From NCBI GenBank assembly GCA_002841885.1, contig PHBE01000005.1, positions 62,001 through 126,000 of the forward strand: DNA of 64,000 bases. Direction: 5' to 3'. This DNA is from Deltaproteobacteria bacterium HGW-Deltaproteobacteria-18 (lineage in GTDB: Bacteria > Desulfobacterota > Desulfovibrionia > Desulfovibrionales > Desulfomicrobiaceae). Shown one piece after another: positions 1-64,000 of the stretch. Positions within the stretch are counted from its first letter, which is position 1; every line of letters starts with the position of its first letter. The position numbers and the translations under genes are program-made. The notes below the pieces were generated by a model that was given only the letters and a program-made list of their open reading frames with translations, was not told where the DNA came from and did no database searches.

Positions 1-897
1 CGTCCCATCCGGCTTACCCTCATCAAACACAATCTCACCATCAAAACCCACAACCTCCGCCACCATGCCCGCGAGTTCGGCGATGGTCACGTCCTCGCCG
101 CAGCCGATGTTGATCAAGGGTGGTTCGTTGTCGCTGAAAAGCGTTTTGGTATTCCCGGCCTCGCCCACCAGAAACACGCAGGCATCTGCTAAATCGTCAC
201 TGTACAGCAATTCGCGACGCGGCGTTCCCGTTCCCCAGACTGTAAAACGTCTGTCTCCACGCACCTTGGCTTCATGCGCCTTGCGGATCAGGGCGGGCAA
301 GACATGGCTGGTTTGCAGGTCGTAGTTATCGCCGGGGCCGTAGAGGTTGGTTGGCATGACCGCAAGGTACCGCGTGCCGTACTGGCGGTTGTAGGCCCAA
401 CACATTTCGATTCCCGCGATCTTGGCCACCGCGTAGGGGCGGTTGGTGGGCTCCAGAGGGCCGGTCAAGAGATAGGATTCGCGGATGGGCTGCGGGCATT
501 CACGGGGATAGATGCAGCTTGAGCCCAGGAAAAGGAGGTGTTGCACCCCGGCCAGGTAGGCGCTGTGAATGACGTTCGTCTGGATGATCAGGTTGGCGTG
601 GATGAAGTCTGCAGGGAACGTATTGTTGGCCTGGATGCCACCGACCCTGGCTGCGGCCAGGAAGACGTGGCCTGGTCGTTCTTTTTCGAAGAATGCGCGC
701 ACTGCGACCTGATCCATGAGGTCCAAGGATTCCAGACGAACTCGGCCCGCTGCCCTGAGACCAAAATCCGGCACCTTGCTGTGGGTGGTGCCAAGGATGT
801 TTTCGAATCCCTGGGCCAGAAGGGCACACACCATGGCGCTTCCGACCATGCCGGCCGCTCCGGCCACGAGGATTTTGTCTGTTTTGTTCATTGTCAT
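1..897 (-). CDS. fcl: GDP-L-fucose synthase, C-terminus outside window
   Basis: Epimerase/reductase that converts GDP-4-keto-6-deoxymannose to GDP-L-fucose in the cytoplasm, for surface polysaccharide. About 298 residues are visible; the family is near 310-325, so only a short C-terminal piece is missing. The N-terminus has the Rossmann motif GAAGMVGSA, then GSSCIYP and the catalytic PYAVAKIAG (Tyr-x3-Lys), and a Cys-bearing segment GIEMCWAYNRQYG typical of Fcl. Two in-frame ATGs (897 and 891) are possible starts; neither has a strong SD. It begins 13 bases after gmd, which makes its substrate, so the two form one pathway operon. Confidence 0.93.
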   Translation of the reverse strand, partial: MTMNKTDKILVAGAAGMVGSAMVCALLAQGFENILGTTHSKVPDFGLRAAGRVRLESLDLMDQVAVRAFFEKERPGHVFLAAARVGGIQANNTFPADFIHANLIIQTNVIHSAYLAGVQHLLFLGSSCIYPRECPQPIRESYLLTGPLEPTNRPYAVAKIAGIEMCWAYNRQYGTRYLAVMPTNLYGPGDNYDLQTSHVLPALIRKAHEAKVRGDRRFTVWGTGTPRRELLYSDDLADACVFLVGEAGNTKTLFSDNEPPLINIGCGEDVTIAELAGMVAEVVGFDGEIVFDEGKPDGT

Positions 898-910
898 GAA
901 TCCCGCCGCC

Positions 911-2029
911 TCACTCCTGCGGCGTATTGACGCAAAACCCCGCCCGCACGCACAGCTCTTCCTTTTTCGCGTCTTCCAGGTCCGCGCGCACCATTTCGGC
1001 GACCAGTTCCCGGAAAGTGATCCTCGGCTTCCAGCCGAGCTTCTCTTTCCCCTTGGACGGATCGCCAAGCAGGGTTTCCACCTCGGTGGGGCGGAAATAG
1101 CGCGGATCTACGGCTACCACGATCTTGCCGTTGGCGGGGTTGATGCCCTTCTCGTCCACTCCTTCGCCTGAAAATTCGATGGTCATGCCCAGCTCCCTGG
1201 CTGCGGCCTGCACGAAGTCGCGCACCGAGTGCTGCTCGCCGGTGGCGATGACGTAATCGTCCGGAGAGTCCTGCTGCAGCATGAGCCACTGCATCTCCAC
1301 GTAGTCCTTGGCATGGCCCCAGTCACGCAGGGCGTTCAGGTTGCCCAGATACAGGCAGTCCTGCAGGCCTAGGTAAATCCTGACCATGGCGCGGGTGATC
1401 TTGCGGGTGACGAAGGTCTCACCGCGCAGGGGCGACTCGTGGTTGAAGAGGATGCCGTTGCAGGCATACATGCCGTACGCTTCGCGGTAGTTGACCGTGA
1501 TCCAGTAGGCGTAGAGCTTGGCGCAGGCGTAGGGAGAGCGCGGATAGAAAGGCGTCTTCTCGGTCTGGGGGACTTCCTGCACCAGGCCGTACAACTCGGA
1601 TGTCGAAGCCTGATAAAACCGCGTCGTTTTCTCCAGCCCCAGGATTCGGATGGCCTCCAGCATGCGCAGTGTGCCCAGACCGTCCACGTTAGCCGTGTAT
1701 TCCGGCGTTTCAAAGGATACCTGAACGTGGGACTGGGCGGCGAGGTTGTAGATCTCGTCGGGCCGGACCTCCTGGATGATGCGGATCAGGTTCGAAGCAT
1801 CGGTCAGATCGCCGTAGTGCAGAAAAAACCTGCGGCCCTGCTCGTGAGGGTCCTGGTAGAGGTGATCGACGCGATCCGTGTTGAAGAGCGACGCCCTGCG
1901 CTTGATGCCATGTACCTCATATCCCTTGGCCAGCAGAAACTCGGCCAGATAAGCTCCATCCTGACCGGTGATGCCGGTGATGAGGGCTTTTTTCAAGGAG
2001 GCTGGTCGCGGTGCGTCACAATTCTGCAT
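911..2029 (-). CDS. gmd: GDP-mannose 4,6-dehydratase
   Basis: Makes GDP-4-keto-6-deoxy-D-mannose from GDP-mannose, the step before Fcl. It has 372 residues, the usual length. The NAD(P)-binding motif [15 protein letters not shown] lies near residues 18-32. The active site is visible as STSELYG and [15 protein letters not shown] (Tyr-x3-Lys). A later stretch has the family's [14 protein letters not shown]. The ATG at 2029 follows a weak AGGA element. gmd precedes fcl on the minus strand, so this end of the window supplies GDP-fucose or a related deoxysugar for LPS, capsule or glycoprotein. The rest of that cluster is presumably to the left, outside the window. Confidence 0.97.
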
Positions 2030-2072
2030 GTGTCGTTTCCTGTTTCAAGTTTTGGCTTTACCCGGCACGGGG

Positions 2073-2597
2073 CTAAACCACCTTCCAATACGGCCGCTGC
2101 AAAAAAATCTGTTTCGAGACCTTGAATTCATCCACCCCTATCACCATCACCCGCAACTTTCTCCGGATCTTGCCTTCGGTCAAGCGCACATACTCGCCCA
2201 GCCTGTCCGCCTTGACCTCGCCGACGATCAAAAGGTCGATGAGCCCGGAGTCCTTGCCCAGGGCGTAGTCGTCGAGGATGTAGACCGCGTGTACGTCGCC
2301 AAGATCCCGGCGGACGTCTTCGACCACGCGGTCGATGCCCAGGCTCTTTTTGACGATAGAGTGCAGTTCGGGAAAAATGGGGTGCTTGGTGTTGGCGCGG
2401 AAGAAAAGGGAGCGGCCCTGTTTTTTCTTTTCCAGATAGCCGGCTTCGGTCAGGCTATCGAGTTCTTCCTTGACGGCGTTGGGGGATACGGCGAACTCCG
2501 TTGCCAACTCCCTGAGATAGCAGGACACGTCAGGGTTGAGAAAAAGTTTGAGCAGCAATTGAATGCGTGTTTTGGATGAGAACAGTTCCGAAAGCAT
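2073..2597 (-). CDS. Winged-HTH protein with degenerate nucleotidyltransferase-like domain
   Basis: A 174-residue protein. Residues 1-75 look like an ArsR/MarR-type winged helix (SSKTRIQLLLKLFLNP, then a recognition-helix stretch SPNAVKEELDSLTEAGY). Residues 80-174 resemble the nucleotidyltransferase fold. However, the GS-x-x-x-G loop reads DDYALG and the metal-binding D-x-D position reads LID, so catalysis is unlikely. The longer reading frame to 2663 is rejected because it runs through the terminator of the upstream gene; the ATG at 2597 begins the recognisable domain. It sits 43 bases upstream of gmd on the same strand. I infer a regulator of the polysaccharide genes, but no target is visible. 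Confidence 0.7.
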   Translation of the reverse strand: MLSELFSSKTRIQLLLKLFLNPDVSCYLRELATEFAVSPNAVKEELDSLTEAGYLEKKKQGRSLFFRANTKHPIFPELHSIVKKSLGIDRVVEDVRRDLGDVHAVYILDDYALGKDSGLIDLLIVGEVKADRLGEYVRLTEGKIRRKLRVMVIGVDEFKVSKQIFLQRPYWKVV

Positions 2598-2645
2598 AGG
2601 CTTTTCGTACAGCTGTTTTGAACAATATGCAAGAAAGCGGAACCA

Positions 2646-2679
2646 GAAAAAGCGACTCCCCACAGATCTGGAGAGCCGC
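2646..2679 (-). terminator. Rho-independent terminator after the ComEA-like gene
   Basis: On the minus strand a 10-bp stem (GCGGCTCTCC with GGGGAGTCGC, two wobbles) and 8-nt loop are followed by TTTTTC. It separates the ComEA-like gene from the HTH gene. Confidence 0.75.
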
Positions 2680-2706
2680 TCTCAGGGAGGATGAAAACTG
2701 GCCTGA

Positions 2707-2991
2707 CTACTCTTTTAGCGCCTTCTTCTGGCCCACGATGACGCGATCCTTGATGGCCTCGTACTTGGCCGGTCCGATACCCTTTACCTCCTGGATCTCC
2801 TCCACCGAGGCAAAAGGATGGGCCTCGCGATACTCAACAATTTTGCCGGCGGTCACCGGCCCGATCCCGGGCAAGCTCGTGAGTTCCTCCACGGTCGCGG
2901 TGTTGATGTCGATCAGATCCTGAGCAAGGCCCGGGACGGCAAAAAAGCCCAGGAGCAAAACGCAGATCATCACTTGCAGCAATTTCTTCAT
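2707..2991 (-). CDS. Secreted ComEA-like helix-hairpin-helix protein
   Basis: A 94-residue protein. An N-terminal signal peptide (lysines, then a hydrophobic run ending near VPGLAQ, about residue 24) is followed by a single ComEA-type helix-hairpin-helix domain. Its two hairpins read LPGIGPVTAGKIV and VKGIGPAKYEAI. The domain binds DNA without sequence preference, so the protein probably acts on DNA in the periplasm, as in natural transformation. No other competence gene is nearby. The ATG at 2991 has a strong AAGGAGG SD at 7-nt spacing. Short stand-alone ComEA proteins of this build are common in Gram-negative bacteria. Confidence 0.88.
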   Translation of the reverse strand: MKKLLQVMICVLLLGFFAVPGLAQDLIDINTATVEELTSLPGIGPVTAGKIVEYREAHPFASVEEIQEVKGIGPAKYEAIKDRVIVGQKKALKE

Positions 2992-3186
2992 CAAAATACC
3001 TCCTTATGGATTTCGGAGGATCAATGCACAAATTTCCACTGCTCCACAATATTGATTTATCAATGTACGAAACATGTCCGGCATATAGTCATAAACATAT
3101 ACATAATGCAGCCATGAATACAAAAAGCATAGAATGTAAAATCGAGATATATACGATCGAATACGAGCAGCGAATGCGTAAAAGCA

Positions 3187-3219
3187 TAAAAAAAGCAGGC
3201 CCGACAAATCAGACCTGCT
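3187..3219 (-). terminator. Rho-independent terminator after the U32 protein
   Basis: On the minus strand AGCAGG...CCTGCT (6-bp stem, possibly extended inside the loop) is followed by a run of seven T. It lies 24 bases past the U32 gene stop. Confidence 0.75.
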
Positions 3220-3242
3220 CCGTATCGAACATGCAAACTTGA

Positions 3243-5207
3243 CTACAGCATTTTCAAATCCCAGTTCCAGAGGCCCTGGCGTTCCTTGACCGAGACCTTA
3301 TCGGGCACTGGTTCGTGCAGACGGGTCAGGAGGGTGTACCCAGCCTTTTCCAGCTCCGCCCATTTTTCACTCAGGTCGATTTCCCAGTTGGGGAAGGTCC
3401 AGACCAGCCCGCCGTAGGTTCTTGACCAGAACTGCTCTCCCTTGGGGCTCTGGAATGGCTCTCGTTCGCGCAAATTTTCCGAACGGATGCGCGAGACGCA
3501 CAGGGGATGGATGCCCTTGACCAGAATGCCCAGCGGCAACGGCGAGAGCGCGGGCAACTCCAGGAAGCCCTGACGATCCAGCTCCGGACTGACAAAGGCC
3601 CCTGCAAAACCCATGCGGGAAAGCTCCGCCAGGGCCAATGGGTTGGCCGTGTTGCACATGGGTCCGGCCCAGAAGGTCTGACGCTCGGGCTTGCCGAAAA
3701 GCCCCATCTGCCAGGGCGCGTTCAGCACGAACTGCCGGGCTCCGAGGCGGGTCATGTTGTCCAGGCACTCGGTCCAGGCCTTTTCTTCCCCAGGCCAGAT
3801 CACGGGCGGAAGCCACCACCAGATGCGGCCGAAAATGTTGCGGGATATGTTCCGCTCCACTCCCGGAGTGAGCCAAACGGCCTGCTCGCTCCGATTGCCC
3901 AGACGTGCCGGCAGGCTGCGCCATACATCCATTTCCTGCGCCTTGCCCTTGCGCTTTATGGCTCTGGGCAGGATCGGGGAAAAGGTGGATTCTTTGGTCG
4001 GCCGGTCGAAAACCAGATCTTTTTTCAGATCCGTGATCAAGGCTTGCAGCTCCCGCTCCCGACGGTCCACCAGAAAGACCGGAGCACCCTGGGGAGCGGG
4101 ACGCCCCTGCCCCTTGGCCAGTTCCAGGCGACCGCCCTTGGGGATGTCACGCCGGATTTTGACGGTCTGATGTCCGGCCTGATCCTCGTAACCGATGCGC
4201 AGCAGATCTCCGCCTTTGAGCGGTTCGCGCGGCGAGACGTAGGCGGCCTTGAATCCGCCCTGGACCTTGCCGACCATGTGGCCCGAAGCTGTCTGCTCCC
4301 GGTCGGCGATGGGGTTGCTGGGCCTATGTCCAAGAAAATTGTAGTGCGAGGAAGGCCGCCCCAGCGCCATTTCCAAAAGCCCGAGCGCCGCCTTGCGCTG
4401 GGCCGGGTCGTCGCCCGCGTCACGCAGCATGCGGTAGGCCGTCACCGTGTAATAGACGTAATGCGGACCCTTCTTGCGCCCCTCGATCTTCCAGGAGTCC
4501 ACCTTGTCCACACCGCCCAAAGGCCGCACCAGCACGTCCAGGGACAGGTCGTCACAGGAGAAAAACGAGGTCTTCTGGCTCTTCTGCTGGTACTGACGCC
4601 GGCAGGGCTGCACGCAGCGGCCGCGCAGGCCGCTTTTGCCGCCCAGATAACTCGACCAGTAACACCGGCCCGAGACGGCATAGCACAGCGCTCCATGCAC
4701 GAACACCTCAAGCCCCAACTCCTCGGGACAGCGGGCGGCGACGGCCTTGATCTCATCGACGGACAGCTCTCGGGGGAGCACCAGCCGATCCACGCCCAGC
4801 GCCAGGATTTGCGGCAATCCGGCGATGGTCCCGCCGTTGGCCAGGGTGGAAAGGTGCAGTTCGCCCTTGAACCCGGCCTGCCGGGCCAGGGCGGGCAGGC
4901 CAAGATCCTGCACGATGAGCGCGTCCGGCCCTACCTGCGTCTGCAACCGATGAATGAGACGCCCGGCCTGATCCAGCTCCGGAGTTTTGAGCAGATTGTT
5001 CATGGCCACGTGCACGCGAACGCCCTTGGCATGAGCCAACTCGGTCAGGGCCGCGAGCTCGGTCAGGGAAAAATTCTCCGCCTCCATGCGTGCGGAAAAG
5101 TTTTTCAGGCCGCAATAGATGGCGTCAGCGCCGGCTGCGATGGCGGCCAGAAAGCTGTCAATGTCACCGGCCGGTGCGAGAATTTCGATTTTTTTCTTGA
5201 GTTCCAT
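3243..5207 (-). CDS. Peptidase U32 family protein (RlhA-like)
   Basis: A 654-residue protein. It begins with KIEILAPAGDIDSFLAAI, the start of the U32 TIM-barrel-like domain. The family signature follows in pieces: VFVHGALCYAVSGRC, then RGRCVQPCRRQY with clustered cysteines. Members include proteases and RlhA/TrhP-type RNA hydroxylation proteins. The length, together with an added C-terminal domain, is closest to RlhA (23S rRNA cytidine hydroxylation in E. coli), but the substrate cannot be settled here. Start chosen at the ATG 5207, directly before the conserved domain; the frame runs open to 5348 without conserved sequence. It is divergent from the receiver/TPR gene. Confidence 0.85.
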   Translation of the reverse strand: MELKKKIEILAPAGDIDSFLAAIAAGADAIYCGLKNFSARMEAENFSLTELAALTELAHAKGVRVHVAMNNLLKTPELDQAGRLIHRLQTQVGPDALIVQDLGLPALARQAGFKGELHLSTLANGGTIAGLPQILALGVDRLVLPRELSVDEIKAVAARCPEELGLEVFVHGALCYAVSGRCYWSSYLGGKSGLRGRCVQPCRRQYQQKSQKTSFFSCDDLSLDVLVRPLGGVDKVDSWKIEGRKKGPHYVYYTVTAYRMLRDAGDDPAQRKAALGLLEMALGRPSSHYNFLGHRPSNPIADREQTASGHMVGKVQGGFKAAYVSPREPLKGGDLLRIGYEDQAGHQTVKIRRDIPKGGRLELAKGQGRPAPQGAPVFLVDRRERELQALITDLKKDLVFDRPTKESTFSPILPRAIKRKGKAQEMDVWRSLPARLGNRSEQAVWLTPGVERNISRNIFGRIWWWLPPVIWPGEEKAWTECLDNMTRLGARQFVLNAPWQMGLFGKPERQTFWAGPMCNTANPLALAELSRMGFAGAFVSPELDRQGFLELPALSPLPLGILVKGIHPLCVSRIRSENLREREPFQSPKGEQFWSRTYGGLVWTFPNWEIDLSEKWAELEKAGYTLLTRLHEPVPDKVSVKERQGLWNWDLKML

Positions 5208-5451
5208 GGGAAGACCAACGGCCCGTGGCCGAAAGTTAATATCCACAGGCGAAAGGCCCGCGGCGCTGCTGCGTATGAAAGTACTGATCAAAAGGCAGGC
5301 GAACTGATTCCGGGTAGCGTAACGGACAGGGGGGATGTCAAGGACCAATACGTGCAGGAGCGGCCGGGCGCTTGTTAACTACGCACTAAAAGCGTAAGAC
5401 AATTGCTCGGCACTACCTAAGAACATGTAGGAAAACAGGACATGTAAGCAC

Positions 5452-6504
5452 ATGGGAATGACGGATCTCGTTTTCGTAGCCACAAGCCAGGACTCCCTTT
5501 TCCAGGAAACCAAGGATCATCTTGCCAAGCTCGGATACAGCAACTGCGCACGGTTTTCTTCAGGCAAGGCGGCAGTGGAGTTCATCAAATTCAATCCGGC
5601 GCGGATCATCATCGTCGACACGGAAGTCGAGGATCTGAGCATCGCCGAGTTCGTCAGCGCTCTGCGCGAAGTCCGGCAGGCCGAATATCTGCACATCCTG
5701 GTCATTTCCTCGGAGCGAGCCGAGGAGTTTGTACTTGGCGTCATCTCCGCCGGATGTTCGGGTCTGGTTCTGCGCCCCTACAACCTGACGGCCCTGGAAA
5801 AGCACATGGCCCAGTCCAGAAAACTGGTGCAAGCCCAGGACAGCGACCGCGAAACCGTGGAGCAGGCCGCAACGTTGATCGTGCAAGGCCGCTACGAGGA
5901 TGCCATCGGCGACCTGACGCTTGTGGTCAATCAGGAGGACGAGCAGGCCAGCCGCCTCTTCTTCCGGGGTTGCCAGTTTCTGGTGGACAAGAAATGGTCC
6001 GACGCGATCCAGTCCTTCAACCAGTCCCTGGCCCGCAACCAGACGTTCATCAAGGCTTACGAAGGCCTTGCCCAGGCCTATCTGGGCAAGAACGACACGG
6101 ACCGCTATCGCCATTACCTGCAAAAAGCGGCTGAAGAATATGCAAAACTCAACAACTTTGCCAAGGTTAAAAAAATATTTGTCGAAATCGTCAAATATGA
6201 CGTCAACGCACCCAATCCTTACAATACTCTGGGCATCAGGTTGCGCCAGGAAAAACAGTACAAGGAAGCCATCCAGGCCTATTTTCAAGCCGTACAGCTT
6301 AGTCCCAAAGACGAAAACATTCACTACAACATGGCCAAAGCCTATTTCTGCGATGCGCAACCTGCAAACGCTCTGGAATGCATCAAACTCGCGTTGGGCC
6401 TATCCCCGGAACATCTCGAAGCGCTCAAGATGTACCGCCTGCTGACCGGCGTTTCCTGGGAAGACAATTCAAACGCCCCCTTTCAACCACCCAAGGGGAT
6501 GTGA
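5452..6504 (+). CDS. Pseudo-receiver domain fused to TPR repeats
   Basis: A 350-residue protein. Residues 5-120 have the CheY-like fold. Asp56 (IIIVDTEVED) fits the phosphoacceptor, and Ser86/87 fit the Thr/Ser switch. The acidic pair expected near residues 10-11 is Ala-Thr, and the conserved Lys is Arg108 (VLRPYN), so normal Mg-dependent phosphorylation is doubtful. Residues about 140-345 form several TPR units (for example YNTLGIRLRQEKQYKEAIQAY), a protein-docking scaffold. It is followed after 3 bases by a 67-residue Cys-containing protein, so the two are probably co-translated. No kinase is nearby. ATGs at 5452 and 5458 are both possible. Function unknown. Confidence 0.82.
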   Translation: MGMTDLVFVATSQDSLFQETKDHLAKLGYSNCARFSSGKAAVEFIKFNPARIIIVDTEVEDLSIAEFVSALREVRQAEYLHILVISSERAEEFVLGVISAGCSGLVLRPYNLTALEKHMAQSRKLVQAQDSDRETVEQAATLIVQGRYEDAIGDLTLVVNQEDEQASRLFFRGCQFLVDKKWSDAIQSFNQSLARNQTFIKAYEGLAQAYLGKNDTDRYRHYLQKAAEEYAKLNNFAKVKKIFVEIVKYDVNAPNPYNTLGIRLRQEKQYKEAIQAYFQAVQLSPKDENIHYNMAKAYFCDAQPANALECIKLALGLSPEHLEALKMYRLLTGVSWEDNSNAPFQPPKGM

Positions 6505-6507
6505 GTC

Positions 6508-6711
6508 ATGGCCAAGTTCAGCACCTGCGCAATTTGCGGAAAACTGGTCGATATCGATCAGGAGTCCCACACCCTGTTTCATTGTCGCAACTTTCTGCTT
6601 CGCTCCTTTTACGGTGAAAAGAACGAACACCGCCGCGCACGCCTGCAGGAACGCATCGACACCCTGAACGCCCGCATGCGCGTCAAGGGCAACAACCTGC
6701 TCGATACCTGA
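6508..6711 (+). CDS. Small Cys/His protein, hypothetical
   Basis: A 67-residue protein, not recognised. It has CAICGKLV near the N-terminus and HTLFHC near residue 25, a CxxC plus HxxxHC layout that could hold one zinc ion. A basic, helix-prone C-terminal half follows, rich in Arg. It begins 3 bases after the pseudo-receiver/TPR stop, which suggests translational coupling. The composition and codon use match the neighbours, so I take it as a real gene. Confidence 0.65.
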   Translation: MAKFSTCAICGKLVDIDQESHTLFHCRNFLLRSFYGEKNEHRRARLQERIDTLNARMRVKGNNLLDT

Positions 6712-6735
6712 CCGCTCCACCATCGATCACCACTG

Positions 6736-7440
6736 CTACTTCCCGGAATTTCCCGCTCCCTGCGGCCATGCCAGCCCGTCCAGCGGGCCCAGGGCCTCAA
6801 GGACGCTTACGGTCGTCTCCTCCAGAAACATGGCTCCGCTTCCGGGCGGACAGGCGTAGGAGTAAATCTTTCCGTCCAGGAAAAACCGCAGGGTATGGGC
6901 ATGCAAGTACATGCGATCCGGCCACTGAGGGACAATGGGATGGTAGAGGACGTCGCCCAGAACAGGCGCGCCCAGGCTCTTCATGGCCACGCGCAGCTGG
7001 TGCGTGCGTCCGGTCATGGGCTTCAAAACAAAAAGACGCAGGCCAGGACGCACGGCCCAGCTCAAAAACCGCGTCCGTGCCGGACGCTCCATGGTCCGGG
7101 CCAGCTTCCAGCTGCCCCGCCGCGAGCGGATCATGTCGCCCTGGATCAGGCCCTGCTTCTTGCGCGGGGCAAGGTCCGACAGGGCGATATAGTATTTCTG
7201 CACAGCCCGCTCGCGGAACAGCCCGGCCAGAATCCCGGCCCACGCCCGACTCCTGGCCAGGAGCAGCAACCCGGAGGTGGCCTTGTCCAGGCGGTGGACC
7301 GGAAAGATCCTCTCCCCCAACCGGTCCCGGACCAGGCTGCACAGCCCCGGCTGGCCGTCGCAATCATGGAAATCAAGCCCCGGATCCTTGTGCACGACAA
7401 AAAAACCGCGCTCTTGGGCGATCACGTCAAATCCCGGCAT
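6736..7440 (-). CDS. RluA-family RNA pseudouridine synthase
   Basis: A 234-residue protein that isomerises uridine to pseudouridine in rRNA or tRNA. The catalytic motif HRLDKATSGLLLLAR carries the active Asp, and the second family motif TGRTHQLRVAMKSLGAPVLGD follows. There is no N-terminal S4 domain, so it belongs to the short RluA-like forms; the target base cannot be read from sequence. Start taken at ATG 7440, five bases after the upstream lipoprotein stop, so the two genes are probably co-transcribed. It converges with the 67-residue gene at 6711, with no clear terminator between them. Confidence 0.92.
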   Translation of the reverse strand: MPGFDVIAQERGFFVVHKDPGLDFHDCDGQPGLCSLVRDRLGERIFPVHRLDKATSGLLLLARSRAWAGILAGLFRERAVQKYYIALSDLAPRKKQGLIQGDMIRSRRGSWKLARTMERPARTRFLSWAVRPGLRLFVLKPMTGRTHQLRVAMKSLGAPVLGDVLYHPIVPQWPDRMYLHAHTLRFFLDGKIYSYACPPGSGAMFLEETTVSVLEALGPLDGLAWPQGAGNSGK

Positions 7441-7445
7441 CACGA

Positions 7446-7814
7446 TCACCACTTCTTCTTGGTCTTGTTCTTACGGCCCTTCGGGGGGTATTTGGAGCGG
7501 TGCTCGTCGTAGCGGTAATAAGGCTCCGCCAGATCAAGGTTCAAGGTCACCGGCCCGCCCAGAAGGACCCGCAGATGACGCGGCAGCACCACCGCGCTGC
7601 GCCAGCCACGGTCCAGATAGAAATAGATCTTGCGATCCAGATCGAAGTACACCCCGACATCGGGATAATAGTGGTAGCGGTACTTGTTGCGATACCCATG
7701 GGCTGGGGCGTGGTCTGGCGGACCCTGATGCTGCGGGGGCGCGACGGGTGCGATGACGCAGCCCTGAATCACGAAAAGCGTGAGTGCGAGCAACAGCCAG
7801 TTGTTGAGCCTCAT
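7446..7814 (-). CDS. Small lipoprotein, hypothetical
   Basis: A 122-residue protein. The N-terminus is a lipoprotein signal (hydrophobic run, then VIQGC with the lipobox Cys near residue 19). The mature part is rich in Pro, His, Tyr and Arg, with YRYHYYPDVGVYFDLDRKIYFY in the middle and a strongly basic tail (KGRKNKTKKKW). It is probably tethered to the outer membrane. The ATG at 7814 has an AGGAGG SD. It shares its intergenic region with the divergent P-type ATPase. I do not recognise a named family. Confidence 0.75.
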   Translation of the reverse strand: MRLNNWLLLALTLFVIQGCVIAPVAPPQHQGPPDHAPAHGYRNKYRYHYYPDVGVYFDLDRKIYFYLDRGWRSAVVLPRHLRVLLGGPVTLNLDLAEPYYRYDEHRSKYPPKGRKNKTKKKW

Positions 7815-7842
7815 AAACACCTCCTGACGTTATCGTTTGCAC

Positions 7843-7859
7843 ACTTCACTTCTTGAAGT
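7843..7859. promoter_or_regulatory. 17-bp palindrome between divergent genes
   Basis: ACTTCA-N5-TGAAGT is a perfect inverted repeat in the 139-bp space between the lipoprotein and the P-type ATPase. It is a candidate operator for either gene; no regulator is identified. Confidence 0.35.
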
Positions 7860-7953
7860 TTGCCATTATGTCCTCTAATCAGTAAACACTTGTTTTCTCA
7901 AATTGACGTGAATGCTTTACGCCTGCCCCATCTCCAACACGAGGAGCCTTCAT

Positions 7954-10665
<2,712 letters not shown>

Positions 10666-10670
10666 ACCGG

Positions 10671-10730
10671 GGAGGCAGGCCTCCTCTTTCATCCCAGATG
10701 CCCGATCCGCCCCAAAGCGGGTCGGGCATC
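10671..10730 (+). terminator. Two hairpins after the P-type ATPase
   Basis: A perfect GGAGGC-AG-GCCTCC repeat (10671-10684) followed by TCTTTC is succeeded by a 13-bp stem (10699-10730, ATGCCCGATCCGC with one wobble). Neither has a long T run, so termination is likely but not textbook. Confidence 0.5.
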
Positions 10731-10802
10731 ACTCATAATGATTGACCACGGGGCGACCATGGGCCACAAGTCCGCCTTTCACCACCATCAAGGGAACAAG
10801 AG

Positions 10803-12110
10803 ATGAGCAATACCTACGCAATCATCGGAGCCGGGCTGGCCGGATGCGAAGCCGCCTGGCAACTGGCCGAGGCCGGAGGCAACGTCGTCCTCTATGAGAT
10901 GAAGCCCAACCGCTTCTCCCCCGCGCATCAGAGCGAGGGTTTGGCCGAACTGGTCTGCTCCAACTCCTTTCGCTCGGCGGAGCCTGAAACCGGCATCGGC
11001 CTTTTGAAACTCGAAATGGCCGAGCTTGGCAGTCTGGTCATGGATGTTGCCAAAGGGGTTGAAGTGCCTGCCGGAAAAGCGTTGGCCGTGGACCGGGACC
11101 TCTTCTCCCGCGAAATGACCAGGCGCATCGCGGCGCACCCGCGCATCACCCTGGTGCGCCGCGAAATCACAAGCCTGGCGGAACTCGACGCCGAGGGGTA
11201 CGCAGCCCTGATCGTCACCGCCGGCCCCCTGGCCAGCGACGCCCTGTCCTCGGACCTGGCACGCATCGTCGGCCAGGATTCACTGGCCTTTTACGACGCC
11301 ATCGCCCCCATCGTGCTCACGGAATCCGTGGACATGAACGTGGCCTTCTGGGCCTCGCGCTACGCCCCCGAAGACAAGGATTACCTCAATTGCCCCATGA
11401 GCGAGGAAGAATATCTGGCCTTCGTGCGCGCCCTGGTGGCCGGAGAAAAGGTTGCTCCAAGGGAGTTCGAGAAGGAGATCCACTTCGAGGGCTGCCTGCC
11501 CATCGAAGTCATGGCCGAGCGCGGGGAAATGACCCTGGCTTTTGGCCCGTTAAAACCCGTGGGCCTCATCGATCCGCGCACCGGCAGACAGCCTCATGCC
11601 GTGGTGCAGCTGCGCGCCGAAAACCGGGAAAAGACAGCCATGAACATGGTCGGCTTCCAGACCAAACTCAAATACGGCGAGCAGAAACGCATCTTCGCAA
11701 CGATCCCCGGCCTTGAAAACGCCGAATTCCTGCGCATGGGCAGCATCCATCGCAACACCTACGTGCTGGCCCCGGAAGTCCTGACCCCGACCCTTGAACT
11801 GCGGGCCAGACCGGGCACATATCTGGCCGGTCAGATCAGCGGCGTGGAAGGATACCTGGAATCCGCCGCCACGGGTCTGTGGCTGGGGCTTTTCCTGGCA
11901 GGCAGGCGGGAGCTTCCCCCGGTGGAGACGGCCATGGGCGCGCTGCTCGGGCACCTGCGCACCCCGGCCAAGCATTTCCAGCCTTCCAACGTCCACTTCG
12001 GACTCATGCCTGCCCTGAACCGCAAGGCACCCAAGAAAAAACGCAAGGAACTCTACGCGCAGCGCGCGCGGGAAGCCTGGAAAAGATGGATCGACGGGGA
12101 CGGAGAATAG
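10803..12110 (+). CDS. trmFO: Methylenetetrahydrofolate-tRNA uracil-5-methyltransferase
   Basis: A 435-residue flavoprotein that makes 5-methyluridine at position 54 of tRNA, using methylenetetrahydrofolate as carbon donor and FADH2 as reductant. The FAD motif IIGAGLAGCEAAW is at the N-terminus. The family blocks YEMKPNRFSPAHQSEGLAELVCSNS (given in part: EMKPNRFSPAHQ, LVCSNSFRS) and FEGCLPIEVMAERG follow, and the C-terminus carries FGLMPAL. Length matches the family. It lies between the ATPase and the GH57 gene and converges with the latter. Confidence 0.96.
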   Translation: MSNTYAIIGAGLAGCEAAWQLAEAGGNVVLYEMKPNRFSPAHQSEGLAELVCSNSFRSAEPETGIGLLKLEMAELGSLVMDVAKGVEVPAGKALAVDRDLFSREMTRRIAAHPRITLVRREITSLAELDAEGYAALIVTAGPLASDALSSDLARIVGQDSLAFYDAIAPIVLTESVDMNVAFWASRYAPEDKDYLNCPMSEEEYLAFVRALVAGEKVAPREFEKEIHFEGCLPIEVMAERGEMTLAFGPLKPVGLIDPRTGRQPHAVVQLRAENREKTAMNMVGFQTKLKYGEQKRIFATIPGLENAEFLRMGSIHRNTYVLAPEVLTPTLELRARPGTYLAGQISGVEGYLESAATGLWLGLFLAGRRELPPVETAMGALLGHLRTPAKHFQPSNVHFGLMPALNRKAPKKKRKELYAQRAREAWKRWIDGDGE

Positions 12111-12130
12111 GAGAAGAGGCCTCCGGCGGG

Positions 12131-12206
12131 CAGGGGGCGCGTCCCCTGCACCCCTGGCAGGAGACGGATACCCATGCCGTAGGGGCGAAAAATTTTTCGC
12201 CCCTAC
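12131..12206. repeat. Intergenic palindromic element
   Basis: Between convergent trmFO and the GH57 gene. First CAGGGG-GCGCGT-CCCCTG (12131-12148), then a perfect 28-bp palindrome at 12179-12206 whose half-site is GTAGGGGCGAAAAA. The second one has no loop, so it suits a cruciform, a REP-like dispersed repeat or a bidirectional terminator (A/T core). It occurs once in this window. Confidence 0.6.
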
Positions 12207-12255
12207 CCTCTGCAGACCAAAAACCATGCCTTGGTTGCGTGTTGCAATCCCGTTT

Positions 12256-14385
12256 CTAGGCCTCCGGAACCGACAACCCCAACAGCGTGCAGAGCTCCAC
12301 GTGCACACCCCGGTTTGACACGGCCATGACCGCGTTCTGTGCCTCCCACCAGTAGATGGACAGCCCCAGGCGGCGTGTGCGGGTGATCAGCTCCACCAGC
12401 GCGTGGGCCTGGTCTGGCAGGGACAGGGACATCTCGGTGCCGCGCTCCTCGACCAGACGCTCCAACAGTTTGCGGATGCCCGCATTGGCCGCGAACCAGG
12501 CGGTCAGAGAAGCCTGCATGTCCCGGGGCAGCTCCTGTCCTTCGAAAAACCAGTTCCAGACAAGGCCCGGAATCTGCAAAGCCAAAAGCTCCTGGGGCGC
12601 GCTTTGCCCCTCGGTAAAGCCGGACAGGAGCGGTGCCATTTCACGGGCGAGCAGGCAGGACCGCCGCAACAGCTCCCGTTCGTGTTCCCGGGCCAGGCGA
12701 AAACCCACCTCGGCCTTGTAGCGGGAATGCGACGGGAATTCTTCCGGCCCTGACACCGCGACCGTTTCCGTTTCCAGGGTCCAGGTCCAGAAACAACGCA
12801 ACTTTTCTCCCTCGGCACCGGGTTCGAGCACAAGCCGAACACCCGGCCAGGCCATCTCGGGCCGATCCTTTGACATCGGAAAACGCCGCGGATACGCGGC
12901 CAGCTCTTTTGGGGACGGCCGCCTGGATGTGACCAGCTGCTCCCAAATGACCGCCCCGTCCCAGTCGTCGCGCATATTCGACTGGGCTTCGGCCAGCACG
13001 CGCACGAAACCGGCCTCCACATCCGGCCCTCCAGTGGCCGCGAGCAGATCCAGGGCGCGCCTGGCAGAGGTCAGGCCATTGAGCGGCTCGATCCGGGCAA
13101 TGTCATCAAAAAACCAGGCACAACTGGAAAACGCGGCCAGGGCCAGCCGCTGCATCAGCAGCAACCGGCAGGCGTCGGTGCGCTGCGTCGGTTCAAGGCC
13201 GGGCAGACTGTGCCTCTCCAGATACGATTCCAGACTTTCGCTCCCGGCCAGAACCAGCCCATACTCCTGCAGGGCCTGGTCGCTGTCGCGAAAAAAAGTA
13301 CCCCCCCGTTTGGAAAAATGCTCGTCTACGTAGTATTTCATATAATTGAGACAGCGCCGCAATGGCCTGCGCCAATCCTGCACCCAGTCGGGATGGCCGC
13401 CGTCGGAGCATCCGCAGTGGGTTTTCCAGCGCTCGACTCCGTGTACGCAACTCCAGGAGGAATTCTCATGGATTTGCACCTCTTCCGTGGCCGGATGGGC
13501 CGCAAGATAGGCACCGTAATTGGTCAGCTCGACCCCGTCGCGCCCCTCCCGGGCCTGCTGGACGACATAGGCCAAGGCCATTTCGCCGAACATGAAGTGG
13601 TGTCCATAGGACTCTCCGTCCGTGGCGATGTTGCCGAGCCCCCGTGAAAAAGACCCGGAAAGCCTGACCCAGAAATTCTCTCCGCTGCCGAGCAGACGCT
13701 CGAAGGCCACGGCCCGGGAGACGGCCCCTTCGTAAAAAAACACGCTTATTGACTTGCCTTGAGGGAGCCTGACCAGATAGGGCCGCGTGGTGTCGAGGCT
13801 GTCTTCGGTCACGGGATGTAATTCCCCGTCTGTCCCGCGAATGGCCTGCGCCTGACGGGGCGCCAGGATGGTGAAGCGGATGCCGGCCTTGGCCAGAGCC
13901 TCAAGCGTCGGCAGATCCACGGCGGTTTCGGCCAGCCACATGCCTTCGGGCTCCCGGCCGAAGCGAGTCCGGAAATCCTGGACGGCCCAGGCTATCTCCA
14001 GGTCCTTGTCCAATTCCGTCGCCAAGGGCATGATGGAGTGATGGTACACTTGAGCCAGGGCATTGCCGTGCCCCAGGCGCTCAAGACTCTGCCTGTCCCC
14101 CTCCAGAATGCGCGCATAGGTCTCTGGAGCATGCAGCTCCATCCAACGCAGCAGGGTGGGACCGAAATTGAAGCTCATCCACGCATAGCAATTGACAAGC
14201 TCGCTGATCATGCCCGAACCGTCGAGCCGCCGCGCCCAGGCCAGGGGAGCATAGCATTCCCGGGTAATACGCGCGTTCCAGTCGTGTTCCGGAGCGGCGC
14301 TGCCTTCCGGCAGCACGTCTTCGAGCCAGGGGTCGAAGCGGGGCGGCTGGTAAAAATGGCCGTGTATGCAGAGTGCTTTGGACAT
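12256..14385 (-). CDS. Glycoside hydrolase family 57 protein
   Basis: A 709-residue protein. The GH57 motifs are present: HGHFYQPPRFDPW near residue 8; GMWLAE near 148-153, giving the putative nucleophile Glu153; and TDGESYGHHF with putative acid Asp256. The C-terminal part is long and fits the DUF3536-type extension seen in many GH57 proteins. The family contains alpha-amylases, branching enzymes and amylopullulanases, so the substrate is probably an alpha-glucan such as glycogen, but it is not proven. There is no signal peptide. ATG 14385 is chosen because HGHFY follows at once and an ACGGAG SD lies upstream; the frame extends open to 14454. Confidence 0.9.
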   Translation of the reverse strand: MSKALCIHGHFYQPPRFDPWLEDVLPEGSAAPEHDWNARITRECYAPLAWARRLDGSGMISELVNCYAWMSFNFGPTLLRWMELHAPETYARILEGDRQSLERLGHGNALAQVYHHSIMPLATELDKDLEIAWAVQDFRTRFGREPEGMWLAETAVDLPTLEALAKAGIRFTILAPRQAQAIRGTDGELHPVTEDSLDTTRPYLVRLPQGKSISVFFYEGAVSRAVAFERLLGSGENFWVRLSGSFSRGLGNIATDGESYGHHFMFGEMALAYVVQQAREGRDGVELTNYGAYLAAHPATEEVQIHENSSWSCVHGVERWKTHCGCSDGGHPDWVQDWRRPLRRCLNYMKYYVDEHFSKRGGTFFRDSDQALQEYGLVLAGSESLESYLERHSLPGLEPTQRTDACRLLLMQRLALAAFSSCAWFFDDIARIEPLNGLTSARRALDLLAATGGPDVEAGFVRVLAEAQSNMRDDWDGAVIWEQLVTSRRPSPKELAAYPRRFPMSKDRPEMAWPGVRLVLEPGAEGEKLRCFWTWTLETETVAVSGPEEFPSHSRYKAEVGFRLAREHERELLRRSCLLAREMAPLLSGFTEGQSAPQELLALQIPGLVWNWFFEGQELPRDMQASLTAWFAANAGIRKLLERLVEERGTEMSLSLPDQAHALVELITRTRRLGLSIYWWEAQNAVMAVSNRGVHVELCTLLGLSVPEA

Positions 14386-14480
14386 GGGAACTCCGTGAAA
14401 TTCGAGTGATGAATATAGACCTTTAAACAAAACCAAGATGCCGTCAAAGCACAAAGACGACGACGGCGAGGGAGGATGCC

Positions 14481-15110
14481 TTGGGATTCATGTCAGCAAG
14501 CGTGGGAATCACGCGCTACCGCATTGTGGAGGATGATATCCCTTCGACCCTGTGGCACGAAGTGGACGAGCGACTCAAACGCAACGCCTTTCGCGACATC
14601 GACGCCAGCGCCGAGGAGCGCAGCTTCGGCTGGGTCTCCTTCGACAACATGCTCGATCCGGACTTTGCGCTGTGCCCACCTGAAAAAGGCCCGTACCTGA
14701 CCTTCACCCTGCGCCTGGACACGCGCCGCGTGCCTCCTGCGGTCATGAAGAAGCACTTCGCCGTGGCCGTGAACGAGGCCATGCGGGCCATGCGTGATCA
14801 GGGCAAAAAGTTTTTGACCAAAGAGCAGAAAACCGAGATCCGCGAGCAGGTCGAACTGCGCCTGCGCGCCCGCACCCTGCCTATCCCGGCCTGCTTCGAC
14901 GTGGTCTGGGACACGAACCGGCAAACGGTCTGGATCGCATCCACCCAGTCCAAGCTGACCGAACTTTTCGAAGAGCTGTTCACCCACACCTTCGGCCTGA
15001 ACCTGGAACCCATGACCCCGTATTTCCAGGCCTTGCAGATCCTCGGTGCCGAACGCCAGACCGAACTCGATGATTTTGAACCCACCGTTTTCGCCCAGGG
15101 AGGTGCATGA
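14481..15110 (+). CDS. rdgC: RdgC-family protein, N-terminal half
   Basis: A 209-residue protein that matches the first part of recombination-associated RdgC, a ring-shaped DNA-binding protein that limits RecA. Supporting stretches are SVGITRYRIVED near the start, RRVPPAVMKKHF, LPIPACFDVVWD and LELFEELFTHTFGLNLEP-like sequence near residue 160-180 (FEELFTHTFGLNLEP). E. coli RdgC is 303 residues; the C-terminal part appears to be the next gene. A TTG start at 14481 sits 5 nt after GGAGG; an ATG at 14490 is 14 nt away, so TTG is preferred. It is divergent from the GH57 gene. Confidence 0.75.
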   Translation: MGFMSASVGITRYRIVEDDIPSTLWHEVDERLKRNAFRDIDASAEERSFGWVSFDNMLDPDFALCPPEKGPYLTFTLRLDTRRVPPAVMKKHFAVAVNEAMRAMRDQGKKFLTKEQKTEIREQVELRLRARTLPIPACFDVVWDTNRQTVWIASTQSKLTELFEELFTHTFGLNLEPMTPYFQALQILGAERQTELDDFEPTVFAQGGA

Positions 15111-15631
15111 TGGATCTGGAACGCGCGGAAACAGTGAGCCTCCTCCTGGGGCAGGAATTTCTGACCTGGCTGTGGTTTGCCAGCGAAACCAGCAACGGGC
15201 TTTTCCGGACCAGGGAAGGCGAGGCCTTCTCTGTGACGGTGGAACAGAAGGTCTCGGTCCAGGGCGGCGAGGGAGAGGCGAAGGAGACAGCCGTGTGCAG
15301 CGGGCCCATGGCCGAACTGCGCGAAGCGCGCATGGGGCTTCGCAACGGCAAGAAGGTCAACAAGGCCAAGGTCCGTGTCGAGAGGGACGAGGTCTGCTGG
15401 CAGGTGCTCCTGGACGCGGCCAACTTCACCCTGCAGGGCCTCAAAACCCCCAAGGTGGAGATGAAGCTGGAGGAAGGCGAAGACCCGGACGGGCGCATCC
15501 TCGAAAAGATCTATCTGCTCGAAAAATGCATGGATTACCTGGATCTGGTCTACGCACGCTTCCTCGACCTGCGTTTCAGCCCCCGATGGAAAGAGGAGAC
15601 GGAACACCTGCGCAGATGGCTGGAAGTGTAA
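15107..15631 (+). CDS. Probable RdgC C-terminal half on a separate gene
   Basis: A 174-residue protein starting in an ATGATGA overlap with the preceding rdgC stop, with GGGAGG upstream, so the two are translationally coupled. It begins LGQEFLTWLWFASETSNGLF. A middle block, ARMGLRNGKKVNKAKVRV, resembles the HLEAGKQVTQLAL region of E. coli RdgC. This is followed by a beta-rich stretch and LQGLKTPKV, in the position of IKRLKFSDEL, then a helical C-terminus. From memory of the family I infer that this is the second RdgC domain as a separate polypeptide; this is my reading and has not been aligned by program. Otherwise it is a hypothetical protein. Confidence 0.65.
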   Translation: MMDLERAETVSLLLGQEFLTWLWFASETSNGLFRTREGEAFSVTVEQKVSVQGGEGEAKETAVCSGPMAELREARMGLRNGKKVNKAKVRVERDEVCWQVLLDAANFTLQGLKTPKVEMKLEEGEDPDGRILEKIYLLEKCMDYLDLVYARFLDLRFSPRWKEETEHLRRWLEV

Positions 15632-15685
15632 CCCCTCCATCCACAGGAGCTGTCCAGTCCATAACGTAGATTTCGTCCACCCGGA

Positions 15686-15723
15686 AACAAAACCGCCCCG
15701 GAACACCTGCGTGTCCCGGGGCG
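15686..15723 (-). terminator. Rho-independent terminator after the PilZ gene
   Basis: On the minus strand CGCCCCGGGACAC pairs with GTTCCGGGGCG (a one-base offset in the stem) and is followed by GTTTTGTTT. It lies 26 bases past the PilZ stop. Confidence 0.7.
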
Positions 15724-15748
15724 CAAATTCCAATCATGTCCGAAAAGC

Positions 15749-16243
15749 TCAGTACAGATAACTCTGCAGGGCCTGATAGCTGTCCAGATCGGTGTCGTCG
15801 AAGCTGGCGCCGACCTGATAGCAGTCCGATGTCTGGAAAACCCGCTTGCCCTGGCACTGGATGGTGATCGGCCGCTCCTCCTGCGGGAGGGCGAAGACGA
15901 CATCGAAAGAGTCCAGTTCCTGATCGGCCAGATTGCACCCGTCGCCATTCTTGGGGACAACAAGATTGATCCCCCCCAGGGACAGGTTGGTTATCTTGCT
16001 GGCATGGAAATATTTTTGCGCACCGTTTTGACCGCTGATGATGGCCGGGATGGCCTTGTGCTGGCGTGGAAACCTGCGCCGATCCTCCAGCAGGATGTCC
16101 TGTCCCGCCTGGGACTGGAGAAAATCCTGCAAAACGGCATCAATAAATCCCGAAAGAGTGACCTTGTTTTTCTTTGCAAATTTTTTCAGTGATTTGCTGA
16201 ATTCTTCCGTGGTTCGAAAGCTTATCATCGTGTCTTTGGACAT
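15749..16243 (-). CDS. Ribbon-helix-helix/PilZ fusion protein
   Basis: A 164-residue protein. Residues 5-45 (MISFRTTEEFSKSLKKFAKK, then VTLSGFIDAVLQDFL) look like a ribbon-helix-helix DNA-binding unit. Residues 55-164 are a PilZ domain: the c-di-GMP motif R-x3-R is at Arg56-Arg60 (RRFPR), and the second motif reads N86-L-S-L-G-G (usually D/N-x-S-x2-G). Both motifs are intact, so c-di-GMP binding is expected. The fusion suggests a transcription factor that reads the second messenger directly; this is inference. It is a single gene with its own terminator, divergent from the BMP operon, which is one possible target. Confidence 0.78.
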   Translation of the reverse strand: MSKDTMISFRTTEEFSKSLKKFAKKNKVTLSGFIDAVLQDFLQSQAGQDILLEDRRRFPRQHKAIPAIISGQNGAQKYFHASKITNLSLGGINLVVPKNGDGCNLADQELDSFDVVFALPQEERPITIQCQGKRVFQTSDCYQVGASFDDTDLDSYQALQSYLY

Positions 16244-16585
16244 GTTTACTCCCTTCTCTAAGCTATCCTGCGGGGCGAATGTAAGACAGTATGACAGAAC
16301 CGTGCCGGAGACATTGATACACTTTTATTTCAGCATGTTAATACATGAGCACAAAAAAACAAGACCCACGGCGCCCTGAATTATTGTCTGTTTTTTTCGG
16401 ACTTTTTGGCCATTTGTCAATAAGTGTCTGACATTTGTCCGATTTACATGGATGGCGACATGGCGTCCTGCCTGTTGCCAGCTTAGAGGGTATTGGCTAT
16501 GTGCCATGTGCTTGGAACTCTCCCCGCGAATGGGCATCGTGCCCCGGGACCACCCCTTGCAGCAACACATTACGGAGGACGGATG
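16244..16585. other. 342-bp divergent intergenic region, RHH-PilZ / BMP operon
   Basis: No gene seen. It holds TGTCA-N9-TGACA (16415-16433), a small inverted repeat that could be an operator. On the plus strand a weak promoter candidate is TTGCCA at 16475-16480 with TATGTG 17 bp later. On the minus strand TTAACA with TATCAA at 16-bp spacing lies near 16320-16350. These are guesses from consensus only. A GGAGG SD for the BMP protein is at 16574-16578. Confidence 0.35.
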
Positions 16586-17641
16586 ATGCGAAAATGTTTG
16601 CCCTTGTTCCTGCTGGCCTTTTTGGCCCTGGGATCAACCTGCTTCGCCGAAGACATGAAAGTTGGATTTGTCTATGTGTCCCCGGTTGGTGACGCCGGAT
16701 ATTCCTATGCCCACGACCAGGGGCGCCTGGCTGTCGAGGCTATGGATGGCGTGACCACATCGTTTGTCGAATCCGTTGCCGAAGGCCAGGATTCCGAACG
16801 CGTCATCATGAACATGGCCCGCAAGGGATACGACGTCATCTTCGCCACCAGCTACGGTTACATGGATCCCATGCTCAAGGTGGCCAAGGATTTTCCCAAG
16901 GTCAAGTTCCTGCACTGCTCCGGCTACAAGAACGCTGAAAACATGGCCAACTATTTCGGCCGCATCTACCAGGCCCGCTATCTGACCGGCATGGTCGCGG
17001 GCGCCATGACCAAGTCCAACGTTCTGGGCTACGTGGCGGCCTTCCCCATCCCCGAAGTCATCCGCGGCATCAACGCCTTCACCCTCGGCGCCCAGGCCGT
17101 CAATCCCGATGTGCAGGTCCGCGTGGTCTGGACCAAGACCTGGTACGACCCGGCCACGGAGAAAGAGGCCGGCAAGTCCCTGCTCGACGTCGGCTGCGAC
17201 GTCATCGCCCAGCATCAGGATTCTCCCGGCCCGCAGGAAGCGGCCCAGGAACGCGGCGCATACTCCGTGGGCTACAACACCGACATGGCGGCCTTTGCGC
17301 CCAAGTCGCACCTGACCGCGGCCATCTGGAACTGGGGTCCTTTCTACACGGAAATGGTCCAGCAGATCAAAGACGGCACCTGGAAGAGCGACTTCTACTG
17401 GTACGGACTTGACAAGGGCATCGTCGACATCGCGCCCTTCGGCGAAATGGTCCCAGCCGATGTGCAAAAGACCGTCCTCGACAAGAAGGCGGAGATCGCT
17501 TCCGGCGCCTACCAGGTCTTCACCGGTCCCATCAAGGATCAGGCTGGCGTCGAAAAAGTCGCTGCCGGTGCGGTCATGGCCGATGGCGACCTGCTTGGAT
17601 TCAACTGGTTCGTGCAGGGCGTTGTCGGCACCCTGGAATAA
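16586..17641 (+). CDS. BMP-family ABC transporter substrate-binding protein
   Basis: A 351-residue periplasmic protein. The signal peptide is about 21 residues (MRKCLPLFLLAFLALG, cleavage after CFA). The mature part is of the basic membrane protein/PnrA type, with VGFVYVSPVGDAGYSYAHDQG at its head, VIFATSYGYMDPM, and GYVAAFPIPEVIRGINAF. These proteins bind purine nucleosides or bases. It starts at ATG 16586, 7 nt after GGAGG; the ATG at 16583 is nearly as good. It opens the run with two permeases, gpt and the ATPase, so it is the binding component of that transporter. Confidence 0.92.
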   Translation: MRKCLPLFLLAFLALGSTCFAEDMKVGFVYVSPVGDAGYSYAHDQGRLAVEAMDGVTTSFVESVAEGQDSERVIMNMARKGYDVIFATSYGYMDPMLKVAKDFPKVKFLHCSGYKNAENMANYFGRIYQARYLTGMVAGAMTKSNVLGYVAAFPIPEVIRGINAFTLGAQAVNPDVQVRVVWTKTWYDPATEKEAGKSLLDVGCDVIAQHQDSPGPQEAAQERGAYSVGYNTDMAAFAPKSHLTAAIWNWGPFYTEMVQQIKDGTWKSDFYWYGLDKGIVDIAPFGEMVPADVQKTVLDKKAEIASGAYQVFTGPIKDQAGVEKVAAGAVMADGDLLGFNWFVQGVVGTLE

Positions 17642-17650
17642 GGTCCTTCG

Positions 17651-18715
17651 ATGCTTCAACTTAGCGCCGTTCGACGACAGGAGCCCCTCGGGTGGGGCTC
17701 CTGTCTTGTTTTTCTGGCTGCCCTGGCCCTGGCCTTTTTTGTCAGCGGAATGCTCCTGGCCATGCAGGGCAAGCCGCCCGCAAGCGCCCTGTGGCTGCTG
17801 GTGCACAGCGCCTTCGGCTCCGGCTTCGCCCTTGAGGACTGCCTGATCAAGGCCATTCCCATTTTTCTGTGTTCGCTCGGCGTGGGTCTGACTTTTCGTT
17901 TGCAGATCTGGAACATTGGCGCGGAAGGCCAATTCGCCCTGGGAGCCGTGGGCGCAACATGGGCCGCCCTGACCTTTCCCGGCTGGCCTTGGTACGCCCT
18001 GCTGCCGACCATGCTGATCTGCGCAACGGTGACCGGAAGCCTGTGGGGAATCATTCCGGCAGTGCTGCGTCTCAAGCTCAGGACCAACGAGATCATCGTC
18101 ACGTTGATGCTCAATTATGTCGGCATCCTGATTCTCGAATATCTGGTTTACGGCGTATGGAAAGATCCAGGCAGCTTCGGCTTTCCCATGACCAGCGAAT
18201 TCGTGCCCGCCGCCGTGGTCGCGCGCATCGGCGACACCCGCCTGAACTGGGGCCTTTTGCTCTGCCTGGCCATCGGAGTGCTGATGACGGTTTTTCTGCG
18301 TTCCACCCGTCTGGGTTACGAGCTTCGGGCCTGCGGCGAAAATGTCCGCGCGGCCCGCTATGCCCGCATGCCCTACTCCCTGCTGGTGATCCTGGTCATG
18401 GGTGTCAGCGGAGCCCTAGCCGGATGGGCCGGTTTTCTGGAGGCCTCCGCCACGCTCGGACGGCTGCAGCCGAGCATCATGTCCGGTTACGGATACACGG
18501 CCATTGTCGTGGCCTGGCTTGCCAATCTCAATCCCCTGATCATCGCCGTGTCCTCCTTTCTGCTGGCCGGCCTGCGCGTGGGCATGGAGAGCCTGCAGCT
18601 CGACCTGCAGATCCCGGCAGCCTTCGGAGCCATCATGGAAGGTTTCATCCTCCTGGCGGTACTGGCCGGGGGATTCTTCTCACGCTACCGGCTGCACCTG
18701 CGGAGGATCGGATGA
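17651..18715 (+). CDS. BMP-type ABC transporter permease 1
   Basis: A 354-residue inner-membrane protein with about eight to ten hydrophobic segments. It belongs to the branched-chain/nucleoside permease fold. LQIWNIGAEGQFALGA is the family block near residue 83, and LRTNEIIVTLMLNYV follows. It lies 9 bases after the binding protein and overlaps the second permease by 4 bases (ATGA at 18712), so the two are translationally coupled and should form the heterodimeric channel. Confidence 0.92.
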   Translation: MLQLSAVRRQEPLGWGSCLVFLAALALAFFVSGMLLAMQGKPPASALWLLVHSAFGSGFALEDCLIKAIPIFLCSLGVGLTFRLQIWNIGAEGQFALGAVGATWAALTFPGWPWYALLPTMLICATVTGSLWGIIPAVLRLKLRTNEIIVTLMLNYVGILILEYLVYGVWKDPGSFGFPMTSEFVPAAVVARIGDTRLNWGLLLCLAIGVLMTVFLRSTRLGYELRACGENVRAARYARMPYSLLVILVMGVSGALAGWAGFLEASATLGRLQPSIMSGYGYTAIVVAWLANLNPLIIAVSSFLLAGLRVGMESLQLDLQIPAAFGAIMEGFILLAVLAGGFFSRYRLHLRRIG

Positions 18716-19632
18716 CCCCTGAAATTCTGCTCGCCCTGCTGGCGGCCACTGTCCAGGCCGGAACCCCGATCCTTTACGCCACGCTGGGTGAAATCCTGAC
18801 CGAGAAGGGGGGGATCCTGAACCTCGGTGTGGAAGGAATGATGCTTGTCGGGGCCCTGATTGGCTTCCTCACAGCCCTGCACACGGGCTCGCCCGTGCTG
18901 GCCTTTATGGCCGGAGGGCTGGCAGGCGCCTGCATGGCCGCGCTACACGGCGTCGTCTGCATCTGGTTTCTGGGCAACCAGGTCGTCTCGGGGCTGGCTC
19001 TGACCATCTTCGGCACTGGGCTGGCCGGATTTTTCGGGACACCCTACATCGGCCGCACCGCCCCCGGCTTCGACAAGTTCTCCCTGCCCGTTCTTGGCGA
19101 TCTGCCCGCCATCGGAACGATCTTTTTCCAGCAGGACGCCCTGGTCTACGTCTCCTACCTCATCCCGCCGCTGCTATGGGCCTTCTTCCGCTTCACCCGG
19201 TGGGGAATGGCCATACGCGCCGCCGGGGAAAGCCCCGCCGCGACACGAGCCGCAGGCCTGAACGTGCTGGCCTATCGCTGGGCGGCGCTGCTCGGAGGCG
19301 GGATGCTGGTCGGCTTCGGCGGGAGTTACCTGAGCCTCGCGTACACCCACCTGTGGACCAACGGGCTGACTTCCGGCCGAGGCTGGATCGCCGTCGCCCT
19401 GGTCATCTTCGCCTTCTGGCGCCCGAGCCGCGCCATGATCGGCGCCTACCTTTTCGGCGGAGTCATGGCTTTCCAGCTCCGTCTGCAGGCCATGGGCACG
19501 GCTCTGCCCTCGTCCATCCTGCTCATGCTGCCCTATGTGTTGACCATCGCAGCCCTGGCCTTCTCGTCATGGCGCAGCGATCGCACCCAAGCCCCGGCCG
19601 CTCTGGGCGTGAACATGGAACCTTCTGAATAG
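18712..19632 (+). CDS. BMP-type ABC transporter permease 2
   Basis: A 306-residue inner-membrane protein, the second channel subunit. The start (GTPILYATLGEILTEKGGILNLG) carries the family block ILNLGVEGMML near residue 40. The start is the ATG at 18712, overlapping the stop of permease 1; the frame is open upstream to 17869, but there it only shadows permease 1. It ends 9 bases before gpt. Confidence 0.92.
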   Translation: MTPEILLALLAATVQAGTPILYATLGEILTEKGGILNLGVEGMMLVGALIGFLTALHTGSPVLAFMAGGLAGACMAALHGVVCIWFLGNQVVSGLALTIFGTGLAGFFGTPYIGRTAPGFDKFSLPVLGDLPAIGTIFFQQDALVYVSYLIPPLLWAFFRFTRWGMAIRAAGESPAATRAAGLNVLAYRWAALLGGGMLVGFGGSYLSLAYTHLWTNGLTSGRGWIAVALVIFAFWRPSRAMIGAYLFGGVMAFQLRLQAMGTALPSSILLMLPYVLTIAALAFSSWRSDRTQAPAALGVNMEPSE

Positions 19633-19641
19633 GATACCTTT

Positions 19642-20127
19642 ATGACCGAAAACAGATATCAGCGCACGTACCCCATTTCCTGGGACCAGCTGCACCGTGA
19701 CGCCAAGGCCCTTTCCTGGCGACTCCTGGACAAGGATTTCTTCAACGGCATCATCGCCGTGACCCGCGGAGGCCTCGTGCCCGCCGCGATCATCGCTCGC
19801 GAACTGGACATCCGCCTCGTGGATACGATCTGCGTATCCAGCTACGACTGGAAAAACCAGAAAGGCGAGGTCAAGCTCCTCAAAGGCATCGAAGGCAACG
19901 GCGAAGGCTGGCTCATCATCGACGATCTGGTCGACACCGGCCGCACGGCCAAGCTCATCCGCGAACTGCTGCCCAAGGCCCATTTCGCCTCCGTCTACGC
20001 CAAGCCCGCAGGACGCCCGCTGGTGGACACCTTCGTCACCGAGGTCAGCCAGGACACCTGGATCCTCTTTCCGTGGGACACGGAATCGCAGTTCGTGCAG
20101 CCCATCGCCGGGATGCGGCAGGGCTGA
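19642..20127 (+). CDS. gpt: Xanthine-guanine phosphoribosyltransferase
   Basis: A 161-residue enzyme that joins guanine, xanthine or hypoxanthine to PRPP to give the nucleotide. The PRPP-binding motif [20 protein letters not shown] is near residues 92-111. [18 protein letters not shown] lies near the N-terminus, and the hood region ends with WILFPWD near residue 140. E. coli Gpt is 152 residues. It sits between the permease and ATPase genes of the BMP transporter with spacings of 9 and 3 bases, so uptake and salvage are made together. Confidence 0.92.
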
Positions 20128-20130
20128 GGC

Positions 20131-21633
20131 GTGTCAGCTTCCACGGCCGCGGTCAGTCTGCGCGGCATCACCAAGGTCTTCGGCGCGGTGCGGGCCAACA
20201 ACGACATCAGCCTGGACATCCACGCGGGCCGCATAAAAGCGCTGCTTGGCGAAAACGGGGCGGGCAAGAGCACGCTTATGTCCATTCTGGCCGGACATTA
20301 CCTGCCCGACAACGGTCAGATCCTGATCGACGGCCACGAGAGCGCGCTGCGATCGACCAAGGACGCCATCAGGGCCGGGATCGGCATGGTCTACCAACAT
20401 TTCATGTTGGTGGAGGCCATGACCGTGGCCGAGAACGTTTTTCTGGGCCAGGAGCCGGGTTTTTTCCTCTCTCCCAGAGAAATGCGCGAGCAGGTCCGGG
20501 CGCTGGCGAAAAGCTTCGGCCTGGATATCGACCCGGCCGCCCGCGTGGCGGACCTGTCCATGGGAGAGAAGCAGCGGGTTGAAATCCTGAAACTCCTGCA
20601 ACGTCAAAGCCGCATCCTCATCTTCGACGAACCAACGGCGGTGCTCACGCCCCAGGAGGCGCAGCAGCTCTTCACGGCCCTGCGCAGCATGGCGGCCCAG
20701 GGCAAGGCCATCGTCTACATCTCCCACAAGCTGGGCGAGGTCATGGCCCTGGCCGACGAGATCGCCATCCTGCGCAGGGGAGAAGTGGTTGACGAGCTTT
20801 TGGCCGACGACGTGCATTCCCAGTCCGACCTGGCCCGACGCATGGTCGGCCGGGAAGTGCTGCTGGAAGTGCACCGCGAGCCCATGGAGCTGCGGCAGAA
20901 CGTGCTGCGCATGCAGGATGTCAGCACCGAGAGCTTGAAGGATGTTTCCTTAAGCCTCAGGCAGGGAGAGATCCTGGCCGTGGTTGGCGTGGCCGGCAAC
21001 GGCCAGAAGGATCTGGTCGAAGTCGTGTGCGGTTTGAAGGAGCCCCGTAAAGGCGAGGTCAACGTGCTCGGCAAGAGCTGGCAGAGCTTTTTCTCCGAAC
21101 CGGCCTGGCAAGGCGGCCTGAGCTACATCCCCGAGGACCGCATGGGCCTGGCTGTATGCAGAGGCATGGATCTGGTCGACAATTTTCTGCTGACCACACG
21201 CCAGGGCTACTCTTCTTCCGTCTGGTTGCAGCGCGACAAGGCAAAGGCGGTGGCCCAGGAACTGGTCCGTCAATTCAAGGTCTCCCCCCCCGATGTGCAT
21301 TGCCAGGCCAGACAGCTTTCGGGCGGCAATCTGCAGAAGATGGTCCTGGCGCGGGAATTTCACCGCAGGCCGCGTCTCATCGTGGCGGAACAGCCCACCC
21401 AGGGCCTTGACGTTTCGGCCATCGAAGAAGTCTGGGGCACCCTGCTCGCGGCCCGCGAAGAGGCCGGAATACTGCTCGTCACGGGGGACCTCTCCGAGGC
21501 CCTGGCTCTGGCTGATCGCGTCGCGGTCATGTATGGAGGGGCCATCGTGGACACGTTTCCTGCGGACGACGGGCATCGCGTTGACCGCATCGGACAGATG
21601 ATGGCAGGCATGAAACCCGACGCCGATGACTGA
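20131..21633 (+). CDS. BMP-type ABC transporter ATPase, two-domain
   Basis: A 500-residue cytoplasmic ATPase with two fused nucleotide-binding domains, as usual for sugar/nucleoside ABC systems. The first has Walker A GENGAGKST, signature LSMGEKQRV and Walker B ILIFDEPT. The second has a degenerate Walker A (GVAGNGQKDL), signature LSGGNLQKMVLAREF and Walker B-like LIVAEQPTQGLD. It starts with GTG 20131, three bases after the gpt stop. It completes the transporter with the two permeases and the binding protein. Confidence 0.93.
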   Translation: MSASTAAVSLRGITKVFGAVRANNDISLDIHAGRIKALLGENGAGKSTLMSILAGHYLPDNGQILIDGHESALRSTKDAIRAGIGMVYQHFMLVEAMTVAENVFLGQEPGFFLSPREMREQVRALAKSFGLDIDPAARVADLSMGEKQRVEILKLLQRQSRILIFDEPTAVLTPQEAQQLFTALRSMAAQGKAIVYISHKLGEVMALADEIAILRRGEVVDELLADDVHSQSDLARRMVGREVLLEVHREPMELRQNVLRMQDVSTESLKDVSLSLRQGEILAVVGVAGNGQKDLVEVVCGLKEPRKGEVNVLGKSWQSFFSEPAWQGGLSYIPEDRMGLAVCRGMDLVDNFLLTTRQGYSSSVWLQRDKAKAVAQELVRQFKVSPPDVHCQARQLSGGNLQKMVLAREFHRRPRLIVAEQPTQGLDVSAIEEVWGTLLAAREEAGILLVTGDLSEALALADRVAVMYGGAIVDTFPADDGHRVDRIGQMMAGMKPDADD

Positions 21634-22288
21634 AGCCATCGAGCCCCTTGGACAGCTCAAGGTGACCGCCGCAGGCAGGTCCTGGACCCTGGAACGCCCG
21701 GCGGACCTTGAGTCCCTCTGGCAATCCATGGCCGAGGACGACCCGGAAGCCGAAGAGCACATCCCGTACTGGGTGGAACTCTGGCCCGCGACCCTGGCCC
21801 TTTGCGGCTGGCTGGTCCGGCAGGAACTGACAGGGCACAGATGCCTGGATCTGGGCTGCGGCCTGGGCCTGTCCGCCCTTGTGGCTTCAAGCCTTGGGGC
21901 GCAGGTTGTCGGGATGGACTTTGAGCGCGACGCCTTGCACTTTGCATCCCGAAACGCCCGCATCAACTCCGTGCCTTCGCCACTCTGGGTGTGCATGGAC
22001 TGGAACAGACCGGGCTTTGCGCCGGCATGCTTCGACCGCATCTGGGGCGGCGACATTTTCTACGAGCAGCGGTTTTTCGAACCACTGGAGAATCTTTTAC
22101 TGCGCAGCCTGGCTCCGGGCGGCAAGGTCTGGTTCGGAGATCCCGAGCGGACCGTGTCGAGCACGGTGTGGTCCAGGTTTTCCCGCCGGGGCTGGCGGGT
22201 CAGGAACCAGGGCCAGGAAGTGGTCCCCTTTGAGCAGGCTCGCATGACGGTCAACGTGTGGGAACTTTCCCGACCATTAGTGATGTAA
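21626..22288 (+). CDS. Class I SAM-dependent methyltransferase
   Basis: A 220-residue protein. The SAM motif LDLGCGLGLSALVA is near residues 74-87, and VVGMDFERDALHFASRNA follows. The N-terminal HIPYWVELWPATLAL matches the METTL/nicotinamide N-methyltransferase-like protein-lysine methyltransferases, so the target may be a protein. The start overlaps the last codons of the ABC ATPase by 8 bases, so it is coupled to the transporter genes. No substrate can be read from sequence. Confidence 0.82.
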   Translation: MTEAIEPLGQLKVTAAGRSWTLERPADLESLWQSMAEDDPEAEEHIPYWVELWPATLALCGWLVRQELTGHRCLDLGCGLGLSALVASSLGAQVVGMDFERDALHFASRNARINSVPSPLWVCMDWNRPGFAPACFDRIWGGDIFYEQRFFEPLENLLLRSLAPGGKVWFGDPERTVSSTVWSRFSRRGWRVRNQGQEVVPFEQARMTVNVWELSRPLVM

Positions 22289-22297
22289 GGAGAAAAA

Positions 22298-22717
22298 ATG
22301 GGTCAGACTATTCGTTTTGGAGTGTCCCTGGACTCCGATCTGCTGGAAAAATTCGACTCGCTGTGCGAAGAGCGCTGCTATCAGACGCGCTCCGAGGCCA
22401 TCCGCGACCTTATCCGCGGCACCCTGGTGCAGAAGGAATGGGAGGACCTGAACAAGGAGATGGTCGGCACCCTGACCCTGGTCTATGACCACCATCATTC
22501 GGACCTCGCGCAGAAGATGACCGAAATCCAGCATTCATCCCTTGATGTCATCGTCACGTCCCTGCACATCCATCTCGACCACCACAACTGCATGGAAGTT
22601 CTCATCCTGAGAGGACCAGGCCAGGACATAAAGGCTACCGCCGAACGGCTCATCTCCACCAAGGGCGTGAAGCACGGCAAACTCAATCTGGCCACCACCG
22701 GACAGGACCTGACCTGA
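22298..22717 (+). CDS. nikR: Nickel-responsive regulator NikR
   Basis: A 139-residue ribbon-helix-helix repressor with a C-terminal ACT-like nickel-binding domain. Residues 3-40 form the DNA-binding ribbon. The square-planar nickel ligands are all present: His79, His90, His92 ([10 protein letters not shown]) and Cys98, matching E. coli H76, H87, H89 and C95. In E. coli it represses nickel uptake; here the target is not next to it. It has an AAGGAG SD. The stop overlaps the folE2 ATG by one base, so the two genes are coupled. Confidence 0.95.
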
Positions 22718-23520
22718 TGCGCGACGTACAGAGCGGCCCGGCGGAAGTGGCCCTGCGCATCGACCGCGTGGGAGTCAAGAACCTGTCCATTCCCCTGACG
22801 GTGCGCGACCGGGCCAAGGGACGGCTGCACACCGTGGCGCGGGTGGACCTCAGCGTGGATCTGCCTGCCGAGTTCAAGGGCACGCACATGAGCAGGTTCC
22901 TAGAAGCCCTGCGCGACATGGACAAAACCCTGGACGCGGACAGCTGCAAAAACCTGCTGCTGGATCTGCGTGACCGCCTGCAGGCCAAAAGCTCGCACCT
23001 GTGCTTTCTTTTCACCTATTTTCTGGAACAGCGCGCCCCGGTTACTGGCAGCCCTGCGCTCATGGACTATTCCTGCTTTCTGCGCGGGGTGCTGCGCGAT
23101 GGCGAGGTCAGCCTGATGCTGGGCGTGGAAGTGCCGGTCATGACCGTATGCCCCTGCTCCAAGGCGATATCCCGCGAAGGGGCCCACAGCCAGCGGGCCA
23201 TGGTCCGTATCGAGGCGCAATGCATGGGCATGCTCTGGCTTGAAGATCTCATCGCCATTGCGCAGGAATCCGGCTCTTCGCCGGTTTACGCGCTCTTGAA
23301 ACGCGAGGACGAGAAGTATGTGACCGAAGCGGCCTTCGCCGCCCCGACCTTCGTCGAGGATGTGGTGCGGGGGGCGGCCTCGCGCCTCGCCGCCCACCCC
23401 AAGGTGAAGGGTTTCAAGGTCGAGGTGGAATCCTTTGAATCCATCCACAACCACAGCGCCTATGCCTGCATCGACCAGATGGACGAGGAAACCGACGCTG
23501 GCCACGCAGGTCTTGACTGA
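22717..23520 (+). CDS. folE2: GTP cyclohydrolase FolE2 (type IB)
   Basis: A 267-residue enzyme that converts GTP to dihydroneopterin triphosphate, the first step of folate and related pterins. The family motif [25 protein letters not shown] lies near residues 135-158 (in parts: [23 protein letters not shown]). FolE2 can use several divalent metals, unlike zinc-bound FolE. No FolE is in the window. It is coupled to nikR by a one-base overlap, which links pterin synthesis to a nickel regulator. Confidence 0.95.
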
Positions 23521-23559
23521 AGCCCTGCCCGCGTTAGATGATATGATTGGAGGTGCGTC

Positions 23560-23931
23560 ATGATGGAAAATGTTCAGGCCATGCAGGCCATCAGTTTTTC
23601 CCAGCAGGTCGCGGCCGACAACGTGGCCAACATGAACACGAACGGCTTTCGTTCCAGCCGGGTGGAGCTTGAAACCGGCCCGAATGATCAGGGAGTGCGG
23701 GTTCAGGATGTCTATGAGAATACTGCCGCCGGGCCGCTGGTGCCTGGCGGGGAGTACGTAGAGACCGATGAGGGCCTGCGCTACGAAGAGATGCTGGTCG
23801 AAGGATCGAACACCGATCTGGCCACGGAAATGGTGCAGATGATCGAAAACGAGCACGCTTTCGCCGCCAACGCGGCCGCACTGCATACCCAACTGGACAT
23901 GACCGGCGTGATCATCAACATGATGGTCTGA
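23560..23931 (+). CDS. Orphan flagellar rod/hook-like protein
   Basis: A 123-residue protein. The N-terminal part (AMQAISFSQQVAADNVANMNTNGF) matches the rod/hook N-terminal domain. The C-terminal part (VEGSNTDLATEMVQMIENEHAFAANA) matches the FlgC/FlgG-type C-terminal domain. The whole middle is short, so this is a minimal rod-like protein. No flagellar operon is in the window. It starts with ATG 23560 (ATG 23563 also possible), with TTGGAGGTG upstream, and ends in a clear terminator. Confidence 0.78.
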   Translation: MMENVQAMQAISFSQQVAADNVANMNTNGFRSSRVELETGPNDQGVRVQDVYENTAAGPLVPGGEYVETDEGLRYEEMLVEGSNTDLATEMVQMIENEHAFAANAAALHTQLDMTGVIINMMV

Positions 23932-23956
23932 TTATTTTTGGAACTCACGAGACAGC

Positions 23957-23989
23957 AAGGCCGCTTTCCGACTGGTAAGCGGCCTTTTT
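23957..23989 (+). terminator. Rho-independent terminator after the rod-like gene
   Basis: Perfect 10-bp stem AAGGCCGCTT / AAGCGGCCTT with a 10-nt loop, then TTTC. It ends the run that starts with the BMP operon. Confidence 0.85.
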
Positions 23990-24105
23990 CACGTCCATTG
24001 ATCGCCACCATCCCCAAGGCGGAATAAAATCCCGTCACCATGAAATCAGCCCCCCTAAACGGGGTACAGGTGACACCCCCCCGGCCCTCCGGAGACATTT
24101 TGCTT

Positions 24106-24981
24106 CTAATGCCTCTCGTCGGCCAGCCGGAACAGGTCATCCGGGGTGAACACGTACGGCTCACGGCAGAATTCGCAGGTGATGGTCGTGCCTTCGGCGC
24201 GCTCGGCCAGTTCGCGGATTTCTTCCACGCCAAGGGTGATAAGCGCCTGTTCGATGCGGTCGCGGGAACAGCCGCAATGGAAGGCCACATCCTGGTGACC
24301 GAGAATCTCGAAGGGAATGTCCCCGAAAATCCTGTCCAGCACCTCTTTTGGGGTCGCTCCTTCCAGAAGCATCTTGGCCAGGGGAGGCAGGTCCTTTATC
24401 CGCCGCATCAGGGCATCAAGAGCCTCCTCGTTGGCCGGAGGCAGGGACTGGATCAGAAATCCGCCGGCCACGGCGATTCCGCCATGCTCATCGGGAATGG
24501 TGGTCAGGCCCATGGCCGAAGGCGTCTGTTCCGAATCCGTCAGATAATAGGCGATATCCTCGGCGATTTCGCTCGACACCAGATTGACGACGCCTTGGTA
24601 GGGAGCCTTGAGCTGCAGGTCCCTGGTCACGGTCAAAAGGCCTGCCCGTCCCAGGGCTCCGGGGATGTCGAAGCGCCCGTCCTTGAGCGGCAGGTCCACC
24701 GCAGGGTTGCCCACGTAGCCATGCACGAGGCACATGGGATCGGCTTCGACCACGATCTTGCCCAGCGGACCGTTGCCCTCGAATTTGAGGGCTACGCGCT
24801 GCCGCCCCTTGAGGAGCGCGCCCAGGAGCACGGCCCCAGTCATGGCGCGGCCCAGGGCCACGGAAGCGGTCGGAAGGGTGGCGTGCCGGGCGCAGGCCTC
24901 GCTCACAGTGGCGGTAGTCAGACAGGCCATGGCGCGCACATTGGCTTCATCGGAAATTACTCTAACAAGCTGGTCTTTCAT
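24106..24981 (-). CDS. hslO: Redox-regulated chaperone Hsp33
   Basis: A 291-residue cytoplasmic holdase activated by oxidation. The zinc-binding switch cysteines are at the C-terminus as CGCSRDR and CEFCREP about 30 residues apart (CxC plus CxxC). The N-terminal part has the family's AVALGRAMTGAVLLGALLKG-like block (near residue 43-65) and HGYVGNP. It is 6 bases downstream of sfsA on the minus strand, so the pair is probably an operon. Confidence 0.95.
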   Translation of the reverse strand: MKDQLVRVISDEANVRAMACLTTATVSEACARHATLPTASVALGRAMTGAVLLGALLKGRQRVALKFEGNGPLGKIVVEADPMCLVHGYVGNPAVDLPLKDGRFDIPGALGRAGLLTVTRDLQLKAPYQGVVNLVSSEIAEDIAYYLTDSEQTPSAMGLTTIPDEHGGIAVAGGFLIQSLPPANEEALDALMRRIKDLPPLAKMLLEGATPKEVLDRIFGDIPFEILGHQDVAFHCGCSRDRIEQALITLGVEEIRELAERAEGTTITCEFCREPYVFTPDDLFRLADERH

Positions 24982-24987
24982 ACGTGA

Positions 24988-25710
24988 TTATCCGGATACG
25001 GTTTGATTTCTTGGAACAAGGGGCAGCCGTGGCCCCAGGGCAATGCCTTCGGGACTTGCATGTACCACATGGGGCCAGAACTCCACGCCCCGGTCCACGG
25101 CCATCCAGAAAAGCTCGGCAAAACGGGGGTCGATGAAGTCCGCCGGGCCGAAGCACCTGCCATCCGGACGTTGCACCGCCAGAAAAACACCCACACGCAC
25201 CCCGCTTTCAGCCAGGCTCATGAGTTCAAGCAGATGCTTCTGGCCGCGCGTGGTCACCGCGTCCGGAAAGCAGGCCACCCGATCCTCGACCATAGTCACG
25301 TTCTTGGCCTCGATCCAGAGCTCCCCGCGCGGCCCTGAGAGTCTGGCGTCAAGGCGCGAATCCCCGTGCACGGCTTCAGGCAGGAAGCGGTCATAGCCCG
25401 ACAGTTCGGGTACGGTCGCCGTCTCCCACATTCTTTTGAGCAGCCGGTTGGGGGTCGAGGTGTTGACCCCGACCCATTCCCCGCAGGGGCGGACCAGCTC
25501 CAGGGTGTAGGGCAATTTCCGCTTCGGGGAAGCTGCCGGGGAAAGGAACACTTCCATGCCGGGACGCAGCAAACCGAGCATGGACCCTGAGTTGTTGGTG
25601 TGCACGGTCACGGGTCTTCCATCCACGAACACGTGGACCAGAAAACGTTTTTCGCGGGCGACAAATACGGCGCTACGACTCCCGGAGGGAAATTTCAAGA
25701 GATGTTGCAT
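24988..25710 (-). CDS. sfsA: SfsA family protein
   Basis: A 240-residue protein of the SfsA family, first linked to maltose use in E. coli; it has a nuclease-like fold and DNA-binding reports. The family blocks are present: AVFVAREKRFLVHVFVDG near the start, HTNNSGSMLGLLRPG, SGYDRFLPEAVHGDSRLDARL, and WIEAKNVTM with FPDAVTTRGQKHL. The chosen ATG at 25710 aligns with the family start; an ATG at 25752 would add 14 residues without matching. The frame extends to 26274 only as a shadow of the divergent sigma-54 gene. Confidence 0.88.
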   Translation of the reverse strand: MQHLLKFPSGSRSAVFVAREKRFLVHVFVDGRPVTVHTNNSGSMLGLLRPGMEVFLSPAASPKRKLPYTLELVRPCGEWVGVNTSTPNRLLKRMWETATVPELSGYDRFLPEAVHGDSRLDARLSGPRGELWIEAKNVTMVEDRVACFPDAVTTRGQKHLLELMSLAESGVRVGVFLAVQRPDGRCFGPADFIDPRFAELFWMAVDRGVEFWPHVVHASPEGIALGPRLPLVPRNQTVSG

Positions 25711-25795
25711 TTTTGGAGTTGCTTTTCTGTCATAATCTTGACAGTTAGGCATTGTCAGAACAGAGTTCAAGCCCATTCCCGCTCCAGGAGAGGCC

Positions 25796-26803
<1,008 letters not shown>

Positions 26804-26807
26804 TATT

Positions 26808-29800
26808 GTGCCCAATTCTTGCTTACAGCACCCCGTGCGCATACGCCCCCTTGCCAGCCTGATCTGGCTCCTCGTCCCGGCCATTCTGGGCCTGATACCA
26901 TTGCACGCCGCCCATGGCGCTGTTCTGACGTGGAACAAGCTTCCAATCGGCGAAGAGCTTGTCTTCAGGTTCGACAAATCCCTGCCCGTGGCCGAACCCA
27001 GGCAGCGAGGCCTGACGCAGATTCAAATCCCCATTCCCGGGAGCTTCTGGCAAAATGAACGCACGCCGATAATCCCTGACCTCTCTTCCTCCGAGCTCAT
27101 AAAAGAGGTCCAGATCAGCCCGGAAGGCGTTTTCATTCAGACGCGCTCGGGCGACTTCATTTTGTCATCTTCCACCGATCCCAAGCGCAAGGAAATTGCC
27201 ATCGAGCTGTACCCCCCCGCGCCGTATGAGCCCGAAATCAAGCCGGGCCAACCCCAGGTACCGACCGCGCCCACACCGGGCGCCGATGAAAGCGCCACAG
27301 CCGTCAACGCCACCCCGGACCTGATCGAGGGGAGTGTTGCTCAAGACGCGGTTCCCCCGACGCAGACAACCATGAATTCATCCGCGGCATCGGGACCGGA
27401 CATTGCCTCCGGTGACAATCCGCCGGACCTCCCGGCGGAAGGCTCGTCCCTTTCGGGACTGGCCTCCGTACGCAGCAGAATTGTGCGTCCCGGACAGGAT
27501 CAGAAAACACAGGACCTCGCGCAGGAACCCGCGCAATCGGTGCTTCGCCGCCCCATCGACCGCGCCTCGACGACACCCATACACGACCGGGAATCGCCAG
27601 CAGTCCAGACGGGGGACAACGCCGTTGCTCCCGAACAGGTCACTCCCGCGTCCCAGTCTCCCGGCGTAACTGCATCCGGGCGGAATGCAACGCCGCTCTT
27701 GACGCAGATCAAGATCACGGGACCTGCCTCCACGGAGGTCAATCAGACTGATATCAAGGCCGAGGACCAGCCCGATGAGAAAGTGACGCCGTCTGAAACA
27801 GACCAGGCCACCGCCGTGCCGCCGACTCCTGACGGCCCCACAACGACGCAAAGGCCTGCCAGTGAGAACGCCGACACGGCGCAATCCTCCGCGCAGTCCC
27901 CCGGGCCATCAGCCACCATTGAGCCTGAACCCATACTGCCCAAACCCGCATCGGTGGATGCGCCGGCAAGCCAGCCCGCGAGCGCGCCAAATGCCTCCGG
28001 CGAATTCAACATGACTGGCGCGACAAGCGAAACAGCCGAACCAGGCGAATCTGCCGAATTCAACGCATCAAATGTATCCAACGCATCCGGAACCGGCCTG
28101 GAAGACAACAGCACCGCCGAGCTCGAAGAATTGTACAAAACTGCCCAGAGCGCCTTGCTCACTGGCGACCTCGAAGCGGGGCGAGCGGCGGTGACAAGCA
28201 TGATCGAGCACCCAAAAATTCCCGAACCGCTGCACGAGGAACTGCTCTATACCCTGGCCGACATCACCATGAAGGAAGGCCTTAATGATCTTGAAGGCAA
28301 TTTCGCCTCGATCCAGGAAGCCTACGAAGCCGCCAAGAACTCGAACCTGGACTCGCGCAATGTGCCCGAGGCCCTCTCCCGTCTTGGATACCTGCACCTC
28401 TTCGTGGGCAACGTGCCCGAAGCAAAAGGCTATTTCGACCTCTTGCGCAGGAAGTACCCGGACGATCGCCGGGTGGCCATGATCGACTATTACTGGGGCG
28501 AGCACTATCTGCGGCTCAAGGACTACGGCCGGGCCGCCGAACATTTCCAATACGCGATCCAAAACTTCCCCATGAGCCTGGCCGTACAGCCGAGCACGGT
28601 CGGACTGCTCAGGGCGTTCACCGGACTTGGGTATTTCGACAAGGCCCTGGAGATCGTGAACGGCATCGAAAAACGTTGGCCAGGCTATTACCTGAGCGAC
28701 CCGTCATTCCTGATGTCCGCCGGGTATGCCGCCATGCTCAGCGACAATCCGACCCGGGCCAAGGACTATTTCTGGGCCTACGCCAACCTCGTTCCCGACG
28801 CCCCGGACGTGGACGTGGCCATGGCGCGTATCGGGGACATCCTGCTCAAGGAAAACGACCTCGACGCGGCCCGTGAAATATATCACCGCACATCCGAAGC
28901 TTACCCGTCGAGGGAGGGCGGCCTCATCTCCAGGATGCGCCTGGCCGAGGAAGGGGTTCTCGACCAGCCGAGCATCGCGGACATGAATCCCGTATTCAGC
29001 CGTCCCGAATCCAATCCCGAACAGATCTACAACAGCATCCTGGAGCACCCGGACAGCCCCCTTGCTCCCGTGGCACGGCTCAAGCTGGCCATGTGGCAAC
29101 TCTGGAACAAGAAGTATGATGCGAGCCTGAAGGAGATTCTGCGTTTTCAGGCCGATTACCCGGAGCACGAACTGCTTCCCAAGGCGCGGGAAGTGGCGGA
29201 CACGGCTCTCCGGGACTGGCTCACCAACGACCTTGAGCTTGAAGATTTCGAGGGTGTCGCACTGCACTGGGGCGCTCACGAAAACCAGTATCAGGACCGC
29301 GACCTGGACCCCCGAATCCGGCTGATCGTGGCCACGGCCTTCATGCAGACCGGGCGCTCGCAGGAAGCACTGGACATGGCCAGGCCGTTCGTTTTCGGCC
29401 CCGCTCCCCGGGGAGAATTTTCCGAGCAGGGCTTGGAAGTGACCCTGGCCATGCAGGTGGAACTGCAACAGTGGCAGGACATCCTGGAGCTGTCCAAAGT
29501 GGTTGCATCCTGGAATCTTGGGCAGGAGCGGCAGCGGCAGGTGGACTACGCGACGGCCCTGGCCCATGAAAAACTGGAGCAGGCCTCCAGCGCGCAGCCG
29601 CTGTGGACCAAGCTGGCCACGGACATGGGGCTGACCGATACGCAACGGGGTTACGCCCACTACTTTCTGGGCCGGGAAGCGCTGGGCGCAGGAAATCTGG
29701 AGCAGGCCACCATCCTGGGACAGGAGGCCCTCGCACTGTTTCAAAAAGAAAAGAACGACATTCCCAAGCTCAAGGAAACACTGGAGCTCCTTATCCAGGC

Positions 29801-30059
29801 CGCCGACAAAGGGGGCCGCGCCCAGGACGCTCTGGCCTGGACCCTGGAATACGACGGCTACATCACCGAAAACGACCCAAGCTGGCCCGCGCACACCTAT
29901 CGCAAGGCCATGCTTTTCAGGAAGAACTCGGAAAATGACAAATGGCGGGAAAACTTGAACCGCCTCAAAGAGCTCTTCCCAAATTCCCTGCATGGTCGTA
30001 TGGCTGCCGCTGAACTCGAAGGAATACGTATCGAAAGGGAAGTCCAAAAATTTCGCTAG
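26808..30059 (+). CDS. Large TPR-repeat envelope protein
   Basis: A 1083-residue protein. A signal-peptide-like stretch lies near residues 10-40 (LIWLLVPAILGLIPLHAAHGA). Residues 40-135 form a beta-rich N-terminal domain. Residues about 140-440 are low in complexity, rich in Pro, Ser, Thr, Glu and Gln. Residues about 445-1075 form a long TPR array (for example VPEALSRLGYLHLFVGNVPEAKGYFDLL in parts; PDVDVAMARIGDILLKENDLDAA). It starts at GTG 26808, four bases after the sigma-54 activator, with no SD seen; an in-frame GTG at 26835 also fits. I infer a periplasmic scaffold. Not recognised beyond that. Confidence 0.8.
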   Translation: MPNSCLQHPVRIRPLASLIWLLVPAILGLIPLHAAHGAVLTWNKLPIGEELVFRFDKSLPVAEPRQRGLTQIQIPIPGSFWQNERTPIIPDLSSSELIKEVQISPEGVFIQTRSGDFILSSSTDPKRKEIAIELYPPAPYEPEIKPGQPQVPTAPTPGADESATAVNATPDLIEGSVAQDAVPPTQTTMNSSAASGPDIASGDNPPDLPAEGSSLSGLASVRSRIVRPGQDQKTQDLAQEPAQSVLRRPIDRASTTPIHDRESPAVQTGDNAVAPEQVTPASQSPGVTASGRNATPLLTQIKITGPASTEVNQTDIKAEDQPDEKVTPSETDQATAVPPTPDGPTTTQRPASENADTAQSSAQSPGPSATIEPEPILPKPASVDAPASQPASAPNASGEFNMTGATSETAEPGESAEFNASNVSNASGTGLEDNSTAELEELYKTAQSALLTGDLEAGRAAVTSMIEHPKIPEPLHEELLYTLADITMKEGLNDLEGNFASIQEAYEAAKNSNLDSRNVPEALSRLGYLHLFVGNVPEAKGYFDLLRRKYPDDRRVAMIDYYWGEHYLRLKDYGRAAEHFQYAIQNFPMSLAVQPSTVGLLRAFTGLGYFDKALEIVNGIEKRWPGYYLSDPSFLMSAGYAAMLSDNPTRAKDYFWAYANLVPDAPDVDVAMARIGDILLKENDLDAAREIYHRTSEAYPSREGGLISRMRLAEEGVLDQPSIADMNPVFSRPESNPEQIYNSILEHPDSPLAPVARLKLAMWQLWNKKYDASLKEILRFQADYPEHELLPKAREVADTALRDWLTNDLELEDFEGVALHWGAHENQYQDRDLDPRIRLIVATAFMQTGRSQEALDMARPFVFGPAPRGEFSEQGLEVTLAMQVELQQWQDILELSKVVASWNLGQERQRQVDYATALAHEKLEQASSAQPLWTKLATDMGLTDTQRGYAHYFLGREALGAGNLEQATILGQEALALFQKEKNDIPKLKETLELLIQAADKGGRAQDALAWTLEYDGYITENDPSWPAHTYRKAMLFRKNSENDKWRENLNRLKELFPNSLHGRMAAAELEGIRIEREVQKFR

Positions 30060-30068
30060 GAGGCAAAC

Positions 30069-30881
30069 ATGAGTTTTGATCGCGAGCCCGTTGTCGCGGG
30101 CCAGTTCTATGCCGGACTTCAGGACCAGTGGCTGGCAACTGTGCAGGCGTGCATGCGCGGTGAAAAGGAAAACGAAAAAACCACAAAGTTGGTCATGGTC
30201 CCTCATGCCGGCCATGTCTTTTCAGGCGGCGTCGCAGGTCAGACCCTGGCCCGGGCCAAGCTTACGGACACGGTGCTCTTGCTTGGCCCCAACCACACAG
30301 GCATGGGCGCTCCCATGGCCGTATGGCCGGACGGCAAGTGGCTGCTGCCCGGCGCGGCCATGGATGTGGATGCCGAACTGGCCGCCGCTCTTCTGGCGGC
30401 AGAGCCGGCCTTGGTCGCCGACCGCGTCGCCCACCTGCAGGAACACTCCCTGGAAGTCATCCTGCCCTTCCTGTGGGCCAAGAACCCCGCCATGCGCATC
30501 ATCCCCATCGCCGTGGGCGACCCCCGACCGCACAAGCTTGGCGGCGCGGCGGCCAAGATCGCCGAAGTGCTCAACAACCTCGGCCGGGAAGTGTCCGTGG
30601 TGGTCAGCTCGGACATGAACCACTTCGCGCCCGACGAAAAAACCCGCGTCATCGACCAGCACGCGCTGGATCGCATCCTGGCCCTGGATCCAATGGGCTT
30701 TTACGGCAAGGTACGCGAGGAGAACATCTCCATGTGCGGCGTGCTGCCCATGACGCTGGGCATGCACCTGGCCAACATCCAGGGCGCGAAGAAGGCGGAA
30801 CTGGTGGCCTACGCCACTTCGGGCGATGTGAACGGGGACATGTCGAGAGTGGTGGGCTACGCAGGGGTCATCATCGACTGA
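30069..30881 (+). CDS. MEMO-family protein (AmmeMemoRadiSam system B)
   Basis: A 270-residue protein of the MEMO/AmmeMemoRadiSam B family, related to extradiol dioxygenases. The conserved positions are visible: VPHAGHVFSGG, GPNHTGMG, SSDMNHF (Asp and His) and MCGVLPM with the Cys. The bacterial function is not settled; the family co-occurs with AMMECR1-type and radical-SAM partners, but neither is in this window. It starts 9 bases after the TPR gene and ends in a clear terminator. Confidence 0.88.
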   Translation: MSFDREPVVAGQFYAGLQDQWLATVQACMRGEKENEKTTKLVMVPHAGHVFSGGVAGQTLARAKLTDTVLLLGPNHTGMGAPMAVWPDGKWLLPGAAMDVDAELAAALLAAEPALVADRVAHLQEHSLEVILPFLWAKNPAMRIIPIAVGDPRPHKLGGAAAKIAEVLNNLGREVSVVVSSDMNHFAPDEKTRVIDQHALDRILALDPMGFYGKVREENISMCGVLPMTLGMHLANIQGAKKAELVAYATSGDVNGDMSRVVGYAGVIID

Positions 30882-30911
30882 ACCCAGCGGCGCGAAAAAA
30901 GAAAATGCGGA

Positions 30912-30942
30912 AAAGGGGCCAGGGACGGCCCCTTTGCTTTTT
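30912..30942. terminator. Bidirectional terminator between MEMO gene and folD
   Basis: AAAGGGGCC-6 nt-GGCCCCTTT, followed on plus by GCTTTTTAT. On minus the same stem is followed by TCCGCATTTTC, weaker. Confidence 0.8.
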
Positions 30943-30951
30943 ATGAAGCCT

Positions 30952-31797
30952 TCAGCCCACGTGCTCCACGTAGGCTTCGAGCGTGTTGACCAGAAGCTGG
31001 GCGATGGTCATGGGGCCCACTCCGCCGGGCACCGGTGTCATGGCCGAGGCCACGTCCTGCAACCCTTCAAAATCGCAATCCCCCACCAGGCCATGCTCGG
31101 TCCTGTTGATACCGACGTCGATGACCACGGCTCCGGGCTTGACCATGTCGCGCGTGACGAATTTGGGGATGCCCACCGCGGCCAGGACAATATCGGCGGT
31201 GCACACCTCGGCGGCTATGTTCCGGGTCCGGGAGTGACAGACCGTGACCGTCGCGTTCTTCTGCAGCAGCATGAGCGCCAAAGGCTTGCCTACAATGTTG
31301 CTGCGCCCGATGACGACCGCCTTCTTTCCGGACACGTCTATGCCGTGACGCTCCATGAGCGTCATGATTCCCGCCGGCGTGCAGGAACGCAGGCAGGGCA
31401 GGCCCAGAGCCAGGCGCCCCATGTTCACGGGATGAAAGCCGTCCACATCCTTGGAGGGGCTGATCAGGTCAAGGCAGCGCTGGCTGTCCAGGCCCTTGGG
31501 CAGGGGCAGCTGCAGCAGCAGCCCGTCAATGGAGGGATCGTTGTTCAGGAACATGATCGTGTCTTCCAGCTGCGCCTGAGGGATATCCTCCGGCAGGCGA
31601 AAGCCCTTGGAGATGATGCCCACATCCTCGCAGGCCCGCTCCTTGTTGCGGACATAGACCTGAGAGGCCGGATCGCCGCCGACCAGGATCACTGCCAGTC
31701 CGGGCGCGCGCCCATGCCTGGCCGTCAGCACCGCGACCTGATCCTTGAGTTCCTGACGGATGATGGCGGCCGTCTTTTTTCCGTCGATGATATGCAT
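30952..31797 (-). CDS. folD: Methylenetetrahydrofolate dehydrogenase/cyclohydrolase
   Basis: A 281-residue bifunctional enzyme that interconverts methylene- and formyl-tetrahydrofolate in one-carbon metabolism. The family blocks are [14 protein letters not shown] (catalytic Lys), [12 protein letters not shown], and the dinucleotide site [14 protein letters not shown], then [10 protein letters not shown] at the C-terminus. Length matches the family. It is preceded upstream by a terminator after eno, so it has its own transcript. Confidence 0.97.
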
Positions 31798-31813
31798 GGT
31801 GTCCTCGGCTGAA

Positions 31814-31840
31814 ATAAAAAAGGCGCACCAAAGTGCGCCT
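31814..31840 (-). terminator. Rho-independent terminator after eno
   Basis: On the minus strand AGGCGCAC-TTTG-GTGCGCCT, an 8-bp perfect stem, then TTTTTTATTTC. It sits between the eno stop and the folD start. Confidence 0.88.
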
Positions 31841-31848
31841 AAGGGTTG

Positions 31849-33971
<2,123 letters not shown>

Positions 33972-34095
33972 GGGTGCGGTTGTATCGCATTGGTTTGAAA
34001 ACTCAAGGACCGGGTGGCATCTGTTAGCTTGTAACGCGTTTTCGTTCAGGATAAGCCCCTCTTCAACATCTTACCATTCATCATGTGGAGGAATC

Positions 34096-34293
34096 ATGGC
34101 CTTGAACAAGGAACTTCTGCAAATTCTGGCCTGCCCCAAATGCAAGGGCGACCTTACACTCATCGGTCAGGAAGAAGGCCTCAAATGCGCCGCCTGCGGT
34201 CTGGTCTACCCCGTTCGCGAGGAAATCCCGGTCATGCTCATCGACGAAGCCATCGCTGTCGAAAAATGGGACCAGGGCCTGCGCGAGAAATAG
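34096..34293 (+). CDS. Trm112-like zinc-ribbon protein
   Basis: A 65-residue protein of the Trm112/YcaR type. The zinc-ribbon cysteines are ILACPKCKGDL near the start and LKCAACGLVYPVREEIPVML in the second half. Such proteins are partners of methyltransferases or are of unknown role in bacteria. It has a GGAGGAATC SD and is followed after 2 bases by the TatD gene. Confidence 0.88.
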   Translation: MALNKELLQILACPKCKGDLTLIGQEEGLKCAACGLVYPVREEIPVMLIDEAIAVEKWDQGLREK

Positions 34294-34295
34294 CG

Positions 34296-35114
34296 ATGAG
34301 CAAAAAAAAAGAGCGGCAGCTCCCCGAAACCCTGGGTCTATCCCCGGTGGGGGCGGACAGCCATGCCCATCTTGACGGCCGGGACAACGATGTGGACGCG
34401 GTCCTGGCGCGGGCCCTGACCTGTGGTGTGCGCACCGTGGGCAACGTCTTTCTGGGCCCCGAGGCCTACCGCCAAGGACGAGCTCTTTTTCAGCGGCACG
34501 ACGACGTTTTTTTCCTGCTCGGAGTGCATCCGCACGAAGCCGCGAAAATGACGGAAGCCGATCTTGCGGACATGCGCCAGGCGTTCTCGACTGATCAAAG
34601 GCTGCGCGCGGTGGGCGAGATCGGCCTTGACTACTTCTATGACTTCTCCCCGCGCGACACCCAGCAGCACTGGTTCCGGCGCCAGCTGGAACTGGCCCTG
34701 GAACTGGATCAGCGGGTGGTCATCCACTGCCGCGACGCTGAAGAAGACTGCCTGGAAATCCTGGACGCCATGGGTCTTGGCGGGCGGCCCCTGCTCTGGC
34801 ACTGCTTCGGCCTCGGACCGATGTGGGCCGAAAAACTGATCCGTCGCGGCTGGCACGTCTCCGTGCCCGGCACGGTGACATACGCCAAATCCGAGGCCCT
34901 GCGCGAAGCGGTCAGGATCATCCCGGCGGACAGGCTGCTCCTTGAAACCGACGCCCCCTATCTCTCCCCGGAGCCCTACCGCGGCAAACGCAACGAACCC
35001 GCCCTGCTGGGCTTCACGGCCCGGGAAATCGCCCAGCTTCGCGGCGAGGACCTGCATGAATTGTGGGCGCGCTGCGGCGACAACGCGAGAGACTTCTTCG
35101 GTCTAGTCGACTGA
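34296..35114 (+). CDS. TatD-family metal-dependent hydrolase
   Basis: A 272-residue TIM-barrel hydrolase; the family has DNase activity and acts on D-aminoacyl-tRNA in some members. The metal ligands are visible: DSHAHLDG near residue 24, VGEIGLDYFYD with the bridging Glu near 106, VIHCRDAEED, LWHCFG and ETDAPYLSPEP. It starts 2 bases after the Trm112-like gene. Its last 12 bases overlap the convergent DUF4911 gene. Confidence 0.92.
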   Translation: MSKKKERQLPETLGLSPVGADSHAHLDGRDNDVDAVLARALTCGVRTVGNVFLGPEAYRQGRALFQRHDDVFFLLGVHPHEAAKMTEADLADMRQAFSTDQRLRAVGEIGLDYFYDFSPRDTQQHWFRRQLELALELDQRVVIHCRDAEEDCLEILDAMGLGGRPLLWHCFGLGPMWAEKLIRRGWHVSVPGTVTYAKSEALREAVRIIPADRLLLETDAPYLSPEPYRGKRNEPALLGFTAREIAQLRGEDLHELWARCGDNARDFFGLVD

Positions 35115-35411
35115 GCATCCAGGCGGCTCGACGATTTTCGCGCCCTGGGCTTCCAGCAACTCCCGCAGGGTCCGCTGGGCGCCGGGCGTGAAGCGCAGCT
35201 TGATCACGGCCCGGTAGCGGTCGACCACGCTCATGATGGCCAGGTTGTCGTAGCCTTCGAGCAAAAATCGGTAGAGGGCGATCCGGTTGCGGGGCACCTC
35301 GGCGTAAAGAACCATGCTGGACAGGCATGCCGGCGCAGGGTTCTTCTCCTTGCGGGGCTTTCGAGGCCTTGACTTGCGCGGGTCCCGTGGCAACGGCTCA
35401 GAGCACTTCAT
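35103..35411 (-). CDS. DUF4911-like protein
   Basis: A 102-residue protein. The N-terminal third is basic and Pro-rich (PRDPRKSRPRKPRKEK), the rest a compact alpha/beta unit with FLLEGYDNLAIMSVVDRYRA, which matches DUF4911 as I remember it. It starts at ATG 35411, overlapping the end of the M24 peptidase gene by 14 bases, so it is co-translated. It converges on tatD with a 12-base overlap. Function unknown. Confidence 0.6.
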   Translation of the reverse strand: MKCSEPLPRDPRKSRPRKPRKEKNPAPACLSSMVLYAEVPRNRIALYRFLLEGYDNLAIMSVVDRYRAVIKLRFTPGAQRTLRELLEAQGAKIVEPPGCSVD

Positions 35412-36459
35412 GACCGTCCCCGGTGACCACGACCATGTGTTCCCAGCGCACCCCACCCCACTCTGGATAATACAGGCCCGGCTCCACGGTGATGACCATG
35501 CCGGGTCTGAGCACCGTCGGTCGAACAGGACCGACTCCCGGGGCCTCGTGCGTTTCAAGGCCGATGCCGTGGCCAAGGGAGTGCGTGAAATGTTCGGCCA
35601 CCCCGTGCCGCGCGAAAAACTCCCTGGCCGTGGCGTGCAGTTCATCGGTGCTCACGCCCGGAGCGACCCTGGCGATGGCCAGGGACTGCGCCTCCTGCAC
35701 CAGCGCAAGGGTACGTCTGAACTCCTCCGTGGGCTTGTCCCCGATCCACCATGTCCGGGTCTGGTCCGAACAGTACCCGTCAAGCCTTCCGCCCATGTCG
35801 ATCAGAACCGGAGTCTGCGCCTCAAGGCGCGCCTCTCCGGGAGTGGCGTGCGGCAAGGCGCCATTGGGGCCGAACCCGACAATGGGGGCGAAGCTGAGAC
35901 TCTCGGCACCTCCTTCCCGAAATTCCTTCTCCAGCATCCAGGCCACTTCCCGCTCCGTGACCCCGGGCACAAGCAACGGCCGCAGGGCTTCGTAGACGCG
36001 ATGGTTCAGCGCGCACGATGCCCTGAGCCTGGCCAGCTCTTCGCCATCCTTCACCGTGCGCAGCTCTTCCACCAGACGCGGGGCCTGATGAAGGGACAGC
36101 ATCCCGCCCAGCTCGAGATACATGCCGGCGCACATGGCATGGGTTTCAACCCACAGTTCGCTTATGCCGAGGCTCTTCACGAACTCGGCAATCTTTTCAA
36201 CGCGCGGCGCCCCGTAGACGTGCACGTGTTCGCCTGCCCAGTGCCGCCGGGCCTCCTCCGTGAAACGGGCGTCGGTCAGCAGCCAGTCCGGCCCGTTCAA
36301 GCGGATCAGCAGACAGCCCGAGCTCTCGTTGCATTGCCCGTCATGCAGCTCAAACCCGGACAGATAAAACCGATTGGCCGGATGGACCACGAGCAGGGCG
36401 TCGATGTCCTGCCCCTGCATGAGATTTTTCAGGTCCTGAAGACGCCTGGAATGGGTCAT
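35398..36459 (-). CDS. M24-family metallopeptidase (Xaa-Pro peptidase type)
   Basis: A 353-residue protein of the aminopeptidase P/prolidase family. The N-terminal creatinase-like domain spans about residues 1-130. The metal ligands of the C-terminal pita-bread fold are in IDMGG, SDQTRT, HSLGHGIGLETHE, ITVEPGLYYP and RWEHMVVV. It should cleave peptides with Pro at the second position. The gene lies 43 bases after the gate-domain gene on the same strand and overlaps the DUF4911 gene at its 3' end. Confidence 0.9.
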   Translation of the reverse strand: MTHSRRLQDLKNLMQGQDIDALLVVHPANRFYLSGFELHDGQCNESSGCLLIRLNGPDWLLTDARFTEEARRHWAGEHVHVYGAPRVEKIAEFVKSLGISELWVETHAMCAGMYLELGGMLSLHQAPRLVEELRTVKDGEELARLRASCALNHRVYEALRPLLVPGVTEREVAWMLEKEFREGGAESLSFAPIVGFGPNGALPHATPGEARLEAQTPVLIDMGGRLDGYCSDQTRTWWIGDKPTEEFRRTLALVQEAQSLAIARVAPGVSTDELHATAREFFARHGVAEHFTHSLGHGIGLETHEAPGVGPVRPTVLRPGMVITVEPGLYYPEWGGVRWEHMVVVTGDGHEVL

Positions 36460-36502
36460 GATTTATACGCCTTGATTAGCTTTGAAAGAGGTATCCGCGA
36501 GC

Positions 36503-37516
36503 TCATTTCCTGTCCGGGACGATGGCGCCCGGGCAGCAGGGTTCGGGCTTGGAATAGACCTCGACGGGCTTGAAAAGATGGCGATGAAAGAAATCATCCC
36601 CCAGCCATGCGACCACGCGCACCAGAAGCGCAATGACGACAAGGGTGAAGATGATCCGCGCCCAGAGCAGCCCGGAGACATGGCCTCCGATGACGACCAT
36701 GAGCAGCGTATCCTCGAACACCGAATGGGACAGCCCCATGAGACTGAGCGACGAAAAGATGTCCTTGGAACCGACCTTGCCCGAATGCGCTTCGTGCATG
36801 ATCATGCCCCCGCCATAGGCCAGACCCATGATCATGCCGACAATGGTCAGGGTCCCGGCCTCGGAACCGATGCCGAGCACGCGCAGGAGCGGAGCCAGCA
36901 GCCGCACGCACAGTCCCGTCAGTCCGATGGCCGTGAACACGCGCATCAGCGTGCTCAAGGCCAGGATAATGACGAACACCATGGCCAGGTTCTCCACCTG
37001 CCCAAGTCCCCAGACCAGCAGATCGCCGCTTTCCGGCTTGGGCTGCCAAAGCAGGACATTGCTCTCCTGCAACCAGCCTCCCCAGGCGTAGATCCGGGAC
37101 AAAAGCCAGCCCAGCACCAGGGCGCCGCCGATGCGCAGCAGGGCCTGAAAGCCGATTCGCGGACCGGACTTGCGCACGATCTGCAACTCCACGGGAAGTC
37201 CGTGGGCGATGAGGATCATGACGCCGAGCACCGTGACCTGCGCCACGGTCAGATCGTGCTGTCCGGCCAGGGACACGAAAACGATCATGCTCCCGTAGAT
37301 GTTGTTGACCAGCGCCGTAGCCCAGACAAGCCCCATCTCCCCGGGCAGGCCCACCAGATGCATGACCGGAGCCAGGGGCAGGGCGAGCCAGGCGATGAGC
37401 CCGAGTTCCTGGAGGATTTTGACCGCGACGATGATGGGGATCATGATCTTGTAGAGTTCGAGGCTGATGCGCCCCGAACGCCACAGAATGCTTTTTGCTT
37501 CCTGAAGAATGGTCAT
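36503..37516 (-). CDS. Nucleoside-recognition (Gate) domain membrane protein
   Basis: A 337-residue polytopic protein with about eight hydrophobic segments. Two copies of a Gate/nucleoside-recognition-type segment are suggested by ILWRSGRISLELYKIMIPIIV near the start and GLTGLCVRLLAPLLRVLGIGSEAG in the middle, with VNNIYGSMIVFVSLAG and GMIMGLAYGGGMI. It is related in plan to spore-maturation SpmA/SpmB proteins, although no sporulation is expected here. The substrate is unknown. The start is ATG 37516; the frame is open to 37651. Confidence 0.8.
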   Translation of the reverse strand: MTILQEAKSILWRSGRISLELYKIMIPIIVAVKILQELGLIAWLALPLAPVMHLVGLPGEMGLVWATALVNNIYGSMIVFVSLAGQHDLTVAQVTVLGVMILIAHGLPVELQIVRKSGPRIGFQALLRIGGALVLGWLLSRIYAWGGWLQESNVLLWQPKPESGDLLVWGLGQVENLAMVFVIILALSTLMRVFTAIGLTGLCVRLLAPLLRVLGIGSEAGTLTIVGMIMGLAYGGGMIMHEAHSGKVGSKDIFSSLSLMGLSHSVFEDTLLMVVIGGHVSGLLWARIIFTLVVIALLVRVVAWLGDDFFHRHLFKPVEVYSKPEPCCPGAIVPDRK

Positions 37517-37657
37517 GAATTTCCGTGCCGTGCTGAAAAGACGGGTTGACTGCCCCGCGGGAATCTCCCGCCGTGCCTTGACGACACGGGCAGGGAGCAA
37601 TTTCCCGTCCCCGTGTGACAGGTCCGGGCGAGACCTTGGGGCATGAAACAAAAACCT

Positions 37658-39994
37658 CTAGAAAATCTGCTTGAGCAGACTTTCCCCGCCCGCATTTGAT
37701 GAGCCCGGATCGGCGTCCAGCTCGTCCAGGCCAGCACTCGGCAGCGGTTCCGTGCCGTTCACGAAGGGCAGCATGTAGGCTTCGGCCGTGCCCGGACCAG
37801 CCAGTCGGCCCGTGCGCGCATCCACCCGGGCCATGACGATGCCGGGAGGTACCTGAAAATCCTGCACCGGGTAACCCGGTTCGACCTTGCTCCGATAATC
37901 GATCCAGATGGGCAGGGCGGCACGTGCGCCGGTCTCGTACTTGCCCATGGGCCTGATCTGATCGTAGCCCACCCAGACCCCGGTCAGCAGATAGGGGGAG
38001 AAACCCATGAACCAGGCATCCTGCTCTTCGTTGGTGGTGCCGGTCTTGCCCGCCACGGGCCGTCCCAGAACCTTGGCGCGCGCGCCCGTCCCGGACTGCA
38101 CGACCTGCTGCAGCAGATGTGAAATGATATAGGCGGTTTCCGGGGAGATGGCCTCGGTCGCTTCCTCGGTGGCCGAAAAGAGCTGCTCGCCCCAAGGCGA
38201 GACCACGCTTTCGATCAGCCGGGGCTTGATGCTGGTGCCGCCACGGGGAAACGCCGTATAGGCCTGACACAGGTTGAGCGGCGTGAACTGTCCCGATCCC
38301 AGGGCCAGGGAAAGATTCGGTTCCATGATTCCGGTCAGCCCCAGGGCCTTGCCGCGTTCGACGATCTTCTGGATGCCCACCTGCTGGGCCACGCGGATGG
38401 TGACCAGGTTACGGGATTTGACCAGGGCCGTGCGCAGTAGCGTCGGCCCGTAGAAAATACCTTCGAAATTTTCGGGCTTCCACATCTCCCCGCTTCCGTC
38501 CTGATAGACGATGGGCGCGTCCAGGACAATGCTGGCGGCGGTGAAGCCGTTATCCAGCGCCGCCGAATAGACGATGGGCTTGAAGGCCGATCCGGGCTGG
38601 CGCAGGGCCTGGGTCGCCCTGTTGAACTGGCTGCGGAAAAAATCGTAACCGCCGCACAGCGCAAGCACCTCCCCGCTCCGGGGATCAATGGATACAAGCG
38701 CGCCTTCGACCTTGGGCTCCTGTTCGAGCTGAAGCTTCCAGGGCTTGTCCTGTGAAATCTCCTCCACCGAAACCCAGATCACGTCTCCGGGCTTGACCAC
38801 CTTGCGCGCATCGCTGACCTTGCCCGCCTCTTCCGGCGCCAGCTTGGGGTTGGGCACCCGGGCCCAGCTCATGGATGCCACCGGAACGATGCCCGACTCG
38901 GAACCGAACCGCACCTTTGCCCCGGCCTTTTCCACGCCCGTGACCAGGACCTGCATCCAGGCCCCGGGCTTGGACTCACCGGCCTTTCGGGCGGCCAGGA
39001 AATCCTCGTACTCGCCCTCGTCGATATGTTTGACCGGCCCTTGCCAGCCGTGACGCTTGGCGGTTTCAACCAAACCGGTCCGCAGAGCCTGGTCGGCAAC
39101 GACCTGATGGTCCATGTCCATGGCGGTGCGCACCTGCAGCCCTCCGCCGTAGACCATGTCTTCGCCATAGCTTTCGACCAGCTGCCGCCGCACTTCCTCA
39201 AGATAGTAGGGCCCCACTTTCCAGGACGGATCTTCCTGCGCCCCGTAGACCAGGGGTTCGTTCACGGCGGCTTCGTATTGCAGGCGATCGATCCAGCCCA
39301 GGTCCCTCAGCCGGGCCAGGACATAGAGCTGTCGCTCCCTGGCACGCTCGGGGTTGCCGTAGGGCGAGTAACGCGAGGGAGCCTTGGGCAGCCCGGCCAG
39401 CAGGGCCGCCTGGGCAAGGGTCAGCTGGGAGGCGTTCACTCCGAAATATTCCCGCGCGGCGGCTTCCACTCCGTAGGCCTTGGCGCCGAGATAGATCTGG
39501 TTGAGATAGATCGTCAGGATTTCATCCTTGCTCAGATATTTTTCCAGGCGATAGGCCAGGATGACTTCCTTGAGCTTGCGTTCGTAGCTGCGCTCGGGCG
39601 TGAGCAGCATGGACTTGATGACCTGCTGGGTGATGGTGCTGCCGCCCTGGACGATGCCGCCGGCAATGACGTTCTTCACGGCCGCCCGGAAAATTCCCGG
39701 CAGGTCCACGCCCTCGTGCTGGTAGAATCCGGAATCCTCGGCCGCCAGAAAGGCCTTGACCGTGATCGGGCTCATCATCGACAGGGGAATGAGAAATCTC
39801 TTTTCACGGTAGAAATAACCGAGAATCCGTCCGTCCCGGGCCCGGACCGTCGTGGCCAGGGCCGGCGAATAGTCGCTGAGCTTCGTGAACCCGGGCAGAT
39901 CCTCCTGGGCCCAGTAGTAGAGGCCAATTCCCCCGCCCGCGGCAAGAAATGCGCCCAGCACGATGAGCACCAGAAATACCTTCATAACTTTCAT
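37658..39994 (-). CDS. Penicillin-binding protein 1A-type transglycosylase/transpeptidase
   Basis: A 778-residue peptidoglycan synthase. An N-terminal membrane anchor (residues 4-28) is followed by the glycosyltransferase (EDSGFYQHEGVD near 90; GGSTITQQV near 116; LEKYLSKDEILTIYLNQIYLG). An OB-like domain follows near 320-420. The transpeptidase has the serine in SAFKPI near 470, KSRN near 520 and KTGTT near 645. Lengths and motif order match class A PBP1a. Its start overlaps the YkgJ-type gene by 4 bases (ATGA). Confidence 0.96.
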   Translation of the reverse strand: MKVMKVFLVLIVLGAFLAAGGGIGLYYWAQEDLPGFTKLSDYSPALATTVRARDGRILGYFYREKRFLIPLSMMSPITVKAFLAAEDSGFYQHEGVDLPGIFRAAVKNVIAGGIVQGGSTITQQVIKSMLLTPERSYERKLKEVILAYRLEKYLSKDEILTIYLNQIYLGAKAYGVEAAAREYFGVNASQLTLAQAALLAGLPKAPSRYSPYGNPERARERQLYVLARLRDLGWIDRLQYEAAVNEPLVYGAQEDPSWKVGPYYLEEVRRQLVESYGEDMVYGGGLQVRTAMDMDHQVVADQALRTGLVETAKRHGWQGPVKHIDEGEYEDFLAARKAGESKPGAWMQVLVTGVEKAGAKVRFGSESGIVPVASMSWARVPNPKLAPEEAGKVSDARKVVKPGDVIWVSVEEISQDKPWKLQLEQEPKVEGALVSIDPRSGEVLALCGGYDFFRSQFNRATQALRQPGSAFKPIVYSAALDNGFTAASIVLDAPIVYQDGSGEMWKPENFEGIFYGPTLLRTALVKSRNLVTIRVAQQVGIQKIVERGKALGLTGIMEPNLSLALGSGQFTPLNLCQAYTAFPRGGTSIKPRLIESVVSPWGEQLFSATEEATEAISPETAYIISHLLQQVVQSGTGARAKVLGRPVAGKTGTTNEEQDAWFMGFSPYLLTGVWVGYDQIRPMGKYETGARAALPIWIDYRSKVEPGYPVQDFQVPPGIVMARVDARTGRLAGPGTAEAYMLPFVNGTEPLPSAGLDELDADPGSSNAGGESLLKQIF

Positions 39995-40536
39995 GACTTC
40001 ACCTTCACGTCCGGCTCAAGCCCCAGCTTCGAGCACATTTCGCCAAACAGGGCCCTGACCTCCGCGCGGCTTGTATTCATCGCTTCGATCATGGTCGCAA
40101 GAGAGGCGCATTCTTCATTGGCCAGGCATTCGGAGGCAGTGAACCAGGTCAACTGCCCGTGAAATTGCCAAAGTGGAAAAAGCCGGCAGTAGAGCGGGCG
40201 CACACTCCGATCCAGAGCACATCCGTCGTGCCGCAGAAACGTGCATTCGCCTTGCGGGGTCGTGGCCAGGCGCCAATGCGAACCCTGTCCCGGAAATGTG
40301 GCCGCGATGTCGCGGTCGGGCATGAGCAGGGCGAGCTGTTCAACAAAACCGGGGGTATTTGCGACCAGCACGAAGGAATCGTCCCCGCCCTGTCCGGCGC
40401 CACGGATGGCGTTCATTTCAGGGCTGGATATGGGAAAACAGAATTCCTCGTCTCCGCTGGCGACCGTGCAGCACGTTCGGCCTCTGGCAGCGCAGCGCCC
40501 GCAGACGTCTGGATGTATAGTGGATGTATCGTTCAT
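39991..40536 (-). CDS. YkgJ-type Cys-cluster protein
   Basis: A 181-residue protein. It begins with CGRCAARGRTCCT near residue 11, then further Cys in EFCFPIS, GECTFLRHDGCAL and RPLYCRLFPLW. This CxxC/CC plus late Cys pattern fits the UPF0153/YkgJ family of putative zinc- or iron-sulfur proteins. Start taken at ATG 40536, before the first conserved Cys; the frame is open to 40866 inside the kdsD gene. It overlaps the PBP gene (ATGA). Function unknown. Confidence 0.82.
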   Translation of the reverse strand: MNDTSTIHPDVCGRCAARGRTCCTVASGDEEFCFPISSPEMNAIRGAGQGGDDSFVLVANTPGFVEQLALLMPDRDIAATFPGQGSHWRLATTPQGECTFLRHDGCALDRSVRPLYCRLFPLWQFHGQLTWFTASECLANEECASLATMIEAMNTSRAEVRALFGEMCSKLGLEPDVKVKS

Positions 40537-40580
40537 ACTTGTTTGGAAAAAATGTGTTTGAAAGGAAGCGTCCCTTTTTT

Positions 40581-41576
40581 TCAGGAACGTGAAAACTTGA
40601 CTCGGCCCTGACCCAGCACATCGTGCATGTGCACCATGCCTGTCAGGGTCTGGTCGGAGGCGACCACGGGCAACACGGTGATGGCCCGGGACTCCATGAT
40701 GTCGAGCACTTCGGCGGCTTTCTGTCCGCAAGTGGCGCGCAAGGGCGAAGCGGTCATGACCGAGTTCACCACTGCGTCCATGACGAGCCGATTGGCGCAG
40801 ACGAGGCGGCGCACGTCGCCGTCGGTCAAAAGGCCCAGCAGATGTCCCTCTCCGTCCAGCACGCACACGCAGCCCAGACCGCCCGCATTGAGCACGGCGA
40901 GGGCCTGCTCCAGGGACGCCCCGCTGGGCACCACGGGCAGCTGGGAGGAACGCATCAGTTCTTCGACCTTTCTGGTCAGGCGCTGACCCAGGGCTCCCCC
41001 GGGATGAAAACGGCGAAAATCATCCAGGGCAAAGGACTTCCAGTCGATAAGGCAAACCGCCAGGGCGTCTCCAACGGCCAGAGCGGCCGTGGTGCTGGAC
41101 GTAGGGGCAAGCCCTAGCGGGCAGGCCTCGCACGGTACCGAGGTGTCGATGACCACGTCGGACAACCGGGCCATGGTCGATTGTGTTCCTCCGGTCAGGG
41201 AGATGACATGCCCGGCCAGGCTCTTGAGGCTGGGCAGGATGTTGTTCAACTCGTCGGTCTCGCCGGAATTGGAGATGGCCACGATGACGTCTTCATGACG
41301 GATCATGCCCAGATCTCCGTGAGCGCCTTCCACCGGATGCAGAAAAAAGGACGGGGTGCCGGTGCTGCTCAGGGTCGCGGCGATCTTGCGGCCGACCAGC
41401 CCGGACTTGCCGAGTCCAGTGATGACCACCCGACCCGAACAGCCGGCCATGATCTCAAGGGCGCGCACAAAAGAGTCGTCCAGACGATCACGAACAGCGA
41501 TCAGGCCGCTGACCTCGATATCGAGCACCTCCCGAGCCTTGGCCAGCCAGTCTGTCTGCGTGCCTGCCCCCGCCAT
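40581..41576 (-). CDS. kdsD: Arabinose-5-phosphate isomerase (KdsD/KpsF)
   Basis: A 331-residue enzyme that makes arabinose-5-phosphate from ribulose-5-phosphate for the Kdo of LPS. The SIS domain covers about residues 40-185 (VVITGLGKSGLVGRKIAATL; HPVEGAHGDLGMI; SNSGETDEL). Two CBS domains follow (GGLGCVCVLDGEGHLLGLLTDGD and VLPVVASDQTLTGMVHMHDV). It starts immediately after the purF stop (TAAATG) and precedes the YkgJ-type gene. Confidence 0.94.
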   Translation of the reverse strand: MAGAGTQTDWLAKAREVLDIEVSGLIAVRDRLDDSFVRALEIMAGCSGRVVITGLGKSGLVGRKIAATLSSTGTPSFFLHPVEGAHGDLGMIRHEDVIVAISNSGETDELNNILPSLKSLAGHVISLTGGTQSTMARLSDVVIDTSVPCEACPLGLAPTSSTTAALAVGDALAVCLIDWKSFALDDFRRFHPGGALGQRLTRKVEELMRSSQLPVVPSGASLEQALAVLNAGGLGCVCVLDGEGHLLGLLTDGDVRRLVCANRLVMDAVVNSVMTASPLRATCGQKAAEVLDIMESRAITVLPVVASDQTLTGMVHMHDVLGQGRVKFSRS

Positions 41577-42968
41577 TTAGCAGCACTCCAGGGAGAGCTT
41601 GCCGAGGCCCTCGTCAGGCAGGACCGGATAGGCGCCGTTGAAACAGGCCAGACAAAAGTTTTCCGGCCCACGAACGGCTTTGAGCAGTCCGCCGATGGTG
41701 ATGTAGTGCAGGCTGTCGAGCCCCAGATAACGCCCGATGTCGGCCACGGAATGGTTGGCCGCGATGAGCTCGCCCTTGGAGGAAAAGTCGATGCCGTAGT
41801 AGCAGGGATAGCGGATCGGAGGACAGCTTACGCGCATGTGGATTTCCTTGGCGCCCAGTTCGCGGAGCTGCTTGACGCGGGTACGGATGGTCGTGCCGCG
41901 TACGATGGAGTCCTCGACAATGACCACGCGCTTGCCCTTGATCATGGACTTCACTGGATTGAGCTTAACGCGAACAGAAAAGTCGCGCATGCCCTGGGTC
42001 GGCTGAATGAAGGTACGGCCGACATAATGGTTTCTGATCATGCAGGCCTCGAACGGCAGGCCCGACTCCTGGGCGTAGCCCACGGCCGCATACACCCCCG
42101 AATCCGGGAAAGGCATGACGAAATCGGCGTCGCACGGGCATTCCTGGGCCAGAATTTTGCCCATGCTCTTGCGGGCGTTATAGACTTCCTGGTCGAAAAC
42201 CAGGGAATCGGGACGCGCGAAATAGATGAGCTCGAAAATGCATGAGCTCTGCTTTTCGGCGGGTTCCATGTAGCGATGCGACATCATCCGGCCGTCTTCG
42301 ATGACCAGCATCTCGCCCGGGTCCAGACAACGCAGGTATTCGGCCTCCAGCAGATCAAAGGCGCAGGTCTCGGAGGCCAGCACGTAGGCATCTCCGACGC
42401 GACCCAGGGAAAGGGGCCGAAAACCCCATGGATCGCGCACGGCGATAAGCTTCTGGTCGACCATGAAGAGCAGGCTGTAGGAGCCCTGAATGCGGCTGCA
42501 AGCCTTGGCGATGGCCTCTTCGGGGGTGCCGCCGTTCATGTATTTGGCCACCAGATGCATGATCACTTCGCTGTCCATGGTGGTCTGAAAGATGGTGCCC
42601 TGATTTTCCAGTTCTTCACGCAGCGAGACGGTGTTGACCAGATTGCCGTTGTGGGCCAGGGCCAGATTGATGCCCTTGTAGGTGACCTTGAACGGCTGCG
42701 CGTTGCGGATCAGCGAAGCCCCGGTGGTGGAATAGCGGATGTGACCCATGGCCACGCTTCCCTTGAGCTGATGCCCGAGATGACGCTCCTCGAACACGTC
42801 CGCGACCAGACCCATGCCACGCTGTTCGCGGATGGTCTGCCCGTCCCAGGTGATGATGCCGGCACTTTCCTGGCCACGATGCTGCAAGGCATAAAGGCCG
42901 AAATAGGTCATGCGCGCCGCTTCCGGATGGCCATAAATTCCAAATAATCCGCAGGCTTCCTTTTTCAT
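41577..42968 (-). CDS. purF: Amidophosphoribosyltransferase
   Basis: A 463-residue enzyme that commits PRPP and glutamine to purine synthesis. The N-terminal nucleophile Cys6 follows a five-residue propeptide (MKKEA-CGLFGIYG), as in the Bacillus type. Clustered cysteines (SCIFEL, RVSCPPIRYPCYYG, NFCLACFNG) fit the [4Fe-4S] form. The PRPP motif VVIVEDSIVRGTT is near residue 345. It lies downstream of carB, with a terminator between them. Confidence 0.96.
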   Translation of the reverse strand: MKKEACGLFGIYGHPEAARMTYFGLYALQHRGQESAGIITWDGQTIREQRGMGLVADVFEERHLGHQLKGSVAMGHIRYSTTGASLIRNAQPFKVTYKGINLALAHNGNLVNTVSLREELENQGTIFQTTMDSEVIMHLVAKYMNGGTPEEAIAKACSRIQGSYSLLFMVDQKLIAVRDPWGFRPLSLGRVGDAYVLASETCAFDLLEAEYLRCLDPGEMLVIEDGRMMSHRYMEPAEKQSSCIFELIYFARPDSLVFDQEVYNARKSMGKILAQECPCDADFVMPFPDSGVYAAVGYAQESGLPFEACMIRNHYVGRTFIQPTQGMRDFSVRVKLNPVKSMIKGKRVVIVEDSIVRGTTIRTRVKQLRELGAKEIHMRVSCPPIRYPCYYGIDFSSKGELIAANHSVADIGRYLGLDSLHYITIGGLLKAVRGPENFCLACFNGAYPVLPDEGLGKLSLECC

Positions 42969-43002
42969 ATTGATTCACGTTCCGTGTAGGTGTTCTTGAA
43001 TG

Positions 43003-43036
43003 CGCAAAAGCCCAGGGCCGCGATTGGCCCTGAGCT
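43003..43036 (-). terminator. Hairpin after carB
   Basis: On the minus strand AGCTCAGGGCC-6 nt-GGCCCTGGGCT, one wobble, then TTTGC. It lies between carB and purF; the T tract is short, so it may only attenuate. Confidence 0.6.
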
Positions 43037-43071
43037 TTGCACCAAAATCCCTGATCTCCGATGTCCGGAGG

Positions 43072-46320
<3,249 letters not shown>

Positions 46321-46790
46321 GGATGATTTGGTGGGTTATATGTTGGAAATCGCTTCAGGAGCGCAGGCGGCTTGACAGCCGTCGTGCCCACCCTGCTGAG
46401 GCCCGGGTATATTAAACACAGTGCACTGGAAGGTCAAACACTCGTTACAAGCACCTCCCAGGACCTTCCATCACCGCCAAATCACGGAAAAATTCATGTC
46501 CGATCCGACGCAAGCCCCGGGAATCCTGCTGCGCATGTCAAATACGTGATACTCGTTTGACCGGCAAAAAATTTGCGATTGGGATAAAATTTTATTATTT
46601 TTTCAGATTTTATTCTTTTCTTCGACATCCTTTGCGAATATTATTCAAAAATAGTCGTTGGCTCATCATCGACTGACGGGACTCTGGAACTCCCATGGCA
46701 GACATGGGCAAGCGATTTTTCAATTATGGCAATCTTCATTGACGAAGATCTTATCAAGAATTATATTCCCAAACCAAGAGGCAAGCAACT
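46321..46790. other. 470-bp divergent intergenic region, carB / lrp
   Basis: No gene seen; the small reading frames here have no SD or conserved sequence. The left part holds the carB promoter. The right part (46560-46660) is strikingly A/T-rich. It contains the perfect palindrome ATAAAATTTTAT (46584-46595) within a weak plus-strand promoter candidate, TTGCGA (46573-46578) and TATTTT (46596-46601), 17 bp apart. This would serve lrp-putA about 190 bases downstream. Confidence 0.4.
46409..46437 (-). promoter_or_regulatory. Sigma-70-type promoter of carB
   Basis: On the minus strand TTGACC (46432-46437) and TAATAT (46409-46414) are separated by exactly 17 bp. Both boxes match consensus in 5 of 6 positions. 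The start codon is about 90 bases downstream. Confidence 0.6.
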
Positions 46791-47276
46791 ATGTTAGACA
46801 GCACAGATATCGAGATCCTGAACATCCTTCAAGAGAACGGAAAAATAACCAATGCCGAACTGGCTCGCCAGATCGGCATGGCCCCGTCCGGCGTGCTAGA
46901 GCGGGTCAAAAAGCTCGAGCAGAAGGGTGTCATCGATAAATACGAAGTCCGCCTGAACCCCAAGGCCCTGGGGATCTCCCTGTCGACATTCATCCAGATC
47001 AAGACCTCGGATTCGGTCGGCAGTTCCGAGATAGGCAGGAAGCTGGCCGAAATTGACGAGGTGCAGGAAGTGCATTGGACCGCCGGGGAGTACAACTATC
47101 TGGTCAAGGCCCGGGTCAGCAGTACGGAAACGCTGGCCATGCTCATGAAGAAGTTCGGGGAAATACCCGGAGTTCGAGACAGCCGGACCACCCTGGTGCT
47201 CGACACCCTGAAGGAAACCCAGGCCCTGTCCCTGCAGTTCATCGAGTGCAAGAACCCCAGGAAATCCGCTAAATAA
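46791..47276 (+). CDS. Lrp/AsnC-family transcriptional regulator
   Basis: A 161-residue regulator. The N-terminal winged helix is at residues 1-60 (DSTDIEILNILQENGKITNAELARQI). The C-terminal RAM/ACT-like domain binds an amino-acid effector. It starts at ATG 46791, with a modest AGAGG upstream, and lies 27 bases before putA, in the same direction. The likely role is control of putA in response to proline; the effector cannot be read from sequence. Confidence 0.93.
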   Translation: MLDSTDIEILNILQENGKITNAELARQIGMAPSGVLERVKKLEQKGVIDKYEVRLNPKALGISLSTFIQIKTSDSVGSSEIGRKLAEIDEVQEVHWTAGEYNYLVKARVSSTETLAMLMKKFGEIPGVRDSRTTLVLDTLKETQALSLQFIECKNPRKSAK

Positions 47277-47303
47277 ACCAGTTCTAAAATCCAGGAGTCA
47301 AAA

Positions 47304-50300
47304 ATGGACAGTATGGTGTTGGACAAAAAGATCAGCGACCGAGGCAAGGAATTTTTTGCCAGCATCTCCGGCGAAGCCCCTTCCATTTTCAATAAGGGCT
47401 GGTGGACCGGCAAGGTCATGGACTGGTCCATGAAGAACGAGAACTTCAAGGTGCAGTTGTTCCGCTTTGTGGACGTCCTGCCCTACCTGAACACTTCCGA
47501 CTCCCTGACCCGGCACATCGATGAATATTTCGCCGGCGACGACCAGGACGTCCCCAAAGTCCTCAAATGGGGCGCGGGCGCCATGGGGTCGGGCCTCGGC
47601 GGCAAGCTGGCCGCCGGGCTCATGGCCAAGACCATCCGTTCCAACATCGAGGGCATGGCCAAGCAGTTCATCATCGGCGAGAACACCCCCGACGCCATGA
47701 AGAACCTCAAGAAAATCCGCAAGGACGGCTTCGCCTTCACGGTGGACATCCTCGGCGAGGCATCGGTCAGCGAGATCGAGTCCGAGGCCTATCTGAAGGA
47801 ATATATCGAACTTCTTGACGCCCTGAAAAAGGAACACTCCTCCTGGTCGGCCCTTGACGGCGGAGAACTGGACTGGGGACATGCGCCCAAGGTCAACATC
47901 TCCGTCAAACCCACGGCTCTCTTCTCACAAGCGTCGCCCAAGGACTTCGAAGGTTCGGTCCAGGGCATCGAAAAACGCCTGGCCACAATCCTGCGCAAGG
48001 TCAGGGAAATGAACGGCTTCATGCGCATCGACATGGAGCAGTACAAATTTAAAGACATCACCCTTGAGGTCTACCGTCGCCTGCGCGCAAGCGAGGAATT
48101 TCGAGACTATCCGCATCTGGGCATCGTGTTGCAGGCCTACCTGAAGGATACCGACCAGGACCTGGCCGACCTGCTTGCCTGGGCCAGGGCCGAAAAACTT
48201 CCCATTTCCATCCGACTGGTCAAGGGCGCCTATTGGGATTCCGAAACCGTCATCGCCAAGCAGAACGGCTGGGACATCCCGGTCTGGACCATCAAGGCCG
48301 AGAGCGACGCCGCCTTTGAGCGTCAGGCAAAGGTCATCCTGGAAAACCACGACATCTGCCATTTCGGTTGCGCCTCGCACAACATCCGCACCATCGCCGC
48401 GGTCATGGAGACGGCCAAGGCCCTGAACGTGCCCGATGAGCGGTACGAATTCCAGGTCCTCTACGGCATGGCCGAGCCGGTGCGCAAAGGACTGCTGAAG
48501 GTGGCCAAGCGCGTGCGCCTCTACGCCCCCTACGGCGATCTGCTGCCCGGCATGGCCTATCTGGTGCGGCGCCTGCTCGAAAACACGGCCAACGAATCAT
48601 TCCTGCGCCAGTCCTTTGCCGAGGAGGCCGAGGTTGAGCGCCTGATGGAAAACCCGGCTGTGACCGCCGAGCGGGAAAAATCCCAGCGTCGCCCCAAGGC
48701 CGAGCCCGAGGTCAAGGGCCTGACCCGCTTCGAGAACGAGCCTTTTGCAGACTTCACGCAGGAATCCGTGCGTACGGCCTTCATGAGCGCTGTCGCCGAA
48801 GTCCGCGCGCAGCTGGGCAAGGAATATCCGCTCGTCATCGGCGGCCAGGAGGTGCGCACGGCAGATACGCTGCAGTCGGTCAACCCGGCCAATCCAAGCG
48901 AAGTCATCGGCACCATCTGCCAGGCTTCCACCAAGGAAATCGATCTGGCTATCGAGGCGGCCAAAAAGGCTGCCCCCGGCTGGAAAGCGCTGTCGCCCGA
49001 AGAACGGGCCGGATATCTGCTCAAGGCCGCCGAAATCGCACGCGAGGAAATCTTTACCCTTTCTGCCTGGCAGACCCTCGAAGTGGGCAAGCAGTATGAT
49101 CAGGCCCAGGCTGATGTGGCCGAAGCCATCGACTTCATGGAGTATTACGCGCGCGAAATGATCCGCTTCGGCAAATCCCAGCGCATGGGCCGCGCCCCGG
49201 GCGAGATGAGCCAGCTCATGTACCAGCCCAAGGGCATCGCGGCGGTCATCGCGCCCTGGAACTTCCCCCTGGCCATCAGCTGCGGCATGAGCTCGGCCGC
49301 CATCGTCGCGGGCAATCCCGTGCTGTACAAGCCGGCCGGACCGTCCTCCGTGATCGGCTTCACCCTGTCGGAAATCTTCCGCAAGGCCGGACTGCCCGCA
49401 GGAGTGTTCAACTATGTGCCTGGCAGGGGCTCGGTCATGGGCGACTACCTCGTCGAGCATCCCGACATCGCGCTGATCGCCTTCACCGGCTCCATGGAAG
49501 TCGGCCACCGCATCATCAACAAGGCGTCCGTGGTCCATCCCGGCCAAAAGCAGATCAAGAAGGTCATCGCGGAGCTTGGCGGCAAGAACGCCATCATCAT
49601 CGATGACGATGCCGATCTGGACGAGGCCATCAGGGAGGTCCTGCACTCCGCCTTCGCCTTCCAGGGGCAGAAATGCTCAGCCTGCTCCCGCGTCATCGTG
49701 GTCGAACCCATCTACGCCAAATTCATCGAGCGCCTGGTGGAAGGAGCCAAGTCCCTGGCTATCGGACCGGCCGAGGATCAGACCTACTTCATGGGACCGG
49801 TGGTGGACGACAAGGCCCAGCAGAACGTGCTCAGATACATCGACATTGCCAAGAGCGAGGGCAAGGTCCTGTACTCAAGCCCTGTCCCGGCCAGCGGCTA
49901 TTACGCTCCCCTGACCATCGTCGAAGGCATCACTCCCGAACACCGCATTGCCCAGGAAGAAGTCTTCGGACCCATCCTCGCGGTCATGAAGGTCAAAAAC
50001 TTTGATCAGGCCATCGAGTGGGCCAACTCCACGCGCTACTCCCTGACGGGCGCCGTGTTCTCGCGCAGCCCCAAGCACCTCGAAAAAGCCCGTGAACAGT
50101 TCAACGTCGGCAACCTTTACCTGAACCGCGGCTCCACCGGCGCGCTGGTCGAGCGCCATCCCTTTGGCGGATTCAACATGTCCGGCATAGGCTCCAAAGC
50201 CGGCGGCCCGGACTACCTGCTGCAGTTCATGGACCCCAGGCTGGTCTGCGAAAACACCATGCGCCGGGGCTTCGCGCCAATCGAAGAAGACGACGACTGG

Positions 50301-50309
50301 ATCATCTGA
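47304..50309 (+). CDS. putA: Proline dehydrogenase / glutamate-semialdehyde dehydrogenase, short PutA
   Basis: A 1001-residue bifunctional enzyme that oxidises proline to glutamate. The proline dehydrogenase part occupies about residues 60-440 (RIDMEQYKFKDITLEVYRRL in parts; RLVKGAYWDSETV). The aldehyde dehydrogenase part runs from about 500 to 1000, with IAPWNFPLAISCGMS, ELGGKNAIIIDDDADLDEA and catalytic Cys791 in GQKCSACS. It lacks the N-terminal ribbon-helix-helix and C-terminal extension of the 1320-residue E. coli form, so it does not regulate itself; lrp next door probably does. Confidence 0.96.
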   Translation: MDSMVLDKKISDRGKEFFASISGEAPSIFNKGWWTGKVMDWSMKNENFKVQLFRFVDVLPYLNTSDSLTRHIDEYFAGDDQDVPKVLKWGAGAMGSGLGGKLAAGLMAKTIRSNIEGMAKQFIIGENTPDAMKNLKKIRKDGFAFTVDILGEASVSEIESEAYLKEYIELLDALKKEHSSWSALDGGELDWGHAPKVNISVKPTALFSQASPKDFEGSVQGIEKRLATILRKVREMNGFMRIDMEQYKFKDITLEVYRRLRASEEFRDYPHLGIVLQAYLKDTDQDLADLLAWARAEKLPISIRLVKGAYWDSETVIAKQNGWDIPVWTIKAESDAAFERQAKVILENHDICHFGCASHNIRTIAAVMETAKALNVPDERYEFQVLYGMAEPVRKGLLKVAKRVRLYAPYGDLLPGMAYLVRRLLENTANESFLRQSFAEEAEVERLMENPAVTAEREKSQRRPKAEPEVKGLTRFENEPFADFTQESVRTAFMSAVAEVRAQLGKEYPLVIGGQEVRTADTLQSVNPANPSEVIGTICQASTKEIDLAIEAAKKAAPGWKALSPEERAGYLLKAAEIAREEIFTLSAWQTLEVGKQYDQAQADVAEAIDFMEYYAREMIRFGKSQRMGRAPGEMSQLMYQPKGIAAVIAPWNFPLAISCGMSSAAIVAGNPVLYKPAGPSSVIGFTLSEIFRKAGLPAGVFNYVPGRGSVMGDYLVEHPDIALIAFTGSMEVGHRIINKASVVHPGQKQIKKVIAELGGKNAIIIDDDADLDEAIREVLHSAFAFQGQKCSACSRVIVVEPIYAKFIERLVEGAKSLAIGPAEDQTYFMGPVVDDKAQQNVLRYIDIAKSEGKVLYSSPVPASGYYAPLTIVEGITPEHRIAQEEVFGPILAVMKVKNFDQAIEWANSTRYSLTGAVFSRSPKHLEKAREQFNVGNLYLNRGSTGALVERHPFGGFNMSGIGSKAGGPDYLLQFMDPRLVCENTMRRGFAPIEEDDDWII

Positions 50310-50336
50310 CCGACCCTTTCCAGCGCCTTGCCTCAT

Positions 50337-50371
50337 AGCCCGCCGAGACCCGTTCTCGGCGGGCTTTTTTT
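50337..50371 (+). terminator. Rho-independent terminator after putA
   Basis: A 12-bp G/C-rich stem (AGCCCGCCGAGA / TCTCGGCGGGCT), 5-nt loop and a run of six to seven T. Confidence 0.92.
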
Positions 50372-50739
50372 CTCCGGGTGGGCCATCGTGCCTGATTCGC
50401 CTGATCGATACTCTTTTAAATCGGCACAGTCTGCGCATGCCGCTCACAGCCAAACCAGGGCCGCCCAGCCGAACATGCGCAAAAAACCTTGCTCCGAACG
50501 CCCATTTTGAATAAAATTTAAAATAAGGCAACTCAAATCGAACAATCATCAGACGAACTCTTTTTCACACGAGCACTTGTCTCTTTTTGGAAAAAAATTG
50601 ATTTTTCAACACTTCTCATGTAGTAAAATTTTACATTTTTTACAAATTAATTCCTGCTTTATCGTTTCCATCCCTTGTTTTTCGTGCGTCCCTAAAAAGG
50701 GTTATCCGGACTCTCCGGTTTCATATCTTACCTACAACC

Positions 50740-50758
50740 GGTTCGCAGCCTGCGAACC
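50740..50758 (+). repeat. Perfect palindrome in livK leader
   Basis: GGTTCGCAG-C-CTGCGAACC, a 9+1+9 inverted repeat 21 bases before the livK SD. As RNA it gives a 7-bp stem with a 5-nt loop. It may be an operator or an mRNA-stabilising hairpin. Confidence 0.55.
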
Positions 50759-50789
50759 CAAGGGCTCTGCAACCTTCAAGGAGGATTTC

Positions 50790-51920
50790 ATGAAGAAAAA
50801 ACTGTGTACACTTGGTTTCCTGACCTTGGCCCTCGTGGCGTTGACCCTGGGCTCGGCCTGGGCCGAAACCATCCGCATCGGCCTCATGTGCCCCCTGACG
50901 GGCTCCTGGGCCAGCGAAGGTCAGGACATGAAACAGATCGTCGAACTGCTGGCCGCCGAGACCAACAAGGCGGGCGGAATCAATGGCAACCAGGTCGAAA
51001 TCGTGGTCGAGGACGACGGCGGTGATCCGCGTCAGGCAGCCCTGGCCGCAACTCGTCTGACCACCAAGGAAATTTCCGCCGTTATCGGCACCTACGGATC
51101 GTCCGTCACCGAAGCCGCCCAGAACATCTATGCAGAATCCGGCATCCTTCAGGTCGCCACCGGTTCCACGGCCATCCGGCTGTCCGAAAAGAGCCTGCCT
51201 CTTTTCTTCCGCACCTGCCCCCGCGATGACGAGCAGGGCATGGTTGCCGCCAAGACCCTGGGCGACCTGGGTTTCAGCAAGATCGCCATCCTTCACGACA
51301 ACACCTCCTACGCCAAGGGCCTGGCCGACGAAGCCAAGTCCCTGCTTGAAGCTGCGGGCAAGACCATCGCCTTCTACGATGCACTGACTCCCGGCGAACG
51401 CGACTACAACGCAATCCTGACCAAAATCAAATCCGCCGCGCCCGAAGTCATCTTCTTCACCGGCTATTATCCAGAGGCCGGCATGCTCCTGCGCCAGAAG
51501 AAAGAAATGGGCTGGGAAGTGCCCATGCTCGGCGGCGACGCGACCAACAACCCCGATCTGGTCAAGATCGCCGGCAACGAATCCGCCGAAGGCTTCATGT
51601 TCCTGAGTCCTCCGGTTCCGGCTGATCTGGATACTCCTGAAGCCAAGGATTTCATGACCGCCTACAAGGCCGCCTACGGCAACGCTCCCGGTTCCGTATG
51701 GGCCGTACTGGCCGGCGACGCCTACCGCGTCATCGCTGAAGCCATTGCCCAGACCAAGGACACCTCCAGCGAAAAGCTGGCCGCCTATCTGAAGAATGAA
51801 ATGAAGGACTTTTCCGGCCTGACCGGCAAGATCTCCTTCAACGAAAAGGGTGACCGTGTTGGCGACCTGTACCGCGTGTACAAGGTCGACGCCGCCGGTG
51901 CCTTTGTCCTGCAGCCGTAA
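50790..51920 (+). CDS. livK: Branched-chain amino-acid ABC transporter binding protein
   Basis: A 376-residue periplasmic protein. Signal peptide about residues 1-24 (LCTLGFLTLALVALTLGSAWA), then IRIGLMCPLTGSWASEGQDM, the opening of the Leu/Ile/Val-binding fold. AETNKAGGINGNQVEIVVEDDGGDP and YDALTPGERDYNAILTKIK are further family blocks. It may bind Leu/Ile/Val or another amino acid, including proline or glutamate; the pocket cannot be read reliably. AAGGAGG SD. The gene ends in a terminator, which lowers expression of the permeases relative to it. Confidence 0.92.
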   Translation: MKKKLCTLGFLTLALVALTLGSAWAETIRIGLMCPLTGSWASEGQDMKQIVELLAAETNKAGGINGNQVEIVVEDDGGDPRQAALAATRLTTKEISAVIGTYGSSVTEAAQNIYAESGILQVATGSTAIRLSEKSLPLFFRTCPRDDEQGMVAAKTLGDLGFSKIAILHDNTSYAKGLADEAKSLLEAAGKTIAFYDALTPGERDYNAILTKIKSAAPEVIFFTGYYPEAGMLLRQKKEMGWEVPMLGGDATNNPDLVKIAGNESAEGFMFLSPPVPADLDTPEAKDFMTAYKAAYGNAPGSVWAVLAGDAYRVIAEAIAQTKDTSSEKLAAYLKNEMKDFSGLTGKISFNEKGDRVGDLYRVYKVDAAGAFVLQP

Positions 51921-51927
51921 AAAGCAA

Positions 51928-51958
51928 GGGCTCCTCTTCAGGGAGGAGCCCTTTTTTT
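51928..51958 (+). terminator. Intra-operon terminator after livK
   Basis: GGGCTCCTC-6 nt-GAGGAGCCC followed by seven T, between livK and livH. It probably sets a higher level of the binding protein. Confidence 0.88.
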
Positions 51959-51982
51959 CAACATCTTGCCCCGACACAAATC

Positions 51983-52888
51983 ATGGAAGAATTTTTTCAA
52001 CAACTGACCAATGGACTGGCCGTCGGGGGCATTTATGCCCTGATCGCCCTCGGGTATACCATGGTCTACGGGGTCCTGAAGCTGATCAATTTCGCCCACG
52101 GCGATCTTTTCACCATCGGTGCCTACCTAGGCCTGACCCTGCTCGTCTCCATGGGCCTCTTCGACAAGATCGGACCGCTGCCCGCCGTGATCCTGCTGGC
52201 CATCATGGTCATGATCCTGGTCGCCATCATCGGCGCGATACTGGAACGCGTGGCCTATCGGCCCCTTCGCCAGTCGCCCCGGCTTTCAGCCGTGGTCTCC
52301 GCCCTTGGCGCGTCCATCTTCTTTCAGAATGCGATCATGGCCATCTACAGCCCCAAGTTCCTGGTCTATCCGCACAACATCCTGCCGAAGACGGCCGTGA
52401 ACATCATGGGCCTGGACATCCCGGTCATGCGCATCATCATGTTCGCGACGTCCCTTGTGCTCATGGCGGCGCTGTATTTCTTCATCCAGAAGACCAAGAT
52501 CGGCACGGCCATCCGGGCCGCAGCCATCGATCAGGGCGCAGCCAAGCTCATGGGCATCAACGTTGACCGGGTCATCATGCTGGTCTTCTGCATCGGCCCG
52601 GCGCTTGGCGGTGCGGCCGGGCTCATGGTCGGCCTGTATTACGGGCAGATCAATTTCAGCATGGGCTGGATGTTCGGCCTCAAAGCCTTCACTGCAGCCA
52701 TCCTGGGCGGCATCGGCAACATTCCCGGAGCCATGGTCGGCGGCTTGCTGCTGGGCGTCATCGAAGCTCTCGGCGCGGCGTACATTTCCATCGCCTGGAA
52801 AGACGCCATCGCTTTTTGCGTCTTGATCCTGATCCTCATTGTCCGGCCCACGGGCCTTCTAGGAGAAAGGGTGGCTGAAAAAGTATGA
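51983..52888 (+). CDS. livH: Branched-chain amino-acid permease LivH
   Basis: A 301-residue inner-membrane permease with about eight hydrophobic segments. Family blocks LTNGLAVGGIYALIALGYTMVYGV and KLINFAHGDLF are at the N-terminus, with GWMFGLKAFTAAILGGIGNIPGA near the C-terminus. It pairs with LivM. The stop overlaps the livM ATG (ATGA at 52885-52888). No start SD is obvious; it follows the livK terminator by 25 bases. Confidence 0.95.
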   Translation: MEEFFQQLTNGLAVGGIYALIALGYTMVYGVLKLINFAHGDLFTIGAYLGLTLLVSMGLFDKIGPLPAVILLAIMVMILVAIIGAILERVAYRPLRQSPRLSAVVSALGASIFFQNAIMAIYSPKFLVYPHNILPKTAVNIMGLDIPVMRIIMFATSLVLMAALYFFIQKTKIGTAIRAAAIDQGAAKLMGINVDRVIMLVFCIGPALGGAAGLMVGLYYGQINFSMGWMFGLKAFTAAILGGIGNIPGAMVGGLLLGVIEALGAAYISIAWKDAIAFCVLILILIVRPTGLLGERVAEKV

Positions 52889-53844
52889 AATCACGCAACA
52901 TGCTCTACTACTTAATTTTTTCTCTGCTCATGGCCTCCTGCCCCCTGTTCCTGAACGCATACTGGACCGACGTCTTCAACAACGTCGGACTCTACGCCAT
53001 TCTGGCCCTGAGCCTCAATGTCATCCTTGGTCATGCCGGCCTTTTCCACATGGGACACGCCGCGTTTTACGCCATCGGCGCCTACACCACAGCCATCCTG
53101 AACACCATGTTCGGCATTCCCGTGCTGTGGAGCATGCCTCTGGCCGGAATAATGGCCGGAATCTTCGCCATGATCGTGGCCAGGCCCATCATTCACCTGC
53201 GTGGGGACTATCTTCTGATCGTCACCATCGGCATCGTCGAGATCGTGCGCATCGCGCTCATCAACAACGTCTTCGACATCACCGGCGGTGCCAACGGCAT
53301 CTTCGGCATCAGCCGGCCGACTGTCTTCGGGTACAAGATATCCAAACCCGACCAGTTTTTTTACCTGATCTGGGGATTTGCGGCCATTACCATTTTTCTC
53401 CTCTTGCGACTTGAACATTCCCGTTTCGGACGGGCGCTCATGTACATCAAGGAAGATGAAGTGGCTGCCGGAGGAAGCGGCATCAACGTCGCCCATCACA
53501 AGCTTGTGGCCTTCATCATCGGCGCGGTGTGGGCCGGCATGTGCGGGACCATCTACGCATCGAAGATGACCATCATCGCTCCGGAATCATTTTCCTTCGC
53601 GGAGTCCGTCGTACTCTTCACCATCGTCATCCTGGGCGGTGCGGGGAGCATTCCCGGCGTTATCCTGGGAGCGTTCCTGCTGGTCGGACTGCCCGAACTG
53701 TTTCGCGGTCTGGCCGAATACCGCATGCTGGTCTTTGGCGCGGCCATGGTGCTCATGATGATCTTCAGGAACCAGGGCCTGCTTCCGCCCGGACCCAAGA
53801 ATTATGACGTCGCCAGCCTTCTGCCCGCCGGAGGTCGAAAATGA
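52885..53844 (+). CDS. livM: Branched-chain amino-acid permease LivM
   Basis: A 319-residue inner-membrane permease, the second channel subunit. ALSLNVILGHAGLFHMGHAAFYAIGAYT lies near residues 42-70 in the family position (in parts: SLNVILGHAGLFHMGH). VVLFTIVILGGAGSIPGV marks the C-terminal half. Overlaps livH and livG by 4 bases at each end, so the permease and ATPase genes are tightly coupled. Confidence 0.95.
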   Translation: MKSRNMLYYLIFSLLMASCPLFLNAYWTDVFNNVGLYAILALSLNVILGHAGLFHMGHAAFYAIGAYTTAILNTMFGIPVLWSMPLAGIMAGIFAMIVARPIIHLRGDYLLIVTIGIVEIVRIALINNVFDITGGANGIFGISRPTVFGYKISKPDQFFYLIWGFAAITIFLLLRLEHSRFGRALMYIKEDEVAAGGSGINVAHHKLVAFIIGAVWAGMCGTIYASKMTIIAPESFSFAESVVLFTIVILGGAGSIPGVILGAFLLVGLPELFRGLAEYRMLVFGAAMVLMMIFRNQGLLPPGPKNYDVASLLPAGGRK

Positions 53845-54608
53845 CGCTGCTCTCCATAGAAAACCTGAGCAAGAACTTTGGCGGCCTCATGGCTGTCAAC
53901 GAGGTTTCCTTTGATGTCGAGGCGGGCAGCATCGTCGGTCTCATCGGGCCCAACGGTGCCGGGAAAACCACCGTATTCAATCTCATCACCGGCAACTACC
54001 AGCCCAACACGGGCACGGTCCTCTTCGACGGTCAGAACCTTGTAGGCCTGCCCACCCACACCATAGTTGAGCGGGGCATCGCCCGCACCTTCCAGACCAT
54101 TCGCCTGTTCCAGAACATGAGCGTCCTTGAAAACGTGCTCGCGGGCGGACATTGCCGCATGCAGTCGGGCTCGCTGGCGGCCATGTTCCGCACTCCGGCC
54201 CAGCGACGCGAGGAACACGAGTCCATGCGTCAGGCCATGGCCGAACTGGAATTCGTGGGCCTGGCCCACGAATGGAAGAACAAGGCCAAGAACTTGTCCT
54301 ACGGCAACCAAAGACTCCTTGAAATCGCCCGCGCCCTGGCCACCCAGCCCAAGCTCATTGTGCTTGACGAACCGGCTGGCGGCATGAACGACCAGGAAAC
54401 CCATGATCTCATTCGCCTGATCCGCGCCATCCAGGATCGAGGCATCACGGTCCTCCTGATCGAACACGACATGGGCCTGGTCATGCGTGTCTGCTCATCC
54501 CTGGTCGTGCTTGAGCACGGTGCAAAAATTGCGTCCGGCACGCCCGCCGAGATCCAGGCAAACCCGCGTGTCATCGAAGCCTACCTCGGTGTCGACTCCG
54601 ACGAATAA
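53841..54608 (+). CDS. livG: Branched-chain amino-acid transporter ATPase LivG
   Basis: A 255-residue ATPase. Walker A GPNGAGKTTVFN near residue 37, LSYGNQRLLEIARAL signature (the usual LSGG replaced by LSYG, as is common in LivG), and Walker B LIVLDEPAGGMN. The start overlaps livM by 4 bases. It hydrolyses ATP together with LivF. Confidence 0.95.
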   Translation: MTLLSIENLSKNFGGLMAVNEVSFDVEAGSIVGLIGPNGAGKTTVFNLITGNYQPNTGTVLFDGQNLVGLPTHTIVERGIARTFQTIRLFQNMSVLENVLAGGHCRMQSGSLAAMFRTPAQRREEHESMRQAMAELEFVGLAHEWKNKAKNLSYGNQRLLEIARALATQPKLIVLDEPAGGMNDQETHDLIRLIRAIQDRGITVLLIEHDMGLVMRVCSSLVVLEHGAKIASGTPAEIQANPRVIEAYLGVDSDE

Positions 54609-54618
54609 AGGACCCCAC

Positions 54619-55332
54619 ATGCTGCTCAAAATTGAAAACCTGCGCGTGAACTATGGCAACGTCGAAGCCCTGCACGGGATCAACCTCGAAGTTGAAGAAG
54701 GGGAAATCGTAACCATACTCGGTGCCAACGGTGCCGGGAAATCGACCACGCTCAATGCCATCAGCGGACTGGTCAACATTACCGGGGGAACGATCTTCTT
54801 CCGCGACACGGCCCTGCACAAGATGCCTGCGCATGAAATCGTGAAACACAAGATCACCCAGAGTCCCGAAGGACGCCGCGTCTTCACGACCCTGACCGTG
54901 CAGGAGAACCTCATTCTGGGCGCGTTCACGTCCACCAACACCGAGCGAATCCAGAATAGCCTGAAGTGGATATATCAGCTTTTTCCGCGCCTCCATGAAC
55001 GACGCAAGCAGATGGCGGGAACCTTGAGCGGGGGCGAACAGCAGATGCTGGCCATAGGCCGGGCGCTGATGGCCAACCCCAAGATCCTGCTTCTCGACGA
55101 ACCAAGTCTTGGCCTGGCCCCGATCCTGGTCAAATCCATCTTTGACACCGTCAAGGAAATCAACAAGACCGGGGTGACCGTCATCCTGGTCGAACAGAAT
55201 GCCAAGGCCGCCCTCAAACTGGCCCACAGGGGCTACGTCATGGAAGTAGGCAACATCGTGCTGGCTGATTCGGCAGCCAACCTGCTCAAGAACGAACAGG
55301 TGCAGCAGGCATATCTGGGCGGAGGGCATTAG
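54619..55332 (+). CDS. livF: Branched-chain amino-acid transporter ATPase LivF
   Basis: A 237-residue ATPase. Walker A GANGAGKSTTLN near residue 35, signature LSGGEQQMLAIGRAL, Walker B ILLLDEPSLGLAP, and a VEQNAK loop typical of LivF. It begins 10 bases after the livG stop at ATG 54619; the frame open upstream is a shadow of livG. It closes the operon before a strong terminator. Confidence 0.95.
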   Translation: MLLKIENLRVNYGNVEALHGINLEVEEGEIVTILGANGAGKSTTLNAISGLVNITGGTIFFRDTALHKMPAHEIVKHKITQSPEGRRVFTTLTVQENLILGAFTSTNTERIQNSLKWIYQLFPRLHERRKQMAGTLSGGEQQMLAIGRALMANPKILLLDEPSLGLAPILVKSIFDTVKEINKTGVTVILVEQNAKAALKLAHRGYVMEVGNIVLADSAANLLKNEQVQQAYLGGGH

Positions 55333-55358
55333 CCTCTCGCCACTTGTTTTGGACAGAC

Positions 55359-55393
55359 AAAGCCACGTCGTGAAAAACGGCGTGGCTTTTTTG
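55359..55393 (+). terminator. Rho-independent terminator after livF
   Basis: AGCCACG ... CGTGGCT with a mostly paired inner part (tcg and cgg), then TTTTTT. Confidence 0.82.
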
Positions 55394-55462
55394 CTCACAG
55401 CCTAGCCTTCCGCGATCACATCACAGCCAGGTCAATGAACTCGTCACACCAGCCCAACTAAA

Positions 55463-55924
55463 TCACTGCCGCCCAAGACGGGCGACTATCCCGAATTCTT
55501 CTTCCGTCACGGGCATGACTGACAGACGTGAACCTTTTTTTAAAAGTTCCATCCCTTCAAGTCCTTTCACACCGCGCAACGAACCAAGCGGGACCGGATG
55601 CAAAAATTTCTCAACGAACTGCACATCGACCATGAACCACAACGGGTTTTCGGGCGTAGAACGGGGATCAAAGTGCTGATCCTCAGGATTAAAAGCCGTA
55701 TGGTCGGGGTAACTTTCGCGCACCACCCTGGCGATGCCCACCACTCCAGGATTTTTTACGCTGTGATAAAAAAGGATCAGATCGCCCAGGCTCATCTGGT
55801 CGCGCATGAAATTGCGCGCCTGGAAATTGCGCACGCCATCCCAGCTCGACGTCTGTCCGGATGCGGCCGCCAGATCATCGATGGAAAAACATCCCGGCTC
55901 GGTCTTCATCAACCAGTATTTCAT
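55463..55924 (-). CDS. EVE-domain protein
   Basis: A 153-residue protein made of one EVE domain, a PUA-like fold that binds modified bases in DNA or RNA. It begins MKYWLMKTEPGCFSIDDL, then WDGVRNFQARNFMRDQMSLGDL and GVVGIARVV, all family positions. Start at ATG 55924, 7 nt after AGGAGGG. It is a single gene between the Liv operon and the apr-qmo operon; related proteins sit beside modification-dependent restriction systems, but none is seen here. Confidence 0.88.
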   Translation of the reverse strand: MKYWLMKTEPGCFSIDDLAAASGQTSSWDGVRNFQARNFMRDQMSLGDLILFYHSVKNPGVVGIARVVRESYPDHTAFNPEDQHFDPRSTPENPLWFMVDVQFVEKFLHPVPLGSLRGVKGLEGMELLKKGSRLSVMPVTEEEFGIVARLGRQ

Positions 55925-56011
55925 CAGCCCCTCCTGTTCTCGTAATCGATCCGGCAACTTCCCAAAATCGAGCTCTTCTTGCAATGTTTTCAGCCCGCGC
56001 TTCAGGCTGAA

Positions 56012-56043
56012 AATAAAAAGGCTCCCCCCGGAGGAGGAGCCTT
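56012..56043 (-). terminator. Terminator after the apr-qmo operon
   Basis: On the minus strand AAGGCTCC...GGAGCCTT, an 8-bp stem, then TTATTTTC. It closes the operon after the qmoD-type gene. Confidence 0.8.
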
Positions 56044-56067
56044 TGAGGCAGTGATGCGAATGCGCTT

Positions 56068-56742
56068 CTACCAGTTGGAGTCGGCGAAGGGGTCCTGCGA
56101 TCCACCGGCGAAACCGAAATCGGTACCAGCGGCAGTTTCGGCCGGGGCGCCTGCGGCTTCGGCAGCGGCGGGAGCTGCTGCACCGGCGGCAGCGGCAACA
56201 CCGGCAACGCCGGCAACAACCACACCGGTCTTCTTCACTTCTTCAACTTCCTTCAGCAGGGCTTCGAGCTTGCCGGTGAACTCGACAATACGGGCTTCAG
56301 TGGTCACGAACAGAGCTTCGGCTTCGCCCTTCTTCTGTCCTTCGAATTCCTTGACCTTGGCGCTCAGGGCCGCAATCTCGGCATCCTTGGCAGCCAGGGC
56401 CTTGGTCAGTTCTTCGACCTTGGCGCTCTTGGCGTTGATCTGGCCTTTGTAGTCGGCCAGTTTGGCGAAGACTTCGTCCACTTCGGCCTTGGCCTTGACA
56501 GGCATGGGCGCGACGGAGACGGACTGGCCCAACTCGACCATCTGCCCCTTGGACATCTTGGTCAATTCAGGATGCTGCTCATAAATCCATGCCTTGGCAA
56601 GAGCCGCGGCAAAAGGAGTGGAATCGCCATCCAGGTCTTTCTGGGTCAGATAGCCCAGCATTTCGGCAACGGAAGCGTTGCCATCACCCTTCAGGTAGGC
56701 CACAAAAGTATCCATGGGAAAAATCTTGCGAGCTTCAGACAT
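56068..56742 (-). CDS. qmoD: QmoD-type coiled-coil protein, apr-qmo operon
   Basis: A 224-residue protein of unknown function. It is the promoter-distal gene of the operon, in the position of DVU0851 (qmoD) in D. vulgaris, where deletion work pointed to a role in sulfate reduction; homology is by position and not computed here. The N-terminus (residues 1-75) is compact and acidic. Residues 85-170 are predicted coiled coil by heptad-like Leu/Ala/Val spacing (KVEELTKALAAKDAEIAALSAKV). Residues 172-205 are a low-complexity Ala/Pro/Gly stretch, and the tail is DPFADSNW. It follows qmoC by 15 bases. Confidence 0.8.
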   Translation of the reverse strand: MSEARKIFPMDTFVAYLKGDGNASVAEMLGYLTQKDLDGDSTPFAAALAKAWIYEQHPELTKMSKGQMVELGQSVSVAPMPVKAKAEVDEVFAKLADYKGQINAKSAKVEELTKALAAKDAEIAALSAKVKEFEGQKKGEAEALFVTTEARIVEFTGKLEALLKEVEEVKKTGVVVAGVAGVAAAAGAAAPAAAEAAGAPAETAAGTDFGFAGGSQDPFADSNW

Positions 56743-56757
56743 GGTGTCCTCCTTTAA

Positions 56758-57984
56758 TTAAATAACAAAGATTTTGTCATCTTCGATGAGTTTTTCGTCA
56801 ATGGGCAAACGACCGATATACCGTGCATAAATGAGCGCTGTGGTGCGATACACCAAATGCCCAAGTTTGGACCAAGGCAGATACGCAATCAGCATGAAGA
56901 TGCTGACCAGATGCAGATAGTACGTGAAGAAGGCCAGAGGCGCGACGCCTGCCAGACGGAAGATCTGGGAGCCGATGCCGGTCAGGGTCACAACCCAGAT
57001 CACACCGAGCAGATACCAGTCATAGTAGTTGGAAACGGACTTTCTGGTGTCCGAATTCAAGCGCCGACGGGTCAGCAGAGTGAGACCGGTCACCAGCAGC
57101 ACCGCGCCCACGTTGGCCAGGATCTTGACCGGGTGCCAGAGAGGCATGGGCGTATGACCGACTGGTGCCAGCAGGGGAATGACCTTGCCGCCCCAGTGAG
57201 CCACGGCCACGATGGACGTGACGATGGCGCAGGCCACGAATCCGTAAAACAGGATCTGATGACCCTTGACCCTTTCTTCGTCAGCGGGGCTGTCCACGCA
57301 GTTCTTGAAACGGGAATGCTGGAGGACATCGTACTTGATCGTCGCGATGATCGCGTCTTTCAAGGTCGGCTTTTTGTATCCGATGACGAACGTCTCGGTC
57401 ACGTTGGCCTTGAACCCGTCGATCATGTTCTTGATCCCAAGCCCGAAGCAGATGGCCACGAAGATGGCAACCAGTCCGAACAGGGGGTCAATGGTGAAAT
57501 CGCCGGGGAAGAGGTTGCCATAAACGATCTTGCCGTTTTCAGTGAGCGGGAAAAAAGAGCCCACAAGGGCGGCACGGATCATCCAGATAAAGGCGAAAAT
57601 GGCCATCGGAATACCTGCCAGGATGGGCAGGTGCTTGGGCGAACTCATCCACTCGCCGATAATGGCAGGCTTCACCAGCTTGCGGTAGGTCATGTTGCGC
57701 AGGGCGCCCAGCAGGTCTCCAGGTTTTGCTCCGCGAGGACACAGTTCGGAACAGGTTCCGCAATTGTGACACAACCAGATGTCGATATCGTTGACCAGCT
57801 TGTCTTTGAGACCCCACTGGGCCCAGACCATTTCCTTGCGCGGATAGGGATTGTCCGCAGGAGACATGGGGCATGCGACAGAGCAGGTAGCGCACTGGTA
57901 GCACTTCTTGAGATCCGCACCACCCACCTCCTGCAGTTCCTTGACGAACTGCAGATTAGGCTCAATCTTAATTGTTTTGGACAT
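56758..57984 (-). CDS. qmoC: Quinone-interacting oxidoreductase, membrane subunit QmoC
   Basis: A 408-residue subunit. The N-terminal part is HdrC-like with two [4Fe-4S] sites: Cys28, 31, 34 and 38 (CYQCATCSVAC), and Cys72, 75, 78 and 82 (CHNCGTCSELC). From about residue 115 it is membrane-bound, with several hydrophobic segments and His residues that fit b-type hemes. It is the likely site of menaquinone exchange. It begins 11 bases after qmoB. Confidence 0.95.
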   Translation of the reverse strand: MSKTIKIEPNLQFVKELQEVGGADLKKCYQCATCSVACPMSPADNPYPRKEMVWAQWGLKDKLVNDIDIWLCHNCGTCSELCPRGAKPGDLLGALRNMTYRKLVKPAIIGEWMSSPKHLPILAGIPMAIFAFIWMIRAALVGSFFPLTENGKIVYGNLFPGDFTIDPLFGLVAIFVAICFGLGIKNMIDGFKANVTETFVIGYKKPTLKDAIIATIKYDVLQHSRFKNCVDSPADEERVKGHQILFYGFVACAIVTSIVAVAHWGGKVIPLLAPVGHTPMPLWHPVKILANVGAVLLVTGLTLLTRRRLNSDTRKSVSNYYDWYLLGVIWVVTLTGIGSQIFRLAGVAPLAFFTYYLHLVSIFMLIAYLPWSKLGHLVYRTTALIYARYIGRLPIDEKLIEDDKIFVI

Positions 57985-57995
57985 ACATGCTCCTC

Positions 57996-60287
57996 CTAGT
58001 ATCCCTTGAACGGGTTGGGACCAAGCTTGGTGATCGCATCAACAAACTCGTCAATCATGCCGGGAACCTTGTCGTATTCGTCAATGGCGACCTGCATCTG
58101 CTGTACCCGTTCGGTTTCAATGCCAAGCTTGCCCAGGGTTTCACCAATGTTGGCCATACGGCGACTGCACAGGTCCGATCCCTTGACGAAGTGGCACTGG
58201 TAATCTTCACCGTACTTGCAGCCCAGGAGCAGGCAGCCGTCAGTGCCCTTGGACATGGCATCGGCGATCCAGATGGTATTGACCGAACCAAGGCAACGCA
58301 CCGGAACGATGCGCACGTAGGGGCTCCACTTCTTGCCGCGCAGGGCGGCCATGTCGAGGGCCGGATAGGCGTCGTTCTCACAGGCAAGAATGAGCATGCG
58401 CGGGCCGCCCACTTCCATGTCATCGGGAACCTCGACCTGCTTGATCATGGATCCGATCTGATCGACGTTGTAGTTGTCGAAGAAGATGACGCGTTCAGGG
58501 CAGGCACCCATGCACGTTCCACAACGACGGCAACGCGAGGTATTGGGCATCGGGTTGCCCTTTTCGTCCTCGTCCAGAGCTCCGAAAGGACATTCTTCCG
58601 TGCAGCGCTTGCACTGTGTGCAACGCACCAGGTTGAACTTCGGGAAGGACAGATCGCCCGAACGCGGATGAACCGCCATGCCTCTGTTAGATGATTCAAG
58701 ACACTGAACCGCTTTCAGGGCCGCGCCTGCAGCATCGACTTCGGCCGTGGCCATGGTCATGGGCTGGCGCACGCTCCCGGCGGCATAAATGCCGGTGCGG
58801 CGAGTTTCATAGGGGAAGCAGATATAGTTGGAATCGGCGTATCCGCTGAACAGCTCAAGGTCAGGCATGGCAGGGCCCTGACGGTATTTGAGCTTGAGGA
58901 TCGGATCAAGTGCGGTAGTGGGCACCATGGCCGTGGGCAGCACCAGCATGTCCACCTCGATCTCGACCTTTGCTCCAAGGAGGGTGTCCTCAAGAACCAC
59001 CACGATGTCGCCATCGCCACCGTCGCGGACTTCACTGATCACGCCCTTGGTCATCATGACGCTCGGATCGTTCTGCGCAGCCTTGTAATAAAGCTCGTTC
59101 AAGCCGGGGACCATCATGTGCTCGTAGACCACCATGGCCACGCCGCCGGGAATGAATTCGCGGACGTAGTTCGCCTGCTTCAGGGCAGTCAGCGACGTCA
59201 GCTCGGAACTGTAGGACAAATGCTTGTAGGTATCCTGCTTGACGAAGTTGGTTTTGGGCGTGTCGTCAGCTTCCTTCACCTCCGCAGCGGCCAGCGCTGC
59301 GGCGCGGGCCTCCTGTTCCTTGACCTCGAAGGGAGCGAGCTTGTCGCCGAATCCGAGCAGGAACATGACCTTTGCAGGCTTGGCGCCATCACTCTTGCGC
59401 ACAACGGAACCAGCCTTGGCCATCATCTCGAACTCACGGGAAGTAACCACATTCTGAAGCTTCCCGTAGCCGAACGGCTTCAGGAAGGCGGTATCCTGTG
59501 GGACCCAGCCGGTGGCGATAACCACTGAACCGACGGCCACGACACGTTCTTCCTTGCCGACCTTCACGGTCACTTCGTAATTGCCTGGAGCTCCGGCAAT
59601 GCCGGCGATTTCGGACTCAAGAAGCACTTCGATTTTGTCCGAAGCCTGCACCTGGGCGATCTTCTTTTCCACACCCGTGGCATGAGCCGCGTCATAGGGA
59701 AAGGAAAAGGGAATGGTCTTGTACATGCCGGCGGCTGCGCCACCAAGCATTTCTTTCTTTTCAACCAATGTCACGTCGTATCCGACGGCAGCAACATCAA
59801 GAGCGGCGCTCATGCCTGCCCAGCCGCCACCGATGACCAGCACCCGGTTGACGACTTCGATTCCGCCATCTTCGGGAACCGCGGCTTTCTGCAATTTTAC
59901 GACGCCCATGTTCACATAGTCGTTGGCCATCTTGAAAAGCAACTCAGGAGTCGTTCCAGGAGCGACCTTTTCCTTGCTTGGATCCTCGTAGCAAAGCACG
60001 CAGAGTTCGCGCAGATTGACCCGGTCAACCAGGATGTCCTGCCCAAACTTGTAAAATTCCCAATCCACGCGAGGCGAAGTACCGCAGACGCAGACAGCAT
60101 TGATCAGGCCGGCATCGATGTCTGCCTGGATCATTGCCCTTCCTTCGGCAGTAGCCAGCCTCGGATGCACCTTGACAACGGGGCAGCAACCGCTCCATTT
60201 TTTCTGTACGCCATCGCACAGTTTCTGGATGTCGAGAACCCCGCCAAGGCTTGATTCGTCAAAATATACACCAATCTTGTCGGCCAT
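57996..60287 (-). CDS. qmoB: Quinone-interacting oxidoreductase subunit QmoB
   Basis: A 763-residue flavo-iron-sulfur protein of HdrA type. A FAD motif, VLVIGGGWAGMSAALDVAAVGYDVTLVE, lies near residues 150-178 (in parts: VLVIGGGWAGMSAALD). Two ferredoxin-like clusters are near 555-600 (CTQCKRCTEECPFGAL; CRRCGTCMGACPERV). The C-terminal 130 residues resemble MvhD, a [2Fe-2S]/electron-transfer domain. It lies 3 bases after qmoA and feeds electrons between QmoA and QmoC. Confidence 0.96.
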   Translation of the reverse strand: MADKIGVYFDESSLGGVLDIQKLCDGVQKKWSGCCPVVKVHPRLATAEGRAMIQADIDAGLINAVCVCGTSPRVDWEFYKFGQDILVDRVNLRELCVLCYEDPSKEKVAPGTTPELLFKMANDYVNMGVVKLQKAAVPEDGGIEVVNRVLVIGGGWAGMSAALDVAAVGYDVTLVEKKEMLGGAAAGMYKTIPFSFPYDAAHATGVEKKIAQVQASDKIEVLLESEIAGIAGAPGNYEVTVKVGKEERVVAVGSVVIATGWVPQDTAFLKPFGYGKLQNVVTSREFEMMAKAGSVVRKSDGAKPAKVMFLLGFGDKLAPFEVKEQEARAAALAAAEVKEADDTPKTNFVKQDTYKHLSYSSELTSLTALKQANYVREFIPGGVAMVVYEHMMVPGLNELYYKAAQNDPSVMMTKGVISEVRDGGDGDIVVVLEDTLLGAKVEIEVDMLVLPTAMVPTTALDPILKLKYRQGPAMPDLELFSGYADSNYICFPYETRRTGIYAAGSVRQPMTMATAEVDAAGAALKAVQCLESSNRGMAVHPRSGDLSFPKFNLVRCTQCKRCTEECPFGALDEDEKGNPMPNTSRCRRCGTCMGACPERVIFFDNYNVDQIGSMIKQVEVPDDMEVGGPRMLILACENDAYPALDMAALRGKKWSPYVRIVPVRCLGSVNTIWIADAMSKGTDGCLLLGCKYGEDYQCHFVKGSDLCSRRMANIGETLGKLGIETERVQQMQVAIDEYDKVPGMIDEFVDAITKLGPNPFKGY

Positions 60288-60290
60288 GAC

Positions 60291-61532
60291 CTACCTCCCT
60301 CTCACCGTCTGGATCGCTTTCATCGCTGCCCCGGTGGCAGACTGGGCCGACTTCATAACGTCCAGAGGTTGTTTGGCACAGCCCGCGGCAAAAATACCTT
60401 TTTCCTCCCCTCCAACGATGAACCCTTCGGCATCAACCGGGACATCTACAGGCAGGGAAGCGCCGGCCAGGCTGGGCTGCATTCCTGTGGCCAGAACCAC
60501 GAGATCGAAACGTTCGACAGACTTGGAGCACGTCACCGCATCTTCCACGGTAACCCACACGTCATCGCCTGCTTTGTCCTGTTCGACAGCAGCGACCTTG
60601 CCTTTGACGGCAAAGATCTTTTCATCTGCCAGAATCTTCTTGGCGAAATTGTCGTAGCGGCCAGGAGTCCGCAGATCAATGTAATAGATTGTCACTTCAG
60701 CGTCAGGATACTGTTCACGAACATATTGTGCCTGCTTCAAGGAAGCCATGCAGCAAATATAGGAACAATAATGGAGATGGTTCTCGTCGCGAGAGCCAGC
60801 GCACTGCACGAAAGCGATCTTTGTGGGCACACGGCCGTCGGAAGGCCGAAGAATCTTGCCGTTCGTCGGACCGTAAGGTGATGCAAGGCGTTCCATCTGC
60901 ATGTTGGAAATGCAGTTTTTGACCGCGCCCGCGCCCAGATTTGACAGATTCGTCACATCATAAGGCTTCCATCCTGTAGCGATAATGATGGAGCCAACGC
61001 TCAAGGTGATGCTCTTTTCTTCCTCTGTCAGATCAAGATAGTCGCATTTCTGGACTTTGCTCTTGTCAGAGTCGCTCAAGCTGGCCTTGTCCACAACATA
61101 ACGCTGCGGGAAGGCAAAAGGCGCATCCATGTAAACGGGTTTGCGCGTAGCCAAACCGAACTCGTAGTCGTTGACAACTTCCGTGGAAAGATCGTCGCAC
61201 AAATCGGAAAGATCAGGGCTGCTGGGGCCAGCGTAGCGCGGTTTGATCTGTACCGTAACCTCGTAATTTCCAACGGTGCCGTCTACCTTGGTCACTTCGG
61301 CCAGGGTAAAAAACTTCACATTGGGGTTGTTCTTGATCCGCTGATACTGAATTTCCAAACCGCATGAAGGTGGACACAGCTTCGGGAAATATTTGTTCAG
61401 CTGCATAACACGTCCACCCAGAAATGGGGTCTTCTCGATGATGAAGACCTCATGACCGATCTCAGCGGCCTCGAGGGCGGCGGTGAGTCCTGCGAAGCCA
61501 CCACCGATGACAAGTATGCTGTTGCTAGCCAT
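60291..61532 (-). CDS. qmoA: Quinone-interacting oxidoreductase subunit QmoA
   Basis: A 413-residue HdrA-like flavoprotein that is thought to contact the APS reductase. The FAD motif ILVIGGGFAGLTAALEAAEIG is near residues 5-25 (in parts: VIGGGFAGLTAAL), followed by FIIEKTPFLGGRVMQLNKYFP. Cysteines LCPPSCGLE and HYCSYICCMASLKQA are in the HdrA positions. Start at ATG 61532 is set by the GGGAGGAAUCGA SD. It is preceded by the aprA terminator and a long hairpin. Confidence 0.96.
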   Translation of the reverse strand: MASNSILVIGGGFAGLTAALEAAEIGHEVFIIEKTPFLGGRVMQLNKYFPKLCPPSCGLEIQYQRIKNNPNVKFFTLAEVTKVDGTVGNYEVTVQIKPRYAGPSSPDLSDLCDDLSTEVVNDYEFGLATRKPVYMDAPFAFPQRYVVDKASLSDSDKSKVQKCDYLDLTEEEKSITLSVGSIIIATGWKPYDVTNLSNLGAGAVKNCISNMQMERLASPYGPTNGKILRPSDGRVPTKIAFVQCAGSRDENHLHYCSYICCMASLKQAQYVREQYPDAEVTIYYIDLRTPGRYDNFAKKILADEKIFAVKGKVAAVEQDKAGDDVWVTVEDAVTCSKSVERFDLVVLATGMQPSLAGASLPVDVPVDAEGFIVGGEEKGIFAAGCAKQPLDVMKSAQSATGAAMKAIQTVRGR

Positions 61533-61574
61533 TCGATTCCTCCCAGAGCACATAAGTTGAAGGCCGTAAAAATG

Positions 61575-61640
61575 AATAGAATGGCCCAAGCATAATCTAT
61601 AACTACCAGAGGTTACAGATCATGCATAGACCATTCTATT
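61575..61640 (-). ncRNA. Long imperfect hairpin in apr-qmo intergenic RNA
   Basis: On the minus strand the 66 nt form two 29-nt arms with an 8-nt loop. The arms start AAUAGAAUGG and end CCAUUCUAUU. By hand count 24 positions are Watson-Crick pairs, four are G-U wobbles and one is a U-U mismatch. It lies between the aprA terminator and the qmoA SD. No family is recognised; it may be a processing site, stabiliser or regulatory leader. Confidence 0.6.
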
Positions 61641-61650
61641 TCCTGATAGA

Positions 61651-61684
61651 GAAAAAAGGCTGCGGGATGGTCCCGCAGCCTTTT
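61651..61684 (-). terminator. Terminator-like hairpin after aprA
   Basis: On the minus strand a long perfect stem (AAAAGGCTGCGGGA / TCCCGCAGCCTTTT) with a tiny loop is followed by TTCTCTATC. It lies 10 bases past the aprA stop, within the apr-qmo operon, so it probably reduces qmo transcription. Confidence 0.85.
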
Positions 61685-61694
61685 GGCCCATAAA

Positions 61695-63686
61695 CTAGAC
61701 AGGGATGATCTGGTAGTAATGTTTCTTGAAGATCTCGGTTTCGCCAGTGGCCGGGTCGAACTTGGAGTTAACAAAGCACTTCCACTTGGCATCGTCCAGA
61801 CCCATGAAGTCTGCGCGATAGTAGAAACCGGGGTAACGGCTTTCCTGACGGAAACGAATGTGCTGCATGTGCAGACGAACGGTCCACAGTCTGTGATACT
61901 GCTCCCAGCAACGAAGCAATTCGTGCAGGTCGCGAGCCGCCAGTTTCTTGGAGTCTTCTTCCAGCATGTCGAGCAGAGCAAAGCCTGTGTCGAGCAGTCT
62001 GTCGGAAGTGGTATACAGGGTAGCGCAACCTCCGCCGTATTCATCGGTGCACTTGATGAGGCGCATCATGAAGTTGTTGGGGGAGATGTAGTTCGGGTTG
62101 ACTACCGGGTCAGTGGAAGCGCCCTTGAACTGCTCGTAGGTGTACCAAGGCTCGTAGATTTCCTTCTTCAGATCTGCAGCGGAAACAGCCAGCGTGGGCT
62201 TGAAATCCTTGTGATCCACAACCCAACGGACCATCTGCTTACCAACGATGCGGCCTTCAGCGTGAGAACCGGAGGAGAACTTATGGCCGGAAGCGCCAAC
62301 GCCGTCAGCACAAGTCCACAGACCGTTTACGGTGGTCATGCGGTTGTACACCTTGCCGTTGTCAGCCTTGACCTTGTACTCTTCGGGAACCCAAGGCTCG
62401 TTCGGACCGGAAACCCAGATACCGCAGCAACCGGAATGCGAACCGAGCAGGTAAGGCTCAGTGGGCATGATTTCGGAACCGCGCTCTTCGGGCTTGATGT
62501 TCATGGCGGCCCAGAGGTTGGCCTGACCAACGCACATATCCAGGAAGTCTTCCCAAGCTTCGGACTCAAGATGCTTCTGCTCGGCCTTGGACAGATCCTT
62601 GAAGGTGGTCTGCAGGGCGGTGGCGGTGTCCATGTAGATGGGGCCGCGACCTTCGCGCATTTCGCGAAGCATCATGTGGTTGCGCAGACAGGTCGGAATG
62701 ATGTGACCCTTGGCGTAACCGCGATCTTCGTAAGGCTTCAGCATGGCGCGGTTGGTGACACAGTAGTCTTCACCCTTGGCGTTGGTGGCTTTGGCCTTGA
62801 AAAGCAGGAACCATGCGCCGACCGGACCGTAACCGTCTTTGAAACGGGCAGGTACGAAGCGGTTTTCCATCATGGTCATTTCAGCGCCAACCTGAGCACA
62901 CATGGTGTAGGTGGAACCAGCATTCCATACGGGGTACCATGCGCGACCAAGGCCTTCACCAGTGGAGCGGGGACGGTAAACGTTGACAGCGCCGCCGCAT
63001 GCAACGGACATGGCGTTGGCTTTGATGACGTACACTTTGTTTTCGCGAACCGAGAAACCGACAGCACCGGCGATACGGTTGGGCGTATTGGCGTCAAGCA
63101 GCAGCTTAACGATGAAAATACGCTCCAAGTAACGATCGGAACCAAGGGCGTTCTTTGCGGCTTCAGCAACGATGACCTTGTAGGACTCACCGTTGATCAT
63201 GATCTGCCAACGGCCGGAACGGACAGGGGCCGCGCCGGTGCGCAGGGACATGCCCTCTTTCTTGGCCTGAGCGCCGTCCAGGTTCTTGCCGTCTTTCTTG
63301 ACCCAGCAAGGCAGGCCCCATTCTTCGAACAGATGAACGGAGTCATCCACGTGGCGGCCAAGATCGTAGATCAAGTCTTCGCGAACAATACCCATGAGGT
63401 CGGTGCGGACCATGCGGACATAGTCGTCGACATCATTTTCGCCGATATAAGTGTTGATGGCGGAAAGACCCTGAGCAACCGCGCCGCCGCGATCGACAGC
63501 AGCCTTGTCAACCATGAGAATCTTGATGTCGCCGCCAACTTTGTCGGCCCAGCGCACTGCCTCAAAGGCAGTTCCGCAGTTACCCATACCACCACCGACC
63601 ATAAGAATGTCGGTATCAATCTCAACGAGTTCGGGCTCTGCGCAGGCAAGGCCCTTGATCACGTCTTTAACAGGAATCTGAGGCAT
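61695..63686 (-). CDS. aprA: Adenylylsulfate reductase alpha subunit
   Basis: A 663-residue FAD enzyme that reduces adenylylsulfate to sulfite and AMP, with AprB, in the cytoplasm. The FAD motif ILMVGGGMGNCGTAFEAVRWA is near residues 27-46 (in parts: ILMVGGGMGNCGTAF). GAVGFSVRENKVYV, a family block, is near 207, and SGCCGIWVSGPNEPW near 410. Start at ATG 63686 has an AGGAGG SD. It follows aprB by 38 bases and is followed by a strong terminator-like hairpin before qmoA. Confidence 0.98.
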   Translation of the reverse strand: MPQIPVKDVIKGLACAEPELVEIDTDILMVGGGMGNCGTAFEAVRWADKVGGDIKILMVDKAAVDRGGAVAQGLSAINTYIGENDVDDYVRMVRTDLMGIVREDLIYDLGRHVDDSVHLFEEWGLPCWVKKDGKNLDGAQAKKEGMSLRTGAAPVRSGRWQIMINGESYKVIVAEAAKNALGSDRYLERIFIVKLLLDANTPNRIAGAVGFSVRENKVYVIKANAMSVACGGAVNVYRPRSTGEGLGRAWYPVWNAGSTYTMCAQVGAEMTMMENRFVPARFKDGYGPVGAWFLLFKAKATNAKGEDYCVTNRAMLKPYEDRGYAKGHIIPTCLRNHMMLREMREGRGPIYMDTATALQTTFKDLSKAEQKHLESEAWEDFLDMCVGQANLWAAMNIKPEERGSEIMPTEPYLLGSHSGCCGIWVSGPNEPWVPEEYKVKADNGKVYNRMTTVNGLWTCADGVGASGHKFSSGSHAEGRIVGKQMVRWVVDHKDFKPTLAVSAADLKKEIYEPWYTYEQFKGASTDPVVNPNYISPNNFMMRLIKCTDEYGGGCATLYTTSDRLLDTGFALLDMLEEDSKKLAARDLHELLRCWEQYHRLWTVRLHMQHIRFRQESRYPGFYYRADFMGLDDAKWKCFVNSKFDPATGETEIFKKHYYQIIPV

Positions 63687-63724
63687 ATGTTCCTCCTGAA
63701 ATTTCTTTCGTTTAAAGCGCCGAA

Positions 63725-64000
63725 TTAGGCGACGGCCGACTTGAAGGTGACCTTCAGGTCTGCTTCACCGATTTCAATCTTCTGGCCAAGAGCTTCTTTG
63801 GGTGTGGCCAAAGCGGTCTCAGTGAACAGAAGTTCATCTTCCAGGTTCCCGGCCTCAGGCTTGCCTTCGAAGGGCTTGATGGAACCTTCCACAGTGGTGC
63901 GGATGGGGAACTTGAAGCGCTTTACTTCGCCATTGCGGAACTGAACGGTCCACATGATGTCTTCTGCACCGCGCAGCGGGATGCAGGTACCGCCCATGGG
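63725..64000 (-). CDS. aprB: Adenylylsulfate reductase beta subunit, C-terminal part
   Basis: The last 91 residues of AprB; the start and the iron-sulfur cluster part lie outside the window. The visible end has GAEDIMWTVQFRNGEVKRFKFPIRTT and GKPEAGNLEDELLFTE-type sequence, the tail that wraps around AprA. AprB passes electrons from the Qmo complex to the AprA flavin. It precedes aprA in the operon. Confidence 0.92.
   Translation of the reverse strand, partial: PMGGTCIPLRGAEDIMWTVQFRNGEVKRFKFPIRTTVEGSIKPFEGKPEAGNLEDELLFTETALATPKEALGQKIEIGEADLKVTFKSAVA

Follow-up and report, generated by a model that had tools for sequence, protein, structure and literature searches.

A conserved and covarying RNA hairpin at the aprA-qmoA junction of Desulfovibrionales, a possible intercistronic processing or stabilizing element

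In sum, we are almost certain that a selected RNA element, acting in the sense of the operon, exists at the junction of aprA and qmoA. It is a long hairpin whose helix is conserved and covaries, whose selection acts on the operon-sense strand, and which keeps a fixed place in tandem with the terminator of aprA and a minimum stem length. As to its role, we give an even chance to an intercistronic processing or stabilizing stem-loop that, by analogy with characterized systems, would become the 5′ end of the qmoABC mRNA and set the apr:qmo ratio.

The window, the whole stretch of 64,000 nucleotides that was analyzed, carries aprA (61695 to 63686) upstream and qmoA (60291 to 61532) downstream of the hairpin, as identified from the list of open reading frames and from relatives (by gene context in the case of aprA); these and all features below are on the minus strand. 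The hairpin spans 66 nt (61575 to 61640) and forms an imperfect 29-bp stem with an 8-nt loop in the operon-sense RNA. According to the alignment and the conservation among 99 relatives, its 5′ arm AAUAGAAUGGUCUAUGCAUGAUCUGUAAC (61612 to 61640) carries the conserved block AAUGGUCU and its 3′ arm GUUAUAGAUUAUGCUUGGGCCAUUCUAUU (61575 to 61603) the conserved block GGGCCAUU; neither the sequence nor the length of the apical loop (61604 to 61611) is conserved, and relatives mostly have 3 to 11 nt. Beyond the aprA stop at 61695, a terminator scan revealed the intrinsic terminator of aprA, the first stem-loop of the tandem (stem, 61654 to 61684; T-tract, about 61653 to 61648), and a U-rich linker, the predicted cleavage zone, extends from the terminator stem to the hairpin (61641 to 61653). 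The rest of the 5′ untranslated region (61533 to 61574) contains the Shine-Dalgarno sequence GGGAGGA of qmoA, seen in the sequence and in relatives, about 30 nt beyond the hairpin. A preliminary description of the locus had given the same position and the same architecture of two 29-nt arms and an 8-nt loop, which proved exact, and had rightly placed the 5′ end just past the aprA terminator and the 3′ end about 31 nt before the Shine-Dalgarno sequence. Its reading of the mismatches was exact as well: among the 29 facing positions of the minus-strand RNA, 24 are Watson-Crick pairs, 4 are G-U, and 1 is U-U, and the four wobble positions read A-C or C-A on the plus strand. At the far end of the operon, directly after the presumed qmoC open reading frame, there is an Ala-rich open reading frame of 224 amino acids (56068 to 56742), probably the qmo operon's promoter-distal gene, as known in D. 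vulgaris.

The minus-strand RNA folds with −41.7 kcal/mol (z = −5.63), a stability reached by none of 200 shuffles. The fold of the plus-strand RNA is much weaker (−26.3 kcal/mol, z = −3.03). In the operon sense, the spacer of the window folds into one dominant hairpin. For comparison, aprA-qmoA spacers were taken from the genus of the window (Desulfomicrobium, 16 genomes) and from 71 loci in contigs. In an alignment of 28 hairpins, both sides change in 21 of 29 pairs, 90% of the cells pair, and the covariation score was reached by 0 of 500 shuffles. Covariation in relatives, which the preliminary description had put up for testing, was also evident against a phylogeny-aware null in which the substitutions of each branch of the gene tree were replayed at random columns (with a custom script, not R-scape): we counted 32 double compensatory changes, whereas 200 simulations averaged 6.7 and never exceeded 12, and the summed covariation was 474 versus 8 ± 49. 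Five pairs were individually significant among the 20 stem pairs alone and one after correction for all column pairs. Furthermore, G-U pairs outnumber A-C mismatches by 295 to 27 in 87 unique hairpins, scored in a way that is neutral as to strand, and are commoner in 84 of them; in 99 hairpins the counts are 318 and 36, and the ratio is about 5:1 without two wobble-rich core positions. Therefore, selection acts on the operon-sense RNA. With this asymmetry and the conserved, covarying helix found order-wide, the earlier proposal of selection on the operon mRNA rather than on a DNA operator holds.

Closer inspection of the stem base revealed a conserved block, AAUGGUCURAG...CUURGGCCAUUU, in the 99 hairpins. 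Three G-C pairs (GG/CC and C/G) are invariant in 99/99 and a U-G wobble is present in 88/99, with U-A or C-G in the other 11, figures that are somewhat inflated for the core because the hairpins were chosen by a pattern including part of it. The conserved stem base suggests an additional sequence requirement. At the foot of the stem, most base pairs are A-U or G-U, and the UUUU that follows RGGCC-A/G is conserved more strongly than the A's pairing with it. The sequence of the upper stem has changed, with compensating substitutions. Stem length ranges from 21 to 35 bp in relatives and is never below 21, three mis-assigned folds (L065, L103, and L189) being left out, and the distance from hairpin to qmoA is 22 to 47 nt in 77 of 98 relatives. 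One genus (L160, L166, L168, L171, L173, L187, L189, L190, and L193) has the hairpin about 165 to 190 nt before qmoA and another structured stretch between the two.

A hairpin at the same position is found in loci of Desulfomicrobium, Solidesulfovibrio, Pseudodesulfovibrio, Salidesulfovibrio, Halodesulfovibrio, and Desulfohalobiaceae. A covariance model built from the relatives had matches in 152 of 348 Desulfovibrionales genomes, or in 150 genomes of about 35 genera, the majority of those in the order, once G023 and G167, which gave weak off-target matches only, were dropped; G038 and G088 have one additional weak match each. The genomic context was checked in 108 of these 150 genomes, and in all 108 on-target genomes the order was aprA terminator, hairpin, and qmoA on the operon strand. 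There is one hairpin site per genome, nearly all second matches being due to the palindrome read on its reverse strand, and therefore no regulon; a trans-acting regulon was rejected on this ground. In the window's own genome, the only full copy is that between aprA and qmoA, and a repeat or mobile element was rejected because of this single copy. In Desulfovibrio in the narrow sense, aprA and qmoA remain in the same order but the hairpin is missing, and hence, some lineages can dispense with it. A search with its cytochrome c3 indicated that D. vulgaris Hildenborough was absent from the genomes covered (identity, at most 63%). In a 395-genome sample of the phylum, the model gave only one weak match outside Desulfovibrionales, and phylum-wide homology was rejected. 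What recurs outside the order is the architecture, not the sequence: in other families, up to 18 of 51 apr-qmo spacers have a post-terminator stretch whose fold beats nearly all shuffles, often as one long stem with an unrelated sequence.

Several of these spacers are worth describing individually. Near-perfect hairpins of 20 to 28 bp follow the aprA terminator at L257 and L259 to L264 from other Desulfobacterota families (e.g., TTTTCAGAATAAA...TTTATTCTGAAAA); their sequences are unrelated, as if the same architecture had originated independently. Related-looking, G-U-rich hairpins of 19 to 24 bp after the terminator in the aprA-qmoA spacers L246, L250, L253, and L265 may constitute another RNA family that covaries in its own right. 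The aprA-qmoA spacers L273, L278, and L282 have long hairpins made of short direct repeats, GGTGTAGGTGTAGGTGTAG or AAGTGTTAAGTGTTAAGTG.

The stem of the aprA terminator lies 0 to 37 nt upstream of the hairpin in relatives, mostly less than 24 nt, and the terminator score is above 0 in 90% of 98 relatives (median, 33.4). In several genomes (L196, L199, L202, and L209), the T-tract runs directly into the hairpin. A promoter scan of the window gave none between the aprA terminator and the hairpin and, since several genomes are also too tightly spaced, a separate promoter at this place was rejected. The terminator often adjoins the hairpin and leaves no room for a promoter, and therefore, the hairpin is presumably reached by read-through. 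In our model, the element acts in cis within the aprBA-qmoABC transcript. Polymerase that reads past the aprA terminator would transcribe the long hairpin, and an endoribonuclease would then cut in or beside the terminator-hairpin pair. Candidates are RNase III, which would cut in the stem, and RNase E/G or RNase Y, which would do so in the U-rich linker; the genome has genes for all three. The terminator stem-loop would remain as the 3′ end of a presumably abundant aprBA mRNA, and the hairpin would be the protected 5′ end of the qmoABC mRNA, about 35 to 45 nt before the start codon. Leaky termination combined with processing may thereby determine how much APS reductase is made relative to Qmo, its partner in the membrane. 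The stem of 21 to 35 bp is within the length of an RNase III substrate (a duplex of at least about 20 bp), and the location in an intercistronic operon spacer on the transcript strand is that of SRPS stem-loops. However, a purely structural stabilizer needs no sequence conservation in the lower stem, which is strong here, and the absence from Desulfovibrio in the narrow sense, with gene order intact, also speaks against this explanation. From the list of roles in the preliminary description (stabilizer, RNase III-type processing site, or leader binding a ligand or protein), we infer a processing or stabilizing element; a ligand-sensing leader is disfavored because the loops are variable and no alternative structure was noticed. 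Likewise, we have no evidence for a riboswitch, and the single dominant hairpin in the fold and the variable loops speak against it.

A known RNA family was rejected, since a search of Rfam gave no family at the gathering score and only sub-threshold matches to microRNA-type hairpins. A search of the open literature gave no description of the hairpin; one paper that came up (PMC3409199) contains no more than a reference to a qmo study. Stem-loops at the 5′ end are known to stabilize mRNAs, e.g., that of ompA in Escherichia coli, and RNase III processing hairpins occur in polycistronic mRNAs. Unlike the ompA stabilizer, the aprA-qmoA hairpin is internal to an operon and combines a long stem with a block of conserved sequence. 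With the RNase III processing hairpins it shares a short loop and a stem that makes about two helical turns or more (21 to 35 bp), but it differs by its conserved base sequence and by a cleavage that is predicted only. The closest documented analogue is IR4, an intergenic region of the clostridial cip-cel operon. There, a stem-loop with an A-U-paired base follows a small one, cleavage occurs between the two, and the downstream mRNA is protected (PMC10311766). Like IR4, our hairpin is intercistronic and operon sense, the large stem-loop with its A-U/G-U-paired foot follows a smaller one, here the terminator, and the operon encodes interacting proteins. The sequence of the upper stem of IR4 is reported to be unimportant (PMC10311766), whereas invariant G-C pairs and the wobble are located just above the foot of the aprA-qmoA hairpin, which is conserved order-wide with a sequence-conserved stem base. 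Furthermore, cleavage is established for IR4 and predicted for our hairpin, and the phyla differ. Such a sequence signature is not reported for SRPS stem-loops in the descriptions that we consulted.

The main rival to a processing or stabilizing element is a weak internal terminator that would follow that of aprA as the second of a tandem and would reduce read-through into qmo by its GC-closed stem and the partly paired U-tract after it; we regard it as unlikely. Consistent with such a function, the UUUU is kept better than the A's that pair with it, and 61% of the hairpins have a terminator score above 0. Moreover, internal intrinsic terminators with longer stems, fewer U's, and paired U-tracts set operon stoichiometry in clostridial ABC importers (PMC9045158). 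The aprA-qmoA hairpin resembles these in being an intercistronic stem-loop with a long stem and a paired U-tract but, unlike them, already has a canonical terminator just upstream and scores weakly as a terminator: the median is 4.7 versus 33.4 for the aprA terminators, the hairpin of the window scores −12.6, and the terminator scan makes no call there. In addition, a terminator has no need of a stem of at least 21 bp that is compensated up to its tip.

It is imaginable that a sequence-specific RNA-binding protein or a dedicated nuclease reads the conserved stem base, including the U-G wobble, and makes qmo expression responsive to a signal. The three invariant G-C pairs and the frequency of the wobble (88/99) would fit with such a site. 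However, the site is single in each genome, no candidate protein was found, and the wobble is replaced by U-A or C-G in 11/99 hairpins, and therefore, we consider this improbable. It is likewise doubtful that the hairpin represents a new order-wide RNA family whose long double-stranded stem is recognized by sequence, the conserved base and the U-G wobble being read by a dedicated protein or nuclease, which would thereby balance APS reductase against Qmo in sulfate respiration. A DNA operator or another palindrome working at the DNA level, as an inverted repeat with conserved half-sites might suggest, is very improbable and largely refuted by the strand asymmetry (G-U over A-C about 9:1), the wide variation in half-site spacing, and the compensation throughout the stem between the half-sites. 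A minimal upstream open reading frame in the 5′ arm (AUG-GUC-UAA) was rejected because 17/99 hairpins have C in place of the U of the AUG, compensated by a G at the facing position.

Sulfate respiration, which makes up a major flux in the global sulfur cycle, has APS reductase and Qmo as essential partners, and our search of the open literature gave no explanation of what sets the amount of one relative to the other. The finding implies that conservation across a whole order, sequence signature included, is possible for an intercistronic hairpin of the processing type. The conserved RNA element at the apr-qmo junction, present in about 35 genera, provides a concrete and testable site for the control of the APS reductase:Qmo ratio.
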